Shown piece by piece: positions 1-64,000 of a stretch of 64,000 nt of DNA. The DNA comes from Xanthomonas sp. CFBP 8443. GTDB lineage: Bacteria; Pseudomonadota; Gammaproteobacteria; Xanthomonadales; Xanthomonadaceae. Each line of letters starts with the position of its first letter. Position 1 is the first letter of the stretch. The DNA is taken from contig NZ_CP102592.1 in assembly GCF_025666195.1 (NCBI RefSeq), positions 1,178,001 through 1,242,000 on the forward strand, written 5' to 3'. A program made the translations under genes and the position numbers. Under the pieces are notes generated by a model. That model was not told where the DNA came from. It did not search any database and saw only the letters and a list, made by a program, of their open reading frames with translations.

Positions 1-1103
1 AGCGGCGGCAGGCCGAAGCCGAGCAGCAGCAACAGGCCGATGCCGGCGCCGGCCAGCGCCGGGGTCGCCTGCGGCAGCGGCAGCCGGTTCGGGATCAGGC
101 TGCCCAGCGCCTCGACCAGGCCGATCTGCGCCAGCATGCCCAGGCCCACGCCGAGCGCGCAGGCCGGGATCGCCAGCAGCAGCAACTGCAGCGCCAGCGC
201 GCCGAGGATGTCGCGCTGGCGCGCGCCCAGGCAGCGCAGCACGGCGACGTTGTCGATGCGGCGCAGCGCGAAGCGGTTGGCCGCCAGCGCGGTAGCGACG
301 CCGGCCAGCAGCACCGCCAGCAATGCGGCCAGGGCCAGGAAGCGGCCGGCGCGGTCGAAGGCGCCGCGCACGCCGCGCTGGGTGTCCTCGATGCCGACCA
401 GGCGGAACGCCTTGGCGCGCGGCGCCAGCCATTCGCGCAGCGCGGCGATCTCGCCCGGCGCACCGGCGAACATCAGCCGGTACGAGGCGCGGCTGCCGGG
501 GCCGAGCAGGCCGGCGGCGTCGACGTCGGCGCGGTTGACCAGCAGCGGCGGCGACAGCTGCATCAGCTCGCCCGATGCGTCCGGCTCGGCGCGCAGCACC
601 CGGGTCACGCGCAGGCTGCCGGCGCCGAATTCCAGGTCGTCGCCGAGCTTCAGCCCCAGCGCCTCGAGCAGGCGCGGGTCGGCATAGGCCTGGCCGCGCG
701 GCGGCGGGCCGGCGCGTTCGCTGCCGGCGCCGGCGGCGTCGCGCGCGACCAGCAGTTCGCCGCGCAACGGGTAGCCGGCCGCGACCGCCTTGATGTTGGC
801 CATCTGGCTGGCGTCGCCATGGAACAGCACGCTGGGAAAGCTGACCAGGCGCGTATGCCGCACGCCGCGGCGCTGCGCTTCGGCGGCGAACGCGTCGGGG
901 ATGTCCTGGCGCCCGGTGACGCCGAGATCGCCGCCGATCACCTCGGCGGCGCTGCCGGTCAGCGCCAGGGTGACGCGATCGACCAGGGTGCCGACCGCGG
1001 TCATCACCGCCACGCCCAGCACCAGCGCGGCGAACACGGTCAGCAGGTCGCCGGCGAACAGTTCGCGGCGCAGCGCGCGCGCGGCGTGGCGCAGCACGTT
1101 CAT
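1..1103 (-). CDS. ybbP: ABC transporter permease, YbbP/FtsX-like (3' end outside window)
   Basis: The frame is open from an ATG at 1103 to the window edge, so only the N-terminal 367 codons are present. The start overlaps the stop of the upstream ATPase gene (ATGA), which indicates translational coupling. The first residues read MNVLRHAARALRRELFAGDL, followed by a hydrophobic segment rich in L, A and V, then a long extracytoplasmic region, as in MacB/FtsX-type permeases. The position next to the ATPase and opposite tesA matches the tesA/ybbA-ybbP arrangement of other gammaproteobacteria. The substrate is not known; lipid or lipoprotein handling is an inference from the family. Confidence 0.85.
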   Translation of the reverse strand, partial: MNVLRHAARALRRELFAGDLLTVFAALVLGVAVMTAVGTLVDRVTLALTGSAAEVIGGDLGVTGRQDIPDAFAAEAQRRGVRHTRLVSFPSVLFHGDASQMANIKAVAAGYPLRGELLVARDAAGAGSERAGPPPRGQAYADPRLLEALGLKLGDDLEFGAGSLRVTRVLRAEPDASGELMQLSPPLLVNRADVDAAGLLGPGSRASYRLMFAGAPGEIAALREWLAPRAKAFRLVGIEDTQRGVRGAFDRAGRFLALAALLAVLLAGVATALAANRFALRRIDNVAVLRCLGARQRDILGALALQLLLLAIPACALGVGLGMLAQIGLVEALGSLIPNRLPLPQATPALAGAGIGLLLLLGFGLPP

Positions 1104-1897
1104 GCGTCGGCCACCGCTTCGGCCAGGCCCAGGCGCCCGCGGTCGAGCCGGTAGCGGTGCTCGCAGCGTTGCGCCAGGCGCAGGTCGTGGGTGACCAGCA
1201 CCAAGGTGGTGTCGCTGCCGGCGTTGAGCGCGAACAGCAGGTCGCTGATCTGCTGGCCGGTGGCCTGGTCCAGGCTGCCGGTGGGTTCGTCGGCGAACAG
1301 GATCCGCGGCCGCGCCACGAACGCGCGCGCCAGCGCCACGCGCTGCTGCTCGCCGCCGGACAGCTGCCGTGGGTAGTGCCGCGCCCGCGCGGTCAGCCCG
1401 ACCGCTTCCAGCACCTCGCGCACCCGCGCCGGATCCTCGCGCCCGGCCAGTTCCAGCGGTAGCGCGATGTTTTCCGCCGCGGTCAGCGACGGCAGCAGAT
1501 GGAAACTCTGGAACACGAAGCCGACTTCGCGCGCGCGCAAGGCCGCGCGCGCTTCCTCGTCCAGCGCGTTGAGCGACTGCCCGGCCAGGACGATCTCGCC
1601 CCGGGTCGGCAGGTCCAGCCCGGCGAGCAGGCCGAGCAGGGTGGTCTTGCCGGAACCGGAGGCGCCGACGATGGCGACGCTGTCGCCTTCACCGACGGTC
1701 AATCCGACCTTGTCGAGAATGTGGACCGTGCCCTCCGGTCCGCTGACGGATTTGCCGACATCGCGTACGTCGATCGCGATGCCGGTGCGGGGAGTGGGGG
1801 CCAGACTGTCGATGAGGAAATCTCCGGATGCGTGGCAACGATACGAAAGGAACGCCGGCCTGGGCGCGCAGCGCCTGGGTCCTGGCCTGCTTGGCAT
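1100..1897 (-). CDS. ybbA: ABC transporter ATP-binding protein, YbbA-like
   Basis: This is the nucleotide-binding subunit of a LolD/MacB-type exporter paired with the permease downstream. Counting from the ATG at 1897, Walker A (GASGSGKTT) lies near residues 78-86, the signature LSGGE at 179-183, Walker B (ILFADEP) at 199-205 and the H-loop histidine at 237. The true start is uncertain. The only in-frame ATG (1897) adds about 35 unusual residues and overlaps the divergent tesA start by 70 bases. No ATG, GTG or TTG lies between it and the conserved region; a CTG near 1804 is possible. The stop overlaps the permease start. Confidence 0.88.
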   Translation of the reverse strand: MPSRPGPRRCAPRPAFLSYRCHASGDFLIDSLAPTPRTGIAIDVRDVGKSVSGPEGTVHILDKVGLTVGEGDSVAIVGASGSGKTTLLGLLAGLDLPTRGEIVLAGQSLNALDEEARAALRAREVGFVFQSFHLLPSLTAAENIALPLELAGREDPARVREVLEAVGLTARARHYPRQLSGGEQQRVALARAFVARPRILFADEPTGSLDQATGQQISDLLFALNAGSDTTLVLVTHDLRLAQRCEHRYRLDRGRLGLAEAVADA

Positions 1898-2493
1898 GGT
1901 GTCTGCTGTTGCCCGCCATCGCCTGTGCCAAAGGTGCGACGGGCCCGATCCTGGTGGTCGGCGACAGCCTCAGCGCTGCGCACAACATCCCGGTCCAGTC
2001 CGGCTGGGTGGCGCTGCTGGAGCGCCGCCTGCAACAACAGATGCAGGCGCCACCGGCCGTAGTCAATGCCAGCATCAGCGGCGAGACCTCCTCGGGCGCG
2101 CGGACCCGGCTGCCGGGGCTGCTGCAGAAGCACCGGCCGGCGGTGGTGGTGATCGAACTCGGCGGCAACGACGCGCTGCGCGGGCTGACCCCGGCCGAGC
2201 TGCGCGGCAACCTGGAAAAGATGATCGTGCTCAGCCGCGACGCCGGCGCCAAGGTGCTGTTGCTGGGCATCGACGTGCCGCCGAACTACGGGCCGGCCTA
2301 CCGGCAGCGGCTGCGCGCGATCTACGCGGACCTGGCCAAGCAATACCAGACCGGGCTGTTGCCGTTCCTGCTGGAGGGCGTGGCGCTGAACCCGGCGCTG
2401 ATGCAGGACGACGGCCTGCACCCCACCGCCGCCGGTCAGCCGAAGGTCCTGGACAACGTGTGGCCAAAGCTCAAACCCTTGATCGGCGGGTGA
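1828..2493 (+). CDS. tesA: SGNH-family arylesterase / lysophospholipase TesA
   Basis: A periplasmic thioesterase and lysophospholipase of the GDSL/SGNH family, 221 residues. An N-terminal signal peptide runs to about residue 34 (hydrophobic stretch WVLACLAWCLLLPAIACA). The four catalytic blocks are visible: GDSLS with Ser47, the block II glycine in ISGET near 85, GGND with Asn114, and DGLHP with Asp195 and His198. It is divergent from ybbA-ybbP, the usual arrangement for tesA. A GAGGA sequence about 13 bases before the ATG could act as a ribosome binding site. Confidence 0.92.
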   Translation: MRGNDTKGTPAWARSAWVLACLAWCLLLPAIACAKGATGPILVVGDSLSAAHNIPVQSGWVALLERRLQQQMQAPPAVVNASISGETSSGARTRLPGLLQKHRPAVVVIELGGNDALRGLTPAELRGNLEKMIVLSRDAGAKVLLLGIDVPPNYGPAYRQRLRAIYADLAKQYQTGLLPFLLEGVALNPALMQDDGLHPTAAGQPKVLDNVWPKLKPLIGG

Positions 2494-2585
2494 TTTTCGG
2501 GCCGGTCAGGCAGATGAAGCGCTCTTCACGCCATCACCACTTCGCTTCCGGCATGTTTCACAAAGCTGAAGACTGAGGAAGCTCT

Positions 2586-3299
2586 ATGCGTCAGACCAAG
2601 GAAACCTCCGGACTCGTTCTGGTCGTCGAGGACAACCGCAATATCTCCGAGATGATCGGCGAGTACCTGGAAGGCCGCGGATTCGAAGTGGATTACGCCT
2701 GCGACGGCTTGGACGGGTATCGCCTGGCCGCGGAGAACAGCTACGACGTGGTGGTGCTGGACCTGATGCTGCCGCGCCTGGACGGCATCGAGGTGTGCCG
2801 CCGTCTGCGCAACGACGCGCGCAAGTCCACGCCGGTGCTGATGCTGACCGCGCGCGACACGCTCGACGACAAGCTCACCGGCCTGGGCTTCGGCGCCGAC
2901 GACTACCTGACCAAGCCGTTCGCGATCCAGGAACTGGAAGCGCGCCTGCGTGCGCTGATCCGCCGCGAGCGCCGCCAGGTCGGTTCGGAAGTGCTGAAGG
3001 TGGCCGACCTGGTGCTGGATCCGGTGAGCATGCGTGCCACCCGCGCCGGCACCGAGCTGCAGCTGTCGCCGATCGGCCTGCGCCTGCTGACCATCCTGAT
3101 GCGCGAATCGCCGCGCGTGGTCACCCGCCAGGAGATCGAGCGCGAGATCTGGGGCAACGGCCTGCCCGACTCGGACACGCTGCGCAGCCATCTGTACAAC
3201 CTGCGCAAGATCATCGACAAGCCGTTCGACCGGCCGCTGCTGCACACCGTGCAGAGCGCCGGTTACCGCATCGCCGACATCGCGCAACCGATGAGTTGA
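2586..3299 (+). CDS. OmpR-family response regulator
   Basis: A DNA-binding response regulator of 237 residues. The receiver domain (about 11-125) has the acidic pair E15-D16, the phospho-acceptor Asp59 in VVVLDLMLP, and Lys110 in DDYLTKPF. A winged-helix OmpR effector domain follows (about 140-235), including LRSHLYNLRKIID. A GAGGAAGCT ribosome binding site precedes the ATG. The partner kinase gene lies 107 bases downstream. Related Xanthomonas pairs include RaxR/RaxH and ColR/ColS; the sequence alone does not let me choose, so no symbol is given. Confidence 0.93.
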   Translation: MRQTKETSGLVLVVEDNRNISEMIGEYLEGRGFEVDYACDGLDGYRLAAENSYDVVVLDLMLPRLDGIEVCRRLRNDARKSTPVLMLTARDTLDDKLTGLGFGADDYLTKPFAIQELEARLRALIRRERRQVGSEVLKVADLVLDPVSMRATRAGTELQLSPIGLRLLTILMRESPRVVTRQEIEREIWGNGLPDSDTLRSHLYNLRKIIDKPFDRPLLHTVQSAGYRIADIAQPMS

Positions 3300-3322
3300 G
3301 CGGTCCCTGGTTTGCCACGCGA

Positions 3323-3344
3323 CAGGCCCCAGGAACGGGGCCTG
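3323..3344 (+). terminator. Hairpin between response regulator and kinase genes
   Basis: Perfect 8-bp inverted repeat CAGGCCCC / GGGGCCTG with a 6-base loop, 23 bases after the response regulator stop. No T tract follows. It may partly terminate transcription or stabilise the 3' end, so the kinase could be expressed less than its regulator. Confidence 0.45.
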
Positions 3345-3374
3345 CTTGCACGGCGGATTCACGATCCGCCCGCC

Positions 3375-3380
3375 TATAAT
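3375..3380 (+). promoter_or_regulatory. Candidate -10 box (TATAAT) before the kinase gene
   Basis: An exact TATAAT lies 26 bases upstream of the kinase ATG and after the hairpin. No convincing -35 is seen at 17 bases. A TTGCAC at 3346-3351 is too far away (23-base spacer). It suggests the kinase has its own start, but weakly. Confidence 0.3.
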
Positions 3381-3406
3381 CGCGGCGAAAGAACACGGAA
3401 GCTGTA

Positions 3407-4687
3407 ATGCCGCACGGTTTGCCGCGCAAAATCCGCCTTGCCCTGATCGCCCGCATCCTGTTCGCCGGATGCATCGTCGCGTTGGGCAGCTATCTGGTGG
3501 TGGCGGTGGTGCAGCACTCGCTGGTGGGCTCGGTGATGCGCCAGGAAGCCGCGCACTACTGGCGCCTGCACGCGCAAACGCCGTCGCAGCCGCCGCCCAA
3601 CAGCCATACCTTGCGCGGTTATCTGCTGTCGCCCGGGCAATCGGATGCCGCACTGCCGGCCAGCCTGCGCGGCCTCGCCCCGGGCATGCACGAGAACCGC
3701 CCCGGTGGCGAGATGGTGCTGGTCGAGGAGACCGAGCAGGGGCGTCTGTACCTGGTGTTCCTGCGGGCGCAGGCGCAGCGGCTGGCCTTCTGGTTCGGCA
3801 TCGTGCCGGCGCTGCTGACCCTGATCGCGGTGGTGGTGGTCGGCTGGCTGACCCACCGCGCCTCGCGGCGCCTGCTGTCGCCGGTGAACTGGCTGGCGCG
3901 GCGCGTGTCGCAATGGGATCCGCGGCATCCGTCCACCGCCGACCTGGCGCCGGAAAACCTGCCGGCCGACGTGCAGGGCGAATCGCGGCAGCTGGCCGCG
4001 GCGCTGCATGCGCTGGCCCTGCGCGTCACCGACCACGTCTCGCGCGAGCGCAACTTCACCCGAGACGCCAGCCACGAACTGCGCACGCCGCTGACCGTGA
4101 TCCGCGTCGCCAGCGACATCGCGATGACCGATCCGGACCTGCCGCCGCGGCTGGGCCGCAGCCTGCAGCGCATCCAGCGCGCCGGCCGCGACATGGAGGC
4201 GGTGATCGACGCATTCCTGATCCTGGCGCGCGAAGCGGACGTGGTGCCGCAGAGCGAGACCTTCGAGGTCGCCGACGTGGTCGAGTACGAGGCCGAGAAC
4301 GCACGCGAGCTGCTGACCGGCAAGCCGGTGACCTTGACCGTCAAGGTGCTCACCATTGCCCGCCTGCATGCGCCGCCGCGGGTGCTGCACGTGGTGGTCA
4401 GCAACCTGCTGCGCAACGCCTGCAGCTATACCGACGCCGGCAGCATCGAGGTCGAGATCGGCACCGACCGCATCAGCATCCGCGACACCGGCATCGGCAT
4501 GTCCGCCGAAGCGCTGCAGCGCGCGTTCGAACCGTTCTTCCGCGCCGAACCGGACCGCCCGCAGGGCACCGGGCTGGGCCTGTCGATCGTGCGCCGGCTG
4601 TGCGAGCGCTTCGGCTGGCGGATCGGGCTGGAGAGCGCCGAGGGCGGCGGCACCACCGCCACGGTTAGGTTCGATCCGGCCAAGTGA
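3407..4687 (+). CDS. Two-component sensor histidine kinase
   Basis: Inner-membrane sensor kinase of 426 residues and probable partner of the OmpR-type regulator just upstream. TM1 is about residues 11-36, followed by a short periplasmic sensor segment of roughly 85 residues, and TM2 about 125-147. A HAMP-like linker leads to the HisKA box with phospho-accepting His223 (SHELRTPL). The HATPase_c domain shows the N box (NLLRNACSY), G1 (DTGIGM) and G2 (GTGLGLSIV). The small sensor domain gives no clue to the ligand. Confidence 0.92.
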   Translation: MPHGLPRKIRLALIARILFAGCIVALGSYLVVAVVQHSLVGSVMRQEAAHYWRLHAQTPSQPPPNSHTLRGYLLSPGQSDAALPASLRGLAPGMHENRPGGEMVLVEETEQGRLYLVFLRAQAQRLAFWFGIVPALLTLIAVVVVGWLTHRASRRLLSPVNWLARRVSQWDPRHPSTADLAPENLPADVQGESRQLAAALHALALRVTDHVSRERNFTRDASHELRTPLTVIRVASDIAMTDPDLPPRLGRSLQRIQRAGRDMEAVIDAFLILAREADVVPQSETFEVADVVEYEAENARELLTGKPVTLTVKVLTIARLHAPPRVLHVVVSNLLRNACSYTDAGSIEVEIGTDRISIRDTGIGMSAEALQRAFEPFFRAEPDRPQGTGLGLSIVRRLCERFGWRIGLESAEGGGTTATVRFDPAK

Positions 4688-4728
4688 GCGGCCGGATCGC
4701 CTGAAGCGTCGGCGTCAGCGCGGCGCGC

Positions 4729-5436
4729 TCAGCGCTTGAGGTATGGCCGCACGATGTCACGCCACAGTGCATAGCCGGCCGCGTTCATGTGCAACTGGTC
4801 CGGGCCGAACAGTTCGGCGCGCGGCTGCCCATCCTTGCCGAGCATCGGTGTGTACACGTCGATGAACTCCACCTGCTTCAGCCCGGCGGCCGCCTTGCGG
4901 ATCAGCGCGTTGGCCTCGGTGACTTTCGGCAGCAGCGCCGCGCGCGCCGGGCTGGGCTTGATCGCCAGGTAGGCGATGCGCACGCCCGGCAGGTCGCGGC
5001 GCACCCGCGTCACGAAGGCGAGGAAGTCCTCGTGCAGCTGCTGCGGGCTGCGTCCGCTGTTGAGGTCGTTGTCGCCGGCATAGAACACGATCAGGCGCGG
5101 CTTGTACGGCACCACGACGCGGTCGGCATACCAGGTGCTGTCGCGGATCTCCGAGCCGCCGAAGCCGCGGTTGAGCGTGTCCACGCCGGGGAAATCGCTG
5201 GCCAGCGACTGCCAGAAGCGGATCGAGGAACTGCCGACGAACAGCACCCCGCCGGGCTTGGGCGGATGCGCGGCATCGGCCTGGGCGAAGCGCTGCATGT
5301 CCTCTTCCCAGGCCGGGTTGGAGACCTGTTCGGGAATCTTCGGCGTGGCGGCCGGCGTGAGCGCCAGGGCCGAATGCAGGCCTAGCAGGAACAGGCAGGT
5401 GGCGAGCAGCGCAGCGCGCAGCGGCGAACGGGGCAT
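4729..5436 (-). CDS. Secreted SGNH/GDSL-family hydrolase
   Basis: 235-residue exported hydrolase. The ATG at 5436 is preceded by a strong GGAGG ribosome binding site and starts a signal peptide (about residues 1-25, ending ALALT). The SGNH blocks are the nucleophile region FVGSSSIRFW near 67-74, GFGG (block II), YAGDND (block III) and DQLHMN (catalytic Asp and His near the end). It resembles the acylhydrolase group with a GSS rather than GDS nucleophile motif. The substrate is unknown; an ester or acetylated glycan is plausible. It converges on the kinase gene. Confidence 0.87.
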   Translation of the reverse strand: MPRSPLRAALLATCLFLLGLHSALALTPAATPKIPEQVSNPAWEEDMQRFAQADAAHPPKPGGVLFVGSSSIRFWQSLASDFPGVDTLNRGFGGSEIRDSTWYADRVVVPYKPRLIVFYAGDNDLNSGRSPQQLHEDFLAFVTRVRRDLPGVRIAYLAIKPSPARAALLPKVTEANALIRKAAAGLKQVEFIDVYTPMLGKDGQPRAELFGPDQLHMNAAGYALWRDIVRPYLKR

Positions 5437-5639
5437 GAGGGCGCCTCCAATTGCGACGGGAGCGGCGATGGTGCCGCAGGCGCCGCGCCGCAGGCAAATC
5501 CGGCGCCCACCGCGGCCGCTCGCAGCGGCGGACGGGGGCTTGTGGCAAAATTGGCGCCTAGCCCGCTTCGCCATCGCCCATGACCGTTCCCTTCCGGCCG
5601 TCGCCGTCGCGTCTTCGTTCCCCAGGCCGGGCCTGACGC

Positions 5640-6020
5640 ATGGCCGACCAATTCGGGCACCTGCCGCGCGGACCGCGCCGGATGCTGATGGCGCTGCGCT
5701 GGTCCTACCAGGGCCTGCGCGCGGCCTGGCTGCACGAGTCCTCGTTCCGGCTGGAGGTGTGCCTGTTCGTGCTGCTGGCGCCGTTGGCGCTGTGGCTGGG
5801 GCAGGGGCCGGTGCAGCAGGCGCTGATGATCGGCTCGCTGTTGCTGGTGCTGGCGGTGGAGCTGCTCAATTCCGCGATCGAGGCGGTGATCGAGCGCTAC
5901 GGGCCGGAGCACCACGAACTGGCCGGTCGCGCCAAGGACATGGGCTCGGCCGCGGTGCTGTTGATGCTGGCCAACGTCGTGCTGTGCTGGGGCCTGATCC
6001 TGCTGCCGCGCGTGCTGTAA
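5640..6020 (+). CDS. dgkA: Diacylglycerol kinase
   Basis: Small inner-membrane lipid kinase of 126 residues that phosphorylates diacylglycerol, recycling lipid left over from membrane-derived glucan synthesis. It has three predicted transmembrane helices. The family signature is clear: ELLNSAIEAVIER near residues 69-81 and KDMGSAAV near 98-105, which contribute to the active site and nucleotide binding. Length matches the family (about 120). terC follows 38 bases downstream, so the two may be co-transcribed. Confidence 0.95.
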   Translation: MADQFGHLPRGPRRMLMALRWSYQGLRAAWLHESSFRLEVCLFVLLAPLALWLGQGPVQQALMIGSLLLVLAVELLNSAIEAVIERYGPEHHELAGRAKDMGSAAVLLMLANVVLCWGLILLPRVL

Positions 6021-6058
6021 CCACCGCTTTTCTTTTGACCGATTAAGGATTCGACTCC

Positions 6059-6808
6059 ATGGCCCTTGAGTTTCTCGCCGATCCCAACACCTGGCTGACG
6101 CTGCTGACGCTGAGCGCGTTGGAAATCGTGCTGGGCATCGACAACCTGGTGTTCATCTCCATCGCGGTGGGCAAGCTGCCGGAAGCGCAACGCCCGGCGG
6201 CGCGCAAGTTCGGTATCGCGGTGGCGTGCCTGACCCGCATCGCGCTGCTGGTGTCGCTGGCGTTCCTGGCGCGGATGCAGGGCGAGCTGTTCAGCGTGGC
6301 CGGCATGGGCTTCTCGGTGCGCGACCTGGTGCTGATCGTCGGCGGCCTGTTCCTGCTGGTGAAGGGCGGGATGGAAATCCGCGAGATGATCACCGGCGGC
6401 GAAGACGCCGATCCGACCACCAGCAAGGCCTCGGGCGTGTTCTGGATGGTGATCGCGCAGATCGCGGTGATCGACATCGTGTTCTCGCTGGACTCGGTGA
6501 TCACCGCGGTCGGCATGGCCCAGCACATCCCGGTGATGGTCGCGGCGGTGCTGCTGGCGGTGGCGGTGATGCTGCTGGCGGCGAACCCGCTGGGCCGCTT
6601 CATCGACGCCAACCCGACGGTGAAGATGCTGGCGCTGGCGTTCATCCTGATGATCGGCGTGGTGCTGATCCTGGACGGCTTCGAAGTCCACGTGCCCAAG
6701 CCCTACATCTATGCGGCGATGGGCTTCTCGGTGCTGGTGGAGTGGCTGAACCTGCTGATGCGCCGCCGCGCGGCGGCCCATCACGTACCCGGCGCCGGCA
6801 AGTGGTGA
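6059..6808 (+). CDS. TerC-family integral membrane protein
   Basis: 249-residue membrane protein with about seven hydrophobic segments. The TerC motifs are LEIVLGIDNLVF near residues 21-32 and VIDIVFSLDSVITA near 138-151, each carrying acidic residues within a membrane helix as expected for metal coordination. TerC proteins are linked to manganese export and metal loading of exported enzymes; no tellurite operon is present here. An AAGGA ribosome binding site precedes the ATG. No yybP-ykoY riboswitch fits in the 38-base gap from dgkA. Confidence 0.93.
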   Translation: MALEFLADPNTWLTLLTLSALEIVLGIDNLVFISIAVGKLPEAQRPAARKFGIAVACLTRIALLVSLAFLARMQGELFSVAGMGFSVRDLVLIVGGLFLLVKGGMEIREMITGGEDADPTTSKASGVFWMVIAQIAVIDIVFSLDSVITAVGMAQHIPVMVAAVLLAVAVMLLAANPLGRFIDANPTVKMLALAFILMIGVVLILDGFEVHVPKPYIYAAMGFSVLVEWLNLLMRRRAAAHHVPGAGKW

Positions 6809-6887
6809 GCGGCTGACGCGTCCGGCGCAGCTGCGTTTTCACGGGGGGCGTGGCAAGCTGCGCCCTGTCTTTACGCCGGAGAGCGCC

Positions 6888-7541
6888 ATGCGCCTGTTGT
6901 CCCGCTCGTTGTTCCTCGTCGCCGTGGCGGCGCTGTTGTCCGGTTGCGGCTACAACGCGATCCAGCAGAAGGACGAGGCGGTCAAGGCCGGCTGGTCCGA
7001 GGTGCTGAACCAGTACAAGCGCCGCGCCGACCTGATCCCGAACCTGGTCAACACGGTCAAGGGCTACGCCGACCAGGAGCGCCAGGTGCTGACCGACGTG
7101 ACCAATGCGCGTTCGCGGGTCGGCCAGGTCCAGGTCAATGCCGACGACGCGGCCTCGCTGCAGCAGTTCCAGCAGGCGCAGGGCGAGCTGTCCAGCGCGC
7201 TGTCGCGGCTGCTGGTGGTGACCGAGAACTACCCCAACCTCAAGTCCGACCAGTCGTTCCGCGACCTGCAGGCGCAGCTGGAGGGCACCGAGAACCGCAT
7301 CACCGTGGCCCGTGGCCGCTACATCCAGGCGGTGCAGGACTACAACACCTTCATTCGCTCGTTCCCGCAGGTGATCACCTCGAAGATCTTCGGCTACAAG
7401 GAAAAGCCGAACTTCTCCGTAGCCAACGAGGCGCAGATCTCCGAGGCGCCGGCGGTGAATTTCGGTGGCCAGCCCGTGCAGCCGCAGCAGCCACAGCAGG
7501 CGCCGCCGCAGCAGGCGCCGCAGCCGGCACCGGCGCAGTAA
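6888..7541 (+). CDS. LemA-family lipoprotein
   Basis: 217-residue LemA protein with a lipoprotein signal peptide and lipobox LLSGC (Cys20). The conserved LemA core follows: AGWSEVLNQYKRRADLIPNL, then a long helical region with YPNLKSD and YNTFIRSFP. The last 30 residues are rich in Pro, Gln and Ala. LemA genes commonly sit beside TPM-domain genes, as they do here. The molecular role is not established; an envelope function is inferred from the anchor. Confidence 0.93.
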   Translation: MRLLSRSLFLVAVAALLSGCGYNAIQQKDEAVKAGWSEVLNQYKRRADLIPNLVNTVKGYADQERQVLTDVTNARSRVGQVQVNADDAASLQQFQQAQGELSSALSRLLVVTENYPNLKSDQSFRDLQAQLEGTENRITVARGRYIQAVQDYNTFIRSFPQVITSKIFGYKEKPNFSVANEAQISEAPAVNFGGQPVQPQQPQQAPPQQAPQPAPAQ

Positions 7542-7719
7542 GCGCAGCGTGCAGCGGCGCCGACCGGGCGGGGCTGCACGCCGGCCCGGGTTGCGGCCTG
7601 CGGCCAGGTGCTGCAGCGGGGCCGGCCGCACGCAGCGGCCGCCGGCTGCACTGGTCGCGCCGCCGCTGCGGTTCCCTCCCTTCGATGCCGCCGCGCGATC
7701 GCGCCGGCAGGAGTCTGCA

Positions 7720-8676
7720 ATGAGCGATGCGACGATCCGCCAGCGCCATGCGCACCGCGGCCGGCCTGCCTGGATCGGGGTGCTGCTGTTGGCGCTGCTG
7801 CCGCTGCTGGCCTGGGCGCAGGCGGCCGGCGAGGCGCCGATCCCGCCGCTGGACACGCCGGTGGTCGACACCACCGGCACCTTGCAGCCGACCCAGCGCC
7901 TGCAGCTGGAACAGCAGGCGGTGCAGCTGCAGCAGCGCAAGGGCAGCCAGTTGCAGGTGCTGGTGATCGCCAGCACCGCGCCGGAGACGATCGAGCAATA
8001 CACCCAGCGCGTGTTCGACACGTGGAAGATCGGCCGCAAGGGCGTGGACGACGGCGTGCTGCTGGTGGTGGCCAAGGACGACCGGCGCGTGCGCATCCAG
8101 CCCGGCTATGGCCTGGAAGGCGCCATTCCCGATGCCACCGCCAACCGCATCATCCAGGAGTACCTGGCGCCGAGGTTCCGCGCCGGCGACTACGCCGGCG
8201 GCATCGCCGAAGCCACTGCGATGCTGGTCAAGCTGATCGATGGCGAACAGCTGCCGGCACCGGTGAGCACCCACGCGTCCGAATCGCGCTCCGGCGGCAG
8301 GCTGCCGCTGGGCTTCTTCGCCGGCCTGTTCGCCGCGATCGTCGCGCAGTTGCTGTTCGCGCGCGTGCCGCGGCCGCTGCGCGGCGTGCTGGCGGCGGTC
8401 GCCGGCGGTGGCGTGGGCCTGCTGCTGAGCCTGTCGCTGTTCGTCGGCGCGCTGACCGGCGCGATCGGGCTGGTGCTGGGGCTGTTGTCGGGCGTCTCTC
8501 CCGGCCGCTCTGCCGGTGGTGGTGGCGGTGGCTGGGGTGGCGGCGGTTTCGGTGGCGGCTTCGGCGGTTTCGGCGGTGGCGGTTTCGGTGGTGGTGGTGG
8601 CTTCGGCGGTGGTGGTGGCGGCTGGGGCGGTGGCGGCGGCAGTTCGGGAGGCGGTGGCGCCTCGGGGAGTTGGTGA
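7720..8676 (+). CDS. TPM-domain membrane protein with glycine-rich tail
   Basis: 318 residues. The ATG at 7720 has an AGGAG site in front and begins a signal sequence (hydrophobic to about residue 34). A TPM domain (about 45-180) contains DTTGTLQPTQR and VLLVVAKDDRRVRIQPGYGLEG. Two hydrophobic segments follow (about 195-265), then roughly 55 residues almost entirely of Gly with Phe, Trp and Ser. It lies between lemA and a second TPM gene whose start overlaps its stop (TGATG). The gene set suggests an envelope complex of unknown biochemical role. Confidence 0.9.
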   Translation: MSDATIRQRHAHRGRPAWIGVLLLALLPLLAWAQAAGEAPIPPLDTPVVDTTGTLQPTQRLQLEQQAVQLQQRKGSQLQVLVIASTAPETIEQYTQRVFDTWKIGRKGVDDGVLLVVAKDDRRVRIQPGYGLEGAIPDATANRIIQEYLAPRFRAGDYAGGIAEATAMLVKLIDGEQLPAPVSTHASESRSGGRLPLGFFAGLFAAIVAQLLFARVPRPLRGVLAAVAGGGVGLLLSLSLFVGALTGAIGLVLGLLSGVSPGRSAGGGGGGWGGGGFGGGFGGFGGGGFGGGGGFGGGGGGWGGGGGSSGGGGASGSW

Positions 8677-9167
8677 TGCGATTGCTCCGTCATCTGTTCG
8701 CGCCGGCGGCGCGCAGCCTGTTCCCGGACGCCAGCCTGGAGCGCATCGGCGCGGCGATCGCCGATGGCGAGCGGCTGCACCGCGGGCAGGTGATGTTCGC
8801 GGTCGAATCGGCGCTGGCGCCGGCGGCGCTGCTGCGCGGCATGGCGCCGCGCACGCGCGCCGAGCAGGTCTTCGCGCAGTTGCGGACCTGGGACACCGAG
8901 GCCAACAACGGCGTACTGATCTACCTGCTGCTGGCCGACCACCGCATCGAGATCGTGGCCGACCGCGGCCTGCATGCGCGCGTGGACGAGGCGCAGTGGC
9001 GCGAGGTCTGCGCACTGATCGAACGCGACATGCGCGCCGGCCAGCCCGAGCAGGCGGTGATCGCCGGGGTGGCGGCGGTGTCGGCGCTGCTGGCCGCGCA
9101 TTTTCCGGCGCAGCCCGGCCAGGCCGGGCACGACGAACTGCCGAACCGTCCGCAGCGGCTGGATTGA
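8676..9167 (+). CDS. Small TPM-domain protein
   Basis: 163-residue protein with one TPM domain and no signal peptide or membrane helix, so probably cytoplasmic or membrane-peripheral. The core reads TRAEQVFAQLRTWDTEANNG, then ILIYLLL-like beta structure and DHRIEIVADRGLHARV. Its ATG overlaps the stop of the preceding TPM gene. Many LemA loci carry two TPM proteins, one exported with a Gly-rich tail and one soluble; this locus follows that pattern. Confidence 0.88.
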   Translation: MRLLRHLFAPAARSLFPDASLERIGAAIADGERLHRGQVMFAVESALAPAALLRGMAPRTRAEQVFAQLRTWDTEANNGVLIYLLLADHRIEIVADRGLHARVDEAQWREVCALIERDMRAGQPEQAVIAGVAAVSALLAAHFPAQPGQAGHDELPNRPQRLD

Positions 9168-9189
9168 GCGCCGGCGGGCACGATGTGCC

Positions 9190-9597
9190 GCGGTGCAGGG
9201 TGCGCCTGTCTGCAGATGAAGCGTGGCGCCGTCCGTGTCGATCGCGACCGCGCCAGTAGTGGGTGCCGATGGCAGACGCTCGCGCCTGCGGGCAGATGAA
9301 GCCTGGCGCAGTCCAAGTCGACCCAGACCACGGTAGTAGCCGGCGCCGGTGGCAGACGCGTGCGCCTGCCGGCAGATGAAGCCTAGTGCAGTCCAAGTCG
9401 ACCAAGACCACGGTAGTAGCCGGCGCCGATGGCAGACGCTTGCGCCTGCCGGCAGATGAAGCCTAGCGCAGTACAAGTCGACCCAGACCACGGTAGTGAC
9501 CGGCGCCGGTGGCAGACGCGTGCGCCTGCCGGCAGATGAAGCCTAGTGCAGTCCAAGTCGACCAAGACCACGGTAGTAGCCGGCGCCGGTGGCAGAA
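9190..9597. repeat. 80-bp tandem repeat array, about five copies
   Basis: The word GCAGATGAAG recurs at 9212, 9292, 9372, 9452 and 9532, exactly 80 bases apart. Each unit contains the self-complementary CGGCGCCG (diverged in copy 1), and copies 2 and 4 carry a potential hairpin GGCAGACGCGTGCGCCTGCC. The first copy is the most diverged. The fifth is cut off at GGTGGCAGA, 36 bases before the lgt start. Because 80 is not a multiple of three, the open frames here are artefacts. The array fills the whole gap between the TPM genes and lgt. Confidence 0.95.
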
Positions 9598-9632
9598 TAG
9601 GCGACCTTCGCCCTCCGGCCGACGCCCTCCGC

Positions 9633-10514
9633 ATGACCTATCTCCACCAGATCGACCCCATCGCCTTCTCGCTCGGCCCGGTGAAGGTGCATTGGTATGG
9701 GCTGATGTACCTGGCCGCCTTTGCGTCGGCCTGGTGGCTGGGCCGCCGCCGCATCCGCGCCGGCCGCCTGCCCGGCGTGGACATGGACGGGTTCTCCGAC
9801 CTGCTGTTCTACGCGATGCTCGGCGTGGTGCTCGGCGGCCGCATCGGCTACATGCTGTTCTACGCGCTGGGCGATTTCCTGGCCAACCCGCTGCTGATCT
9901 TCAAGGTCTGGGACGGCGGCATGAGCTTCCATGGCGGCCTGATCGGCGTGCTGGTGGCCGCGGCCTGGTGGTCGCGCAAGTCGCGCCTGCACTTCTTCGA
10001 CACGATGGATTTCGTCGCGCCGCTGGTGCCGCTGGGCCTGGGCTTCGGCCGCGTCGGCAATTTCGTCGGCGGCGAGCTGTGGGGCAAGTTCACCGGCGCC
10101 GGCTGGGGCGTGATCTTTCCGCACACGCCGGAGCTGCAGGACGTGCCGTTGGCGCAGATCCAGGCGCAGTACGCCAGCGGTGCGCTGGACAGGTTCGCGC
10201 GGCATCCGTCGCAGCTGTACGAGGCGGTGCTGGAGGGCCTGGTGCTGTTCGTGGTGCTGTGGGCGTTCTCGCTGCGGCCGCGCGCGCGCTATGCCGTGTC
10301 CGGCATGTTCGCGCTGCTGTACGGCGTGTTCCGCTTCGCGGTGGAGTTCGTGCGTGTGCCGGATGCGCCGATCGGCTACCTGGCGTTCCAGTGGCTGACC
10401 ATGGGCCAGATCCTGAGCACGCCGCTGATCCTGCTCGGCCTGTTCCTGCTGTGGCGCTCGCGCCGTGCGCCGGTGCTGCAGCCGGTGCCGGTGGTGGCGG
10501 ACGCGACGCCATGA
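9633..10514 (+). CDS. lgt: Prolipoprotein diacylglyceryl transferase
   Basis: Inner-membrane enzyme (293 residues) that adds diacylglycerol from phosphatidylglycerol to the lipobox cysteine of prolipoproteins. It has about seven membrane helices. Conserved segments are HWYGLMYL near 20-27, [10 protein letters not shown], the essential HGGLIG stretch, and [14 protein letters not shown]. In that signature the residue after NF-hydrophobic is usually Asn and here is Gly. The stop overlaps the thyA start (ATGA), so lgt, thyA and folA form a tight operon. It follows directly after the 80-bp repeat array. Confidence 0.96.
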
Positions 10515-11305
10515 AGGCCTACCTGGACCTGTTGCGTCACGTCCTCGAGCACGGCGCGGAGAAATCCGACCGCACCGGCACCGGCACGCGCAGCGTGTTC
10601 GGCTGGCAGATGCGCTTCGACCTCAACGCCGGCTTCCCGCTGGTGACCACCAAGAAACTGCACCTGCGCTCGATCGTGCACGAGCTGCTATGGTTCCTGA
10701 AGGGCGAGACCAACATCGCCTACCTCAAGGACAACAAGGTCAGCATCTGGGACGAGTGGGCCGACCCGCAGGGCGAGCTCGGTCCGGTGTACGGCAAGCA
10801 GTGGCGGCGCTGGACCGGCGCCGACGGGCGCGAGATCGACCAGATGCAATGGCTGGTGGACGAGATCAAGCGCAACCCCGATTCGCGGCGGCTGGTGATC
10901 AGCGCCTGGAACGTGGCGGAATTGCCGCAGATGGCGCTGATGCCGTGCCACAGCCTGTTCCAGTTCTACGTGGTCGACGGCAAGCTCAGCTGCCAGCTGT
11001 ACCAGCGCAGCGGCGACATCTTCCTCGGCGTGCCGTTCAACATCGCCAGCTACGCGCTGCTGACCCACATGGTGGCGCAGGCCACCGGCCTGGGCGTGGG
11101 CGATTTCGTGCACACGCTGGGCGACGCGCACCTGTATTCGAACCACTACGAGCAGGCGCGCGAACAGCTGGCGCGCACGCCGCGGCCGTTGCCGACGCTG
11201 CGCCTGAATCCCGCGGTCACCGACCTGTTCGGCTTCACCTACGACGACATCGCGATCGAGGGCTACGATCCGCATCCGGCGATCAAGGCGCCGGTGGCGG
11301 TATGA
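10511..11305 (+). CDS. thyA: Thymidylate synthase
   Basis: 264 residues, the same length as the Escherichia coli enzyme. It converts dUMP and methylene-tetrahydrofolate to dTMP and dihydrofolate. The nucleophile Cys146 lies in [11 protein letters not shown]. The phosphate-binding arginine segment near residue 21 ([12 protein letters not shown]), the folate loop [18 protein letters not shown] and the C-terminal KAPVAV are intact. It overlaps lgt upstream and folA downstream by four bases each. Confidence 0.98.
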
Positions 11306-11907
11306 AGCGTCGGGACTCGGGACTCGGGACTCGGGACTCGGAAAAAGCCGCGGTATCGGCGGGGACGGATGTGGACGAGCCCCGGCTCAGAAGTCCCGAG
11401 CTCCGGCTCACCCTGGTCGCTGCGCTCGACCGCGCCAACGCCATCGGCCGCGACAACGACCTGCCGTGGCGCTTGCCGGACGACCTGAAGCGCTTCAAGG
11501 CGCTGACCCTGGGCAAGCCGGTGCTGATGGGGCGCAAGACCGCGCAGTCGCTGGGCCGCGCGCTGCCCGGGCGCTTGAACCTGGTGATGACGCGCTCGGG
11601 GCAGGTACCGTTCGAGGGCATGCAGGCGGTCGCCTCGCTGCAGGCGGCGATCGAGGTGGCCCTGGCGAGCGGGGCGGAAGAACTTTCGGTGATCGGCGGC
11701 GGCGACATCTTCGCGTTGGCCTTGCCGTACGCCGAGATGCTGTACCTGACCCACGTGGACACGCTGGTCGAGCGCGCCGATGCGCATTTCCCGGCGTTCG
11801 ATCCGGCGCAGTGGGAGGTCGTGGCGCGGCAGGCGCACGCGGCCGATGCCAAGCATGCGCTGGCGTTCGAGTTCGTGGATTATCGGCGCAGGCGTGGCGC
11901 GGCGTAG
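11302..11907 (+). CDS. folA: Dihydrofolate reductase, with repeat-derived N-terminal extension
   Basis: Reduces dihydrofolate to tetrahydrofolate, completing the cycle with ThyA. The core begins [20 protein letters not shown] (about residue 34) and continues with [30 protein letters not shown] and the GGGDIF loop. From the ATG at 11302, which overlaps the thyA stop, the protein is 201 residues, about 35 more than usual. The extra part is encoded by a palindromic repeat (11312-11400). Removing 93 bases (31 codons) would rejoin ATGAAG to CTCCGGCTC and give a normal start, [16 protein letters not shown] at 11371 is an alternative start. Confidence 0.9.
11312..11400. repeat. Iterated GGGACTC palindromic element inside the folA 5' end
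   Basis: Four exact copies of GGGACTC (11312-11339) are followed by GGAAAAAGCCGCGGTATCGG and end in AGTCCCGAG (11392-11400), the reverse complement of CTCGGGACT in the left arm. The same layout (iterated GGGATT units, then GAAAAAGC, then an inverted right arm) recurs at 35775-35858. It therefore belongs to a dispersed family. Confidence 0.8.
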
Positions 11908-12033
11908 CGGATTGGCGTTGGCAGATGCTGGCAGGCCGACGCACGCGCGGCCATCGGGCGTTTCTTCTACGACGATATCGCGACAGAGCGACGCTTCCGC
12001 TAGCGGGGTTTTCTTGCAATCGGTGCAGTGTGT

Positions 12034-12103
12034 TGTAGGAGCGGCTTCAGCTGCGACCGGGCTTTACCGGTGAAGCCCGGTCGCGGCTGAAGCCGCTCCT
12101 ACA
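12034..12103. repeat. REPIN (two inverted REPs, GTAGGAG type)
   Basis: Left arm GTAGGAGCGGCTTCAGCTGC starts at 12035. Right arm GCGGCTGAAGCCGCTCCTAC ends at 12102, near-perfectly inverted around GGGCTTTACCGG. It lies between convergent folA and apaH and could act as a bidirectional terminator. This is the sequence class that the IS110 element at 14734 has entered. Confidence 0.9.
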
Positions 12104-12166
12104 AGTGGCCGCATCTGGACGAATTGCCTGGCAGTCGTGCGCATTGCCCGCCGACGCCAGCCATAG

Positions 12167-13111
12167 TCATTCCTGATCGGGCGGCGGCGACGCAGGCGCA
12201 GCAGCACCACCACCAGCACCACCACCCGCACCGCGCCCGCCGCCAGACCTGCGCCGCGGCGGCCGTGCACGCGGCACCGGCGACGGTCCTTCGATCGGGC
12301 GGCCCGGCACCTGCACCACCTGCAGGTCCTCGCTGTCCAGGCGCAGCGCAGTCAGCTTGCCGCCCCACACCGCGCCGGTGTCGATCGCGTGCACGCCCTG
12401 GGTGATGGTCAGGCCCAGCGTCGACCAGTGGCCGCAGACGATTTTCAGGTCGCGCTCGGCGCGGCCCGGCACTTCGAACCATGGATACAGGCCCTGCGCC
12501 TGGGTGCCGGGCGTGCCTTTCTCCTCGATCGCGATGCGCCCGCGCGGGGTGCAATAGCGGGCGCGGGTGAACAGGTTGATGATCGCGCGCGAGCGGTCGT
12601 AGCCGGTCAGTCCCGGCGACCAGGCCGGGCGGTCGCCGTACATGTTGCGGAACAGCTTGCGGTAGCCGCTGCCGTGCAACTGCTGCTCGACCTCGCGCGC
12701 GTGCTTCTCGGCCAGCGTGGTGGTCCACTTCGGCGCCAGGCCGGCATGGATCATCATCCAGCCCAGTTCGCGGTCGGCGTGCAGCAGCTTCTGCATGCGC
12801 AGCCAGGTCAGCAACTCGTCGCGGTCCTCGGCCAGCACGATGCGCTGCAGGTCCGCGTTGACCTTGCGCTGTTCGTCCAGGCTGCGCTCGCCGATCGCCA
12901 GCAGCGACAGGTCGTGGTTGCCCAGCACCACCTCGCTGTGCGCGCGCAGCGAGTGCACCAGGCGCAGGGTTTCCAGCGACTGCCCGCCGCGGTTGACCAG
13001 GTCGCCGCAGAACCACAGCCGGTCCACCGCCGGATCGAAGCGGATCTTCTCCAGCAGCCGCTGGGTGATGTCGTAGCAACCCTGCAGGTCGCCGATGGCC
13101 CACACGCTCAT
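12167..13111 (-). CDS. apaH: Symmetrical diadenosine tetraphosphatase
   Basis: Hydrolyses Ap4A to two ADP. 314 residues; the calcineurin-like metallophosphatase motifs are GDLQGCYD near 7-14, GDLVNRG near 36-42 and GNHD near 64-67, with later metal-binding histidines in MMIHAGL and GHWS. The last 40 or so residues (PRARPPRRRS followed by Gly/Ala/Pro runs) are low-complexity and extend beyond the usual length of about 280. It is the last gene of the lptD-surA-pdxA-rsmA-apaG-apaH cluster; apaG ends 10 bases upstream. Confidence 0.96.
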   Translation of the reverse strand: MSVWAIGDLQGCYDITQRLLEKIRFDPAVDRLWFCGDLVNRGGQSLETLRLVHSLRAHSEVVLGNHDLSLLAIGERSLDEQRKVNADLQRIVLAEDRDELLTWLRMQKLLHADRELGWMMIHAGLAPKWTTTLAEKHAREVEQQLHGSGYRKLFRNMYGDRPAWSPGLTGYDRSRAIINLFTRARYCTPRGRIAIEEKGTPGTQAQGLYPWFEVPGRAERDLKIVCGHWSTLGLTITQGVHAIDTGAVWGGKLTALRLDSEDLQVVQVPGRPIEGPSPVPRARPPRRRSGGGRGAGGGAGGGAAAPASPPPDQE

Positions 13112-13121
13112 GCCGACGCCA

Positions 13122-13505
13122 TCAGTGCAGGGTCCGCGGCACGGTCAGCACGAACGGGGCGACCGGTGCGACGAAATGGGTGCCGTCGTCGGCTTCCATG
13201 TCGTAGTGGCCGCGCATCGTGCCGTGCTCGGTTTCCAGCATCAGCCCGGAGGTGTAGCGGAAGTCCTCGCCGGGGCGCAGCCGTGGCTGTTCGCCGACCA
13301 CGCCGTCGCCGTCCACGCGTTCCACGCGGCCGTTGCCGTCGGTGATTTCCCAATGCCGGGCGATCAGCCGCGCGGCGACGCGGCCGCGGTTGTGGATGCG
13401 GATGGTGTAGGCGAACGCGTAGCGTCCGTCCTCCGGCGCCGATTGGTCGTCGAGGAATCGGGGCGACACTTCGACCTCGATCCGGTAGGGGGCGTCATCG
13501 TTCAT
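13122..13505 (-). CDS. apaG: ApaG protein (Co2+/Mg2+ efflux-associated, DUF525)
   Basis: 127-residue single-domain beta-sandwich protein of the ApaG family. The start at 13505 gives [18 protein letters not shown], the standard N-terminus. Conserved elements include [23 protein letters not shown] and the C-terminal [19 protein letters not shown]. The biochemical role is unsettled; mutants in other species have altered divalent metal resistance. The usual partner apaH is immediately downstream. Confidence 0.95.
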
Positions 13506-13876
13506 GCCCACAGTGTAAGCAAAGCCGGTGCAGGAATGGTCCAGAAACCTTCGCATGTCGCTGCATCGGCGACGTGGCGCAGGTGCGGTGGCGTGCATTG
13601 CATGCGCAGGGAGGACACGCGCGCCGCCATCGGTGCGATGCGCGTGCAGGATCCGGCCGCGATCACGACCCCTGTCCTGAGGCGGCGCGACAGGGAAGGC
13701 GCCGGGCCCGGCCGCGGAAGCTGCGGCCGCAGGGCATCGGGTGCATGGCGGTGAGGGTGCGGTGTTGCCGCCGGCCGATCAGGTTCAGCCCAGGCGCAGG
13801 CGATGCTGTGGGCGCATCACGCGGCGACCCGGCCGAGCCGGCACATCGGACGGCCCGCTGCCGCGCCGGCGTCCGC
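13506..13876. other. Non-coding gap between rsmA and apaG
   Basis: 371 bases with no credible gene; open frames here are shadows without ribosome binding sites or family features. A 7-bp hairpin CGGCCGC / GCGGCCG lies at 13709-13729. apaG must be expressed through or from this gap, which is longer than usual for this operon. Confidence 0.5.
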
Positions 13877-14677
13877 TCAGGCGCTTGCCGGCACGTTGGC
13901 CAGGCGCACGAAATCGGCCACTTCCAACTGCTCGGCGCGCGCGTCCGGGCGCACCCCGGCGGCCTCGAACTGGGCGGCATCGCAGACCCCGCCGAGCGCG
14001 TTGCGCAAGGTCTTGCGGCGCTGCCCGAAAGCCGCGCGGACCACGTCGGCGAAACGCCGCCGATCGCCGATGCCGATGTCCTGCGGCGCGTGCGGCACCA
14101 GCCGCACCACCGCCGAATCCACCTTCGGCGGCGGCCGGAACGCGCCCGGTGGCACCACGAACAGCGAGGTCACCTCGCAGTACGCCTGCAGCATCACGCT
14201 GAGCCGGCCGTAGACCTTGCTGCCTGGCGCGGCCGCCATGCGGTCGACCACTTCCTTCTGCAGCATGAAGTGCATGTCGGCGATCGCCGCGGCGTGGTCC
14301 AGCGCATGGAACAGGATCGGCGAGGAGATGTTGTAGGGCAGGTTGCCGACCAGGCGGATCTGCCCGGCGCTGCCAGCCAGTTCGGTGAAGTCCACCGACA
14401 GCACGTCGCGGTTGAGGATGGTCAGTTCGCCGACTCCTTCCGCCGCCGCGGTCAGCGGCGCGATCAGGTCGCGGTCGAACTCGATCACGGTCAGGCGGCC
14501 GTGGCGGCGCAGCAGCGGGAAGGTGATCGCGCCCTGGCCGGGACCGATCTCGACCAGCAGGTCGTCCGGCTTGGGGTTTACCGCGCGGACGATGCTGTCG
14601 ATGTAGTCGCGGTCGCTGAGGAAATGCTGGCCAAGCGATTTCTTGGCCGGGGCGCTGAAGCCGGAATAGGAAGTCAT
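13877..14677 (-). CDS. rsmA: 16S rRNA (adenine1518/1519-N6) dimethyltransferase
   Basis: KsgA/RsmA, 266 residues; dimethylates two adjacent adenines in helix 45 of 16S rRNA as a late ribosome assembly checkpoint. Visible motifs are KKSLGQHFLSD near 12-22, the SAM site VEIGPGQGAIT, acidic residue FDRD, and catalytic NLPYNIS. The C-terminal domain contains FGQRRKTLRNAL. The gene normally follows pdxA directly. Here an IS110 element lies 64 bases upstream in the same orientation, so expression may rely on the IS or on a local promoter. Confidence 0.97.
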   Translation of the reverse strand: MTSYSGFSAPAKKSLGQHFLSDRDYIDSIVRAVNPKPDDLLVEIGPGQGAITFPLLRRHGRLTVIEFDRDLIAPLTAAAEGVGELTILNRDVLSVDFTELAGSAGQIRLVGNLPYNISSPILFHALDHAAAIADMHFMLQKEVVDRMAAAPGSKVYGRLSVMLQAYCEVTSLFVVPPGAFRPPPKVDSAVVRLVPHAPQDIGIGDRRRFADVVRAAFGQRRKTLRNALGGVCDAAQFEAAGVRPDARAEQLEVADFVRLANVPASA

Positions 14678-14740
14678 GCGGGCATCTTATCGGGATGAGG
14701 CCAGGATGGCGCGCGGCGCAGTCCCTGTAGGAGTCAACTG

Positions 14741-15670
14741 TCATGCAGAAGCGATCTCCGGAGGAGCGTAAGGCGCCTGGTCTCGGGCAATGGCATTGAG
14801 CCATCGCAGGTACTTGTGCATGCACGCGACAATGGCGACCTTGGCGGGTTTGCCTGCGGCGGTCAGGCGGGCGTAGGTGTGTGACAGCGGGGAGCCGGTG
14901 CGGATGGAGGCCCACGTGGCCATGTACAGCACTCGTCGCACGTCGGCGCGTCCGCCCTGGATGCGGCGTTGGCCGCGCCAGCGGCCGCTATCGCGATTGA
15001 ACGGCGCCAGCCCGACCAAGGCGATGATCTTGCGCGGATGCACGGTGCCCAGCTCGGGGAGCCGGGCTGCCAGGGTGGCGCGCAGGATCGGGCCAAGCCC
15101 AGGCAATTTGGGCAGGCTGGAGCAGGCAGCCCCCGCCTGTGCGATCTGCCGGGACACGTTACAGATGCGCTGCTGCAGCAGCGCGATCACCTCGAGCCAT
15201 TGGTCGCGCACCGCCTTGCAGGTCACGTGCTCCATGCAGCGGCGCTGCGCATCGCGCTGGGCGACCAGGGTGCTGCGCAGGTGGAGCAGTTCGCGCAGCG
15301 CCTGCAGCGGCGCAGGGAGCACCGCGGTGGGCTGAGCGTGGATGCACTGGGCCGCCACAGCCAGCAACCGCGCATCCAGAGCATCGGTCTTGGCCTTGAG
15401 TCCCAACGCGTGCGCCAGCGCACGAGGACGCTGGGCAGGCAGCCGGACCGCGGGCAGACCAGCCTGCGTCAGCACCTGCACTATCGCCCGTTCGTAGCCA
15501 CCGCTGGCCTCCAGCACGATCCGCTCGCATCCCAGCAAGGCCAGGCGTTCGGCCAGGCCGGCGTGCCCCTCGGGCGTATTGGCCTGAGTCCAGGTCAGCC
15601 CATCCGGCAAGACGTGAACGACCAGCTCGGCCTTGGAGACATCGATCCCGACAAAGCGCTGCATAGACAT
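14741..15670 (-). CDS. IS110-family DEDD transposase (bridge RNA-guided recombinase type)
   Basis: 309-residue recombinase. The RuvC-like domain has Asp10 (FVGIDVSKAE), Glu54 (VLEASGGYE), Asp96 and Asp99 (KTDALDAR). The C-terminal Tnp domain has the helix-hairpin region LPGLGPILRATLAARLPELG and a conserved serine, Ser228, in FNRDSGRWRG. All catalytic residues are present, so the gene looks functional. The start ATG at 15670 has a second Met two codons later. It is transcribed in the same direction as rsmA, whose start lies 64 bases past its stop. Confidence 0.95.
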   Translation of the reverse strand: MSMQRFVGIDVSKAELVVHVLPDGLTWTQANTPEGHAGLAERLALLGCERIVLEASGGYERAIVQVLTQAGLPAVRLPAQRPRALAHALGLKAKTDALDARLLAVAAQCIHAQPTAVLPAPLQALRELLHLRSTLVAQRDAQRRCMEHVTCKAVRDQWLEVIALLQQRICNVSRQIAQAGAACSSLPKLPGLGPILRATLAARLPELGTVHPRKIIALVGLAPFNRDSGRWRGQRRIQGGRADVRRVLYMATWASIRTGSPLSHTYARLTAAGKPAKVAIVACMHKYLRWLNAIARDQAPYAPPEIASA

Positions 15671-15699
15671 AGGCGTTCTCCGCAGTAAACTCAGGGACG

Positions 15700-15870
15700 A
15701 GAGATCTCCTGCCGATGCCCATGCTTGTAGGTTCGAGCTCGCGGCTCAGGCAACTGTTCGGGCTTGCTGGCAGGAGAAACGGAGTGCGGCGGCCCTGACT
15801 CCTACTCGTGCTCGTGAGGCACTGCGACTTAGCGGCCTGCCGCACTCCGCTCTCACCTCAACGATAGACC
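15700..15870 (-). ncRNA. Candidate bridge RNA of the IS110 element
   Basis: The non-coding end upstream of the transposase folds, on the minus strand, into two hairpins. Hairpin 1 has a perfect 11-bp stem (15839-15849 with 15780-15790). Its loop carries GCCGCT (15836-15831) and GTAGGAG (15805-15799), matching the left and right sides of the REP target around a CT core. Hairpin 2 has a perfect 9-bp stem (15769-15777 with 15705-15713). Its loop carries ACAGTTG (15757-15751) and ACAAG (15728-15724), matching the element's own ends beside the core. Order and strand follow the IS621 bridge RNA scheme. End positions are estimates. Confidence 0.8.
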
Positions 15871-15883
15871 TGCGTAAGACACA

Positions 15884-15949
15884 AGCGGCTTTAGCCGCGA
15901 CCGGGCTTCACCGGTAACGCTCGGTCGCGGCTGAAGCCGCTCCTACAGG
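15884..15949. repeat. Larger part of a REPIN split by the IS110 element
   Basis: The remainder of the left REP (CGGCTTTAGCCGCGACCG) and the complete right REP (CGGTCGCGGCTGAAGCCG then CTCCTAC). The missing first ten bases lie at 14724-14733 on the other side of the element. The right arm contains the pdxA stop codon (15943-15945). Confidence 0.9.
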
Positions 15950-16920
15950 AGCTGCTTGCGCGCGGCCAGTTGCGCGCACAGCGCGACCGCGGCGAACAGG
16001 CTGGACGGATCGGCGACGCCGCGCCCGGCCAGTTCCAGCGCGGTGCCGTGGTCGACCGCCACGCGCGGGTAGGGCAGGCCCAGGGTCAGGTTCACCGCCT
16101 GCTCGAAGCCGCTGTACTTGAGCACCGGCAGGCCCTGGTCGTGATACATCGCCAGCACCGTGTCGACGCCGGTCAGTTTCTGCGGCAGGAACGCGGTGTC
16201 GGCCGGCAGCGGGCCGAGCAGGCGCATGCCTTCGCCGCGCAAGGCGGCGAGCACCGGTGCCATCACCTCGATCTCCTCGCGGCCCAGATGGCCGTCTTCG
16301 CCGGCGTGCGGATTCAGTCCGAGCACTGCGATGACCGGCTCGGCGATGCCGAATTCGCTGCGCAGCGCGGCGTGGACGATGCGCAGGCAGCGCTCCAGCA
16401 ACGCGGGCGTCAGTGCATCGGCGACCGCGCGCAACGGCAGATGGGTGGTGGCCAGGGCCACGCGCACGATGTCGTTGGCGAGCATCATCACCACCTCGCG
16501 CCCGGCATGGCGGGCGAGCAGCTCGGTGGTGCCGGTGTAGGCGATGCCGCCGTCGTTGATCGCCGCCTTGTGCACCGGGCCGGTGACCAGGCCGGCCAGT
16601 TCGCCGCGCAGGCAGGCGTCGGCGGCCTGGGTCAGCGCGCCGATCACCGCGACGGCATTGGCCGGCTCGGTTTGGCCGAAACGGCTGGGCACGGCGTTGC
16701 CGACCGCGCGCAGGCGCAGGTCGCCGGGGGCGATGGCAGGGGCGGATTCGGGCAGCAGCTGCAGCGGCAGCGACAGCGCCGCAGCGGCGGCGCGCAAGGT
16801 GTCGGGATCGGCGAAGGCCAGCAGCTGGCAGTCGCGTCGCGGCTGTTGGGCCAGCCGCACGCACAGTTCCGGGCCGATCCCGGCCGGCTCGCCCGGCACC
16901 AGCGCGAGCGAGGGCAGCAC
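15943..16920 (-). CDS. pdxA: 4-hydroxythreonine-4-phosphate dehydrogenase
   Basis: NAD-dependent enzyme of pyridoxal phosphate biosynthesis, 325 residues. The start is GTG at 16920, giving MLPSLALVPGEPAGIGPELC, the typical N-terminus. Metal and substrate elements include TGPVHKAAINDGG, YTGTTELLA, LNPHAGEDGHLG, MYHDQGLPVLKY and VDHGTALELAG. It follows surA with only three bases between the surA stop and this start. Its stop lies within a REPIN arm, and the IS110 element begins 58 bases beyond. Confidence 0.96.
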   Translation of the reverse strand: MLPSLALVPGEPAGIGPELCVRLAQQPRRDCQLLAFADPDTLRAAAAALSLPLQLLPESAPAIAPGDLRLRAVGNAVPSRFGQTEPANAVAVIGALTQAADACLRGELAGLVTGPVHKAAINDGGIAYTGTTELLARHAGREVVMMLANDIVRVALATTHLPLRAVADALTPALLERCLRIVHAALRSEFGIAEPVIAVLGLNPHAGEDGHLGREEIEVMAPVLAALRGEGMRLLGPLPADTAFLPQKLTGVDTVLAMYHDQGLPVLKYSGFEQAVNLTLGLPYPRVAVDHGTALELAGRGVADPSSLFAAVALCAQLAARKQLL

Positions 16921-16923
16921 GGC

Positions 16924-18303
16924 TTACGGCTTGGTGGCGGCCGGTGCCGGGGTCGCCGCCGGCGCGGTGGCGTCGGCAGCAGGCGCGGCGGAGGTTTCGG
17001 CGCCGCCGACGCGCAGGTTCACGTAGGCTTCGCCGCGCATTTCCTGCAGGAAGCGGTTGTACTCTTCTTCCAGCTTGCGGCGGCCGATGGTCTCGCGGAC
17101 CTGGGCGCGCTGGGTGTCGCTGGTGACGTCGGTCTGGCGCGTGGCGACGCGCTGCACGATGTGCCAGCCGGCCTCGGTGCGGAACGGCGGCGAGATCTGG
17201 TCGTCGCTCAGGCCTTCGATCTGGCGACCGAAGTCCGGGCCGAACGCGTCGGCCGGGAACCAGCCCAGATCGCCGCCCTGGCCGCGGCTGTTGGCGTCGT
17301 CGGAGGACTCCTTGGCCACGGCCTGGAAGTCGGCGCCGCCGGCGATACGCGCACGCAGGGTGTCGATCTTGGCCTTGGCGGCCGCTTCCGGCTGCGCTTC
17401 GTTGATCCGGATCAGGATGTGCCGGGCATGGTACTCGGTGACCGTCTTCTTTTCCGGGTTGGCCGAGGCATCGCGGATCTCGACCAGCTTCAGCAGCTGG
17501 AAGCCGCTGGGACCGCGCAACGGGCCGGCGACCTGGCCCGGCTTGAGGTCGCGGATCAGCTGCGCGAAGGCATTGGGGATCTCGTCCAGGCTGCGCCAGC
17601 CGAGGTCGCCGCCTTCCAGTGCGTTGGGGCTGTCGGAATAGCGCACCGCGGCTGCGCTGAAGTCGATCTCGCCCTTGTCGATCAGGCTCTTGACCCCGTC
17701 GATCTTGCTCTGGCCGGTCTTGATCTGCTCGGCGGTGGCGCCTTCCGGCAGGCCGACCAGGATGTGCGCCAGGTGGTACTGGGCGCCGGTGGTGGCCTGC
17801 TGCGCCAGCGCCGCGTCCACTTCGCTCTCGCTGACGTTGATGCGGCTCTGCGCGAAGCTCTGGCGCAGGCGCTGCACGGTGATCTCGTCGCGGACCGAGT
17901 TGCGGAAGTCGTCGAACGCCATGCCGTCGGCGGCGAGCTTCTTGCGCAGCCCGTCCACGTCGGTGCCGTTCTGCTGGGCGATGCTGCCGATGGCGCGGTT
18001 CAGTTCGTCGTCGCCGACGCGGATGCCGGTGCTGTTGGCGCGGGCGACCTGCAGCTTGACCAGCACCAGGCGCTCGAGCACCTGGCGTTGCAGCACGTTG
18101 TCCGGCGGCAGTTGCGCTTCGCGGCCGGAATACTGCGCCTTCACGTTGCGAACGGCACGATCCAGTTCGCTCTGCAGTACGACATCCTCGTCGACGACCG
18201 CAGCGATGCGGTCCAGCGGTTGGGTTTGTTGCGCGGCAGCCGGAGCGGACACGCCGGCGATCGCCAGCAAGGTGGCGAGGAAAGCAGAGAGGGTATTGGT
18301 CAT
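16924..18303 (-). CDS. surA: Periplasmic chaperone and peptidyl-prolyl isomerase SurA
   Basis: 459 residues. Signal peptide about 1-24 (ending PAAAQ). The N-terminal chaperone domain includes DRIAAVVDEDVVLQSELDRA. Two parvulin domains follow, each with the hallmark histidine and GGDLGW motif: one near residues 170-275, the other near 285-395. An Ala/Pro-rich tail (APAATPAPAATKP) is unusual for the family. SurA escorts outer-membrane beta-barrels, and its gene start overlaps the stop of lptD, one of its clients. Confidence 0.97.
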   Translation of the reverse strand: MTNTLSAFLATLLAIAGVSAPAAAQQTQPLDRIAAVVDEDVVLQSELDRAVRNVKAQYSGREAQLPPDNVLQRQVLERLVLVKLQVARANSTGIRVGDDELNRAIGSIAQQNGTDVDGLRKKLAADGMAFDDFRNSVRDEITVQRLRQSFAQSRINVSESEVDAALAQQATTGAQYHLAHILVGLPEGATAEQIKTGQSKIDGVKSLIDKGEIDFSAAAVRYSDSPNALEGGDLGWRSLDEIPNAFAQLIRDLKPGQVAGPLRGPSGFQLLKLVEIRDASANPEKKTVTEYHARHILIRINEAQPEAAAKAKIDTLRARIAGGADFQAVAKESSDDANSRGQGGDLGWFPADAFGPDFGRQIEGLSDDQISPPFRTEAGWHIVQRVATRQTDVTSDTQRAQVRETIGRRKLEEEYNRFLQEMRGEAYVNLRVGGAETSAAPAADATAPAATPAPAATKP

Positions 18304-20693
18304 GGAATCAGGTTCGGATCGTAATCGTCCGGATCGGTCGTGGTGTTGCTGGGCGGGACCAAGTACAGGTCGTCGCGGTTGTAGCCGAGAATAGCACGGC
18401 GCAGAACGCGGTCCGTGTCCTGGCCAAGCGAGGAGAGTCCCTTCAGTACGAACTCGACCTGCAGTGCGGTGTCCAGGTCGCCTTCGCGATTGCGCACGTA
18501 GCGCCGCGCCAGCGCGCGCACGGCCAGGCAGCAGCTGTCCCACTGCACGCCGGCGATGATTTCCAGCGGCTTCTTGTCTTCCAGCGAATAGTAATGGCGG
18601 CCGACCACGCTCCAGGTGGGGTTGATCGGGTACAGGAACGACACGTCGGTCTGTTCCAGCAGGTCGCGGCGGAAGCGGTAGCCCACGTTGATGATGCCGT
18701 CGCCCGGCAGCAGGTAGCGGGTGCGGAAGCTGGCCAGGTCCTTGCGCCGGTACTTGGGATCCCACTGGTAGGTGGCGCCCATCGTCCAGCGGTCGTTGAT
18801 CATGTAGTTGGCGTCGGCGATCCACGCCGACTTGCCCTGCTCGATGGTGGTGTTGCTGCCCGGCAGGCTCACCCTGGAATCGTTGAAGTACAGGATCTGG
18901 CCGAAGCTGACCGACAGCTTCTCCTTGCCGTCGCCCTGGCGCAGCAGGCGCGAGCTCAGCGCCATGGTCAGCTGGTTGGCGTCGTTCTGGCGGTCGGCGC
19001 CGGTGTAGCGCGAGTCGCGGAACAGCTGGCCCCAGCTGAAGGTGAATTCGCGCGTGTCGAAGATCGGCAGGTTGTCCTGGTTGCGGTACGGCGTGTACAG
19101 ATAGAACAGCCGCGGCTCCAGGGTCTGCAGATAGCTGGTGCCGCCGAACTTGGCGTCGCGATCGAAGTACAGACCGGCGTCGACGGTGGTGATCGGCAGG
19201 CTGCGCGTGGGCGAAGTGTCGCCGCCCAGCGTCGCCGCCAGGTCCTTGTCCAACTGGTAGGCGGTGTAGCGCCAGGCCACGGTCGGTTTCAGGAACCACG
19301 CTGCGCCGGCCAGCGGCATCGAGATGTAGGGCTTGAGGTCCAGGCGGGTGCCGCCGGGCATTTCGGTGGTCACACCGGTCCGTTCGTACTCCGCGTCCTT
19401 GGTATGGATGTCGTCGTGCACAAAGCGCACCGCTTCGGAATAGACGCCGGCCTCGAACCAGTTGCCGAACGACTGGTCCCAGTTGAAGAAGGCACGCGGC
19501 TGGCGGTTGTACGGCAGCGCGGCCTCGGTCAGGGTGTAGTCGGTCAGCTGCCAGCGATCGGCCATCAGCCCGGCGGTCCAGGTCTCGCCGGTGCCGTAGA
19601 CGCCGACCGTGCTCTGCAGGTTGGAGATCGCGTTGCCGAGCAGGCGGTTGGAGAAGTCTTCGGTGTAGCGCTCGTCGCTGACCCAGGCGACGGACGCGCG
19701 CGCCTGCCAGTGCGAATCGATGTTGTGGTAGCCCTGGTATTCGAACTTGCCGCGGTCCTTGTCGCGCAGCTTGTCCGACGGCAGGTAGGCGGCCTCGAGC
19801 TCGCCCTTGCCGCCTTCGTACAGATAGCGGAACTCGCTGCCGAGCATGAAGCCGCGGTCGCTCATGTAGCGCGGATACAGGGTGGCGTCGTAGTTCGGCG
19901 CCAGGTTCAGGTAGTACGGCTGCATGTAGTCGAAGCCGTTGCGCCCGGAGAAGCCGACGGCCGGGAACAGGAAGCCGCTGCTGCGGCGATCGTCGATCGG
20001 GAACTTGAACCACGGCGCGTACAGCACCGGCACGTTGTAGATCTTCAGGATCGCGTTGCGCGCGGTGCCGAAGCCTTCGTCGTTGTCGACGTCGATTTCC
20101 GGCGCATGCAGTTCCCACACCTGCTGCGAGGGATCGCAGGTGGTGTAGGTGGAGCGGTGCATCTGCCCGAGCGCGCCCTGCAGGTCGACCGAGTCGGCCT
20201 TGCCGTTGCCGCGGCGTTCGATCAGTTGGTAGCGGATGTTGCTGATCTTGTGGGTATCGGTGTCCTGGTTGCCTTCGGCGCGGTCGGCGACCATGCGGAT
20301 CGACGAATCCTGATAGCGCACGTGGCCTTCGGCGATGTAGTTGCCGGTCTCGGTATCCACGCGCAGGCTGTCGGTGCCCATGAACTGGTCGCCGCGCTTG
20401 AGCGCGACGTTGCCGGTGTAGTTCGGCACGGTGGTGGTGCCCGAGAGCTGGTCGCCTTCGATATTGGTCGGCTGCTGGTTGCGGAGCGCCGCCAGTTTCG
20501 GGTCGACCTTGGGCGCGTCATCGAACTTGGGCAGCACGTCCGGGGTCGGACACAGGCCCCAATTGGGTGGCTTCTCGGCCGCCATCGCCGGCAGGCAGAG
20601 GGCGATACTGAACGGAAGGGGTAGCAGGCGGAGGGCTCGGCGCACGCGCGTCAGGTATCGGGCTAAAACGACCGCTAGCTTGCCCCATCCCAT
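18300..20693 (-). CDS. lptD: LPS-assembly outer-membrane protein LptD
   Basis: 797 residues from the ATG at 20693 (a TTG at 20705 is in frame but less likely). A signal peptide ends near AMAAE. The N-terminal beta-jellyroll has repeated YTGNVALKRGDQ-type strands, and a large C-terminal beta-barrel follows. Disulfide cysteines are conserved: one in WGLCPTPD, one in TTCDPSQQVW, and the adjacent pair in WDSCCLAVRA. LptD with LptE inserts lipopolysaccharide into the outer leaflet. It is the first gene of the surA-pdxA-rsmA cluster. Confidence 0.97.
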   Translation of the reverse strand: MGWGKLAVVLARYLTRVRRALRLLPLPFSIALCLPAMAAEKPPNWGLCPTPDVLPKFDDAPKVDPKLAALRNQQPTNIEGDQLSGTTTVPNYTGNVALKRGDQFMGTDSLRVDTETGNYIAEGHVRYQDSSIRMVADRAEGNQDTDTHKISNIRYQLIERRGNGKADSVDLQGALGQMHRSTYTTCDPSQQVWELHAPEIDVDNDEGFGTARNAILKIYNVPVLYAPWFKFPIDDRRSSGFLFPAVGFSGRNGFDYMQPYYLNLAPNYDATLYPRYMSDRGFMLGSEFRYLYEGGKGELEAAYLPSDKLRDKDRGKFEYQGYHNIDSHWQARASVAWVSDERYTEDFSNRLLGNAISNLQSTVGVYGTGETWTAGLMADRWQLTDYTLTEAALPYNRQPRAFFNWDQSFGNWFEAGVYSEAVRFVHDDIHTKDAEYERTGVTTEMPGGTRLDLKPYISMPLAGAAWFLKPTVAWRYTAYQLDKDLAATLGGDTSPTRSLPITTVDAGLYFDRDAKFGGTSYLQTLEPRLFYLYTPYRNQDNLPIFDTREFTFSWGQLFRDSRYTGADRQNDANQLTMALSSRLLRQGDGKEKLSVSFGQILYFNDSRVSLPGSNTTIEQGKSAWIADANYMINDRWTMGATYQWDPKYRRKDLASFRTRYLLPGDGIINVGYRFRRDLLEQTDVSFLYPINPTWSVVGRHYYSLEDKKPLEIIAGVQWDSCCLAVRALARRYVRNREGDLDTALQVEFVLKGLSSLGQDTDRVLRRAILGYNRDDLYLVPPSNTTTDPDDYDPNLIP

Positions 20694-20753
20694 GCATGGG
20701 GGCAATGAAGGCGTCCCCGGGGCGGGGGACGGGGTTCATCCGCCCGGAGGCGG

Positions 20754-21659
20754 TCAGCGCAGCGCGTCGACGTGGGCGACGCTGCATTCGCGCAGCGCCT
20801 GCAGGTCGTAGCCGCCTTCCAGCAGCGACACCACGCGGCCGCGCGCATGCCGTTCGGCCACCGCGCGCAGCTCGGCGGTGAGCCAGCCGAAGTCCTCGGT
20901 TTCCAGCATCAGGTCGGCCAGCGGGTCGCGCATGTGCGCATCGAAGCCGGCCGAGATCAGCAGCAGCTGCGGCTTGAACGCGTCCAGCAGCGGCAGCATC
21001 TGGTCGGCCCAGGTGTTGCGGAAGCGGAAGCCGCCGCTGCCCGGCGGCAGCAGCGCGTTGTGCAGGTTGCCGACGCCGCGGTCGTGGACCCCGCCCGAGT
21101 TGGGGAACAGCCCGGACTGGTGGGTGCTGAGGTACTGCACGTGCGGGTCGCGCTCGAAGATCGCCTGGGTGCCGTTGCCGTGATGCACATCGAAATCGAC
21201 GATGGCGATGCGTTCCAGTCCGTGCGTGTCGCGGGCATGGGCGGCGGCCACGGCGACGTTGTTGAACAGGCAGAAGCCCATCGCGGTGGCGGCGGTGGCG
21301 TGGTGGCCGGGCGGACGCACGGCGCAGAACGCGGTGTCGGTCTCGCCGCGCATCACTGCGTCCACCGCGGCCAGCCCGGCGCCGGCGGCGCGCAGGGCCG
21401 CGGCGCGCGAGCCGGGCGAGATCACCGTGTCCACGTCGAGCATGCGCCTGCCGTCGATGTCGGCGAGCACCGTGTCGATCAGTTCGCGTTCGTGGACCCG
21501 CGCCAGGTCGCCGAGCTTGGCCAGCGGCGCCTCGCGCCATTCCAGGTCGGGAAAGGCCTCGCGCAGCGCCTCGGTGATGGACTGCAGGCGCTCCGGCCGT
21601 TCCGGATGCTCCGGGCCCGGCACATGGCCCAGGCAGGCGGGATGGGTGTAGATCAGCAT
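20754..21659 (-). CDS. Histone-deacetylase-family amidohydrolase
   Basis: 301-residue zinc-dependent deacetylase of the HDAC/AcuC/acetylpolyamine amidohydrolase superfamily. Characteristic motifs: HPERPERLQSI near 18-28, RPPGHHA with the catalytic His-His pair near 125-131, FDVHHGNGT (zinc Asp and His), SAGFDAH (zinc Asp), and EGGYDL. Bacterial members act on acetylated polyamines, acetoin-related substrates or proteins; this one cannot be assigned further. The cobalamin adenosyltransferase gene lies 34 bases upstream on the same strand. Confidence 0.93.
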   Translation of the reverse strand: MLIYTHPACLGHVPGPEHPERPERLQSITEALREAFPDLEWREAPLAKLGDLARVHERELIDTVLADIDGRRMLDVDTVISPGSRAAALRAAGAGLAAVDAVMRGETDTAFCAVRPPGHHATAATAMGFCLFNNVAVAAAHARDTHGLERIAIVDFDVHHGNGTQAIFERDPHVQYLSTHQSGLFPNSGGVHDRGVGNLHNALLPPGSGGFRFRNTWADQMLPLLDAFKPQLLLISAGFDAHMRDPLADLMLETEDFGWLTAELRAVAERHARGRVVSLLEGGYDLQALRECSVAHVDALR

Positions 21660-21693
21660 GCTTGCCCCCCGCTGCGCGCGCCGGCGTTGCCGT

Positions 21694-22248
21694 TCAGGCC
21701 TGGCGGCGGTCGTGGCGCCACAGCACTTCGCCCTGGCCGTCGGCCCGGGCCAGCACCCGCGCCAGCACGAACAGCAGGTCGGACAGGCGGTTGAGGTAGC
21801 GCACCGCCTCCGGCCGCACCGCGTCCTGACGCGACAGCGCCACCGTCTCGCGCTCGGCGCGGCGCACGATGGTGCGCGCCAGGTGGCAGCGCGCCGCGGC
21901 TTCGCCGCCGGCCGGCAGGATGAAGTCCTTCAGTGCGGGCAGGGTGTCGTTGTAGCGGTCCAGGTGCCGCTCGAGCGCGTCGATGTCGGCATCGTGGATC
22001 GCGGCGTGGCCGGGAATGCACAGCTCGCCGCCGAGATCGAACAGCTGGTGCTGGATCGCGGTCAGCAGGGAGCGCACGTCCTCGGCCAGCGCACAGGCCA
22101 GGACCACGCCGATCGCCGAGTTGGCCTCGTCGACGGTGCCGTAGGCAGCTACCCGCGCCGAATCCTTGCCGACCCGGTTGCCGTCGCCCAGGCCGGTGCT
22201 GCCGTCGTCGCCGGTGCGGGTGTAGATCTTGGAAAGGCGGTTGCCCAT
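21694..22248 (-). CDS. ATP:cob(I)alamin adenosyltransferase, PduO type
   Basis: 184 residues. Transfers the adenosyl group of ATP to cob(I)alamin to make adenosylcobalamin. PduO signatures are visible: KIYTRTGDDGSTGLGDGNRV near 7-26 (ATP-binding), YGTVDEANSAIG, the middle FILPAGG, and the C-terminal RRAERETVAL and RYLNRLSDLLFVLAR. No other cobalamin synthesis gene is in the window, so it likely serves salvage. It sits between a membrane protein gene and the HDAC-family gene on one strand. Confidence 0.94.
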   Translation of the reverse strand: MGNRLSKIYTRTGDDGSTGLGDGNRVGKDSARVAAYGTVDEANSAIGVVLACALAEDVRSLLTAIQHQLFDLGGELCIPGHAAIHDADIDALERHLDRYNDTLPALKDFILPAGGEAAARCHLARTIVRRAERETVALSRQDAVRPEAVRYLNRLSDLLFVLARVLARADGQGEVLWRHDRRQA

Positions 22249-22270
22249 CGCCGCTGCCTGCCTGCCCGGC

Positions 22271-22855
22271 TCAGGGATTGACGGACTGGCCGCGCCCGCC
22301 CAGCCGCGCCAGCTGCTCGGCGCCGACCTGGATCGCCGCCGCCAGCCCGACGTACAGCGCCGCGCTGCCCATGTACGGCAGCAGCCAGTCGCCGTAGTTC
22401 TGCCACCAGCCGGCCACGGTCGGGTTCGCCACGCTGCGGCTGATCCAGTAGAAGCTGCCCTGCGCGATCAGGTGGCACAGCGCCACCGCGACGATGAAAT
22501 TGGCCGCGGTCGTGCGCAGTGCGCGCCAGTCGGCGCCGCGGTAGCCCAGTGCCGCCAGGCTGCCGCCGGTCCACATCGCCAGGTAGGCCGGGATCAGGCA
22601 CCAGTAGGCCGGCGACACGCAGTAGTGCTGCCAGAAGCTCAGGCCCTGGCTGCGGATCACCAGGTAGTCGATCAGCACCGCCAGCGCCATCAGCAGCGGG
22701 AACGCCCAGCGGGTCCAGCCGCGCAGGTAGAAGCCGCCGATGAAGAACACCGCCCAGGATGCGTCCGGAACCGCGCCGAAATGGTTGATGCGGGTCGCGG
22801 CCAGCAGCGACACCAGCAGGAGCAGGACGGGGAGGCGGTGGGTGGAAGGCGTCAT
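22271..22855 (-). CDS. Conserved membrane protein of unknown function
   Basis: 194 residues with five or six hydrophobic segments (for example LPVLLLLVSLLAAT, FPLLMALAVLIDYLVI and FIVAVALCHLIA). It resembles the ECF-substrate-component-like DUF6580 membrane proteins, which often accompany cobalamin genes. The adenosyltransferase begins 22 bases downstream, so a role in corrinoid or cofactor uptake is possible but inferred. It is divergent from ubiH. Confidence 0.72.
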   Translation of the reverse strand: MTPSTHRLPVLLLLVSLLAATRINHFGAVPDASWAVFFIGGFYLRGWTRWAFPLLMALAVLIDYLVIRSQGLSFWQHYCVSPAYWCLIPAYLAMWTGGSLAALGYRGADWRALRTTAANFIVAVALCHLIAQGSFYWISRSVANPTVAGWWQNYGDWLLPYMGSAALYVGLAAAIQVGAEQLARLGGRGQSVNP

Positions 22856-23029
22856 GGCAGGCGGGCACCGGTACGGAGGACGCCGATTCTACTGGAAGCG
22901 GCGCGCCTGGGCGCGGTCCGGCCGCGGCGCCGGTCCCGGCGCTGCGGTCGGTGCGGAGTCGGGGCGTGCGCCGCGGCCCAAGCGCGCTCCGATCACCGCC
23001 GATTCTGGCGCCGGTCGTATCATGGCCGG

Positions 23030-24244
23030 ATGAGCAAACGACATGACGTAGTGATCGTCGGCGGCGGCCTGGTCGGCGCCAGCCTGGCCATCGCGCTGGA
23101 CCGGCTGGGCGTGGACGTGGGCCTGGTCGAGGCCGCGCCGCCGGGCGCGCTGCCGCCGGTGTTCGACCAGCGCAACCTGAGTTTCGCCGCGGCCACGGTC
23201 AACGCGTTGAGCGCGCTCGGGGTGATGCAGCGGCTGCGCACGCCGACCGGGCCGATCCGGCGCATCCACGTCAGCCGCGAAGGCGATTTCGGCCGGGTGC
23301 GGCTGGACGCGACCGACTACGGGCGCGAGGCGTTCGGGCAGGTGGTGGTGGCGCGCGACTTCGGCGAAGCGCTGGAGGCGCGGCTGGCCGACGCATCCCA
23401 TGTCAGCCGCTACCGGCCGGCGCGGTTCCTGGCGCTGGAGGCCGGCGAGGATGCGTCGCTGCGCGGCGTGCGCATCGTCCAGGACGGCGCCGAACAGGTG
23501 CTGCAGGCGCGCCTGCTGGTCGGCGCCGACGGCAGCGCCAGCGCGGTGCGCGGCGCGCTCGGCATCGACACCGCGCGCCACGATTTCCGCCAGACCCTGT
23601 TCGTGGCGCGGGTGCGCGGCAGCCGCCAGCCCGACGGCACCGCCTACGAGCGCTTCCGCGACGACGGCCCGACCGCGCTGCTGCCGCGCGGCGACCGCCA
23701 CTACGGCGCGGTCCATGCGGTCGCCGCCGAGGACGCCGAAGCGGTGGCCGCGCTCGACGAGGCCGCCTGGCTGCAGCGCCTGCAGGACGCGCTGGGCTGG
23801 CGCGTCGGCCGTCTGCTGGGCAGCGGCGAGCGCAGCGCCTATCCGATCGTGCAGGGGCTGGCCGAGCGGCTGACCGATGCGCGCGCGGTGCTGCTCGGCA
23901 ACGCCGCGCAGACCCTGCACCCGCTCGGCGCGCAAGGCTTCAACCTGGGCCTGCGCGACGCGCTGACCCTGGCCGAACTGATCGAGCGCGACCGCGCCGA
24001 CCCGGGCGCGCCGGCCTTGCTGCAGCAGTACGCGCAGCGCCGCGAGCAGGACCGGCAGCGCACCGTGACCTTCTCCGGCGGACTGGCGCGGCTGACCGCC
24101 AACCCCGCGCCGCTGCTGCGCCCGCTGCGCAGCCTGGGCCTGCTGGCGGCCGCGCAGGCCGCGCCGCTGCAGTCGTTCCTAGTCGGCGGCGCGATGGGCT
24201 TCCGCGGCGACGTGCCGCAGCTGTGCCGGGAGACGACGCCATGA
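23030..24244 (+). CDS. ubiH: 2-octaprenyl-6-methoxyphenol hydroxylase (UbiH-type)
   Basis: 404-residue FAD monooxygenase of ubiquinone ring hydroxylation. The dinucleotide fold VIVGGGLVGASLA is at about 8-20. The second FAD motif reads LLGNAAQTLHPLGAQGFNLG, with GNAAQ in place of the more common GDAAH; this variant is typical of UbiH and supports the assignment over UbiI or UbiF. The stop overlaps the next hydroxylase start (ATGA), so two consecutive ring hydroxylations are probably co-expressed. Confidence 0.92.
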   Translation: MSKRHDVVIVGGGLVGASLAIALDRLGVDVGLVEAAPPGALPPVFDQRNLSFAAATVNALSALGVMQRLRTPTGPIRRIHVSREGDFGRVRLDATDYGREAFGQVVVARDFGEALEARLADASHVSRYRPARFLALEAGEDASLRGVRIVQDGAEQVLQARLLVGADGSASAVRGALGIDTARHDFRQTLFVARVRGSRQPDGTAYERFRDDGPTALLPRGDRHYGAVHAVAAEDAEAVAALDEAAWLQRLQDALGWRVGRLLGSGERSAYPIVQGLAERLTDARAVLLGNAAQTLHPLGAQGFNLGLRDALTLAELIERDRADPGAPALLQQYAQRREQDRQRTVTFSGGLARLTANPAPLLRPLRSLGLLAAAQAAPLQSFLVGGAMGFRGDVPQLCRETTP

Positions 24245-25419
24245 GCCGGCGCGGGGTGCTGGACGTGGTGGTGGTCGGCGGCGGCGTGGTCGGCGCCGCC
24301 TGCGCGCTGGCGCTGGCCGCCGAGGGCCTGGCGGTGGCGCTGGTGGAAGGCCGCGAGCCGCCGCGCTGGTCGCCGTCCGAACCGGACCTGCGGGTCTACG
24401 CCTTCGCCCCGGACAACGCCGCGCTGCTGCAGGCGCTCGGGGTGTGGCCGCAGGTGCTGGCGCGGCGCGCCAGCGCGTACCGGCGCATGCGGGTGTGGGA
24501 TGCCGGCGGCGGTGGCGAACTGGCGTTCGACGCCGATGCGCTGGGCCGCGACCAATTGGGCTGGATCGTCGAGCACGCCTTGCTGGTCGAGCAGCTGTGG
24601 GCGGCGCTGCCGGCGGCCGGGGTGCAGCTGCACTGCCCGGCGCGGGTGGAGGCGGTGGAGACGTCGGACGAGCGCGTGCGCCTGCGCCTGGACGACGGCA
24701 GCCGGCTCGACGCGCGCCTGGCGATCGCCGCCGATGGCGCCGATTCCACGCTGCGCGGCCTGGCCGGGCTGGACGCGCCGGCGCACGACTACGGCCAGCG
24801 CGGCGTGGTCGCCTTCGTGCACACCGAGCTGCCGCACCAGGACACCGCCTGGCAGCGCTTCCTGCCCGGCGGGCCGCTGGCGTTCCTGCCGTTCGCCGAC
24901 GGCCGCAGTTCCATCGTGTGGACGCTGCCGGAGGCCGAGGCGGTGCGGGTGCTGGCGCTGGACGATGCCGCGTTCGGCGCCGAACTGACCCAGGCCTTCG
25001 GCGCGCGGCTGGGCGCGGTGCGCGCGCTGTCGCCGCGGGTCGGCTTCCCGCTGCGCCGGCAACTGGTGGAGGACTACCACCGCGGCCGCCTGCTGGTGCT
25101 GGGCGATGCCGCGCACGTGGTGCATCCGCTGGCCGGGCAGGGCGTCAACCTCGGCCTGCGCGACGTCGCCGCGCTGGCCGCGCAGGTGCGCCAGGCGCAG
25201 GTGCGGCGGGTCGACTGGTCGGCGCCGCACCGGTTGGCGCGCTGGGCGCGCGGCCGCCGTAGCGACAACACGGTGGCGGCCTACGGGTTCGACGCGATCA
25301 ACCGGCTGTTCTCCAACGACGAGATGCACCTGACCTTGTTGCGCGGCCCGCTGCTGGGCCTGGCCGGCAAGCTGCCGGTGCTGATGCATGGGTTCTGGAA
25401 GCGCGCGTCGGGGGCGTAG
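24241..25419 (+). CDS. UbiI/UbiF-family FAD-dependent hydroxylase
   Basis: 392-residue paralogue of the preceding gene. It has the N-terminal FAD fold VVVVGGGVVGAACALAL, the mid-domain IAADGADSTLRGL, and the canonical LGDAAHVVHPLAGQGVNLGLRD. In related bacteria the second gene of this pair encodes the C5 or C1 ring hydroxylase (UbiI, VisC or UbiM-like). The exact regiospecificity cannot be read from the sequence. It starts inside the ubiH stop codon. Confidence 0.9.
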   Translation: MSRRGVLDVVVVGGGVVGAACALALAAEGLAVALVEGREPPRWSPSEPDLRVYAFAPDNAALLQALGVWPQVLARRASAYRRMRVWDAGGGGELAFDADALGRDQLGWIVEHALLVEQLWAALPAAGVQLHCPARVEAVETSDERVRLRLDDGSRLDARLAIAADGADSTLRGLAGLDAPAHDYGQRGVVAFVHTELPHQDTAWQRFLPGGPLAFLPFADGRSSIVWTLPEAEAVRVLALDDAAFGAELTQAFGARLGAVRALSPRVGFPLRRQLVEDYHRGRLLVLGDAAHVVHPLAGQGVNLGLRDVAALAAQVRQAQVRRVDWSAPHRLARWARGRRSDNTVAAYGFDAINRLFSNDEMHLTLLRGPLLGLAGKLPVLMHGFWKRASGA

Positions 25420-25725
25420 CGATAGCGCCGGGTGCCCGGGTGGGTCGAGGCTGTCGGCTTCGCTCGTCGCGACTGAAGTCGCTCCCACAGGGGCTTGCGG
25501 CCGGGTGTTGAGGTATTGCAGAGAGACCTAGCCCTGATCGCCGTCCGTGGCGGTCCGCGGCTTCCTTGGTCGCGGCTGAAGCCGCTCCTACAGGGCGCAC
25601 GGTGGTGTGCGGCAGGGCTTCGATCCCCGACCGTGGTGCCAGTTGCCTTCAGTGCCGCAGATGCTTCGGCACTGCGCGCGGATGCTCCGGCTTGCGAAGT
25701 CTCACCGCAGGCACGCCGCGCTTAC
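25420..25725. other. Intergenic region with two solitary REP arms
   Basis: 306 bases between convergent genes. It holds one GTGGGAG-type REP (GTCGCGACTGAAGTCGCTCC from 25466) and one GTAGGAG-type REP (25569-25591, GTCGCGGCTGAAGCCGCTCC), both in the same orientation. No gene is seen. Confidence 0.7.
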
Positions 25726-26127
25726 TTACTTGAGCCAACCGGCCAGCTGCTCGCGGCTCAGGCGTCCGCGGCGTTGCGGGTCCAGCGCATCGAATTCGTC
25801 GGCCAGCGCCGGATTGGCTTGCGCCTCGGCGCGGCTGAGGTAGCCGTCGTGGTCGCTGTCCAGCGCGTCGAAGTCGATGCGGTAGTTGCCGACGACGCGG
25901 TCGGGCTGGATCGTGCGCACGGTGACCGGCGCTTCGCCCTGCGCGACGTCCAACCGCACCTGGTGGGTCACCTCGCCGCTGCTCAGCGGTTGCGACAGCA
26001 CGGCCGCCGGCACGTCGCGCAACGGTTCGGTGACGACGCTGGAAGTGGTTTTCAGGTTCTGCGCGGCGGCCGGGCCGATGGCGGCGGCGAGCAGGCCGGC
26101 GGCGAGGAAGGACGAACGGCAATGCAT
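25726..26127 (-). CDS. Exported EF-hand protein
   Basis: 133 residues from the ATG at 26127 (a GTG two codons earlier is also in frame). A signal peptide ends near AAAQ (about residue 23). The C-terminal half holds one complete EF-hand loop, DSDHDGYLSRAE, and one degenerate loop, DPQRRGRLSREQ, in which the last coordinating Glu is Gln. Calcium binding in the periplasm is likely at the first site only. No partner gene is apparent. Confidence 0.82.
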   Translation of the reverse strand: MHCRSSFLAAGLLAAAIGPAAAQNLKTTSSVVTEPLRDVPAAVLSQPLSSGEVTHQVRLDVAQGEAPVTVRTIQPDRVVGNYRIDFDALDSDHDGYLSRAEAQANPALADEFDALDPQRRGRLSREQLAGWLK

Positions 26128-26174
26128 GGACACAACGGACTCCGATGGTTCGAATGATGGACGGTGCGGCAGGT

Positions 26175-26897
26175 TCAGCCGGGGATGAACGGGAACGCCA
26201 GTTTCAGCAATCCCTTCAGCCCGCCCTCGGCGGTGCTGGCGATGGCCTTGGCGCCGAGGCTGTTGAGCGCGCGGCGCACATCCTCCCAGCGTAGCTTGCC
26301 CACGTCCTTCTTCAACAGGTCGGCCACTTCCTCGGCGGTCGGGGTGAGCTTCTCCAGCTCGCGCACCACCTTCTCCGGCTCCGGCTGCAGGTAGCCCCAG
26401 CGCTCGGCGATCTTCAGCAAGGTGTCGAAGCGCACCGCGACCACGTCGCGGTTGCGTTCGTACACCGGCATCGCGCCGACGTCGACGATCGCCTGCTCGA
26501 AGCGCTGCTGGTCGTCCGGATGCTCGATGCGGATCGCCAGGAAGCCTTCCTTCTTGCTGCGTTCGCTGACGTGCTTGGCCCCCGCGCGCAGGTTGTCCTC
26601 GGTGAGCACGGTGGCCACGATGCGCTCCAGCGCCGCGTCGCCGTCCTCGGGCACCAGCGCGCGCCAGCGCGCGTAGCCGTCGCGGCGCAGCCCCTTCACC
26701 TTGGCCGGGGTCACCCGCAGGCGCAGCGCCACCGCGTTGTTGGAATCGCTGCGCGAGATCGCGCCGTCGCGTTCCAGCAATACGAAGATCAGCAACTCCA
26801 GGTCGCGCTTGGTCAGCGACTGGAAGCCTTGCAGCAGGGTCAGGCGCAGGAATTCGTCGGCAAAGCCGGCCGGGTCTTTCAGTTCGATCGGCTGCAT
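26175..26897 (-). CDS. Conserved protein of unknown function
   Basis: 240 residues, no signal peptide and no clear family that I recognise. The N-terminal half is helical (FADEFLRLTLLQGFQSLTKR and DLELLIFVLLERDGAI) and looks like a winged-helix or other nucleic-acid-binding fold with several basic residues (VTPAKVKGLRRDGYARWRAL). The centre has alternating strands and helices. The C-terminus ends in a hydrophobic, glycine-rich stretch (GGLKGLLKLAFPFIPG) that could contact a membrane. It stands alone between the EF-hand gene and a divergent oxidoreductase. Confidence 0.7.
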   Translation of the reverse strand: MQPIELKDPAGFADEFLRLTLLQGFQSLTKRDLELLIFVLLERDGAISRSDSNNAVALRLRVTPAKVKGLRRDGYARWRALVPEDGDAALERIVATVLTEDNLRAGAKHVSERSKKEGFLAIRIEHPDDQQRFEQAIVDVGAMPVYERNRDVVAVRFDTLLKIAERWGYLQPEPEKVVRELEKLTPTAEEVADLLKKDVGKLRWEDVRRALNSLGAKAIASTAEGGLKGLLKLAFPFIPG

Positions 26898-27218
26898 GTG
26901 TGCGGCCCTCCAGTCAGTGCAGGCAGGATGCCCGACGGCGATTGCGCGGACTGAGACGGCGATGCGATGCGCATCCCATCGGCATTCTAGGGCCTTCGGG
27001 TTGCCGTGTCCGGCGTCTCCGGCGGCCAGTGCGAGCCGGCAGCGACGCGGTGCCGGTGGTGGAGAAGACGACCGGTTTGGGTGGGGTGGCGCGCTCCGGT
27101 GCGAAGCAGGTAGGCCGGGGTGCCAGACGCGCCGGCGGCAACGAGATAGCGCTCACATCGCCGCGCGGTGGATGCGTTAAGGTTTCGGCACTTCGTATCC
27201 GCCATCAGGGAGATCCGC
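26898..27218. other. Divergent intergenic region
   Basis: 321 bases between the unknown protein gene (minus) and the Gfo/Idh/MocA gene (plus). It must hold both promoters, but I could not pick out convincing -35/-10 pairs. An AGGGAGA ribosome binding site precedes 27219. Confidence 0.4.
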
Positions 27219-28334
27219 ATGTCGCTGTCGTCGCCGAGTCGTCGCCGTCTCCTGCTCGCCGGGTTGTCCGGGGCGGGCGCAGGGCTGTTGGGATCGCCGC
27301 TGTGGGCGGCCACGCGCGGCAAGCGCAACAAGCCGCTGGGGGTGGCGCTGGTCGGCCTGGGCGACTACGCCAGCAACCGCCTGGCGCCCGGCCTGGCATT
27401 GACCCAGCACTGCCGGCTGGCCGGCATCGTCACCGGCTCGCCGCACAAGATTCCGCAGTGGCAGGCGCGCCATCGCATTCCCGATCGCAACGTCTACAGC
27501 TACGACGATCTGGAGCGCATCGCCGACAACCCGGACATCGACGTGGTCTACGTGGTCACGCCGACCCATCTGCACGCGCCGCTGACCCTGCGCGCGGCCG
27601 CCGCCGGCAAGCACGTGTGGTGCGAGAAGCCGATGGCGATGCATGCCGACGAGGCGCAGTCGATGATCGCGGCCTGCGCCCGCAACAAGGTGCGGCTGAG
27701 CATCGGCTACCGCATGCAGCACGAGCCGAACACGCGGCGAATCATCGCGCTGGCCGGCGAGCGCCCGTTCGGCGCGATGCGCACCGTGCGCGCCGAGGCC
27801 GGCTACGACGGCTACCACGACACCGATCCGGCGCAGCGGCCTTGGCGGCTGCGCGCGCAATTCGGCGGCGGGGCGATGTACGACATGGGCGTGTACTCGC
27901 TCAACGCGGCGCGCTACACGGTCGGCGCCGAGCCGCTGGCGGTCAGCGCCACGCGCAGCACCGAGCGCCCGGCGCTGTTCGACGAGGTCGACGAGCACAT
28001 GCAGTTCAAGCTGGAATTCCCGCACGAGGTGCTCGCCGACTGCGCCACCAGCTTCGGCCGCACCATGAACCGGCTGCGCGCCGAGTGCGAGCGCGGCTGG
28101 TACGAACTGGCGCCGTTCCAGAGCTACGACGGCATCCGCGGCAGCGCCAGCGACGGCCGCGTGTTCGACGCCAAGGTGCGCCACCAGCAGGCGCTGCAGA
28201 TGGACGAGGACGCGCTGGCGATCCTCGACGGCACGCCGATGCGCGCGCCGGGCGAGGAAGGCCTGCGCGACATGCGGGTGATCGATGCGATCCACCGCTC
28301 GGCGCGCGAGGGCGGCAAGCGGATCGTGCTGTAG
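27219..28334 (+). CDS. Tat-exported Gfo/Idh/MocA-family oxidoreductase
   Basis: 371 residues. The N-terminus SPSRRRLLLAGLSGAGAGLL is a twin-arginine signal, consistent with export of a folded NADP-bound enzyme, as in glucose-fructose oxidoreductase of Zymomonas. The Rossmann motif is VALVGLGDYA near residues 43-52, and the family motif CEKPMAMH carries the conserved lysine. The C-terminal alpha/beta domain has GGGAMYDMGVY. A start at 27168 would hide the Tat signal behind extra residues, so 27219 is preferred. The sugar substrate is unknown. Confidence 0.9.
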   Translation: MSLSSPSRRRLLLAGLSGAGAGLLGSPLWAATRGKRNKPLGVALVGLGDYASNRLAPGLALTQHCRLAGIVTGSPHKIPQWQARHRIPDRNVYSYDDLERIADNPDIDVVYVVTPTHLHAPLTLRAAAAGKHVWCEKPMAMHADEAQSMIAACARNKVRLSIGYRMQHEPNTRRIIALAGERPFGAMRTVRAEAGYDGYHDTDPAQRPWRLRAQFGGGAMYDMGVYSLNAARYTVGAEPLAVSATRSTERPALFDEVDEHMQFKLEFPHEVLADCATSFGRTMNRLRAECERGWYELAPFQSYDGIRGSASDGRVFDAKVRHQQALQMDEDALAILDGTPMRAPGEEGLRDMRVIDAIHRSAREGGKRIVL

Positions 28335-28398
28335 CTGGGGCGACGGCGGGCTCGCAGCCGGGCCGCCGCGTCGCTTGCGGCATGCACGGAGGATTTTT

Positions 28399-28464
28399 GT
28401 GGGAGTGACTTCAGTCGCGACGGGCTCTACCGGTGAAGCCCGTCGCGACTGAAGTCGCTCCCAC
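28399..28464. repeat. REPIN (GTGGGAG type)
   Basis: Arms GTGGGAGTGACTTCAGTCGC (start 28399) and its near-perfect inverse ending CTCCCAC (28464), around CTCTACCGGTGAAGCC. It lies between convergent genes. One arm has GTGAC where the partner has GTCGC, a single unpaired change. Confidence 0.9.
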
Positions 28465-28560
28465 AACCACCGCGCCAGCTGGAAGCATCCGAGCCGGGAT
28501 GTTCATAGAAGCCTCGGTGGACGCCTTGTAGCGAAGCTATCGCGCGACCTGCGCAGCGCC

Positions 28561-29610
28561 TCAGAGCGACATCGCCAGCACGGTGATCTCTTCGCGGTCG
28601 TGGTACAGCTGCTTGGCGCGGATCTGCAGCGGCCGATCGGCGCGCTCGGCGAACAGGTCCAGGCACAGCTGGGTCTCGTCCCAGCGCTTCTTCATCGGCA
28701 GCTTGAGGTTGAAGATCGCGTGCCGGCACCAGCCTTCGCGGAACCAGGTGCCCATGCGCTCGGCGACGCGGCGCGGCTGCTCGACCATGTCGCAGACCAT
28801 CCAGTCCAGCGCCTGCGGCGGCTTCCAGTGGAAACCGTCGGCGCGCAAGTGATCGACCAGGCCGCTGTCGAGCACGTGCTGGCGCAGCGGGCCGTTGTCG
28901 ACGCTGGTCACGTGCAGGTGCTGGCGGGTCAGCACCCAGGTCCAGCCGCCGGGTGCGGCGCCCAGGTCGGCCGCGCGCATGCCGGGCTTGAGCAGCGCCT
29001 CGCGCTCTTCCGGCGCCAGCAGCGCCAGCAGCGCTTCTTCCAGCTTCAGCGCCGAGCGCGACGGCGCCTCCGACAGCAGTTTCAGGCGCGGGATGCCCAG
29101 CGGCCATGGTGCGCTGTCGTCGCTGTCGGCGATGGCCAGCAAGGCGTGGGTGCCGGCGAGGAAGCACACGTGCAGGCGCGGCAGTTTCGGCTGCGGCTTG
29201 TCGCTGAGCAGGCCGGCCTTGCGCAGCGCCGGGCGCAGCGCGTTGCCGAAGCTGCGCGCCAGGCCCGACAGCTGCTTGCCTTCGTCCGAATCCGGATGCT
29301 CGACCCACAGGTCGCCGAAGCGGCCCTGTCCGGCCAGCGCCTGCAGCATCGGCGCGATCCGGTCGCTGGGATCCAGCTCGCGCAGCTCGGCCAGCAGGCG
29401 CAGTTTCTGCCGCGCGAAGATCAGCCCGCGCCACGGCAGCGCGCGCGGCGGCAGGGCCGTCTCGCAGACCAGCAGCGCGTAGCCGCTGTTGCGTTCGGTG
29501 CGCGCATAGGCCGGCAGGCCGGCGCGCACGGCGCGGTCGTTGAGTTCGGCCGCCAGTTCGGGCTCGAAGCCTTGCCGGCAGTAGCACAGCAGGCCGTTCA
29601 GGGAGGACAT
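28561..29610 (-). CDS. rlmM: 23S rRNA (cytidine2498-2'-O)-methyltransferase
   Basis: 349 residues. Methylates the 2'-hydroxyl of C2498 in the peptidyl transferase region. An N-terminal THUMP-like domain (about 1-170) precedes a RrmJ-type methyltransferase domain with SAM motif AADLGAAPGGWTWVL, the acidic VTSVDNG, and the catalytic set including DWMVCDMVEQP and FNLKLPMKKRW. Length fits the family (about 360). The ATG is preceded by GGAGG-like sequence. It is followed by the deaminase gene's strand-mates but separated by 25 bases from the deaminase start region upstream. Confidence 0.95.
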   Translation of the reverse strand: MSSLNGLLCYCRQGFEPELAAELNDRAVRAGLPAYARTERNSGYALLVCETALPPRALPWRGLIFARQKLRLLAELRELDPSDRIAPMLQALAGQGRFGDLWVEHPDSDEGKQLSGLARSFGNALRPALRKAGLLSDKPQPKLPRLHVCFLAGTHALLAIADSDDSAPWPLGIPRLKLLSEAPSRSALKLEEALLALLAPEEREALLKPGMRAADLGAAPGGWTWVLTRQHLHVTSVDNGPLRQHVLDSGLVDHLRADGFHWKPPQALDWMVCDMVEQPRRVAERMGTWFREGWCRHAIFNLKLPMKKRWDETQLCLDLFAERADRPLQIRAKQLYHDREEITVLAMSL

Positions 29611-29634
29611 GGATGAAGCCTTCGCCGGGCGGCG

Positions 29635-30195
29635 TCAGTAGCGGGGGCTGTCGAGTTCGCCGTAGCGGCGCAGCACGGCGCAGGCGGCATCACGATGCAG
29701 GCCGCGCACCACGTCGATGCCGCGGCGTTCGAGTTCGCCGATCCAGTCCGCCGGCAGCGGGCCTTCGTCGAACGGGGTCAACGCCATCACGTCTTCGGCG
29801 CTGGCGCCGATCAGCAGCCGGTCGATGCCGGCCCAGATGGTCGCGCCATAGCACTGGCAGCACGGCTGCGCCGAGGTCGCCAGGGTCACCGGCGCCAGCG
29901 CCGCATTCAGGCGCGGGGTCTGCAGGCGCTGCTGGGCGAGCATGTAGGCCATGTTCTCGGCATGCGCCAGCGAGGTGTTCTGCGGCACCACCCGGTTCAC
30001 CCCGACCGAGATGATGCGATGGTCCGGGCCGAACACGGCGGCGCCGAACGGGCCGCCGCTGCCGGCTTCCACGTTCAATCGCGACAGTTCCACCGCCAGC
30101 GCCACCTTGTCGGCATCGCCGGGATAGACGGCCTGCGGGTCGACCGCGTCGTGGATCCAGGCGGGCAGGGTGAGGTGGACTTGCGCGTAGAGCAT
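29635..30195 (-). CDS. Nucleoside/guanine deaminase-like zinc enzyme
   Basis: 186 residues of the cytidine/deoxycytidylate deaminase fold. The zinc site is clear: HAE in LAHAENMAY and PCCQC in SAQPCCQCYGATIWAG, with the glutamate as proton shuttle. The wider pattern (GGPFGAAV near 48-55, HAENMA) resembles guanine deaminase or tRNA-specific deaminase relatives. The exact substrate is uncertain. The start overlaps the stop of the Cys-rich lipoprotein gene. Confidence 0.88.
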   Translation of the reverse strand: MLYAQVHLTLPAWIHDAVDPQAVYPGDADKVALAVELSRLNVEAGSGGPFGAAVFGPDHRIISVGVNRVVPQNTSLAHAENMAYMLAQQRLQTPRLNAALAPVTLATSAQPCCQCYGATIWAGIDRLLIGASAEDVMALTPFDEGPLPADWIGELERRGIDVVRGLHRDAACAVLRRYGELDSPRY

Positions 30196-30575
30196 CAGCG
30201 GACGGGTTCGGCAGGCTGGGGGGCGCGCAGTGTATCGGCTTGCGCGCCCTGGGCGCTGCATTGCCCGGCCACGCACTGGCAGCCGACGATCGCGCGCGAG
30301 CCGCACACGCTCATGCGGCCGCTGGCCTGGCATTGCGCCATCACGCCCTGCGGATCGGTCGGGCTGTCGCGGTTGACGCAGGCCGGCATCGCGCCGCAGC
30401 AGTTGCCGACGTTCTTGACCGTGCAGTCGGCGTCGCTGCGGCAGCTAGTGTCGACCTTCACCGGCAGACCGGGCGCGGCGGCCTTGGCGCCTTCGCTGCG
30501 GGCGCATCCGCTGAACACGAGGGTGCCGGCGAACAGGCACAGGCAGCACAGCAACAGCGCGAGACGACTGGACAT
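30195..30575 (-). CDS. Small cysteine-rich lipoprotein
   Basis: 126 residues. Lipoprotein signal with lipobox VFSGC near residue 24. The mature part has about eight further cysteines, including DTSCRSDADCTVKNVGNCCG and VGCQCVAGQC, suggesting a disulfide-stabilised periplasmic or surface domain. I do not recognise a family with a known role. The stop overlaps the deaminase start (ATGA), so the two are coupled, which is odd for a lipoprotein and a cytosolic enzyme. Confidence 0.8.
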   Translation of the reverse strand: MSSRLALLLCCLCLFAGTLVFSGCARSEGAKAAAPGLPVKVDTSCRSDADCTVKNVGNCCGAMPACVNRDSPTDPQGVMAQCQASGRMSVCGSRAIVGCQCVAGQCSAQGAQADTLRAPQPAEPVR

Positions 30576-30596
30576 GGCGACCTTCCTGGCGAGAGA

Positions 30597-30626
30597 CCGC
30601 GGCCATGGTAGCGCGCATGGCCGCGG
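30597..30626 (-). terminator. 11-bp perfect hairpin between two lipoprotein genes
   Basis: CCGCGGCCATG (30597-30607) and CATGGCCGCGG (30616-30626) pair perfectly around an 8-base loop. It begins 11 bases past the STN lipoprotein stop. There is no T tract, so it may be a weak terminator or an mRNA-stabilising stem. Confidence 0.5.
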
Positions 30627-30636
30627 CGCCGGCAAC

Positions 30637-31014
30637 TCAGCGGCGAGCGACCGCGATCGTATCGGCGCTTTCCTGGGTGATCTGGAGCGCGGTGCCGTCG
30701 ATCGCCTGGTGGATCGCCCGGCGGATGCTGACCCGGCCCTTCACCGCATTGACCTGCAGCGGCGACAGCGACGGATCGTCGTAGACGATGCCGCAGCCGG
30801 TGGCGTGGGCCAGCTGTTGCGCGGTTTCGTCGAAGCGCGCGGCGGGCAGGTCGTAGGCATGGTCGGGCATTGCGTCGCACTTGCCGGGCGTCGCTGCCGG
30901 CGCAGGCGCGGCAGCGGCGGGGTGCGAGGGGGCCGAAGACGGCGCCATGTCGCAGCCGGTGAGCAGGACGATCAGGGCGAGGCCGCTGCAGGAAGCGCGG
31001 AAGGCGGCGGGCAT
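30637..31014 (-). CDS. STN-domain lipoprotein
   Basis: 125 residues. Lipobox LLTGC near residue 21, then an Ala/Pro-rich linker and a single secretin/TonB short N-terminal (STN) domain (about 50-120): YDLPAARFDETAQQLAHATG, VNAVKGRVSIRRAIHQAIDG and TALQITQ. STN domains normally sit at the front of TonB-dependent receptors or secretins and contact a signalling partner. As a stand-alone lipoprotein its function is unknown. Confidence 0.82.
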   Translation of the reverse strand: MPAAFRASCSGLALIVLLTGCDMAPSSAPSHPAAAAPAPAATPGKCDAMPDHAYDLPAARFDETAQQLAHATGCGIVYDDPSLSPLQVNAVKGRVSIRRAIHQAIDGTALQITQESADTIAVARR

Positions 31015-31065
31015 GCGGAACCTCCTGATGCTGGGAAGCGAGCTCCGCAGTCTAGGCAGCGCGCC

Positions 31066-32019
31066 TTAACCCAATGTTGCATCGGCCTTGCGCACCTGCG
31101 GCGGCGCGTGCAGCCAGGCGCACCACAGCACGCCGACCAGCAGGCAGGCGATCGCCAAGGCTTCCAGCGGCGTAGGCCAGCGCGCTTCCCACAGGAAACC
31201 GTAGAGCAGCGCGAACACGGTTTCGAACACGATCATCTGCCCGACCAGGGTCAGCGGCAGCAGCCGGCTGGCGCGATTCCAGCAGGCGTTGCCGATGACC
31301 GAGGCGAACACGCCCAGCACGATCGCCACGCCCCAGAACCGCGCCCAGTCCGCCGCCGCGTGTCCGCCGTCGAACGCGAACGCGGGGATCGCCAGGGCCA
31401 GTGCCAATGCGCTGGTGACCACGCCGGTGAGCAGCGACCAGTCGCGCCCGGAGATGTCGGGGCGGCGCGAAAGCCAGCGCGCATTGTTGACCGAGTACGC
31501 CGCCCAGCACGCCAGCGCACCCACCGCGCAGGCCAGTCCGGCTGCACGCGTGCCGACGCTGGTCTGCGCGGTGTGGGTGTCGCCCAGCGTCTGCACCGCC
31601 ACCAGCGCCACCCCGAGCACGCACAGCGCACACGGCGCCGCCAGCCGGCGCAGCCGCATCGCCCCGGCCGCGCGCGAACCGAGCACCGTGACCACCGCCG
31701 GCAGCAGGCCGATGATCAGCGCAGTGGCCGCGCCGCCGGCCCACTGCACCGCGCTGCCCAGCAGCACGTAGTAGACGATGTTGCCGAGCAGGCTCAGCCG
31801 CAGCAGCGCCCACCATTCCGGTGCGCCGAGCGCGCCGGTGGCGGCGCGCCAGCGCGGCGCGAGCACCAGCAAGGCCACCGCGCCGTAGGCCAGGTAGCGC
31901 GACACCGACAGCTGCAGCGGCGAGAACCCGGCGAGCAGCTGCGGGGCCAGGAACACCAGTCCCCACAACGCGCCCGCGGCGATGCCGCTGCCCACTCCCG
32001 CCCACAAACGCTCACGCAT
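31066..32019 (-). CDS. EamA-family (DMT superfamily) transporter
   Basis: 317 residues with ten predicted membrane helices in two EamA repeats: the first starts GIAAGALWGLVFLAPQLLAG, the second near GLACAVGALACWAAYSVNNA. A probable small-molecule exporter (amino acids or metabolites) in the inner membrane. The start at 32019 is chosen because upstream residues are not hydrophobic or family-like. An AraC-type regulator gene lies 70 bases upstream on the same strand and may control it. Confidence 0.9.
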   Translation of the reverse strand: MRERLWAGVGSGIAAGALWGLVFLAPQLLAGFSPLQLSVSRYLAYGAVALLVLAPRWRAATGALGAPEWWALLRLSLLGNIVYYVLLGSAVQWAGGAATALIIGLLPAVVTVLGSRAAGAMRLRRLAAPCALCVLGVALVAVQTLGDTHTAQTSVGTRAAGLACAVGALACWAAYSVNNARWLSRRPDISGRDWSLLTGVVTSALALALAIPAFAFDGGHAAADWARFWGVAIVLGVFASVIGNACWNRASRLLPLTLVGQMIVFETVFALLYGFLWEARWPTPLEALAIACLLVGVLWCAWLHAPPQVRKADATLG

Positions 32020-32089
32020 GCCGTCTCGTTCCCATCCGGTTCGTACCGCGCCAGCATGGCCTGCGCATGCCACCGCGGCTTGTCCCAGG

Positions 32090-32827
32090 CTACTGTTCCG
32101 GCGACGCGGGCGGGGCGCGATGGCGCCGGCGATAGGCGGCGGGGGTTTGCCCGGTCGCACGGCGTAGCGCGCGGGTCAGTGCGCTCTGGTCGGCATAGCC
32201 GCTGTCCAGCGCCAGCTGCGCGATCGGTTGCGCGCCATGCGCCAGTTGCCGGCGCACCCAGTCCAGCCGCCGTGCCGACAGCCAGTCCTGCGGCGTGCGC
32301 CCCAGCGCCTCGCGGAACAGCGCATGCAGGCGGCTCACGCTCAGGTGCGCCGTCTCCGCCATGCGTTGCACCGGCCACGGCTGGCCAGGCGCGTCCTCGA
32401 TGCGCCGGCACAAGGCCTGCAGCCGCGTCCACGAATGGCTGTGCCGGATGCGCAGCTGTTGCAGCGCCAGCGCGGCGCAGGCGTCGCGATCTGCAGCCTG
32501 CGCAGGATCGAGCGAGGCCAGCAGGCGCTGCAGATCCGGCGGCAGGTCGAGGAAGGGAGCGCGTTGCAGGCGCTCCAGCGCGGCGTCGTCGAACGCCGCC
32601 GTGGCGCAGTCCAGCACCAGGAAACGGTTGTCGCCGTGCGCCGATTGCGCGTGCCGCGTGTGCGGTGCGATGACGGCGGCACGGAACGCATCCAGGCGGC
32701 TGCCGCGTCCGCCGACCTCGATCTCCAGTTCGCCGCGCAGCGGCAGCACGATCTGCACGTGCGCGTGCTGGTGGGCACGGCCGTCGCGGCCGTAGCTGCG
32801 CAGGCTCAGGGTGGGTGCGGGCGACAT
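32090..32827 (-). CDS. AraC-family transcriptional regulator
   Basis: 245 residues. An N-terminal cupin sensor domain (HQHAHVQIVLPLRGELEIEV) is followed by two helix-turn-helix motifs at the C-terminus: MAETAHLSVSRLHALFREAL and LDSGYADQSALTRALRRATG, with the typical TPAAYRR end. Arrangement next to the EamA exporter suggests local control of export, an inference. No operator could be defined. Confidence 0.92.
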   Translation of the reverse strand: MSPAPTLSLRSYGRDGRAHQHAHVQIVLPLRGELEIEVGGRGSRLDAFRAAVIAPHTRHAQSAHGDNRFLVLDCATAAFDDAALERLQRAPFLDLPPDLQRLLASLDPAQAADRDACAALALQQLRIRHSHSWTRLQALCRRIEDAPGQPWPVQRMAETAHLSVSRLHALFREALGRTPQDWLSARRLDWVRRQLAHGAQPIAQLALDSGYADQSALTRALRRATGQTPAAYRRRHRAPPASPEQ

Positions 32828-33015
32828 GGACGCTACGCTAGCGCGGCGGCGTGTCGCGGGGAAGGGCGACACCGGCTGCCGTCCGGGCGCCGCCGCGCCG
32901 CCTGCGGCCAGATGCAAGCATGTTGCAGTCCGCAAGCCGCGCCGGTGGCGCGGCAGCGATGGGCCGCGTGCCGGCCGCTACCGAGTAGCGGCAGGTGCGG
33001 CGCATGGTGCTCCCG

Positions 33016-34770
<1,755 letters not shown>

Positions 34771-34869
34771 GCGCGCTTCAGCAAATAAGTAGACAGCCAG
34801 TTTAGCCGAGCTGGCCGCTGGCCGCCCCGCCGCGTACGCTGCGGGTCCTTCCATGCGCGAGATCCCGTC

Positions 34870-35526
34870 ATGCCGCTTCCCCGTCTGGTCATCGGCGACA
34901 AGAACCTGTCCTCGTGGTCGTTGCGGCCATGGCTGCTGCTGCGGCACTTCGCGGTGCCGTTCGAGGAAGTGCCGCTGCCGCTGGATACGCCCGAGTTCGC
35001 CGAGTGCATCGGCACCTATTCGCCGACCGGGCGGGTGCCGGCGCTGTGGGACGGCGCACTGCAGATCTGGGATTCGCTGGCGATCTGCGAGTACGCCAAC
35101 GAGCGCTGGCTGGGCGGCCGCGGCTGGCCGGCCGACCTGGCGGTGCGGGCGCAGGCGCGCGCGGCGGCGTGCGAGATGCACTCCGGTTTCCTGGCGCTGC
35201 GCCGGCAGCTGCCGATGCAGGCCTGCCGCCGGCCCGACGGTTGCCGCTGGGACGCCGAGGCGCAGGAGGACATCGAGCGCATCGTGCAGCTGTGGGACAC
35301 GCTGCGCAGCGCGCATGGCGCCGGCGGCCCGTTCCTGTGCGGCGCGTTCGGCATCGTCGATGCGATGTTCGCGCCGGTGGCGGTGCGCTTCGCCGGCTAC
35401 GGCGTGGAGGTGCCGGCGCAGGCCGCGGAGTACCTGGCCGCACTGGAGGCCTTGCCGGCGCTGCGCGAATGGCGCGTCGGCGCGGCCGCCGAAGTCGCGC
35501 TTGCCGACGCCGCGGCGCGCGGCTGA
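34870..35526 (+). CDS. Glutathione S-transferase family protein
   Basis: 218 residues. The N-terminal thioredoxin-like domain has the putative catalytic serine in [10 protein letters not shown], the cis-proline GRVPAL, and the glutathione-binding WDSLAICEY. An all-helical C-terminal domain follows. This Ser-type variant resembles zeta/GstA-like or YfcF-like proteins. The substrate is unknown. A short DUF2007 gene starts 9 bases after its stop. Confidence 0.9.
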
Positions 35527-35535
35527 GGGCGGCCC

Positions 35536-35763
35536 ATGCAGATCGCCTATCGCGCCCAGCACCTGATCGATGCGCACCTGGCCAAGCATGCGCTGGAGGA
35601 TGCGGGCATCACCGCGTTCGTATTCGGCGAGGCGCTGCTCGGCGGCGCCGGCGAACTGCCGTTCGGCGTGGTGCAGGTATGCGTGGCCGACGAACTGCTG
35701 GAGAAGGCGCAGGCCGTGCTGATGACGCTGGGGTTGGGCGGGCAGGTGACGCGGGCGATGTAG
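35536..35763 (+). CDS. DUF2007-family small protein
   Basis: 75 residues, single domain: [20 protein letters not shown] followed by a beta-hairpin containing [18 protein letters not shown]2007 resembles the ACT/PII-like ferredoxin fold and is annotated as a putative signal-transducing protein. There is no direct evidence of function. Probably co-transcribed with the GST gene. Confidence 0.85.
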
Positions 35764-35774
35764 TTGAGGGGCCG

Positions 35775-35858
35775 GGATTTGAGATTGGGGATTGGGGATT
35801 CGAAAAAGCGGGCGTTACGTGCCGTTGCGAATCTCCAATTCCGAATCCCCAATCCCGG
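35775..35858. repeat. Iterated GGGATT palindromic element
   Basis: GGGATTGGGGATTCG (35788-35802) and CGAATCCCCAATCCC (35842-35856) form a perfect 15-bp inverted repeat, with a weaker outer pairing GCCGGGATT/AATCCCGG. The word GAAAAAGCG follows the left arm, as in the copy inside folA. It occupies the gap between convergent DUF2007 and response-regulator genes and may serve as a two-way terminator. Confidence 0.88.
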
Positions 35859-35865
35859 TCCCCAC

Positions 35866-36327
35866 TCAGCCTGCGCGCCAGCCCGGCGGTGCGGCGTCCT
35901 GGGCGGCCAGCGCGCGCAGGCGCTTGAACAGCACCGTGGTCTCGGCCACGTTCCAGACCCGCAGCGCCACTTCGAAGGTGTCCAGCGGCTTGGTCAGGAA
36001 ATCCTTGGCGCCCAGGCCGAGCGCGCGGTGGCGCGCGCTGCGGCTGGGGTCGGCGGTGAGCACGATCACCGGCAGGAAGCTGGATGGCCCGGCCAGCCGC
36101 GCCAGCTGTTCCAGGATCGCGTAGCCGTCCAGCTCCGGCATCATCAGGTCGAGCAGGATCAGGTCCGGCGCGAACGCCGAGACCAGGCCGAGCACGCGCT
36201 GCGGGTCGGTGGTCGCCACCACCTGCTGAAAGCCCTCGCGCTGCAGCAGGTCCTCGAGCAGGCGGACGTTGGCCGGTTCGTCATCGACGATCAGGATGCG
36301 CGAGGCCAGGACATCGTTGCGGGTCAT
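35866..36327 (-). CDS. Single-domain response regulator
   Basis: 153 residues with a receiver domain only: acidic pair in ILIVDDEPAN, phospho-acceptor in LILLDLMMPELDG (about Asp57), and LTKPLD with the conserved lysine near 111. No output domain follows, so it likely relays phosphate or binds a partner. The start overlaps the stop of the hybrid kinase gene (ATGA), making a three-gene operon with the LuxR-type regulator. Confidence 0.93.
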   Translation of the reverse strand: MTRNDVLASRILIVDDEPANVRLLEDLLQREGFQQVVATTDPQRVLGLVSAFAPDLILLDLMMPELDGYAILEQLARLAGPSSFLPVIVLTADPSRSARHRALGLGAKDFLTKPLDTFEVALRVWNVAETTVLFKRLRALAAQDAAPPGWRAG

Positions 36328-38234
36328 GCGAGTTGCCGGTCCAGGATGGTGAAGAATTCGGCCACGTCCAGCGGCTTGGTCAGGTAGGCGCGCACGTTGT
36401 CGCCCTGCACCCGCGCCAGCGTGGCCTCGGTCGCGTCGGCGCTGACCACCACCACCGGGATCGCCGCGGTGTGCGGCTGCTCGCGCAGTTGCCGCAGCAG
36501 TTCCTCGCCGTTGCCGTCGCTCAGGTGCAGGTCGAGCAGGATCAGGTCGGGGCGGGCCTGTTGCAACTGCGCGCGCGCCTGCACCAGCGTCGCCGCCTCG
36601 TGCAGGTGCCAGTGCGGGCGGCGCTCGACCAGGGTGCGGATCAACGCCTGGTTGGACGGGTTGTCCTCGATGCTCAGCACGCTGCGCTGGCCCGCGCCGG
36701 CCTGCGTCGCGGCGATGGCGGCCAGCGGCGCCGGCGCCTCGGCCGGGCGGTCCAGCGGCAGCGCGACCCAGAACCGCGAGCCTTCCGGGCTGCTCTCCAC
36801 CACGATGCGCCCGCCCATCGCCTCGGTCAGGCGCTTGCTCAGCGCCAGGCCCAGGCCGGTGCCTTCGATCGCCGAACGTTCCGCGCCGAGCCGCTCGAAC
36901 GGGGTGAACAGGCGCTGCACCTGCTCGGCCGACAGGCCATGGCCCTGGTCGTGCACCGCCACACCCAGGAACTCGCCCTGCGCTTCGGCGGTCACCCGCA
37001 CCTCGCCGCCGGGGCGGTTGAACTTGATCGCGTTGGACAGCAGGTTGATCAGCACCTGGCGCAGGCGCTGCGCGTCGGCGCGCACGGTCCAAGTCGGCGG
37101 GATTCGCAGCGGCAGCAGGACGATGCCATGCGCCTTGGCATCGGGCGCCACCAGCCCCAGCGCCTCCTCGACCGCCGCGCGCACCGGCACCGACCGCGGG
37201 CTCAGGTCGAGCTGGTCGGCTTCGATGCGGGCGATGTCCAGCAGCTCGGTGATCAGCCCGAGCAGGTGCCGCCCGGCGCCCAGGATGTGCTGCAGCTGGC
37301 CGCGCTGCGCCGGGTCGGGCAGGTCCATCTCCAGCACCTGCGCATAGCCGAGGATGGCGTTGAGCGGGGTGCGCAGCTCGTGGCTGCTGCGCGACAGGAA
37401 CTCGGTCTTGGCGCGGTTGGCGGTCTCGGCCTCGCGCCGCGCCGACTGCGCCTCGGCGGCGCGCGCGGCGAGCAGGGTGCTGGCCTCGTCCAGGCGCTGC
37501 GCGACCTGGCCCAGTTCGTCGCCGGTGCGCAGCTGCGGCGCCAGCGGCAGGCCTTCGCCCAGGCGGTCGGCGTTGGCCGACAGCACCCGCAGCCGCCGCG
37601 ACAGCGACGAGGCGAACCAGGCCACGGCGAACACCGCGCCGAGCCCGCCGAGCATCGCCGCGCACAGCGTGATCATCAGGTTGCGCTGGCGCAGCGCCTG
37701 CGCCTTGGCGGTGCGGACCTGCAGCTGCGCGGTCTCGTAGTTGCGCAGTTCGCGCAACTCGGCGCGCAGGATGTCGAGCTTGACCTTGCCTTCGCTGAGC
37801 TGGCGGATCTCCTCCTCGCGGCTCAGGTCCGGCGCCAGCAGCCGCCGCCAGCCTTGCATTTTCTCCGCGAACAGCGGCCGGATGCGGGCGAAGCGCTGCG
37901 CCTGCAGCGGATCGGTAATACGCTGTGACAGGCGCTGCACCACCGTCTGCAGGCGCGGCTCGGCATCGCGGTACGGGGTCAGGAACGCGTCCTGCCGCAC
38001 CAGCCGGTAGCCGCGCACGCCGGCGGCGGTCTCGGCCAGCAGCGCGTGCGCCTCGTACAGGTCGCTGAGCACTTCCAGGGTCTGGCGCACGTCGTTCTCG
38101 GCGGCGATGTTCTGCCGTTCCACGCTGTAGATCGCCACCAGCGCCGCCACCATCAGCAACAGCGGCAGGGTGACCACCGCCAGGCTCTTGCGGGTCAGCG
38201 GCCAATCGTTCCAGCGCAGCGCCAGCGCCCTCAC
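36324..38234 (-). CDS. Hybrid sensor histidine kinase with receiver domain
   Basis: 636 residues from a GTG at 38234 that overlaps the regulator stop (GTGA). TM1 about 17-36. A periplasmic four-helix CHASE3-like domain spans about 40-180, TM2 about 186-210, and a HAMP follows. HisKA has His285 (SSHELRTPLNAILGY). HATPase_c contains NLLSNAIKFN, DQGHGL and GTGLGLALSKRL. A C-terminal receiver (about 510-636) has LILLDLHLSDGNG and YLTKPLD. Probable phosphorelay to the adjacent single-domain regulator. Confidence 0.93.
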   Translation of the reverse strand: MRALALRWNDWPLTRKSLAVVTLPLLLMVAALVAIYSVERQNIAAENDVRQTLEVLSDLYEAHALLAETAAGVRGYRLVRQDAFLTPYRDAEPRLQTVVQRLSQRITDPLQAQRFARIRPLFAEKMQGWRRLLAPDLSREEEIRQLSEGKVKLDILRAELRELRNYETAQLQVRTAKAQALRQRNLMITLCAAMLGGLGAVFAVAWFASSLSRRLRVLSANADRLGEGLPLAPQLRTGDELGQVAQRLDEASTLLAARAAEAQSARREAETANRAKTEFLSRSSHELRTPLNAILGYAQVLEMDLPDPAQRGQLQHILGAGRHLLGLITELLDIARIEADQLDLSPRSVPVRAAVEEALGLVAPDAKAHGIVLLPLRIPPTWTVRADAQRLRQVLINLLSNAIKFNRPGGEVRVTAEAQGEFLGVAVHDQGHGLSAEQVQRLFTPFERLGAERSAIEGTGLGLALSKRLTEAMGGRIVVESSPEGSRFWVALPLDRPAEAPAPLAAIAATQAGAGQRSVLSIEDNPSNQALIRTLVERRPHWHLHEAATLVQARAQLQQARPDLILLDLHLSDGNGEELLRQLREQPHTAAIPVVVVSADATEATLARVQGDNVRAYLTKPLDVAEFFTILDRQLA

Positions 38235-38929
38235 AGCGCCACCCCGGCCTGCACCGCGTACACCGCGGCCTGGGTGCGATCGGCGACCTGCAGTTTCTGC
38301 AGGATGCGCTCCACGTGGACTTTGGCGGTGCCGGCGGAGATTCCCAGTTCCGCGCCCAGACCGGCATTGGTCAGGCCGCGCGGCAGCAGCGCCAGCACCT
38401 GCCGCTCGCGCGCGCTGAGCGCGCCGAGCCGGTCCGGTTGCGCGGGCTTCCTGCGCCGCGGCGCGCGCGCCGGTTCGGCCACCGCCGGCGCCAGCAGCGC
38501 GGCGATGGTGGCGATCGCCTGCACGTCGCCCGCAGCCGGCGCGGTACGCGCGTTCCAGCCTAGGCACAGCATGCCCAGCGGCGTGCCCAGCGCCGCGATC
38601 GGCACGCACAGTTCGCTCGCCTCGCCGGCGCGCGCGGCCAATCGCCAGGGCAGCGTCGCGCCGCCCATGGCCACGCTCGCGCCGGGCGGCAAGGCGTCGC
38701 CATGGCTGGCCAGCACCAGGCTGCGGGCGCCGCGCAGCGCCAGCACCGCCGCGTGCGGCGCATCCACCAGCTGCCGCGCCACGCGCAGCGCGGCGATGCC
38801 GGCCTGCCCCGCATCGAGCGCCGCGGCGACCGCGCCGGCCGCTTCGGCCACCGCCTGCCAGCGCGCGCTGTCGGCCGCGTCGCGTTGCAGCGCCTGGCGC
38901 CAATCGCCTGCGTTGAGGGGGCTTTGCAT
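38231..38929 (-). CDS. LuxR-type transcriptional regulator with GAF-like domain
   Basis: 232 residues. The N-terminal two-thirds resembles a GAF sensor domain ([20 protein letters not shown] and [20 protein letters not shown]). The C-terminal LuxR helix-turn-helix reads [20 protein letters not shown], then [20 protein letters not shown]. The start at 38929 is preferred because a palindrome sits just upstream. First gene of the operon with the hybrid kinase and receiver protein. It has no receiver domain, so it may respond to a ligand rather than phosphorylation. Confidence 0.9.
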
Positions 38930-38940
38930 GGGCTCTCCAC

Positions 38941-38971
38941 TATGCCGAACGGCATATTCGAGGATATGCCG
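38941..38971. promoter_or_regulatory. Palindromic operator candidate TATGCCG-AA-CGGCATA
   Basis: A perfect 7-bp inverted repeat with 2-base spacer at 38941-38956, plus an extra TATGCCG half-site at 38965-38971. It lies 12 bases upstream of the LuxR-type gene start and in the divergent region before the SnoaL-like gene. It is a good candidate for autoregulation by the LuxR protein, unproven. Confidence 0.6.
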
Positions 38972-39056
38972 CCCGGCGGATTTTTCGCAAGCCGGCGCTG
39001 CCAATACTGGCCTCGCCCTGACACGGCACACCCATCACCCACAGCGGAGATCCACC

Positions 39057-39569
39057 ATGCGTCGCATCCTGTTCACCCTGGCACTGAGCCTGACCACCAC
39101 CACCGCGCTGGCGGCCCCGGCGATGAGCTACAGCGGCCAGCCGTCGCCGCCGACGGCGGGCGAGGAGCGCGAGATCGCCGGCCTGTTCGACCGCTGGAAC
39201 GCGGCGCTGGCCACCGGCAACGCCGAACGCGTCGCCGACCTGTATGCGCGCGACGGCGTGCTGCTGCCGACCGTGTCCAACCAGGTCCGCGCCAGCCGCG
39301 CCGAGATCGAGAACTACTTCAGCCATTTCCTGGCGGCCAAGCCGCGGGGCGTCATCAACTACCGCCAGGTGCGGCTGCTGGACGACGACAGCGCCGTCGA
39401 CGCCGGCGTCTACACCTTCACCCTGACCAATCCCGACGGCAGCACCCGCAAGGTGCAGGCGCGCTACACCTTCGTGTACGAGAAGCGCGACGGCCAGTGG
39501 CTGATCATCAACCACCACAGCTCGGCGATGCCCGAAGCGGGCGGCGGCAGCAAGACCGCGGCGCACTGA
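39057..39569 (+). CDS. Exported SnoaL-like / SgcJ-family protein
   Basis: 170 residues. A signal peptide ends ALAAPA (about residue 20). The rest is one cone-shaped alpha+beta domain of the NTF2/SnoaL-like type, related to CaMKII association domains: [57 protein letters not shown]. Such domains bind small ligands or self-associate. No catalytic role can be assigned. Divergent from the LuxR operon across a palindrome. Confidence 0.88.
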
Positions 39570-39721
39570 CCGGCCGGCCGCTGCGGCGCATGCGCGCGGT
39601 TTGGCCAGGCCCGCCGGGCGGCGCGTGCCGCCGCCGCGGGCACGCCGCGCCGCGCACCTTGAAAGCCGGCCCCGGCAGCGCCATCCACAAGGCATCCCTT
39701 TCGATGCCAGGAGTCCGCGCC

Positions 39722-40372
39722 ATGTTGGGAATCGGTGCCTTCAAGCAGCGCCTGCCGCGCCCGGGCGAAAGCCTGCCCGGCCGCAGCGAGCCGCTGCCGC
39801 TGCACAACCGCCATTTCGTCAATGGCCACCCGCTGCGCGACACCTTCGCCGGCATGCAGCAGGTGCAGTTCGGCCTGGGCTGCTTCTGGGGCGCCGAGCG
39901 CAAGTTCTGGTCGCTGCCGGGCGTGTTCAGCACGGCGGTCGGCTATGCCGGCGGGCAGACCCCCAACGCCACCTACCGGGAAGTGTGCTCCGGCCAGACC
40001 GGTCACACCGAGGCGGTGCTGGTGGTGTACGACCCGCACGCGGTGACCTTCGAACAGTTGCTGCAGACCTTCTGGGAAAGCCACGACCCGACCCAGGGCA
40101 TGCGCCAGGGCAACGACACCGGCACCCAGTACCGTTCGGCGATCTACTGCAGCACGCAGGCGCAGCACGACGCGGCGATCGCCAGCCGCGACGCCTACCA
40201 GCTGCGCCTGCGCGCGGCCGGCTATGGCGAGATCACCACCGAGATCCTGTACCCGGCGCCGCCGTTCTACTACGCCGAGGACGAGCATCAGCAGTACCTG
40301 GCCAAGAACCCGGGCGGCTACTGCGGCTTGGGCGGCACCGGGATCAGCTGCCCGCTCGGCCTGGAGGCCTGA
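39722..40372 (+). CDS. msrA: Peptide methionine sulfoxide reductase MsrA
   Basis: 216 residues. Reduces methionine-S-sulfoxide in proteins. The catalytic Cys54 lies in [11 protein letters not shown]. Conserved [20 protein letters not shown] and FWESHDPTQ follow, with resolving cysteines in the C-terminal [14 protein letters not shown]. An N-terminal extension of about 45 residues matches other gammaproteobacterial MsrA proteins. The peroxide-response genes lie a few kilobases downstream. Confidence 0.97.
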
Positions 40373-40390
40373 GCCGGCGCGGCCAATGCT

Positions 40391-40418
40391 GCGCGCGCCG
40401 GTTTCGGCCGGCGCGCGC
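40391..40418. terminator. Bidirectional terminator-like hairpin
   Basis: GCGCGCGCCGG (40391-40401) pairs perfectly with CCGGCGCGCGC (40408-40418) around a 6-base loop. It sits between the convergent msrA and DJ-1/PfpI stops, 18 and 2 bases away. Confidence 0.7.
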
Positions 40419-40420
40419 GG

Positions 40421-40990
40421 TCACAGGAATTCGGCGGCGAACATCTGCCGCATCTGCGCGATCTGTTCCTCGCGTTCGGGATGCAGCACGCGCAGGCATT
40501 CCACCGCGAAGCCGACCGGGCTGGTACCCGGCGCAGTGATCAGCCCGCCCGCGCTCACCACCTTCTGGTCCAGATAGTGCGCGGTACCGGCGTAGACGCC
40601 GACGTGCTCGCGCAGGAACGCTTCGGAATTGCTGGTGTGCGGCCGCGTATCCAGCAGTCCGGCATAGGCCGCGGCCAGGGTCGCGCCGCAGATCGCCGCG
40701 ACCGCGCGGCTGGCGTCGAGGCGTTGTTGCAGCAGTGCGCTGAGTCCGGGAATCTCGCCGGCCTGCCAGCGATCGCTGCCTGGCAGCAGCCACAGGTCCG
40801 CGTCCAGCGGCGCCAGGTCCGACAGCGCGTAGTCCGGATGCAGGCTCAGTCCGCCGATCGAGGCGACCGGCTTGCCGTCGATGCTGGCGACCTGGATCTC
40901 GTCGCCGAACCACGCTCGCGCCGCTGGCAGGATGGTGCCGATTTCCCAGTCCGCCACGCCGTCGACCATCACCACCGCGATCGTTGCCAT
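40421..40990 (-). CDS. DJ-1/PfpI-family protein
   Basis: 189 residues, class I glutamine amidotransferase-like fold. The nucleophile elbow is AICGATLAAAYAGLL with Cys near residue 101, and a conserved acidic residue lies in VMVDGVADWEIG near the N-terminus. Members act as chaperones, glyoxalases or isonitrile hydratases. AGGLITAPGTSPVGFA resembles YajL/ThiJ-type proteins. The substrate is undefined. Confidence 0.88.
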   Translation of the reverse strand: MATIAVVMVDGVADWEIGTILPAARAWFGDEIQVASIDGKPVASIGGLSLHPDYALSDLAPLDADLWLLPGSDRWQAGEIPGLSALLQQRLDASRAVAAICGATLAAAYAGLLDTRPHTSNSEAFLREHVGVYAGTAHYLDQKVVSAGGLITAPGTSPVGFAVECLRVLHPEREEQIAQMRQMFAAEFL

Positions 40991-41311
40991 TGCCGCCCCC
41001 TCTGTTGTCGAGCCGGCAGCATAGCCGGCCAAAAGTTGCGACGGCGCCAACGCCGAGCCGTGAATACCGTCGGCGATGCGCGTCGTGTCCGCGGCGTTGG
41101 CCGTCGTTATGGAAGCTGCGTTCGGCGCGCCATCGCTCTTTGCATCGACGGCGCCGGATCCAATCGGGGAAACGCAACGGCGGCGGCGAAGCGACCATTC
41201 GCCTGCCCATTCCGTATTCGCTATTTTTCATTCCCGGTTCCGCGAAAGCGCCAGGCAAAAAAAGAGCGGCGTCGCCGCCGCTCTGAGATCGCACCGTTGC
41301 GGAACTGCCGG
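40991..41311. other. Intergenic region between tal and the DJ-1/PfpI gene
   Basis: 321 bases, both neighbours on the minus strand. It contains the tal terminator (41257-41284) and must contain the PfpI promoter. I could not identify the promoter with confidence. Confidence 0.5.
41257..41284 (-). terminator. Rho-independent terminator of tal
   Basis: AGAGCGGCG (41263-41271) pairs perfectly with CGCCGCTCT (41276-41284), loop TCGC. Read on the minus strand the stem is followed by seven T residues (41263-41257). It begins 28 bases past the tal stop. It is the clearest intrinsic terminator in the window. Confidence 0.92.
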
Positions 41312-42280
41312 TCAGCCGACCAGCTTCTTCCGGATCGTGTCGCGCAGCGCCTGCAGGTCCTTGGCGAAGGTGTCGATGCCACTGGCCAGCTTCTCGGTCG
41401 CCATCGGATCGGCGGCCAGGTCGGCGGCGAACTGCTGTGCGTCGATCGCCGTGATCGCCGCGCCATCGGCCTGCTCGGGCGAGAGCTTGCGCGGCAGCTC
41501 GCCATGGTCGGCGTCGAGCTTTTCCAGCAACTCCGGTGAGATGGTCAGGCGGTCGCAGCCGGCCAGCGCTTCGATCTGCGCGGTGGAACGGAACGAGGCG
41601 CCCATCACCACCGTCTGCGAACCGCGGCGCTTGAACTCGGCATAGACGCCGCGCACGAACTGCACGCCCGGGTCTTCGTCGATGTTCGCCGGGGTCTGCC
41701 CGTTGGCCACGTACCAGTCCAGGATGCGGCCGACGAACGGGGAAATCAGGAACACGCCGGCCTCGGCGCAGGCCAGCGCCTGGGTGCGGTTGAAGATCAG
41801 CGTCAGGTTGCAGTCGATGCCGTCCTTCTGCAGCTGGCGCGCGGCCTCGATGCCTTCCCAGGTCGCGGCGACCTTGATCAGGATCTTGTCCTTGGACACG
41901 CCGCGCTCGGCGTACATCGCCACGAACTTGTGCGCCTTGGCGATGGTCGCGGCGGTGTCGTGGGCCAGGTCGGCGTCCACCTCGGTGGACACGCGCCCGG
42001 GCACCAGCGCGCTGAGCTTGCTGCCCACGCCGATGGTCAGGCGGTCGGCGATCTCGTCGACCAGCGCGGCATGGTCGCCGTCCTGGCTGTGGGCCCAGGC
42101 CAGAGCCTCGTCGATCAGGTCGGCGTAGACCGGCAGATCCAGGGCTTTCTTCACCAGGGTCGGGTTGGTGGTGCAATCCACCGGCTTGAGCCGCTTGATC
42201 GCATCGTAGTCGCCGGTATCGGCCACGACCACGGACAACTCGCGCAGCTGGGCCAACTTGGAGGGAGCGGAAGACGTCAT
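41312..42280 (-). CDS. tal: Transaldolase
   Basis: 322 residues. Non-oxidative pentose phosphate enzyme that moves a dihydroxyacetone unit between sugar phosphates. The Schiff-base Lys136 lies in [14 protein letters not shown]. Other conserved parts are DCTTNPTLV near 35-43, [11 protein letters not shown] and [12 protein letters not shown]. Length and motifs fit the classical TalB type. It is monocistronic by its strong terminator. Confidence 0.97.
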
Positions 42281-42325
42281 CGGCAGTTCTCGTAACGGAT
42301 GAAATGGAGGATAAGCCCGCGCACG

Positions 42326-42766
42326 TTAACCCGCCGCGTGCGTGAAGTCGCCCGCGGCTTCGGGCTGGTAGTGCAGCGCGGTCACGCGCAGGCGCAGCGC
42401 GCGGCCGCCGGGGCCCTGCCAGTCGATCGACTGGCCCACCGCCAGGCCGAGCAGGGCGCTGCCGACCGGCGCCAGCACCGAGACGCGGCCTTGCGCGGCA
42501 TCGGCCTCGTGCGGATAGACCAGGGTCAGCTGGTGGCGTTCGCCATGCAGTTCGTCCTCGCATTCCACGCGCGAGTGCATGGTGACGATGCCGGCGGGAA
42601 TCTGTTCGGGCGCCATCACGGTGGCGCGGCCGAGTTCGGCGGCCAGCGCGAGCGCGGCCGGTTGCTGGCTCAGGGCGGGGGATTCGAGCAAGGCCTCAAG
42701 ACGGGCCAGGTCGTGGCTGGAAACGATCAACGAGGGGGGCAGGCCGCTTTGCGGTTGCGAGGACAT
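42326..42766 (-). CDS. Rnk-like nucleoside diphosphate kinase regulator (GreA/GreB C-domain)
   Basis: 146 residues. An N-terminal helical hairpin (IVSSHDLARLEALLESPALS) shorter than in Gre factors is followed by the FKBP-like GreA/GreB C-terminal domain: RVECEDELHGERHQLTLVYP and VSVLAPVGSALLGLAVGQSI. This is the Rnk architecture, a Gre-fold protein that binds RNA polymerase but lacks the long coiled coil. Divergence from rnk is enough that I leave the symbol empty. Confidence 0.87.
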   Translation of the reverse strand: MSSQPQSGLPPSLIVSSHDLARLEALLESPALSQQPAALALAAELGRATVMAPEQIPAGIVTMHSRVECEDELHGERHQLTLVYPHEADAAQGRVSVLAPVGSALLGLAVGQSIDWQGPGGRALRLRVTALHYQPEAAGDFTHAAG

Positions 42767-42864
42767 GACAGACTCCTTGGGTCACGAAAAAGGCGGCGCT
42801 GCGAGGCGCCGCCCGGATGGCGCTGGCTGTCGCGTGGCACCGGCCGCCTGGCCGGTGGCCGCGC

Positions 42865-43659
42865 TCAGACAGCGGTAGGGATGTGCTGCGACGGCAGCAG
42901 CTGTTCCAGCACCGCCAGCAACAGCGGACCGTCGAACAGGGCGGTATAGCTGACGCTGACCTTGCTGCCGCCACGCAGCTGGAACTGCAGGCGCGAGGTC
43001 CACGCCGACACGTCCATGCCGACGATGTCGTCGACACGGATCTCGTTGCCGGCGAAGGCGATGCGCTCGCGGCTCAGCTGCACGGTGTCGAGCGGGCCGC
43101 GGGTGAAGCCCTTCATGTTGACCGCAAATTCGCGGGCGATCGCACCGGCCGTGGTGACCATGCGGAAGCTCACGCTCTGCCCGGCATCGAGCTGGGCCAT
43201 CAGCACCGGCACGCGCGCCTGCAGATAACCCTGCATGAAGCGGTCGAGGAACTTGTGGTAGCCGCCGATGTTGCCGTTGGCGGCTTGCCACTGTTCCTGG
43301 CCTTCGCGGCGCCAGCCGAGGTTGACCGAGAGGCCGGCGCGATAGAACTGGCAGGTCTCGACGATGTCGCCGTAGAGGTAGGTGCCGTCGCTGCGCTCGG
43401 GGAATCGGCGCACGCCCAGTTCGCCCTGTTCCCAGCCGCCGCGGCGGATCGCCCAGCCCAGCAGGATCGTCAGCACGCCGACCGATGCCAGGCCGAGCAT
43501 GATCCATTGCAGCGTCTGCGCCGCTTCCGGCGCGACCTTGTCGCGGACCACGAACAGCAGCACGCCGCAGGCCAGCAACGCCAGGCCGAACAGCATGACC
43601 AGGATCGACAGCGTCGCATTGTTGCGATGGCGGCCGAGCACGGTTCCGATGGAGGTCAT
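42865..43659 (-). CDS. Two-helix membrane protein of unknown function
   Basis: 264 residues. Two adjacent membrane helices near the N-terminus (LSILVMLFGLALLACGVLLFVV and IMLGLASVGVLTILLGWAI). The rest is a soluble beta-rich domain with VETCQFYRAGLSVNLGWRRE and SVSFRMVTTAGAIAREFAV, resembling DUF6585-type pleckstrin-like domains. It sits two genes from ahpF just after oxyR; an orfX follows oxyR in Xanthomonas, but I cannot confirm this is the same gene. Confidence 0.72.
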   Translation of the reverse strand: MTSIGTVLGRHRNNATLSILVMLFGLALLACGVLLFVVRDKVAPEAAQTLQWIMLGLASVGVLTILLGWAIRRGGWEQGELGVRRFPERSDGTYLYGDIVETCQFYRAGLSVNLGWRREGQEQWQAANGNIGGYHKFLDRFMQGYLQARVPVLMAQLDAGQSVSFRMVTTAGAIAREFAVNMKGFTRGPLDTVQLSRERIAFAGNEIRVDDIVGMDVSAWTSRLQFQLRGGSKVSVSYTALFDGPLLLAVLEQLLPSQHIPTAV

Positions 43660-43759
43660 CGCAATCCTTTCCCAAGTAATGGGGCGGGATTGTCTCACTC
43701 CCGGCAGCAACCCGGCGTTAGCGCCGCCCAGGCAGGTTGCGCCCGTGCCGCTGCATCGC

Positions 43760-44725
43760 TCAGGCCGCTGCAACCGGCGGCGGCGCGGTGGTGACCGCGG
43801 CGACCGCCGCAGGTGCGGCCTTGGCCGACAGCAGCGCCTCGGGCAAGGCCTTGAACAGTTGCGCCAACTGCTGCAGGAAATCGCTCATCGCCGAGCTGCG
43901 GCGCCACAGCATCGCGATGCGCCGGCTCGGGCCGGCGGCGTCGTCGAAGCGCAGCAGATGGATATTGGAGGAGCTGGCCACCGGCGGCTGCACCGCCAGC
44001 AGCGGCAGCAGAGTGACGCCGACGTTGGCGGCGACCATCTGCCGCAGCGTCTCCAGGCTGGTGGCCTGGAATTCGGCCTTTTCCAGCGCGCCGGACAGGT
44101 GGCACACGTCCAGCGCCTGTTCGCGCAGGCAATGCCCGTCCTCCAGCAACAGCAGCCGCTGCTGGTGCAGCTCGCTCAGGCTCAGCGAATCGCGCTTGGC
44201 CAGCGGATGGTTTTCCGGCACCGCCAAGACGAACGGTTCTTCGAACAGGAACTCGCTGTGCAACTGGTCGTCGTGCAGCGGCAGCGCCAGCAGCGCCGCG
44301 TCGAGCCGGCCTTCGCGCAGGCGGCTCAGCAGGACGTCGCTCTTTTCCTCGATCAGCAGCAGTTCCAGCTGCGGGAAGCGCTCGCGGATGCTCGGGATCA
44401 CGTGCGGCAGCAGGTACGGGCCCAGCGTCGGGAAGATGCCCAGGCGCACTGTGCCCGCTTCCGGATCCTGGCTGCGCCGCGCCGCTTCCTTCATCTGCTC
44501 GACCTCGGCGACGATGCCGCGCGCGCGGCTGGCCGCCTCGCGCCCGGCCGGGGTCAGCATGACCTTGCGCGGCGCGCGCTCGACCAGCGGCACGCCCAGT
44601 TCGTCCTCGAGCTTCTTGATCTGCGTGGACAACGTCGGCTGGCTGACGAAGCACGCCGCCGCGGCGCGCCCGAAATGCTTGTGATCGGCCAGCGCCACCA
44701 GGTACTTCAGATCACGCAGGTTCAT
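43760..44725 (-). CDS. oxyR: Peroxide-sensing LysR-type regulator OxyR
   Basis: 321 residues. N-terminal LysR helix-turn-helix (FGRAAAACFVSQPTLSTQIKK). The redox pair is exactly conserved at Cys199 and Cys208 in EDGHCLREQALDVC; oxidation forms a disulfide and activates peroxide-defence genes. The effector domain is otherwise standard, with an Ala/Pro-rich C-terminal tail beyond the usual length. Transcribed with the upstream ahpC-ahpF genes on the same strand, the order known in Xanthomonas. Confidence 0.97.
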   Translation of the reverse strand: MNLRDLKYLVALADHKHFGRAAAACFVSQPTLSTQIKKLEDELGVPLVERAPRKVMLTPAGREAASRARGIVAEVEQMKEAARRSQDPEAGTVRLGIFPTLGPYLLPHVIPSIRERFPQLELLLIEEKSDVLLSRLREGRLDAALLALPLHDDQLHSEFLFEEPFVLAVPENHPLAKRDSLSLSELHQQRLLLLEDGHCLREQALDVCHLSGALEKAEFQATSLETLRQMVAANVGVTLLPLLAVQPPVASSSNIHLLRFDDAAGPSRRIAMLWRRSSAMSDFLQQLAQLFKALPEALLSAKAAPAAVAAVTTAPPPVAAA

Positions 44726-44822
44726 CGGCAGGTTCCTTGGCGGTGCGGTCGGCGCGGCGTGGGGTTGCTCGCCCCGGAACAGCATAGGCCCCGCGCCGGG
44801 TCGCGGCGCGGGGCAGGTCGGA

Positions 44823-46412
44823 TCAGGCCGCTTCGGCGACCGAGTTGCTGACCGGCGCACTGCTGCGGATCAGGTGGTCGAACGCGCTCAGCGCCGCCTT
44901 GGAGCCTTCGCCCATGGCGATGACGATCTGCTTGTACGGCACCGTGGTGGCGTCGCCGGCGGCGAACACGCCGGGCAGCGAGGTCTGCCCGCGGTCGTCG
45001 ACGACGATCTCGCCGCGCGGCGACAGCGCCACCGTGCCCTGCAGCCACTCGGTGTTGGGCAGCAGGCCGATCTGCACGAAGATGCCTTCCAGCGCGATCC
45101 GGTGGATGTCGCCGCCGACGCGGTCCTTGTAGACCAGCCCGGTGACCTTCTGCCCGTCGCCGGTGACCTCGGTGCTCTGCGCGTTGACGATGATGTCCAC
45201 GTTGCCCAGGCTGCGCAGCTTGCGCTGCAGGACTTCGTCGGCGCGCAGCTTGCCGTCGAACTCGACCAGGGTGACGTGGCTGACGATGCCGGCCAGGTCG
45301 ATCGCCGCTTCCACGCCGGAGTTGCCGCCGCCGATCACCGCCACGCGCTTGCCCTTGAACAGCGGGCCGTCGCAGTGCGGGCAATAGGCCACGCCCTTGT
45401 TGCGGTACTGGTCCTCGCCGGGCACGTTCATCTGCCGCCAGCGCGCGCCGGTGGACAGGATCACCGTGCGGCTCTTCAGCGACGCGCCGTTGGCCAGCTT
45501 GATCTCGACCAGGCCGTCGGCGCCGGCCGGGATCAGCTGCTCGGCGCGCTGCAGGTTCATGATGTCCACCTCGTACTGGCGCACGTGCTGCTCCAGCGCC
45601 GCGGCCATCTTCGGGCCTTCTGTCTCCTGCACCGAGATGAAGTTCTCGATCGCCATGGTGTCCAGCACCTGGCCGCCGAAGCGCTCGGCCGCCACGCCGG
45701 TGCGGATGCCCTTGCGCGCGGCATAGATCGCCGCCGCCGCGCCGGCCGGGCCGCCGCCGATCACCAGCACGTCGAACGGCGCCTTGGCGGCGATGCTGGC
45801 CGCGTCGCGCTTGGCCGCGCCGGTGTCGAGCTTGGCCACGATCTGCTCCAGGCTCATGCGGCCCTGGTCGAACACTTCGCCGTTGAGGTAGACAGTAGGT
45901 ACCGACATGATCTGCCGTGCCTCGACCTCGTCCTGGAACAGCGCGCCGTCGATCGCCACGTGCTTGATGTTCGGGTTCAGCACCGCGGCCAGGTTCAGCG
46001 CCTGCACCACGTCCGGGCAGTTCTGGCAGGACAGCGAGAAATAGGTTTCGAACACGTACTCGCCGGGCAGGTTGCGCACCTGCTCGATGACCTCGGCGGT
46101 GGCCTTGGACGGGTGCCCGCCGACCTGCAGCAGCGCCAGCACCAGCGAGGTGAACTCATGGCCCAGCGGCAGTCCGGCAAAGCGCAGGTGGATGTCGTGG
46201 CCGGGGCTGCCCAGCGCGAACGACGGGGTGCGCTCGCCGCTGTCGCGGTGCACGTCCAGGCTGATCTTGTCCGACAGCAGGACCAGGTCTTCGAGCAGGT
46301 CGAGCATCTCGCGCGACTTGGCGCCGTCGTCGACCGACGCGGTGATGTGGATGGGCCGAACGACCCGCTCCAGGTAAGCCTTCAACTGGGTTTTCAGATC
46401 GGCATCCAACAT
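44823..46412 (-). CDS. ahpF: Alkyl hydroperoxide reductase subunit F
   Basis: 529 residues. Transfers electrons from NADH to AhpC. The N-terminal tandem thioredoxin-like domain has CQNC (Cys129, Cys132). The FAD/NADH reductase domain has [17 protein letters not shown] near 217-233 and the redox CPHC (Cys344, Cys347). C-terminal [15 protein letters not shown] is standard. It follows ahpC after a 186-base gap containing a 19-bp perfect inverted repeat, and precedes oxyR by 97 bases. Confidence 0.98.
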
Positions 46413-46492
46413 GGCGGACTCCTGACGATGGGCAAAACGTGGGGAAGGCGTTGCTGCCGCAGAGGGCAGACCGCCGTGAAGAATTGGGAGGA

Positions 46493-46560
46493 GGGGTGAA
46501 CCGCAGCCGGCGCTGCCGGTGGCGGGCGAGCCGAGCGCAATGCCGGCTGCGGTTCACCCC
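46493..46560 (-). promoter_or_regulatory. 19-bp perfect inverted repeat between ahpC and ahpF
   Basis: GGGGTGAACCGCAGCCGGC (46493-46511) is the exact reverse complement of 46542-46560, with a 30-base loop. No T tract follows on either strand. It could attenuate read-through from ahpC to ahpF, giving more AhpC than AhpF, or stabilise ahpC mRNA. Confidence 0.75.
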
Positions 46561-46598
46561 CACCCCCGCCGGGACGGCGGAGATGGGAGCGTGGCGGC

Positions 46599-47162
46599 TT
46601 AGATCTTGCCGACCAGGTCCAGCGACGGCTTCAGGGTCTTTTCGCCTTCCTTCCACTTGGCCGGGCACACTTCGCCCGGATGCGCGGCGACGAACTGCGC
46701 GGCCTTGAGCTTGCGCAGGGTCTCGGTGACGTCGCGGGCGATCGCGTTGTCGTGGATCTCGAGAGTCTTGATCACGCCTTCCGGGTTGATCACGAAGGTG
46801 CCGCGCAGGGCCAGGCCTTCTTCCTCGATGTGCACGCCGAACGCGCGGGTCAGCTGGTGAGTCGGATCGCCGACCAGCGCGAACTGCGCCTTGCCCACGG
46901 CCGGCGAGGTCTCGTGCCACACCTTGTGCGAGAAATGGGTGTCGGTGGTGACGATGTAGACCTCGGCGCCGATCTTCTGGAACTCGGCGTAGTTGTCGGC
47001 GGCGTCTTCCACTTCGGTGGGGCAGTTGAAGGTGAAGGCGGCCGGCATGAAGATCAGCACCGACCACTTGCCCTTCAGGTCCGCGTCGGTGACTTCGATG
47101 AATTCGCCGTTCTTGTAAGCGTTGGCCTTGAACGGCTGGACCGGGGTGTTGATCAGGGACAT
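46599..47162 (-). CDS. ahpC: Alkyl hydroperoxide reductase subunit C (peroxiredoxin)
   Basis: 187 residues, the typical length. The peroxidatic Cys47 is in FTFNCPTEVED and the resolving Cys166 in HPGEVCPAKW. Reduces H2O2, organic peroxides and peroxynitrite using AhpF. A GAGGAAA ribosome binding site precedes the ATG. A good sigma70 promoter (TTGAGA-17-TATGAT) and an OxyR-like half-site pair lie upstream, consistent with peroxide induction. Confidence 0.98.
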   Translation of the reverse strand: MSLINTPVQPFKANAYKNGEFIEVTDADLKGKWSVLIFMPAAFTFNCPTEVEDAADNYAEFQKIGAEVYIVTTDTHFSHKVWHETSPAVGKAQFALVGDPTHQLTRAFGVHIEEEGLALRGTFVINPEGVIKTLEIHDNAIARDVTETLRKLKAAQFVAAHPGEVCPAKWKEGEKTLKPSLDLVGKI

Positions 47163-47210
47163 GGAGTTTCCTCGTGGTTGCGAAGGGGGCGGGTGGTTAG
47201 AACGAGGCTC

Positions 47211-47239
47211 ATCATAGGAGCGGGCGATAGATATCTCAA
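47211..47239 (-). promoter_or_regulatory. sigma70 promoter of ahpC
   Basis: On the minus strand: -35 TTGAGA (47239-47234), 17-base spacer, -10 TATGAT (47216-47211). The ATG at 47162 is about 49 bases from the -10. Both hexamers are close to consensus in an otherwise G+C-rich genome. Confidence 0.75.
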
Positions 47240-47261
47240 ATCGATTGATGGAATTGAATAG

Positions 47262-47298
47262 ATAGGTTTTGTCTATCGCTATTCAAGCCTGGCTCTTT
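47262..47298. promoter_or_regulatory. OxyR-binding-site candidate upstream of ahpC
   Basis: ATAG (47262-47265), 7 bases, CTAT (47273-47276), 7 bases, CAAG (47284-47287), 7 bases, CTTT (47295-47298). The first half matches the OxyR consensus ATAG-N7-CTAT exactly; the second half matches in about five of eight positions. It lies 22 bases beyond the ahpC -35 box, somewhat further than typical class I sites. Confidence 0.55.
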
Positions 47299-47377
47299 GC
47301 TGCGCTGCGGGGGACGCACGCAGTCCTGAAGTTCTACCACGTTGGCTTTTCCGGACCGCTGCGGCATCGTGACGTCG

Positions 47378-48211
47378 ATGAACGCCTCCACCCCCGAGTC
47401 CCTGCTGCGCGCGGCGTGCACGCAGATCGAGCGCGCCGACGCCGAAGCCCTGTTGATCCACGCCCTGCAGCGCGACCGCGCCTGGCTGTTCGCGCACGCC
47501 CGCGACCCGCTGCCGGCCAGCGCCGTGCAAGGCTTCGGCGAACTGCTGGCGCGGCGCGCGCAGGGCGAGCCGGTGGCCTACCTGACTGGACGGCGCGGCT
47601 TCTGGACCCTGGACCTGGCGGTCGGCCCGGCCACGCTGATCCCGCGCGCGGACACCGAGCGGCTGGTGGAGCTGGCGCTGGAGCGGGTGGACGCGGCGCC
47701 GGGCCGGCGCATCGCCGACCTGGGTACCGGCAGCGGCGCGATCGCGCTGGCGCTGGCCAGCGAGCGGCCGCAGGCGCAGGTGCTGGCCACCGACCTGAGC
47801 GAAGCGGCGCTGGCGGTGGCGCAGGCCAATGCGCGCGCGCATCGCCTGGACAACGTCGCGTTCGCCCACGGCCCCTGGCTGGCGCCGCTGGCCGGGCAGC
47901 GCTTCGACCTGATCGCCAGCAACCCGCCCTACATCGCCGCCGGCGACCCGCACCTGGCCCAGGGCGACCTGCGCTACGAACCGGCCAGCGCCCTGGCCTC
48001 CGGCGCCGATGGCTTGGACGACATCCGCCAGATCGTCGCCGCCGCACCCGCGCACCTGCTGCCGGGCGGCTGGCTGCTGCTGGAACACGGCTGGGACCAG
48101 GGCGAGGCGGTACGCGCGCTGCTGACCGCCGCCGGCTTCGACGCGGTGGCGACCCACCAGGACCTGGAAGCGCGCGACCGGGTCAGCCTGGGGCGTCGGT
48201 CGGCTGGCTGA
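47378..48211 (+). CDS. prmC: Peptide chain release factor N5-glutamine methyltransferase
   Basis: 277 residues from the ATG at 47378, the same length as Escherichia coli PrmC; a TTG at 47342 would add 12 non-conserved residues. Methylates the GGQ glutamine of release factors RF1 and RF2. The SAM motif is [15 protein letters not shown] and the catalytic NPPY occurs in [12 protein letters not shown]. It is divergent from ahpC; the OxyR-like site lies in the shared region, though control of prmC by OxyR is not implied. Confidence 0.95.
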
Positions 48212-48342
48212 AGCGGATTGCAAGCGGCCGTGCCTGTGGCGGACGCCGCGCTGGCGCTCGGGTCGGCGGAATGCGATGCGACGGCGAACGCGGCAGGGCT
48301 GCGTCTTCCCCGCTAAAATCGCGATTTTCCGCAGGAGCCGCC

Positions 48343-49284
48343 ATGCGCACGCTATATCCCGAGATCGAACCGTTCGACAGCGGCACGCTGCCGGTGGACG
48401 CGCGGCATACGCTGCACTACGAACAGTGCGGCAACCCGCAGGGCAAGCCGGTGGTGCTGCTGCACGGCGGGCCGGGCGGCGGCTACAACGCCAAGATGCG
48501 GCGCTTCCACGATCCGGCCAAGTACCGCATCGTGCTGTTCGACCAGCGCGGTTCCGGCCGCTCCACGCCGCATGCGGACCTGGTCGACAACACCACCTGG
48601 GACCTGGTGGCCGACATCGAGAAGCTGCGCGAGACGCTGGGCATCGAGCGCTGGCAGGTGTTCGGCGGCAGCTGGGGCTCGACCCTGGCGCTGGCCTACG
48701 CGCAGACCCATCCGCAGCGCGTCACCGAGCTGGTGCTGCGCGGCATCTTCATGCTGCGCCGCTGGGAGCTGGAATGGTTCTACCAGGAAGGCGCCAGCCG
48801 GCTGTTCCCGGATGCCTGGGAACACTACATCGCCGCGATCCCGCCGGTGGAGCGCGCCGACCTGATCTCCGCGTTCCATCGCCGCCTCACCAGCGACGAC
48901 GAGGCCACGCGCCTGGCCGCCGCCCGCGCCTGGAGCGTGTGGGAAGGCGCCACCAGCTTCCTGCACGTGGATGCGGATTTCGTCAGCGGCCACGAGAACG
49001 CGCAGTTCGCGCTGGCGTTCGCGCGCATCGAGAACCACTACTTCGTCAACGGCGGCTTCTTCGAAGTGGAAGACCAGTTGCTGCGCGACGCCGGCAGGAT
49101 CGCCGACATCCCCGGGGTGATCGTGCAGGGGCGCTACGACGTGGTCTGCCCGGTGCAGAGCGCCTGGGAGCTGCACAAGGCCTGGCCGAAGGCGACCTTG
49201 GAGATCACCCCGAGCGCCGGCCATTCGGCGTTCGAGGCGGAGAACATCGACGCCCTGGTGCGCGCCACCGACGGCTTCGCCTGA
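48343..49284 (+). CDS. pip: Proline iminopeptidase
   Basis: 313 residues, the same length as the structurally known Xanthomonas enzyme. Alpha/beta-hydrolase that removes N-terminal proline. The oxyanion-region HGGPGGG is at 41-47; nucleophile Ser110 is in FGGSWGSTLAL. The catalytic Asp is in QGRYDVVCP (near 266) and the His in PSAGHSAFE (near 294). A cap domain lies between. A TAAAAT sequence about 30 bases before the ATG could be a -10 box. Confidence 0.97.
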   Translation: MRTLYPEIEPFDSGTLPVDARHTLHYEQCGNPQGKPVVLLHGGPGGGYNAKMRRFHDPAKYRIVLFDQRGSGRSTPHADLVDNTTWDLVADIEKLRETLGIERWQVFGGSWGSTLALAYAQTHPQRVTELVLRGIFMLRRWELEWFYQEGASRLFPDAWEHYIAAIPPVERADLISAFHRRLTSDDEATRLAAARAWSVWEGATSFLHVDADFVSGHENAQFALAFARIENHYFVNGGFFEVEDQLLRDAGRIADIPGVIVQGRYDVVCPVQSAWELHKAWPKATLEITPSAGHSAFEAENIDALVRATDGFA

Positions 49285-49291
49285 CGCCGCG

Positions 49292-49320
49292 CCGCGTGCC
49301 GTCGCAACACCGGCACGCGG
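49292..49320. terminator. Terminator-like hairpin after pip
   Basis: CCGCGTGCCG (49292-49301) pairs perfectly with CGGCACGCGG (49311-49320) around a 9-base loop, followed by CTTT. It lies between convergent pip and the transglutaminase-like gene and may terminate both. Confidence 0.7.
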
Positions 49321-49342
49321 CTTTCAGCGGGAGCGAAGGGGG

Positions 49343-50236
49343 CTAGAGATAGAGCCCTTCGGTACGCAGCGCCGCGGCGCCGGTGCCGGCGGCGCTGGCC
49401 GGGGCGGCGGGGCGCGGGTCCAGCCGCGCCTGATCGGTCTCGTCGGTCCACACCACGAACGATTCCAGCGTGTTGTAGCCGAAGGTGTTGCTGATCGCCA
49501 CGTCGGCGGCGTCGCGGCCGCGCGCGATCAGCACCCGACCGATGCGCGGCAGGTTGTGGCGCGCGTCGAAGGTGTACCACTGCCCGTCCAGGAACGCCTC
49601 GAACCAGCCGGAGAAATCCATCGGCGCGGTCGACGCGGGCACGCCGATGTCGCCCAGGTAACCGGTGCAATAGCGCGCCGGGATGTTCATGCAGCGGCAC
49701 AGCGCGATCGCCGAATGGGCGAAGTCGCGGCATACGCCGCGGCCTTCCTGCAACGCCTGCGCGGCGCTCTTGGTCGGCCGCGCGTGCTCGTAGCCGAATT
49801 CGATCTGCGCATGCACGTAGTCGCAGATCGCCTGCACCCGCGCCCAGCCGGTCGGCGCGCTGCCGAACAGGTCCCAGGCCATGCCGCTGAGCAGGTCGGT
49901 CTCGCAGTAGCGGCTGCCGAGCAGGTACATCAGGGTGTCGTCGGGCAACTGCTCCACCGGCGTCTGCGGCGCGTCGTAGCGGTACTGGTCGGGCAGGCCG
50001 CTGTCGCGCACCACCGCATCGGCGCGCAGGGTCAGCACGCCGGCCGGGGCCAGCATGCGCGTGCAGCTGTTGCCGAACTGGTCGCGATAGCCGCGCAGCG
50101 GGATCGCCGGTTCGGTCTGCAGCGCGGTGGCCACGACGATGTCGGTGCGGCGGCTGTCGTGGATGTCGAGCATGGCCAGCACCGGGGTCGGCTGCAGGAA
50201 GCGGTAGCGGATCTCGTAGCCGAGGCGGATGAGCAT
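49343..50236 (-). CDS. Transglutaminase-like cysteine protease family protein
   Basis: 297 residues. N-terminal beta-rich domain (about 1-95) followed by a transglutaminase-like core. The Cys-His-Asp triad can be placed in GVCRDFAHSA, GWFEAFLDGQWYTFDARH and the Asp of that last motif. Bacterial proteins of this type are probable peptidases or amidases, often found with circularly permuted ATP-grasp genes; no such partner is present here. Confidence 0.9.
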   Translation of the reverse strand: MLIRLGYEIRYRFLQPTPVLAMLDIHDSRRTDIVVATALQTEPAIPLRGYRDQFGNSCTRMLAPAGVLTLRADAVVRDSGLPDQYRYDAPQTPVEQLPDDTLMYLLGSRYCETDLLSGMAWDLFGSAPTGWARVQAICDYVHAQIEFGYEHARPTKSAAQALQEGRGVCRDFAHSAIALCRCMNIPARYCTGYLGDIGVPASTAPMDFSGWFEAFLDGQWYTFDARHNLPRIGRVLIARGRDAADVAISNTFGYNTLESFVVWTDETDQARLDPRPAAPASAAGTGAAALRTEGLYL

Positions 50237-50309
50237 GGGGGCGTCCGGTGCGTGCAGCTGGGGGGCGTCCAGGCGGACGGCGAGTGCACCGAGAGTGCGC
50301 AGCGCGCGC

Positions 50310-51110
50310 TCAGCCCGGTGTGAAGGCAGCTTGCAACCGATTCAGCATGCTGAGCAAGCGCTGCGCCCATTGCCGCTGCCCGGCGGGGTCGGCGATCAGG
50401 TCCTGGCGGATCTCCAGTTCCACGTGGGCCAGGCCGCGCGCCTCGGCGTGCACCGGGATCGCGTAGTCGGTGGCGTCGCTGACCGAATACGGCTGGTTGT
50501 CGCCGACCACCAGTCCCGGCTCGGCGCGCAGCTGCGCCAGCAGCGCCTGCGCGAAACGGGCATCGCGCTGGTACAGCACGCCGGCGTGCCAGGGCCGGGC
50601 CACGCCGGCCATCGACGGGGTGAAGCTGTGCATGGCGATCAGGATGGTGGGCAGCCCGGCGTCGCGGCGCCGGTCCAGCTCGGCGGCGATGCGCGCGTGG
50701 TAGGGCGCGAAGATCGCGCTGGCGCGCGCCGCGCGCGCGGCGGCGTCCAGGCCTTGGTTGCCCGGCACCACGGTGCCGTCGCTGGCCTCGGCGATCGAGC
50801 CTGGCGCCGCCAGCGGCCGGTTGCAGTCGATCACCAGCCGCGAATAGGTCTGGGTGATCGCGAACGCGTCCAGCGCCTGCGCCAGTTCGCGGGTGACGCC
50901 ATCGATGCCGATGTCCCAGCCGATGTGCCGGTCCAGTTCGGGTTGCGGCAGGCCCAGGCCGGCCAGCGCCTGCGGCACCTGCTGCCCGGCGTGGTCGGCG
51001 ATCAGCAGGTAGGGCGAACGGCCTTGCGCCTGGTAGACGCGGTAGGGCGGCGGATCGCCGGCGCCGAGCAGCGCCGATGCACTGCCCGCGTGCGGGGCCG
51101 GGTCAGCCAC
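50310..51110 (-). CDS. N-formylglutamate amidohydrolase-family protein
   Basis: 266 residues from a GTG at 51110. Family features: ADHAGQQVPQAL near 39-50, HIGWDIGIDGVTRELA, RLVIDCNRP and IAMHSFTP. These enzymes remove formyl groups from N-formylglutamate in histidine breakdown; no hut genes are nearby, so the true substrate may differ. The start lies just after the Nudix gene's end, with 8 bases of overlap, so the two are probably co-transcribed. Confidence 0.88.
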   Translation of the reverse strand: MADPAPHAGSASALLGAGDPPPYRVYQAQGRSPYLLIADHAGQQVPQALAGLGLPQPELDRHIGWDIGIDGVTRELAQALDAFAITQTYSRLVIDCNRPLAAPGSIAEASDGTVVPGNQGLDAAARAARASAIFAPYHARIAAELDRRRDAGLPTILIAMHSFTPSMAGVARPWHAGVLYQRDARFAQALLAQLRAEPGLVVGDNQPYSVSDATDYAIPVHAEARGLAHVELEIRQDLIADPAGQRQWAQRLLSMLNRLQAAFTPG

Positions 51111-51654
51111 GCGGGGTGCCGTCCAGCTGGTGCTCGATCATCCACAGCCCGGCCCACAGCTTGGCGTCCAGCTCGTAGCCTTCGCCCATCTTCTGCACCA
51201 GCCAGGCCGCGGCGCGGGCGCGCGGCACGGCGTGCACGGTGATGTCCTCGCTGGCGTCGCCGCCGCCGTCGCCGATCTTGCGCAGGCCGCTGGCGCGGAC
51301 GAAGGCGACCTTCTCGCTACTGGCGCCGGAGGAGGTCGGGCCGATCATCAGCACTTCGGCGTGGTCGGCGGTCCAACCGGTCTCTTCCTCCAGCTCGCGC
51401 ACCGCCGACACCTCGATCGATTCGCCGGCGTCGATGTCGCCGACCAGCCCGGCCGGCATCTCGATGGTGCGCGCCTGCAGCGGCACGCGGAACTGCTCGA
51501 CGAACAGCACCTCGTCGTCCGGCGTCACCGCGACGATGATCGCGGCCAGGCCGCCGGCATGCACGCGTTCGGAATATTCCCAGGTGCCGCGCACGACCAT
51601 GCGCTGGTACTTGCCTTCGTAGACGATGCGGGGCGGGGAATCGTGGCGGGGCAT
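51103..51654 (-). CDS. Nudix hydrolase, ADP-ribose pyrophosphatase type
   Basis: 183 residues. The Nudix box is complete: GDIDAGESIEVSAVRELEEETGW, shown here in parts as GDIDAGE and REL-EEE-TGW near 71-93. The surrounding pattern (EMPAGLVGD, GPTSSGASSE) matches NudF/ADP-ribose pyrophosphatases, which hydrolyse ADP-ribose to AMP and ribose 5-phosphate. It overlaps the amidohydrolase gene downstream. Confidence 0.92.
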   Translation of the reverse strand: MPRHDSPPRIVYEGKYQRMVVRGTWEYSERVHAGGLAAIIVAVTPDDEVLFVEQFRVPLQARTIEMPAGLVGDIDAGESIEVSAVRELEEETGWTADHAEVLMIGPTSSGASSEKVAFVRASGLRKIGDGGGDASEDITVHAVPRARAAAWLVQKMGEGYELDAKLWAGLWMIEHQLDGTPRG

Positions 51655-52085
51655 GGGCGTTCGCTCGAATGAGGAGGAAGGAGGATCGGCGCGCGGATCG
51701 CGATCGCCGGATGGCTGAAGTGTAGGGCCATCGACATCGCGACGATGCCAAGACGCCGCGCGACGTGCTGGCGTGGCGTGCGATACCGTGACATAGATCC
51801 AGGCGCGGCGAAGCGGGCACTACGGTCCCATCGGCGATGCCTCTGCAGTGTCCTGCTCGCGCAGCACCGCGATGAAAGCGCGCAGTGCGGCGGGATGTGG
51901 CGGTGGCCTGGGAGTGGAGGCATAACCCGGAATCGGGGGAGGACATCGCCGCTGGTGGCGGCGCGGCGGCAGGCCTCCGAGGAGCGTTACATGGTGCTCA
52001 TGCGCACACAGTTCGATTCGATGGATCGAGCGGGGCAGCGACTCCGACCGACCTAGGATCGTCCCGGGCGGTGCCCGCAGGCCAT
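51655..52085. other. Non-coding gap
   Basis: 431 bases between two minus-strand genes. No credible gene, repeat or strong hairpin was found. It must hold the promoter of the Nudix-amidohydrolase pair. Confidence 0.45.
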
Positions 52086-53012
52086 CTACTCGCCGACCGT
52101 CGCCAGCCCCGCCGCCTGCAGCAATCTGCGCCGGGTCAGCGGGCCGAAGCGCAGCGCTTCGCACAGGCCGTGCAGCATGTCGGCGTCGGCCTGACCGCGG
52201 GCGAAGCCGGGTGCGGCCGAGTGCAGCGGCGCGTCCAGCGCGATGGTGGCCAGTTGCCGCCACAGCAGCGCGTGCTCGCGCTGCTCGCGCAGGCGCACGG
52301 CCATCTGCGCCGCGCCACGCAGGCGCAGGAACGCGACCTCGTCGATCCGCAGCAGCAGCGTGTCCAGGTCGCCGAAATGCGCCAGCAGGATCGCCGCCGA
52401 CTTGGCGCCGATGCCGGTGACCCCGGGAATGTTGTCGATCGCATCGCCGGTCAGCGCCAGGTAGTCGGCGATCTGGTGGGCATGCACGCCGTGCCGCGCC
52501 TTGACCCCGGCCGCGCCCCAGCGCTGGCCGCGGGCGTAGTCCCATTGCTCGTCGAATTCGAGCAGCAGCAGTTGCGACAGGTCCTTGTCGGCGGACACGA
52601 TCACGCCGTGGAAGCCGGCGCCGCGCACGCTGTGCAGCGCGCTGCCGATCAGGTCGTCGGCCTCGTAGTCGTGGTGCGCCAGCACGCCCAGGCCCAGCGC
52701 CGCGCACAGCGCCTTGCAGTGCGCGAACTGGCGGCGCAGCGCATCCGGCGCCGGCGCGCGGTTGGCCTTGTAGGCGGGATAGAGGCGATTGCGGAAACAG
52801 CTGTCCAGCGCTTCGTCGAAGGCGATCGCGATGTGCTGCGGGCGCTCGCGTTCGAGCAGGTCGAGCAGGAACCGGGCGAAGCCGTGCACCGCGTTGGTCG
52901 GCCAGCCCTGCGCGTCCTGGAACTCGTCCGGGATCGAATGCCAGGCGCGGAACACGTACAGGCTGGCGTCGACCAGGTACAGCGGCCGCGAGCTCGGCAG
53001 CGCTGCGTTCAC
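52086..53012 (-). CDS. 5'-3' exonuclease, PolA N-terminal/ExoIX family
   Basis: 308 residues from a GTG at 53012 that overlaps the nitroreductase stop (GTGA). The N-terminal nuclease domain has acidic metal ligands: YLVDASLYVFRAWHS, IAFDEALDSCFR, YEADDLIGSALH and VSADKDLSQLL. A helix-hairpin-helix follows: DNIPGVTGIGAKSAAILL. It corresponds to the stand-alone flap nuclease homologous to the N-terminal part of DNA polymerase I. Confidence 0.92.
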   Translation of the reverse strand: MNAALPSSRPLYLVDASLYVFRAWHSIPDEFQDAQGWPTNAVHGFARFLLDLLERERPQHIAIAFDEALDSCFRNRLYPAYKANRAPAPDALRRQFAHCKALCAALGLGVLAHHDYEADDLIGSALHSVRGAGFHGVIVSADKDLSQLLLLEFDEQWDYARGQRWGAAGVKARHGVHAHQIADYLALTGDAIDNIPGVTGIGAKSAAILLAHFGDLDTLLLRIDEVAFLRLRGAAQMAVRLREQREHALLWRQLATIALDAPLHSAAPGFARGQADADMLHGLCEALRFGPLTRRRLLQAAGLATVGE

Positions 53013-53584
53013 GGCGTCCAGTCGCTGAGCAGGTGCTGCGGATCCGGGCGCTCGCGCTCGGGCACCTGCAGGCGCGGGGTGCCGATATGGATGAAGCCGG
53101 CGATGCGCTCGTTCTCGGCCAGGCCCAGCCGCGCGGCGACCGCGGCGTCGTAGGCCATCCACGCGGTCAGCCACTGCGCGCCGAAGCCGTAGGCCTGCGC
53201 CGCCTGCAGCAGCGCGAAGCAGACCGAGCCGGCGGTCAGCCACTGCTCGATCTCCGGTACCTTCTCCTCGCGCTGCAGGCGCACGATCACCGCGACCGCC
53301 AGCGGCGCATGCGCGAAGCGCGCGCGGTCCTTCTCCACCGCGGCCGGCGGAGCGTCGGGGTCGCGCTGCAGCGTGCGCTCGGCCAGGAAGTCGCCCAGCG
53401 CCAGCCGCGCCGGGCCGGCGATGCGCAGGAACCGGAACGGCACCAGTTTGCCGTGGTCGGGCACGCGCACCGCCGAGCGCAGCATCGCCAGCAGGGTCGC
53501 CGCGTCGGGTCCGGGCTCGCCCAATTGCTTGGACGGCACCGAGCGGCGCTCATCCAGCGCTTGCAGCGAGTGAAGTGTGCGCAT
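53009..53584 (-). CDS. Nitroreductase family protein (YdjA-like)
   Basis: 191 residues, small FMN-binding fold. Signature parts: RRSVPSKQL near 13-21 (FMN phosphate), PDHGKLVPFRFLRIAG, and GFGAQWLTAWMAYD. This matches the YdjA minimal nitroreductase type. The physiological substrate is unknown. It overlaps the exonuclease gene downstream and is divergent from the first DUF1631 gene. Confidence 0.92.
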   Translation of the reverse strand: MRTLHSLQALDERRSVPSKQLGEPGPDAATLLAMLRSAVRVPDHGKLVPFRFLRIAGPARLALGDFLAERTLQRDPDAPPAAVEKDRARFAHAPLAVAVIVRLQREEKVPEIEQWLTAGSVCFALLQAAQAYGFGAQWLTAWMAYDAAVAARLGLAENERIAGFIHIGTPRLQVPERERPDPQHLLSDWTP

Positions 53585-53700
53585 AGTCTCGATTCCGTGG
53601 GGCGGGCGCCGAATTATAGTCGGGCGCCCAACAGCGGCAGCGGATGCCGCGGTTACACGGAGAGTCAAGCTTCATCCTCGATCTGCCGCTAACTTCCGAA

Positions 53701-53730
53701 TTGACGTCGGTCTCACTTGCGCTTGCGTAT
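53701..53730 (+). promoter_or_regulatory. Candidate promoter at the first DUF1631 gene (leaderless?)
   Basis: TTGACG (53701-53706), 18 bases, GCGTAT (53725-53730). Transcription would start only about 3 bases before the ATG at 53740, which lacks a ribosome binding site. That fits a leaderless mRNA, or the true start lies upstream at 53644. Confidence 0.35.
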
Positions 53731-53739
53731 CACACTGCC

Positions 53740-55986
53740 ATGACAATCGCCGAATATGCCGAGGAGTTGCTCCCAAGCCGCAACTCGGACCTGCTCGACC
53801 AGGTCCGGGACGTGGTGTCGGTGCCGCTCGCCGGTGCGTTCGGCGAGGTGCTGGACGTGCTCGCCGATGCGCTGTTCCGCATGGCCGAGCGCGCCGGGCC
53901 GACCCAGAACGACTATTTCGAGGCGATCCAGCTGCTGCGGCAGCAGCGCGAGCCGATCGCGGCGCGCTTCCGCGGCCATCTGGCACAGGCCTGGCAGGCG
54001 CTGGAGGCCGGTCGCCCGCTGTCGGTGGAGCGCACCCTGGCGCGCGAGCGCGGCGACCTGAGCTTGGTGTCCGAGCAGGAACTGGACGTGCGCCTGGCGG
54101 TGCGCAACTTGGCCGGCGCGATCCAGCACCGCTGGCGCCCGGAACTGATGCGGCTCAACCGCTTCCTCGGCTTCATCGCCGGCGGCCAGCGCATCGATGC
54201 CGACAACAACCCGTTCGGCCCCGAACACATCGGCGCGGCGGTCTACGCGGCGCTGCACGGCCTGGTGCTGGCGCCGCAGGTGCAGCTGGCGATCGTCAAG
54301 ATCTGCGAGCAGGAACTGCAGGAGCGGGTCGGCGAGCTGTACGGGCGGCTGGAGCAGCGCCTGGACCAAGTCGCGCGGGCGCGCTCGCTGCCGACGGGGC
54401 GCACGCGCCGCCGCGCGATCCCGCGCAACGGCGCCGGCGCTGGCGGCGATGACGATGCGGCGCCGGACTGGATCAGCCGCTTCTTCGAGACCTGGAACGC
54501 CGCCGCGCCGCTGTCGGCCACGCAGCGCCGCGTCGCGCGCGCGCTGGACGCGCATGCGCGCGACGACCACGAGGTGCTGCCGCCGGCGTTGCGCGCCTTG
54601 CTGCACGAGGCGCAGCCGGCTGCGGCCGACACCGCCGACGACGCGCGCCGCAGCCTGTCGCCGCGCGAACTGCTGTCGATCCTGTCGCTGCTGCAGACCA
54701 CGCCGCTGGCCGGCTTCGCCGCCATCGGCGAACACGGCGGACCGCTGGCGCAGGGGCTGCGCCAGCAGGTGGTGGCGGTCGGCGCGTCGCTGGGTCTGGA
54801 TCCGGCCGGCACCCGGCTGGAGCCGGCCGATGCGGACACGCTGGAGCTGGTCGGGCTGCTGTTCGAAGTCATGCTCGACGAATGCGTGCTGCAGCCGGCG
54901 CAACGCGAACTGCTCGGGCAGATGCTGGTGCCGATGGCCAAGGTGGCGCTGATCGACGGCCGCCTGTTCGTGCGCGACGGGCATCCGGCACGGCGCCTGC
55001 TCAACCTGCTCGCCGATGCCTGCGACGGCAACGCCGGCGACACCGCCGCCGAGCAGGCGCTGCTGGCGCAGGCGCAGGCGGTGGTGGAGCGGGTGGTGCG
55101 CGATTTCGACGAGCACCTGGCGGTGTTCCTGAGCCTGGAAGCGGAATTCGGCGGCGCCTACGAGCAATACCGGCGCCGGGTGGAGATCGCCGAGCGCCGC
55201 GCGGCCGAAATGCAGCGCGCCGAGGAGCGCCGCGACCGGGCGCGGCGCCTGGCCGCGCAGGCCGTGGACGAACGCCTGCAGCGCGACGCGCACGGCACCG
55301 CGCTGCCGGCACCGATCGAAACCTTCCTGCGCCAGCCCTGGTGCCAGTACCTGCAGCAATCGGCGCTGCGCGACGACGGCCACGGCGCGGCGGTGACCGC
55401 GGCGCTGGCGCTCGGCGACGCGGTGCTGGCGCAATGCCGCCAGGCGCAGGCCGGGGGCGGCATGCCAGCCGCCGGCTGGCTGCAGCCGCAGCGCGCCGAG
55501 CTGTTGCGGCTGTGGACCAGCGTCGGCCTGGACGCAGCCGCCGCCGAGGCCGCGTGGCTGGCGCTGCACGCGGCGCTGGACGACCTGGCGCATGCGCGCC
55601 CGCTGCAGACGCCGGCGCCGGCCGCCGTGATCGCGCCCGAAGCGCCCGCGGCGGAGACGGTGCCGGCGCTGCCGGAACCGGCGCAGGCCACCGATTTCGA
55701 CCATGTCACCGCCGATTATTTCCGCACGCTGGCGATGGGCACCTGGCTGGACTTCGTCGATCGCGAGGGCCGCGTGCAACCGGGCAAGCTGTCCTGGGTG
55801 AGCCCGATCTCGGCGCGGCTGATGTTCGTGAACCGCCGCGGCGGCCGCCTGTGCGTGGCCTCGCCGGAGGCGCTGGCGATGATGGTGCGGCTGGACCGGT
55901 TGCGCCTGCATCGCGACGACGATGCGTTCTATAGCGCGATGCAGGGCGCGGTGGACCGGCTGGAGCGGGTCGCGGCCGCCGCCTGA
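53740..55986 (+). CDS. DUF1631 protein (first of a tandem pair)
   Basis: 748 residues, no signal peptide. A mostly helical DUF1631 body, with NPFGPEHIGAAVYAALHGL near 160, LSPRELLSILSLLQTTPL near 305 and a coiled-coil-prone Arg/Glu/Ala stretch near 485-530. The C-terminal 90 residues (GTWLDFVDREGRVQPGKLSW then VSPISARLMFVNRRG) look like a PilZ-type beta-barrel but lack a clear c-di-GMP RxxxR motif. The function is unknown. The start is uncertain (53740 or 53644). Confidence 0.88.
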   Translation: MTIAEYAEELLPSRNSDLLDQVRDVVSVPLAGAFGEVLDVLADALFRMAERAGPTQNDYFEAIQLLRQQREPIAARFRGHLAQAWQALEAGRPLSVERTLARERGDLSLVSEQELDVRLAVRNLAGAIQHRWRPELMRLNRFLGFIAGGQRIDADNNPFGPEHIGAAVYAALHGLVLAPQVQLAIVKICEQELQERVGELYGRLEQRLDQVARARSLPTGRTRRRAIPRNGAGAGGDDDAAPDWISRFFETWNAAAPLSATQRRVARALDAHARDDHEVLPPALRALLHEAQPAAADTADDARRSLSPRELLSILSLLQTTPLAGFAAIGEHGGPLAQGLRQQVVAVGASLGLDPAGTRLEPADADTLELVGLLFEVMLDECVLQPAQRELLGQMLVPMAKVALIDGRLFVRDGHPARRLLNLLADACDGNAGDTAAEQALLAQAQAVVERVVRDFDEHLAVFLSLEAEFGGAYEQYRRRVEIAERRAAEMQRAEERRDRARRLAAQAVDERLQRDAHGTALPAPIETFLRQPWCQYLQQSALRDDGHGAAVTAALALGDAVLAQCRQAQAGGGMPAAGWLQPQRAELLRLWTSVGLDAAAAEAAWLALHAALDDLAHARPLQTPAPAAVIAPEAPAAETVPALPEPAQATDFDHVTADYFRTLAMGTWLDFVDREGRVQPGKLSWVSPISARLMFVNRRGGRLCVASPEALAMMVRLDRLRLHRDDDAFYSAMQGAVDRLERVAAAA

Positions 55987-56206
55987 CCCGCGGCGCCGCC
56001 TCGATTTGGCACGCCGCTGCAGGCGGGGTTACGTATAGACGGCCTACGATGAGGGCGAGTCACGGTCCGGAGCATGAAATGCGCTATGCATCACGGTTGT
56101 CGTTCAGGTACCTTGCCTACCATGCAGAGGCGGAAACAGGGGCCGCGTCCGTTCGACTTCCTTTTACTTCTTCCCTAGCGCCGCTCGCGGCGCGGAGCCT
56201 TCGCGC

Positions 56207-58534
56207 ATGAGTTTCAGCCCCAGCTCGCCGCATGCACATCCCGCGCGCGCTCCGCATCTGCTGGTGCAGGCGCGCGACGGCATGCTGCCGGTGCTGGGGC
56301 AGGCGTTCGCCGCCGCGCTGGCGCATTTCGACGACGTGCTGTTCGATCGCGCCGAGAGCGCCGGCGCCTCGCAGCTGCTGTTCCTGGACGGCATGCGCGA
56401 GCTGCGCCGCCGCCGCGAGGAGATCGCCGCGCGCTTCCGCGCGCAGCTGGACCAGGCCTGGCAGGCGCTGGAAGCCGGCACGCCGCTGTCGGCGGAAGTG
56501 GCGCTGGCCGGCTACGGCCAGGGCCTGAGCCTGGTATCCGAAAGCGAACTGGAATCGCGGCTGGCGGTGCGCAATCTGGCCAGCGTGCTGCTGCGCGAAT
56601 GGAAGCCGGTGCTCAGCCGCATCGACCGCCGCCTGGGCTGGATCGCCGGCGGCCTGGAACTGGACGCCGACACCAATCCGGTCGGCCCCGAACACGTCGG
56701 CGTCGCGGTGCATGCCGCGTTCTCCACCAGCGACCTGGCCCCGGAAGTGCGGCTGGTGCTGATCAAGCTGTGCGAGCGCGACCTCACCGCCGGCATCGGC
56801 AAGCTCTACCAGCAACTGGACGACAGCCTGGCGCAGGCCGGGGTCATGCCGGAGATCTCGCGGCCACGGCCGCCACCGCCGCCGCGGCGCGCACCGGCAC
56901 CGGAAGAGCGCCAGGCGCGCAACGACAGTGCCGGCACCGGCGAGGACGGCGGCGCCGGCGGCGAGGCGGGCGAGTACGACGAACACTACGCGCCGGCCTG
57001 GGCCAGCCGCTTCGTCAATCGCTGGGCCGAGAGCCGCGGCCGCCTGCAGGCCGGCGAAGGCTACGCCGAGGCCGGCGCCAACCTGCCCGGCGGCAGCCAG
57101 GGCGTGTTGCTGGAGGCCTTGCACGAATTGCTGCAGCAGACCCGCAGCGTGCGCGAGAGCGCCACCTCGGCGGCGACCGCCGCGGTCGGCCAGCAGCGGC
57201 CGCTGAGCCAGCGCGAGATGATTTCGGTGCTGTCGCTGCTGCAGGCCACGCCCAGCGCCACGCTGCGCGCGGCGATCGGCGACGACGGCGAATCGCTGGC
57301 GCAGCGGCTGAAGAGCGAAGTGCTGTCCAACGCCACCCAGTTCGGCGTGGATCCGGCGCATGCGCGGCTGGATCCGGTCGACGAGGATGCGATCGACCTG
57401 GTCGGCATGCTGTTCGACGTGATGCTCGACGAACGCGATCTGGAAGGCCGCTCGCGCGAGCTGATCGGGCGCCTGGTGGTGCCGTTCGTCAAGGTCGCGC
57501 TGCTCGACCGGCGCATGTTCGTGCAGAAGACCCATCCGGCGCGGCGCCTGCTCAATTCGCTGGCCGAGGCCTGCGAAGGCAATACCGGCGAGAGTCCGGC
57601 CGAACGCGTACTGATGGGCAAGGTCGAGGAAATCGTCGAGCGGCTGGTCGCCGAGTTCAACGAGAACCTGGCGATCTTCCTGACCCTGGAAGAGGAATTC
57701 CGCGATTTCCTGAGCCAGCACCGGCGCCGCATCGAGATCGCCGAGCGCCGCGCCGCGGAGACCCAGCGCGGGCAGGAGAAGCTGGAACTGGCGCGGCAGC
57801 GCGCCGAGGCCGAACTGCAGGTGCGGCTGCAGGGCCTGCAATTGCCGCAGGCGCTGGAGGACTTCCTGCGCCAGCCTTGGCAGCACCACCTGACCATGGC
57901 CATGCTGCGCGAAGGCGAGGAAGGCGCGGGCGTGCGCGATGCGCTGGCGCTGGCCGACGGCGTGCTCGAGGAAGCGGCCGAGGCGCGCCGGCACATCGTC
58001 GGCAAGCCCTGGCTGCAGGCCTGGCAAGGGCCGCTGCAGAAGGTGTTCGCCAGCGTCGGCCTGCATGCCGAGGCTGCCGCCGCGGCGATCAACGTGCTGC
58101 ACGACACGCTGCAGGGCGTGGCCGAAGTGCGTCCGGAACTGGAGCGCCCGCTGCCGGAACTGCCGCAGGTGGCCTTGCCGCAACCGCCGGTGCAGGAGGC
58201 GCAGTCGGTGGAGGTCGCCGCCGCGGAGAAGATCGAGGACTACGACAACGCCGACGCCGACCGCTTCCGCTCGATGCCGATCGGCACCTGGCTGGACTTC
58301 ATCGACCGCGACGGCAAGGTGCAGACCGGCAAGCTGTCGTGGGTGAGCCCGATCTCGGCGCGGCTGCTGTTCGTCAATCGCCGCGGCGTGCGCTTCTGCG
58401 TGGCCTCGCCGGAGGAGCTGGCGGTGATGGTGCGGCTGGGCCGGCTGCGCAGCCACGTCAACGACGGCGCCTTCGACAGCGCGATGCAGGGCGTCATCGA
58501 TCGCCTCGATCCGCAGAACGCGACCTTGCACTGA
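56207..58534 (+). CDS. DUF1631 protein (second of a tandem pair)
   Basis: 775 residues, clearly paralogous to the preceding gene along its whole length. Shared segments include ARFRAQLDQAWQALEAG, NPVGPEHVGVAVHAAF, LSQREMISVLSLLQATP, RRRIEIAERRAAE and the C-terminal GTWLDFIDRDGKVQTGKLSW / VSPISARLLFVNRRG. A Pro-rich linker near 220-250 distinguishes it. The 220-base gap before it holds no gene. Function unknown; duplication suggests hetero-oligomers or divergent roles. Confidence 0.9.
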   Translation: MSFSPSSPHAHPARAPHLLVQARDGMLPVLGQAFAAALAHFDDVLFDRAESAGASQLLFLDGMRELRRRREEIAARFRAQLDQAWQALEAGTPLSAEVALAGYGQGLSLVSESELESRLAVRNLASVLLREWKPVLSRIDRRLGWIAGGLELDADTNPVGPEHVGVAVHAAFSTSDLAPEVRLVLIKLCERDLTAGIGKLYQQLDDSLAQAGVMPEISRPRPPPPPRRAPAPEERQARNDSAGTGEDGGAGGEAGEYDEHYAPAWASRFVNRWAESRGRLQAGEGYAEAGANLPGGSQGVLLEALHELLQQTRSVRESATSAATAAVGQQRPLSQREMISVLSLLQATPSATLRAAIGDDGESLAQRLKSEVLSNATQFGVDPAHARLDPVDEDAIDLVGMLFDVMLDERDLEGRSRELIGRLVVPFVKVALLDRRMFVQKTHPARRLLNSLAEACEGNTGESPAERVLMGKVEEIVERLVAEFNENLAIFLTLEEEFRDFLSQHRRRIEIAERRAAETQRGQEKLELARQRAEAELQVRLQGLQLPQALEDFLRQPWQHHLTMAMLREGEEGAGVRDALALADGVLEEAAEARRHIVGKPWLQAWQGPLQKVFASVGLHAEAAAAAINVLHDTLQGVAEVRPELERPLPELPQVALPQPPVQEAQSVEVAAAEKIEDYDNADADRFRSMPIGTWLDFIDRDGKVQTGKLSWVSPISARLLFVNRRGVRFCVASPEELAVMVRLGRLRSHVNDGAFDSAMQGVIDRLDPQNATLH

Positions 58535-58581
58535 GAGGCCTGTTGCCTCCACCAACGGTGACGGTGGGGCGGCGATTTCAT

Positions 58582-58680
58582 GTGGGAGCGACTCTGGGTG
58601 GCCTCTGGCCATCAGTCGCGACGGGCTTTCCCGGCGATGCGTCGCGACTGATGGCCGAGGCCACCCAGAGTCGCTCCCAC
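58582..58680. repeat. Extended REPIN variant with matched insertions in both arms
   Basis: Left arm 58582-58622 and right arm 58641-58680 are inverted copies of 41 and 40 bases differing by one bulged T. Each equals the standard GTGGGAGCGACT...TCAGTCGCGAC arm with an extra 17-18 bases (CTGGGTGGCC and following) inserted at the same point. It lies between the second DUF1631 gene and pntA. Confidence 0.9.
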
Positions 58681-58824
58681 AAGGTGGATCCTTCCCCCCT
58701 TACCCGCCTGCGCACCCGGCGCGCGACCGCCCAGGACGCGCAGCCGGCCGGCCCGGCGCTGCCATCGCCGCGCGGACCCTGTAGCATCGGCGCCGACTAA
58801 GGCGGGCAACCCACGGGGAATCGC

Positions 58825-59904
<1,080 letters not shown>

Positions 59905-60366
59905 TCTGGATGCAGCGGCGCATGTCGGGCGTGGCAGGCGCTGCGGTAGTGTCTTCGTCCAACAACGCAGCAGACGGCAAATACCTGTGGGAGCGACTTC
60001 AGTCGCGACAGGCTCTACCGGTAACGCCCGTCGCGACTGAAGTCGCTCCCACACCAGTCGCTCCCACACCGCACCAGTCGCCGGCCGCGGATCTCCCGCG
60101 AAGTGTCGCGACTGAAGTCGCTCCTGCAACTGGCCCCAGCAGCATGCTCCTGGGCGAAACCGTTGGATCGCCAGGTTTGCGCATTTCCGACCCGGACGAT
60201 GGTGCGATGTCGCGGTTTTAATCGCGACGGATTCGATCGGCGACAGCCCTTGTTCGCTCGGTTGCCCCCGTCGCGGCTGATGCCCGGGATCACCCGTCGG
60301 TCGCAGCGACAGTCTGCAAACGGCTCCGAAAAACGCTGCGGTCGTCTCGATGCGCTCGCAGGACGC
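59905..60366. other. REP-rich intergenic region
   Basis: 462 bases after pntA with no gene. It holds one full GTGGGAG-type REPIN (59987-60052), partial CAGTCGCTCCCAC copies (60056-60066), and another arm at 60105-60127 (GTCGCGACTGAAGTCGCTCC). The cluster looks like repeated REP gain and decay. Confidence 0.75.
59987..60052. repeat. REPIN (GTGGGAG type)
   Basis: Arms GTGGGAGCGACTTCAGTCGC (59987) and the exact inverse ending CTCCCAC (60052), around AGGCTCTACCGGTAACGCC. A further truncated arm follows within 60 bases. Confidence 0.9.
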
Positions 60367-60855
60367 TCACCTGGAACCCGGCGCAGGTCTGGCGTCGGGG
60401 CCGGCGTTGGCCTTGATCCAGGCGTCGCGCTGCTGCGGGGTCATCGCTTCCCAGCGATCGCGCAGCGCCTTGCGCTGTTCCGGTGGCAACGCGCGCATGC
60501 GTTCGAACAGCACGCGCGCCTCTTCGCGCTGCTGCGGGCTCATGTCCTCGTAGCGGCGGGCGCCCTTGCGCGCGCGCTCGCGCTGCTCGGGCGTCATCGC
60601 CTGCCAGCGTTGCGCGTGTTCGAACATCCGGCGCCGCTGCTGCGGCGCATCGTTCCAGCGCTGGCGCATCGGCGCGATCAGCAGCTCGCGCTGCTGCGCG
60701 CTCAGGTGTTCCCAGTCCGGCAGCGGCGGCCGCGTGTCGGCTTCTTCATCCGGAGGCGGCGGTGGCGGTGGCGGCGCGGCGAAGGCCGCCAGCGGGGCGC
60801 CGGCCAGCAGGGCCAGCGCCAGGGACATGCGGATCAGGCGGTTCATCGTGTTCAT
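60367..60855 (-). CDS. DUF3106-family exported protein
   Basis: 162 residues from the ATG at 60855, which overlaps the stop of the anti-sigma-like gene. A signal peptide is followed by a proline run (eight Pro) and then a charged helical region built of repeated MTPEQRERAR-type segments (LSAQQRELL, MSPQQREEARVLFERM, LPPEQRKALRDRWEAM, MTPQQRDAW), resembling CpxP/heavy-metal-resistance periplasmic helices. Likely an envelope sensor or effector within the sigma-factor operon. Confidence 0.87.
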   Translation of the reverse strand: MNTMNRLIRMSLALALLAGAPLAAFAAPPPPPPPPDEEADTRPPLPDWEHLSAQQRELLIAPMRQRWNDAPQQRRRMFEHAQRWQAMTPEQRERARKGARRYEDMSPQQREEARVLFERMRALPPEQRKALRDRWEAMTPQQRDAWIKANAGPDARPAPGSR

Positions 60856-61250
60856 TCCATCGCCAGCGAGGTATCGGAGCCCAGCCACAGGTACAGGTCG
60901 GGATTTTCTTCGAGCAGGCCGGCCACGGCGTCGTCGCCATCGCCTTGCGCGGTGGCGCCGGCGGGCAGTGCGGCCGCCGCGGGAGCGCTGGCGACGCTCG
61001 CCACCGGCAGCGACGGGGGCAGTGTCGGACGCAGCAGCAGGTGCATGCCGAACGCGGCGCCCAGCAGCGCCGGTGCCGCCGCCAGCAGCCAGCCCCAGCG
61101 CCGCGGCGTGGCGGCGTGGCGGCGGACGGCGTCGTGGCGCGCGCCGCGCAGCTGCGCCAGGGTCTGCGCCGGCAGGGCCTGCAGCGAGGCCTGGTGCGCG
61201 CGTCGCATCTGCGCATCGAACGCGGCGGAAGGGGGGGTGTCGGGTTTCAC
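60852..61250 (-). CDS. Small single-pass membrane protein, probable anti-sigma factor
   Basis: 132 residues from a GTG at 61250 overlapping the sigma gene stop (GTGA). A cytoplasmic N-terminal segment (about 50 residues, including FDAQMRRAHQASLQALPAQT) is followed by one membrane helix (WGWLLAAAPALLGAAFGMHL) and a periplasmic tail. This topology and the position between an ECF sigma gene and a periplasmic protein gene fit an anti-sigma factor or a DUF3619-type protein. It lacks the classic zinc-binding anti-sigma motif. Confidence 0.72.
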   Translation of the reverse strand: MKPDTPPSAAFDAQMRRAHQASLQALPAQTLAQLRGARHDAVRRHAATPRRWGWLLAAAPALLGAAFGMHLLLRPTLPPSLPVASVASAPAAAALPAGATAQGDGDDAVAGLLEENPDLYLWLGSDTSLAME

Positions 61251-61828
61251 CGGATGTCCTCCAGGTGTTTCTGCAACGCCTCGCGGGCGCGCGACAGGTG
61301 GGTTTTGACCGAGCCTTCGGAGCAGCCCATCGCGCGCGCGGTGGTGGCCACGTCCAGCTCCTCGAGCACGCGCAGGGTGAAGGCTTCGCGCTGTCGCGCC
61401 GGCAACGCGCGCAGTGCCGTCACCAGCCGCGCATGGGTCTGCCGCTGCTCGTGGCGTTGTGCCGGGCTCGGCCCTTCGTCGGCCCAGTCCGGCTGGCTGT
61501 CCTCGCTGCGCTCGCTGGTGGGCGCCCAGAAGCGCATGCGGAAGCCGCGGCGGCGCTGCAGGTCGATGATGCGCCGGCGCAGGATGCTCCAGAACAGCGG
61601 CGTCCATTCCTGCGCCGGCCGCTCCCGATAGGCGAGCAGCTTGATCATCGCGTCCTGCACCGCATCCAGCGCGTCCTCGCGCTGGCGCAGCCCGGCCTCG
61701 GCGAAGCGGAACGCGCGTGGGCCGATCTCGGCCAGGAACGCGTCCAGCGACACCGGCAGCGGACGCGTCGCGTCGTCGGTCTCCGGATCGGTCGATGAGG
61801 GGTCGAGGGCGGGAGTGCTCACCAGCAC
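61247..61828 (-). CDS. ECF-type RNA polymerase sigma factor
   Basis: 193 residues. Region 2 (EDALDAVQDAMIKLLAYRER then PLFWSILRRRIIDLQRRRGF) and region 4 (ALPARQREAFTLRVLEELDV, then ARAMGCSEGSVKTHLSRARE) are clear. The start is GTG at 61828, chosen because AGGAAG lies 7 bases upstream; a GTG at 61822 is the alternative. It heads a three-gene overlapping operon with a membrane protein and a DUF3106 protein. Confidence 0.92.
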   Translation of the reverse strand: MLVSTPALDPSSTDPETDDATRPLPVSLDAFLAEIGPRAFRFAEAGLRQREDALDAVQDAMIKLLAYRERPAQEWTPLFWSILRRRIIDLQRRRGFRMRFWAPTSERSEDSQPDWADEGPSPAQRHEQRQTHARLVTALRALPARQREAFTLRVLEELDVATTARAMGCSEGSVKTHLSRAREALQKHLEDIR

Positions 61829-61993
61829 AGCTTAGCTTCCTGGCGCGGGGATACCGTGGATAACGCTTGGCCGCCGTCGCGGTTGACCGGCGCCGGGCCG
61901 CGCGCCTTGAACTGGAGGCGCACAGCTGTCGCCCATGGATTCAGCACGCGGTTATGATTGCGACGGTCGGGCGCGGCGCCCGGGAGAGCGAGA

Positions 61994-62293
61994 ATGAGCG
62001 ACGGGTTCGTGGCGTTGTACATCTTCATGCTGGCGGCCATCGCCGGACATGTGATCATCTCGCGGGTGCCGGTGATCCTGCACACCCCGCTGATGTCCGG
62101 TTCCAACTTCATCCACGGCATCGTGCTGATCGGCGCGATGGTGGTGCTCGGCCACGCCGACACCACGCTGGAAAAGGCGGTGGGCTTCCTCGCCGTGCTG
62201 CTCGGCGCCGGCAATGCCGCCGGCGGCTACGTGGTCACCGAGCGCATGCTGGAGATGTTCAAGAGCTCGAAGAAGCCCGGAGACAAGCCATGA
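61994..62293 (+). CDS. NAD(P) transhydrogenase subunit alpha, part 2 (membrane domain)
   Basis: 99 residues with three membrane helices (FVALYIFMLAAIAGHVIISR, FIHGIVLIGAMVVLG and FLAVLLGAGNAAGGYVV), matching the C-terminal half of PntA. Together with PntB it forms the proton channel. GAGAGCGAGA precedes the ATG as a ribosome binding site. The next gene overlaps its stop. Confidence 0.92.
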   Translation: MSDGFVALYIFMLAAIAGHVIISRVPVILHTPLMSGSNFIHGIVLIGAMVVLGHADTTLEKAVGFLAVLLGAGNAAGGYVVTERMLEMFKSSKKPGDKP

Positions 62294-62766
62294 GCTCGGC
62301 GCGGCCGCTGGGGCCCAGGGCGTGGTTCCAGATGCTGAGCTACCTGCAGTACCCGGCGATGGTCGCCGCCGCCATCTACGCCGCCAGGCCGCTGTTCAAC
62401 GGCATGGCCGGCGTGTTCGACGACTGGAACTACGCGCTGCTGTACGCCGGCGTGGGCGTCGGCCTGTCGTCGCTGCAGGATCCCACCCGCACCCAGAACA
62501 AGATCTCGCATTCGATCTGGCAGGACCCGCGCAAGGGGCGCCTGGCGCTGTGGCTGCTCTCGATCGAGGCGCTGGTGCCGATCGTGATCGGCCTGGTCGG
62601 CGCCTACCTGGCGAGTTCCACGCCGCTGAACCAGTTGTCGCTGGGTCTGGTCGCGTTCGGCCTGGGCATGGTGGGGCTGCTGAAGACCGCCATCGAGATG
62701 TTCGAGCACCATCGCCTGGACCGCGCGCGCGATCCGGCGGACATGCTGATCGGGGGACACGCATGA
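62290..62766 (+). CDS. Membrane protein embedded in the transhydrogenase operon
   Basis: 158 residues with four membrane segments ([51 protein letters not shown] and LGLVAFGLGMVGLLKTAI). It overlaps pntA2 upstream and pntB downstream by four bases each, so it is translated in step with them. I do not recognise the family; an accessory or assembly role for the transhydrogenase is inferred from position alone. Confidence 0.8.
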   Translation: MSSARPLGPRAWFQMLSYLQYPAMVAAAIYAARPLFNGMAGVFDDWNYALLYAGVGVGLSSLQDPTRTQNKISHSIWQDPRKGRLALWLLSIEALVPIVIGLVGAYLASSTPLNQLSLGLVAFGLGMVGLLKTAIEMFEHHRLDRARDPADMLIGGHA

Positions 62767-64000
62767 GCACGACCGAAGCACTGTCCTGGCTGGTGAAGGT
62801 CAGCTATCTGGTGGCCGCTACCCTGTTCCTGCTCGGCCTGCAGCGCATGGCTTCGCCGAAGACCGCGCGCAGCGGCATCCATTGGGCCGGGTTCGGCATG
62901 CTGCTGGCGACCGCCGCCACCTTCTTCCTGCCCGGCCTGCACAACCTGACCCTGATCCTGCTGGCGCTGGTGATTGGCACCGGCGCGGCGTGGATCTCGG
63001 CCAAGAAGGTCGCCATCACCGACATGCCGCAGATGGTCGCGCTGTACAACGGCATGGGCGGCGGCTCGGCGGCGGCAATCGGGGCGGTGGAACTGCTGCG
63101 CTTCTCGTTCCTGGCGCACCGCGACACCTCGCACTGGAGCGAGAGCGCGATTGCCGCGCTGGCTGCGCGCCAGCCCGATGCGACCACGCTGGCGCTGGCC
63201 ATCATCGGTTCGGCGATCGGCGCGATCTCGCTGTCCGGCTCGATCATCGCCTGGGCCAAGCTCGACGGGCGGCTGGACAAGCGCGTGACCTTCCCCGGCC
63301 AGCAGGCGTTCAACCTGCTGGTGTTCGTGGCGATGCTGGGCCTGGGCGCTTGGGCGGCGATCAGCCTAAGCCCGGTGGCGATCGTGGCCTTCTTTGCGGT
63401 CGCGCTGGCACTGGGCGTGCTGATGACGCTGCCGATCGGCGGCGCCGACATGCCGGTGGTGATCTCGCTGTACAACGCCTTCACCGGCCTGGCGGTGGCG
63501 TTCGAAGGCTACGTGCTCGGCAACGAGGCGCTGATCATCGCCGGCATGATGGTCGGCGCGGCCGGCATCCTGCTGACCCGGCTGATGGCCAAGGCGATGA
63601 ACCGGCCGATCAGCGGCGTGCTGTTCTCCAACTTCGGCGGCGGCGGCCAGGCGCAGGAGATCAGCGGCGCGCAGAAGCCGATCGAGGCCGGCGACGTGGC
63701 GGCGATGATGGCCTACGCCGAGCGCGTGGTGATCGTGCCCGGCTACGGCATGGCGGTGGCGCAGGCGCAGCACAAGATCTGGGAGCTGGCGCAGCGGTTG
63801 ATCGAGCGCGGGGTCAAGGTCAAGTTCGCGATCCACCCGGTGGCCGGGCGCATGCCCGGGCACATGAACGTGCTGCTGGCCGAGGCCGGCGTGCCCTACG
63901 ACCTGATCGCCGACATGGACGACATCAATCCCGAGTTCCCCAGCACCGACGTGTCGCTGGTGATCGGCGCCAACGACGTGGTCAACCCGGTGGCCAAGAC
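62763..64000 (+). CDS. pntB: NAD(P) transhydrogenase subunit beta (3' end outside window)
   Basis: About 413 residues are visible. A membrane domain with several helices (YLVAATLFLLGLQRMASPKT, AGFGMLLATAATFFLPGL and further) is followed by the NADP(H)-binding domain III: IVPGYGMAVAQAQHKIWELA, FAIHPVAGRMPGHMNVLLAE and LVIGANDVVNPVAK at the window edge. Couples hydride transfer from NADH to NADP with proton movement, supplying NADPH for biosynthesis and for peroxide defence. Confidence 0.95.
   Translation, partial: MSTTEALSWLVKVSYLVAATLFLLGLQRMASPKTARSGIHWAGFGMLLATAATFFLPGLHNLTLILLALVIGTGAAWISAKKVAITDMPQMVALYNGMGGGSAAAIGAVELLRFSFLAHRDTSHWSESAIAALAARQPDATTLALAIIGSAIGAISLSGSIIAWAKLDGRLDKRVTFPGQQAFNLLVFVAMLGLGAWAAISLSPVAIVAFFAVALALGVLMTLPIGGADMPVVISLYNAFTGLAVAFEGYVLGNEALIIAGMMVGAAGILLTRLMAKAMNRPISGVLFSNFGGGGQAQEISGAQKPIEAGDVAAMMAYAERVVIVPGYGMAVAQAQHKIWELAQRLIERGVKVKFAIHPVAGRMPGHMNVLLAEAGVPYDLIADMDDINPEFPSTDVSLVIGANDVVNPVAK

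Follow-up and report, generated by a model that had tools for sequence, protein, structure and literature searches.

A predicted bridge RNA in an IS110-group element inserted at REP sequences of Xanthomonas, with a putative antisense RNA of the sX15 type

The locus considered here lies in a window of 64,000 nucleotides (the whole stretch of DNA that was analysed) from Xanthomonas sp. CFBP 8443, and it raises the question of how an insertion sequence might come to recognise REP sequences, and what part in this might be played by either strand of the non-coding end upstream of its transposase gene. The reading favoured here, with a probability of roughly 0.85, is that this IS110-group element, itself inserted at a REP, encodes a predicted bridge RNA in which the guides AAGUCGC and GUAGGAG would be directed to the REP and the guides ACAGUUG and ACAAG to the element's own ends, and that an antisense RNA of the sX15 type would be made from the opposite strand. 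What supports this is evidence at the level of sequence, namely the element ends with their CT core, the REP sites, the catalytic residues of the recombinase, compensatory changes in the stems, and guides that appear to change together with targets and ends. Relative to an earlier note made on this DNA, what is new is a corrected assignment for the putative left target guide (AAGUCGC), together with a match to sX15 and a promoter-like site on the plus strand, both of which that note had missed. Coordinates of all the features discussed are collected in Table 1.

Table 1 Positions, within the window, of the element and of its predicted RNA, promoter and protein features.
Feature	Position	Strand	Remark
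IS110-group insertion sequence, 1150 bp between two CT cores	14734..15883	-	copies and ends compared
Left-end CT core (plus strand: AG)	15884..15885	-	
Right-end CT core (plus strand: AG)	14732..14733	-	
Interrupted REP, left half (palindrome side)	15886..15902	+	uninterrupted in relatives
Interrupted REP, right half (CCTGTAGG head)	14724..14731	+	
IS110 recombinase, 309 aa	14741..15670	-	Pfam PF01548 and PF02371
Predicted bridge RNA	15699..15855	-	ends inferred from junction -10 and closing helix
Closing helix, 5' arm GAGAG	15850..15854	-	
Stem 1, 5' arm	15839..15849	-	pairs with 15780-15790
Left target guide AAGUCGC (corrected)	15824..15830	-	adjoins inner hairpin
Inner hairpin GTGC...GCAC	15808..15822	-	separates the two target guides
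Right target guide GUAGGAG	15799..15805	-	
Stem 1, 3' arm	15780..15790	-	
Stem 2, 5' arm	15769..15777	-	pairs with 15705-15713
Left donor guide ACAGUUG	15751..15757	-	follows element end across relatives
Right donor guide ACAAG	15724..15728	-	follows element end across relatives
Stem 2, 3' arm	15705..15713	-	
Closing helix, 3' arm CUCUC	15699..15703	-	
TATCGT, -10 of predicted circle-junction promoter	15861..15866	-	
TTGACT, -35 of predicted junction promoter	14732..14737	-	after end joining, 17-nt spacing
Sigma70-like antisense promoter-like site TAGACA-16-TAAACT	15664..15691	+	over transposase start codon
Rfam sX15 (RF02234) match, antisense to predicted bridge RNA	15696..15862	+	whole-length, 45.8 bits, E 1.6e-5

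The genome (5,238,480 bases in one contig) contains five copies of the element that show no differences over 1150 bases, which suggests that it has been mobile recently. All five lie at a REP with a CT core at both ends, bearing out the REP specificity already proposed in the earlier note; the left flank reads AAGCCG-CT in four cases and AAGTCG-CT in one, while the right flank is CT-CCTACA in all five. For the copy in the window the target reads AAAGCCG-CT-CCTACAGG and the element ends read ACAGTTGA-CT and CT-TGTGTCTT. Exact sites of the form GAAGCCGCTCCTAC occur 341 times in this genome and those of the form GAAGTCGCTCCTAC 21 times, as compared with none for the reversed control patterns. Within the element there are 213 bases between the left core and the start codon and 7 between the stop codon and the right core, so that the longer non-coding end sits upstream of the gene, as is the layout of the IS110 group. 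A 72.4% relative occurs on an X. sacchari plasmid. In the REP doublet next to the element (15882-15933) there is a sub-threshold match to Twister-sister (20.7 bits, the cut-off being 34), which is probably due to chance, and an Rfam match to Ms_AS-1 (21.9 bits, cut-off 37) was likewise taken as chance.

The only gene of the element is that of the recombinase, placed downstream of the hairpins as an IS110 transposase in the earlier note, with which both the Pfam domains and the reading frame agree. It has the features of the group, that is, a DEDD recombinase with both Pfam domains and the conserved serine: when the protein is aligned with IS621, D10, E54, D96, D99 and S228 fall on its catalytic residues, as numbered in PMC11208158 (excerpt). 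Two relatives were found in the PDB, IS621 (E 4.2e-20) and ISCro4 (E 5.5e-22).

Upstream of the gene, the two perfect hairpins that had been reported were confirmed letter by letter, these being stem 1 (CGGAGTGCGGC/GCCGCACTCCG, 11 bp) and stem 2 (TCTCCTGCC/GGCAGGAGA, 9 bp). A structure alignment (A1) was made of 26 relatives, one per loop type and covering 26 of the 38 types, and its consensus has 29 pairs, of which 15 are changed on both sides; apart from the closing helix GAGAG/CUCUC, it comprises the target stem, in which one base is bulged, and a pair of helices in the donor loop. Paired cells make up 98.1% of 751 (82.7% in shuffles) and the covariation score is 0.425 (0.142 when shuffled). 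Four of the five structure measures lay beyond all shuffles (0/500 as high), while the fifth, the number of further pair types, showed no excess (28 as against 27.1; 187/500). Sliding the columns of A1 by 1-3 reduces pairing to 32-53%. Five of the six pairs of the closing helix are invariant and therefore uninformative, and only the sixth varies. A covariance model, R1, matches the predicted bridge RNA at 15684-15866 on the minus strand with 160.7 bits, a figure to be read in the light of the window's copy being among the R1 training rows.

As to which strand forms this structure, the non-Watson-Crick cells in the stems are 51 times G.U in the minus-strand reading and 6 times A.C (which would be G.U on the other strand), or 27 as against 6 when one fixed column is removed; this asymmetry makes the minus strand, which is the sense strand of the gene, look like the structured RNA. 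Among the non-Watson-Crick cells between guides and DNA, 34 are sense G.U, 5 are antisense G.U and 51 are neither. The promoters predicted for the minus strand would be created at the junction of the joined ends, where TTGACT-17-TATCGT is found in 53 of 96 copies, and where TTGACT or TTGCTT at 17-nt spacing is found in 95 of the 96 (the exception, L129, having an altered end); the first letter of the -10 is C rather than T in 10 copies.

On the plus strand, a scan of the integrated element over 14600-16000 gave a single promoter-like site, TAGACA-16-TAAACT, as against 0.1 expected, and no terminator beyond chance (1 found, 0.6 expected). The site ends at the start of the sX15 match. A motif TANNNT ending 6-11 nt before the antisense GAGAG is present in 36 of 36 distinct sequences, compared with 7.6% when letters are shuffled, although these upstream sequences share descent and so are not independent; alternatively, the conservation may reflect a signal in the sense leader. 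GAGAG would be the start of the predicted RNA on either strand (sense at 15850-15854, antisense at 15699-15703); these two places are the arms of the invariant closing helix, and the repeat may thus serve the start sites in addition to pairing.

In Rfam, sX15 (RF02234) is a small RNA of Xanthomonadaceae, described there only as an sRNA. The match in the window falls under the curated cut-off (45.8 as against 55 bits), but relatives score up to 132.8 bits, and matches above the cut-off occur in 15 of 149 family genomes and 2 of 20 genus genomes. Taken across the genus there are 65 matches in 12 of the 20 genomes, the same 12 that carry the transposase. Of these, 61 adjoin a transposase start, all 61 antisense and none sense; among the other four, two lie beside a transposase found in two aligned pieces, likewise in the antisense orientation. 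Outside the genus 35 of 42 rows were checked (those left out being six further rows from G124 and a weak sense-strand row from G010), with 18 antisense beside a transposase, none sense, and 17 without a transposase at that threshold; six of these 17 have a transposase piece antisense nearby, a further six lie at the end of a contig, and the other five have none attached (L015, L019, L020, L034, L037). The weak match on the sense strand in G010 has 35.8 bits, as against 120.2 bits for the antisense match that it overlaps at the same place. In L019 (1501-1671, 91 bits) and L020 (1501-1669, 84 bits) the sX15 match has no transposase found alongside, and these two are possibly relics or non-autonomous copies.

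One might on these grounds suppose that the plus-strand RNA, sX15 itself, is the functional guide, given that pairing with the target strands can be read from either strand, that the Rfam model lies on the plus strand, and that the promoter-like site of the integrated element is there as well. This is, nevertheless, very unlikely: the G.U asymmetry, both in the guides (34 as against 5) and in the stems (51 as against 6), favours the minus strand, the junction promoter points along the minus strand, and IS621 has the same order of guides on the transposase strand, which is the strand on which its RNA was sequenced (PMC11208160, excerpt).

For the favoured reading of a minus-strand bridge RNA, the guides were compared with the sites that they are proposed to recognise. 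Covariation within the genus alone is too narrow to be of use, most copies sharing one REP, and family-wide loci were therefore taken. Transposase relatives occur in 12 of 20 genus genomes, and 40 of 297 family genomes have a match; in the family seven candidates were scored in each genome, and the places taken are thus not a full census. In all, 118 loci were oriented, comprising the five own copies, 56 of 56 other listed places in the genus, 55 of 56 places outside it (G053:C5 being left out) and two named loci. Of these, 98 could be parsed, the 20 that were dropped being L115, L116, L163, L165, L166, L171, L173-L180, L189, L194, L195, L206, L207 and L209. The parsed loci gave 38 loop types, of which 34 have both flanks (those wanting one being L111, L164, L199 and L204) and 16 have distinct guides. 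One AmX2 copy was entered twice, as L039 and L078, and counts out of 96 or 98 copies include both entries. Guides were scored over seven positions with G.U allowed, own targets being compared with shuffled ones in 10000 shuffles.

For the 16 distinct guides, the position of AAGUCGC scored 6.44 (4.76 for shuffled targets) and that of the right guide 6.88 (5.10), in each case out of 7 and with 0/10000 shuffles as high; with Watson-Crick pairs only the figures are 6.00 against 4.00 and 6.75 against 4.64, again 0/10000 for both, while the wrong-strand control for the right guide gave 3.24 of 7. It should be borne in mind that the loop types are related by descent, so that such shuffle figures overstate significance and are not strict probabilities. 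Both target guides thus track their own sites in the comparison that had been suggested, over 16 guide pairs that include REP, attC and other targets. In an example of the attC type, UAACGCCU goes with the target TAACGC-CT and AAUUCAG with CT-GAATT; further examples are UAACACCU with TAACAC-CT (L196), CGUGGAG with CT-CCACG (L185) and GUCGCU with GTCGCT (L155). The weak fits are, for the left guide, L159 (4 of 7), L161 and L185 (each 5 of 7) and, for the right guide, L167 (5 of 7).

These results divide the assignment that had earlier been made for loop 1, where GCCGCT (15831-15836) and GTAGGAG (15799-15805) were named as the target guides. The letters of both are present and the second is upheld, but the first fares badly: its position scores 4.69 as against 4.63 of 7 for shuffled targets, with 4120/10000 shuffles as high, or 3.81 as against 3.51 (563/10000) for Watson-Crick pairs only, both for the 16 distinct guides. 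A bridge RNA having GCCGCT as its left target guide could nonetheless point to six letters that match its own target and, when all 34 types are taken with Watson-Crick pairs only, to a score reached by just 18/10000 shuffles (3.94 as against 3.64; with G.U allowed, 5.00 as against 4.90 and 1415/10000). Attempts to hold to it encounter loops, both of the attC type and in L155, that have no match at that place, and in IS621 the left guide instead adjoins the inner hairpin. A sharper distinction comes from the copies themselves. Those with the guide AAGUCGC are at GCCGCT in 8 cases (7 without the duplicate entry) and at GTCGCT in 6, making 14, or 13 without the duplicate; those with AGCCGC are at GCCGCT in 41 cases and at ACCGCT in one, which says little alone, since all nine genomes in which sites were counted have few GTCGC sites. 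In G134, where the guide is AAGUCGC, five of the six copies are at GTCGC even though free exact 14-mers number 8 for GTCGC and 230 for GCCGC (p 2.5e-7); two of these five sites depart from the exact 14-mer at other positions. In the genome of the window the same preference is not significant (1/5 copies, p 0.26). AAGUCGC would account for the preference in G134, pairing through a U.G wobble at the more common site, and GCCGCT would not, as it cannot explain the five GTCGC sites; GCCGCT as left guide is accordingly held to be most improbable. A point against the favoured reading is that the T of the core faces A in the guide.

Turning to the other loop, ACAGTTG and ACAAG had been taken to be the donor guides, and both do track the element ends in relatives, as judged by pair counts. 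For the left guide and end, 107 copies give ACAGTTG with ACAGTTG 98 times, ACAGTTG with ACAGTTA once, and ACGGTTA with ACGGTTA 8 times; for the right, 98 copies give ACAAG with CTTGT 70 times and ATAAG with CTTAT 26 times, GTAAG and CTAAG each occurring once with CTTAT. The guides thus follow both target and donor, as a bridge RNA's would, the left guide being directed to the bottom strand and the right guide to the top.

An alternative in which the hairpins serve the transposase message as a regulatory leader and do nothing else, as has been proposed for ISPpu9, can draw on the fact that they lie within the leader, and that in ISPpu9 the structure of the leader affects translation (PMC8450116, excerpt). 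It does not, however, lead one to expect loops that track the sequences of target and donor, and as a complete account it is barely credible, whereas a leader role in addition to the guide role would be compatible with the favoured reading. 

The element of the window lies between genes that, from reading their frames, we take to be pdxA and rsmA. In the six relatives examined this interval has no element in any case, three having the pre-insertion REP, two a REP with another palindrome, and one an altered right side. With this, the idea that the element is a dead relic whose copies came about through duplication or gene conversion, which would fit with no movement having been observed here, is reduced to a next to negligible likelihood by an intact frame and catalytic residues, by five copies whose flanks are all different, each being a cut REP, and by the interval lacking the element in all six of those relatives.

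If the favoured reading of a mobile, RNA-guided element is correct, the two strands might be brought together as follows. On excision, TTGA and the CT core would meet the left end and so form the promoter TTGACT-17-TATCGT, from which first the bridge RNA and next the transposase would be transcribed; together with this RNA, the recombinase would join the circle and a REP at CT. In an integrated copy the resident antisense promoter would make an RNA of the sX15 type that is complementary to the bridge RNA along its full length; this antisense RNA could act on both the bridge RNA and the transposase message and would tune them, most simply by holding both down. That sX15 should in this sense be a natural anti-bridge RNA in the IS110 elements of this clade, with the antisense promoter resident when the element is integrated and the guide promoter present only in the circle, so that integrated copies would oppose the guide and excision would release it, is rated a little short of an even chance. 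In the open-licence literature searched, no paper was found linking sX15 or any antisense RNA to a bridge RNA.

The set of loci assembled here amounts to a natural series of bridge-RNA guides and targets from a single bacterial family. The series spans variants of REP, attC and further sites, and in it a change of as little as one guide base goes with a change in the genomic targets. For the sRNA family sX15 an identity is proposed, namely that of antisense partner at an IS110 guide locus, along with a circuit in which circles would supply the guide RNA and integrated copies the antisense RNA. Antisense control of this natural kind, if true, would be relevant to builders of bridge-recombinase tools.

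Among the closest known systems is IS621, whose recombinase is homologous and has the same DEDD and serine residues, and which has in common with the element of the window an RNA in the upstream end, a CT core, a REP target and a circle-junction promoter (here predicted). The order of parts is also alike, namely a stem with a bulged base, CCG, the left guide, the inner hairpin, the right guide and then the donor loop; in the left end of IS621 (L212) one reads the stem, a bulged A, CCGT, the left guide ATCGGGCCT and then the inner hairpin, a place for the left guide that agrees with the numbering in PMC11208158 (excerpt). If positions are numbered from the first one of the aligned region, A28, G33 and 35-43 here would correspond by our own mapping to A43, G48 and 50-58 of IS621 in that numbering. 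The proposal in the earlier note of an IS110 bridge RNA, whose guides have the order and the strand of those in IS621, is supported. There are differences as well: the REP and the guides are not those of IS621, and whereas the RNA of IS621 has a 5' stem-loop before its two loops (PMC11208160, excerpt), a GAGAG/CUCUC helix here closes both. In two IS621 loci (L212, L213) a search with R1 up to E 10 gave no match, a comparison made in one direction only and with a model trained on Xanthomonadaceae. R1 does match upstream of plasmid IS110 genes of Rhizobium (43.9 bits; L215 556-699) and Asticcacaulis (19.3 bits; L216 539-685), so that this type of RNA extends beyond Xanthomonadaceae. Judged by these comparisons of sequence, the RNA of the window probably works like that of IS621 and yet appears to be a different structural variant. 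An antisense RNA is predicted for the element here, and none is mentioned for IS621 in the excerpts of PMC11208160 and PMC11208158.

For that feature a counterpart is ISPpu9, an IS110-family element of Pseudomonas putida that is likewise inserted at REP with an AG/CT core, and described in 2021, before the bridge RNA papers of 2024 (PMC8450116, excerpt); the likeness is one of layout as described there. Its Asr9 is an RNA of ~180 nt antisense to the transposase leader, with a -35 within the first transposase codons, and some copies also have a sense RNA, Ssr9, downstream (same excerpt). The promoter-like site at 15664-15691 with its conserved -10 would give a similar layout, predicted from sequence here whereas Asr9 itself was measured. 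Overproduction of Asr9 raised both transposase expression and transposition of ISPpu9 (PMC8450116, excerpt), which argues against a simple off switch.

Finally, in the seekRNA elements ISPa11, ISKpn4 and ISPst6 (IS1111 type) and ISEc21 (IS110 type), the non-coding region yields an RNA with matches to both strands of the target, as is proposed here, with REP the target of ISPa11 and attC that of ISKpn4 and ISPst6 (PMC11187229, excerpt). The REP and attC elements in that excerpt belong to the IS1111 type, in which the RNA lies downstream of its gene, whereas in the element of the window it is upstream, as in the IS110 type. A group of IS110 relatives with another upstream end (L173-L180, L194, L195) has the donor guide ACGGTTA, identical to the end ACGGTTA-CT, and left flanks that vary by copy. 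In contrast to the attC-targeting elements named in that excerpt, IS110-group elements with the RNA upstream and matching guides were found here at integron attC-like GCCTAAC...GTTAGGC sites (L172, L181-L184, L186-L188, L190-L193, L196-L198, L205 and L208). Set beside all of these, the RNA of the window would belong to the IS110 kind of bridge RNA, and would be set apart within it by its closing helix and by a conserved antisense side corresponding to sX15.
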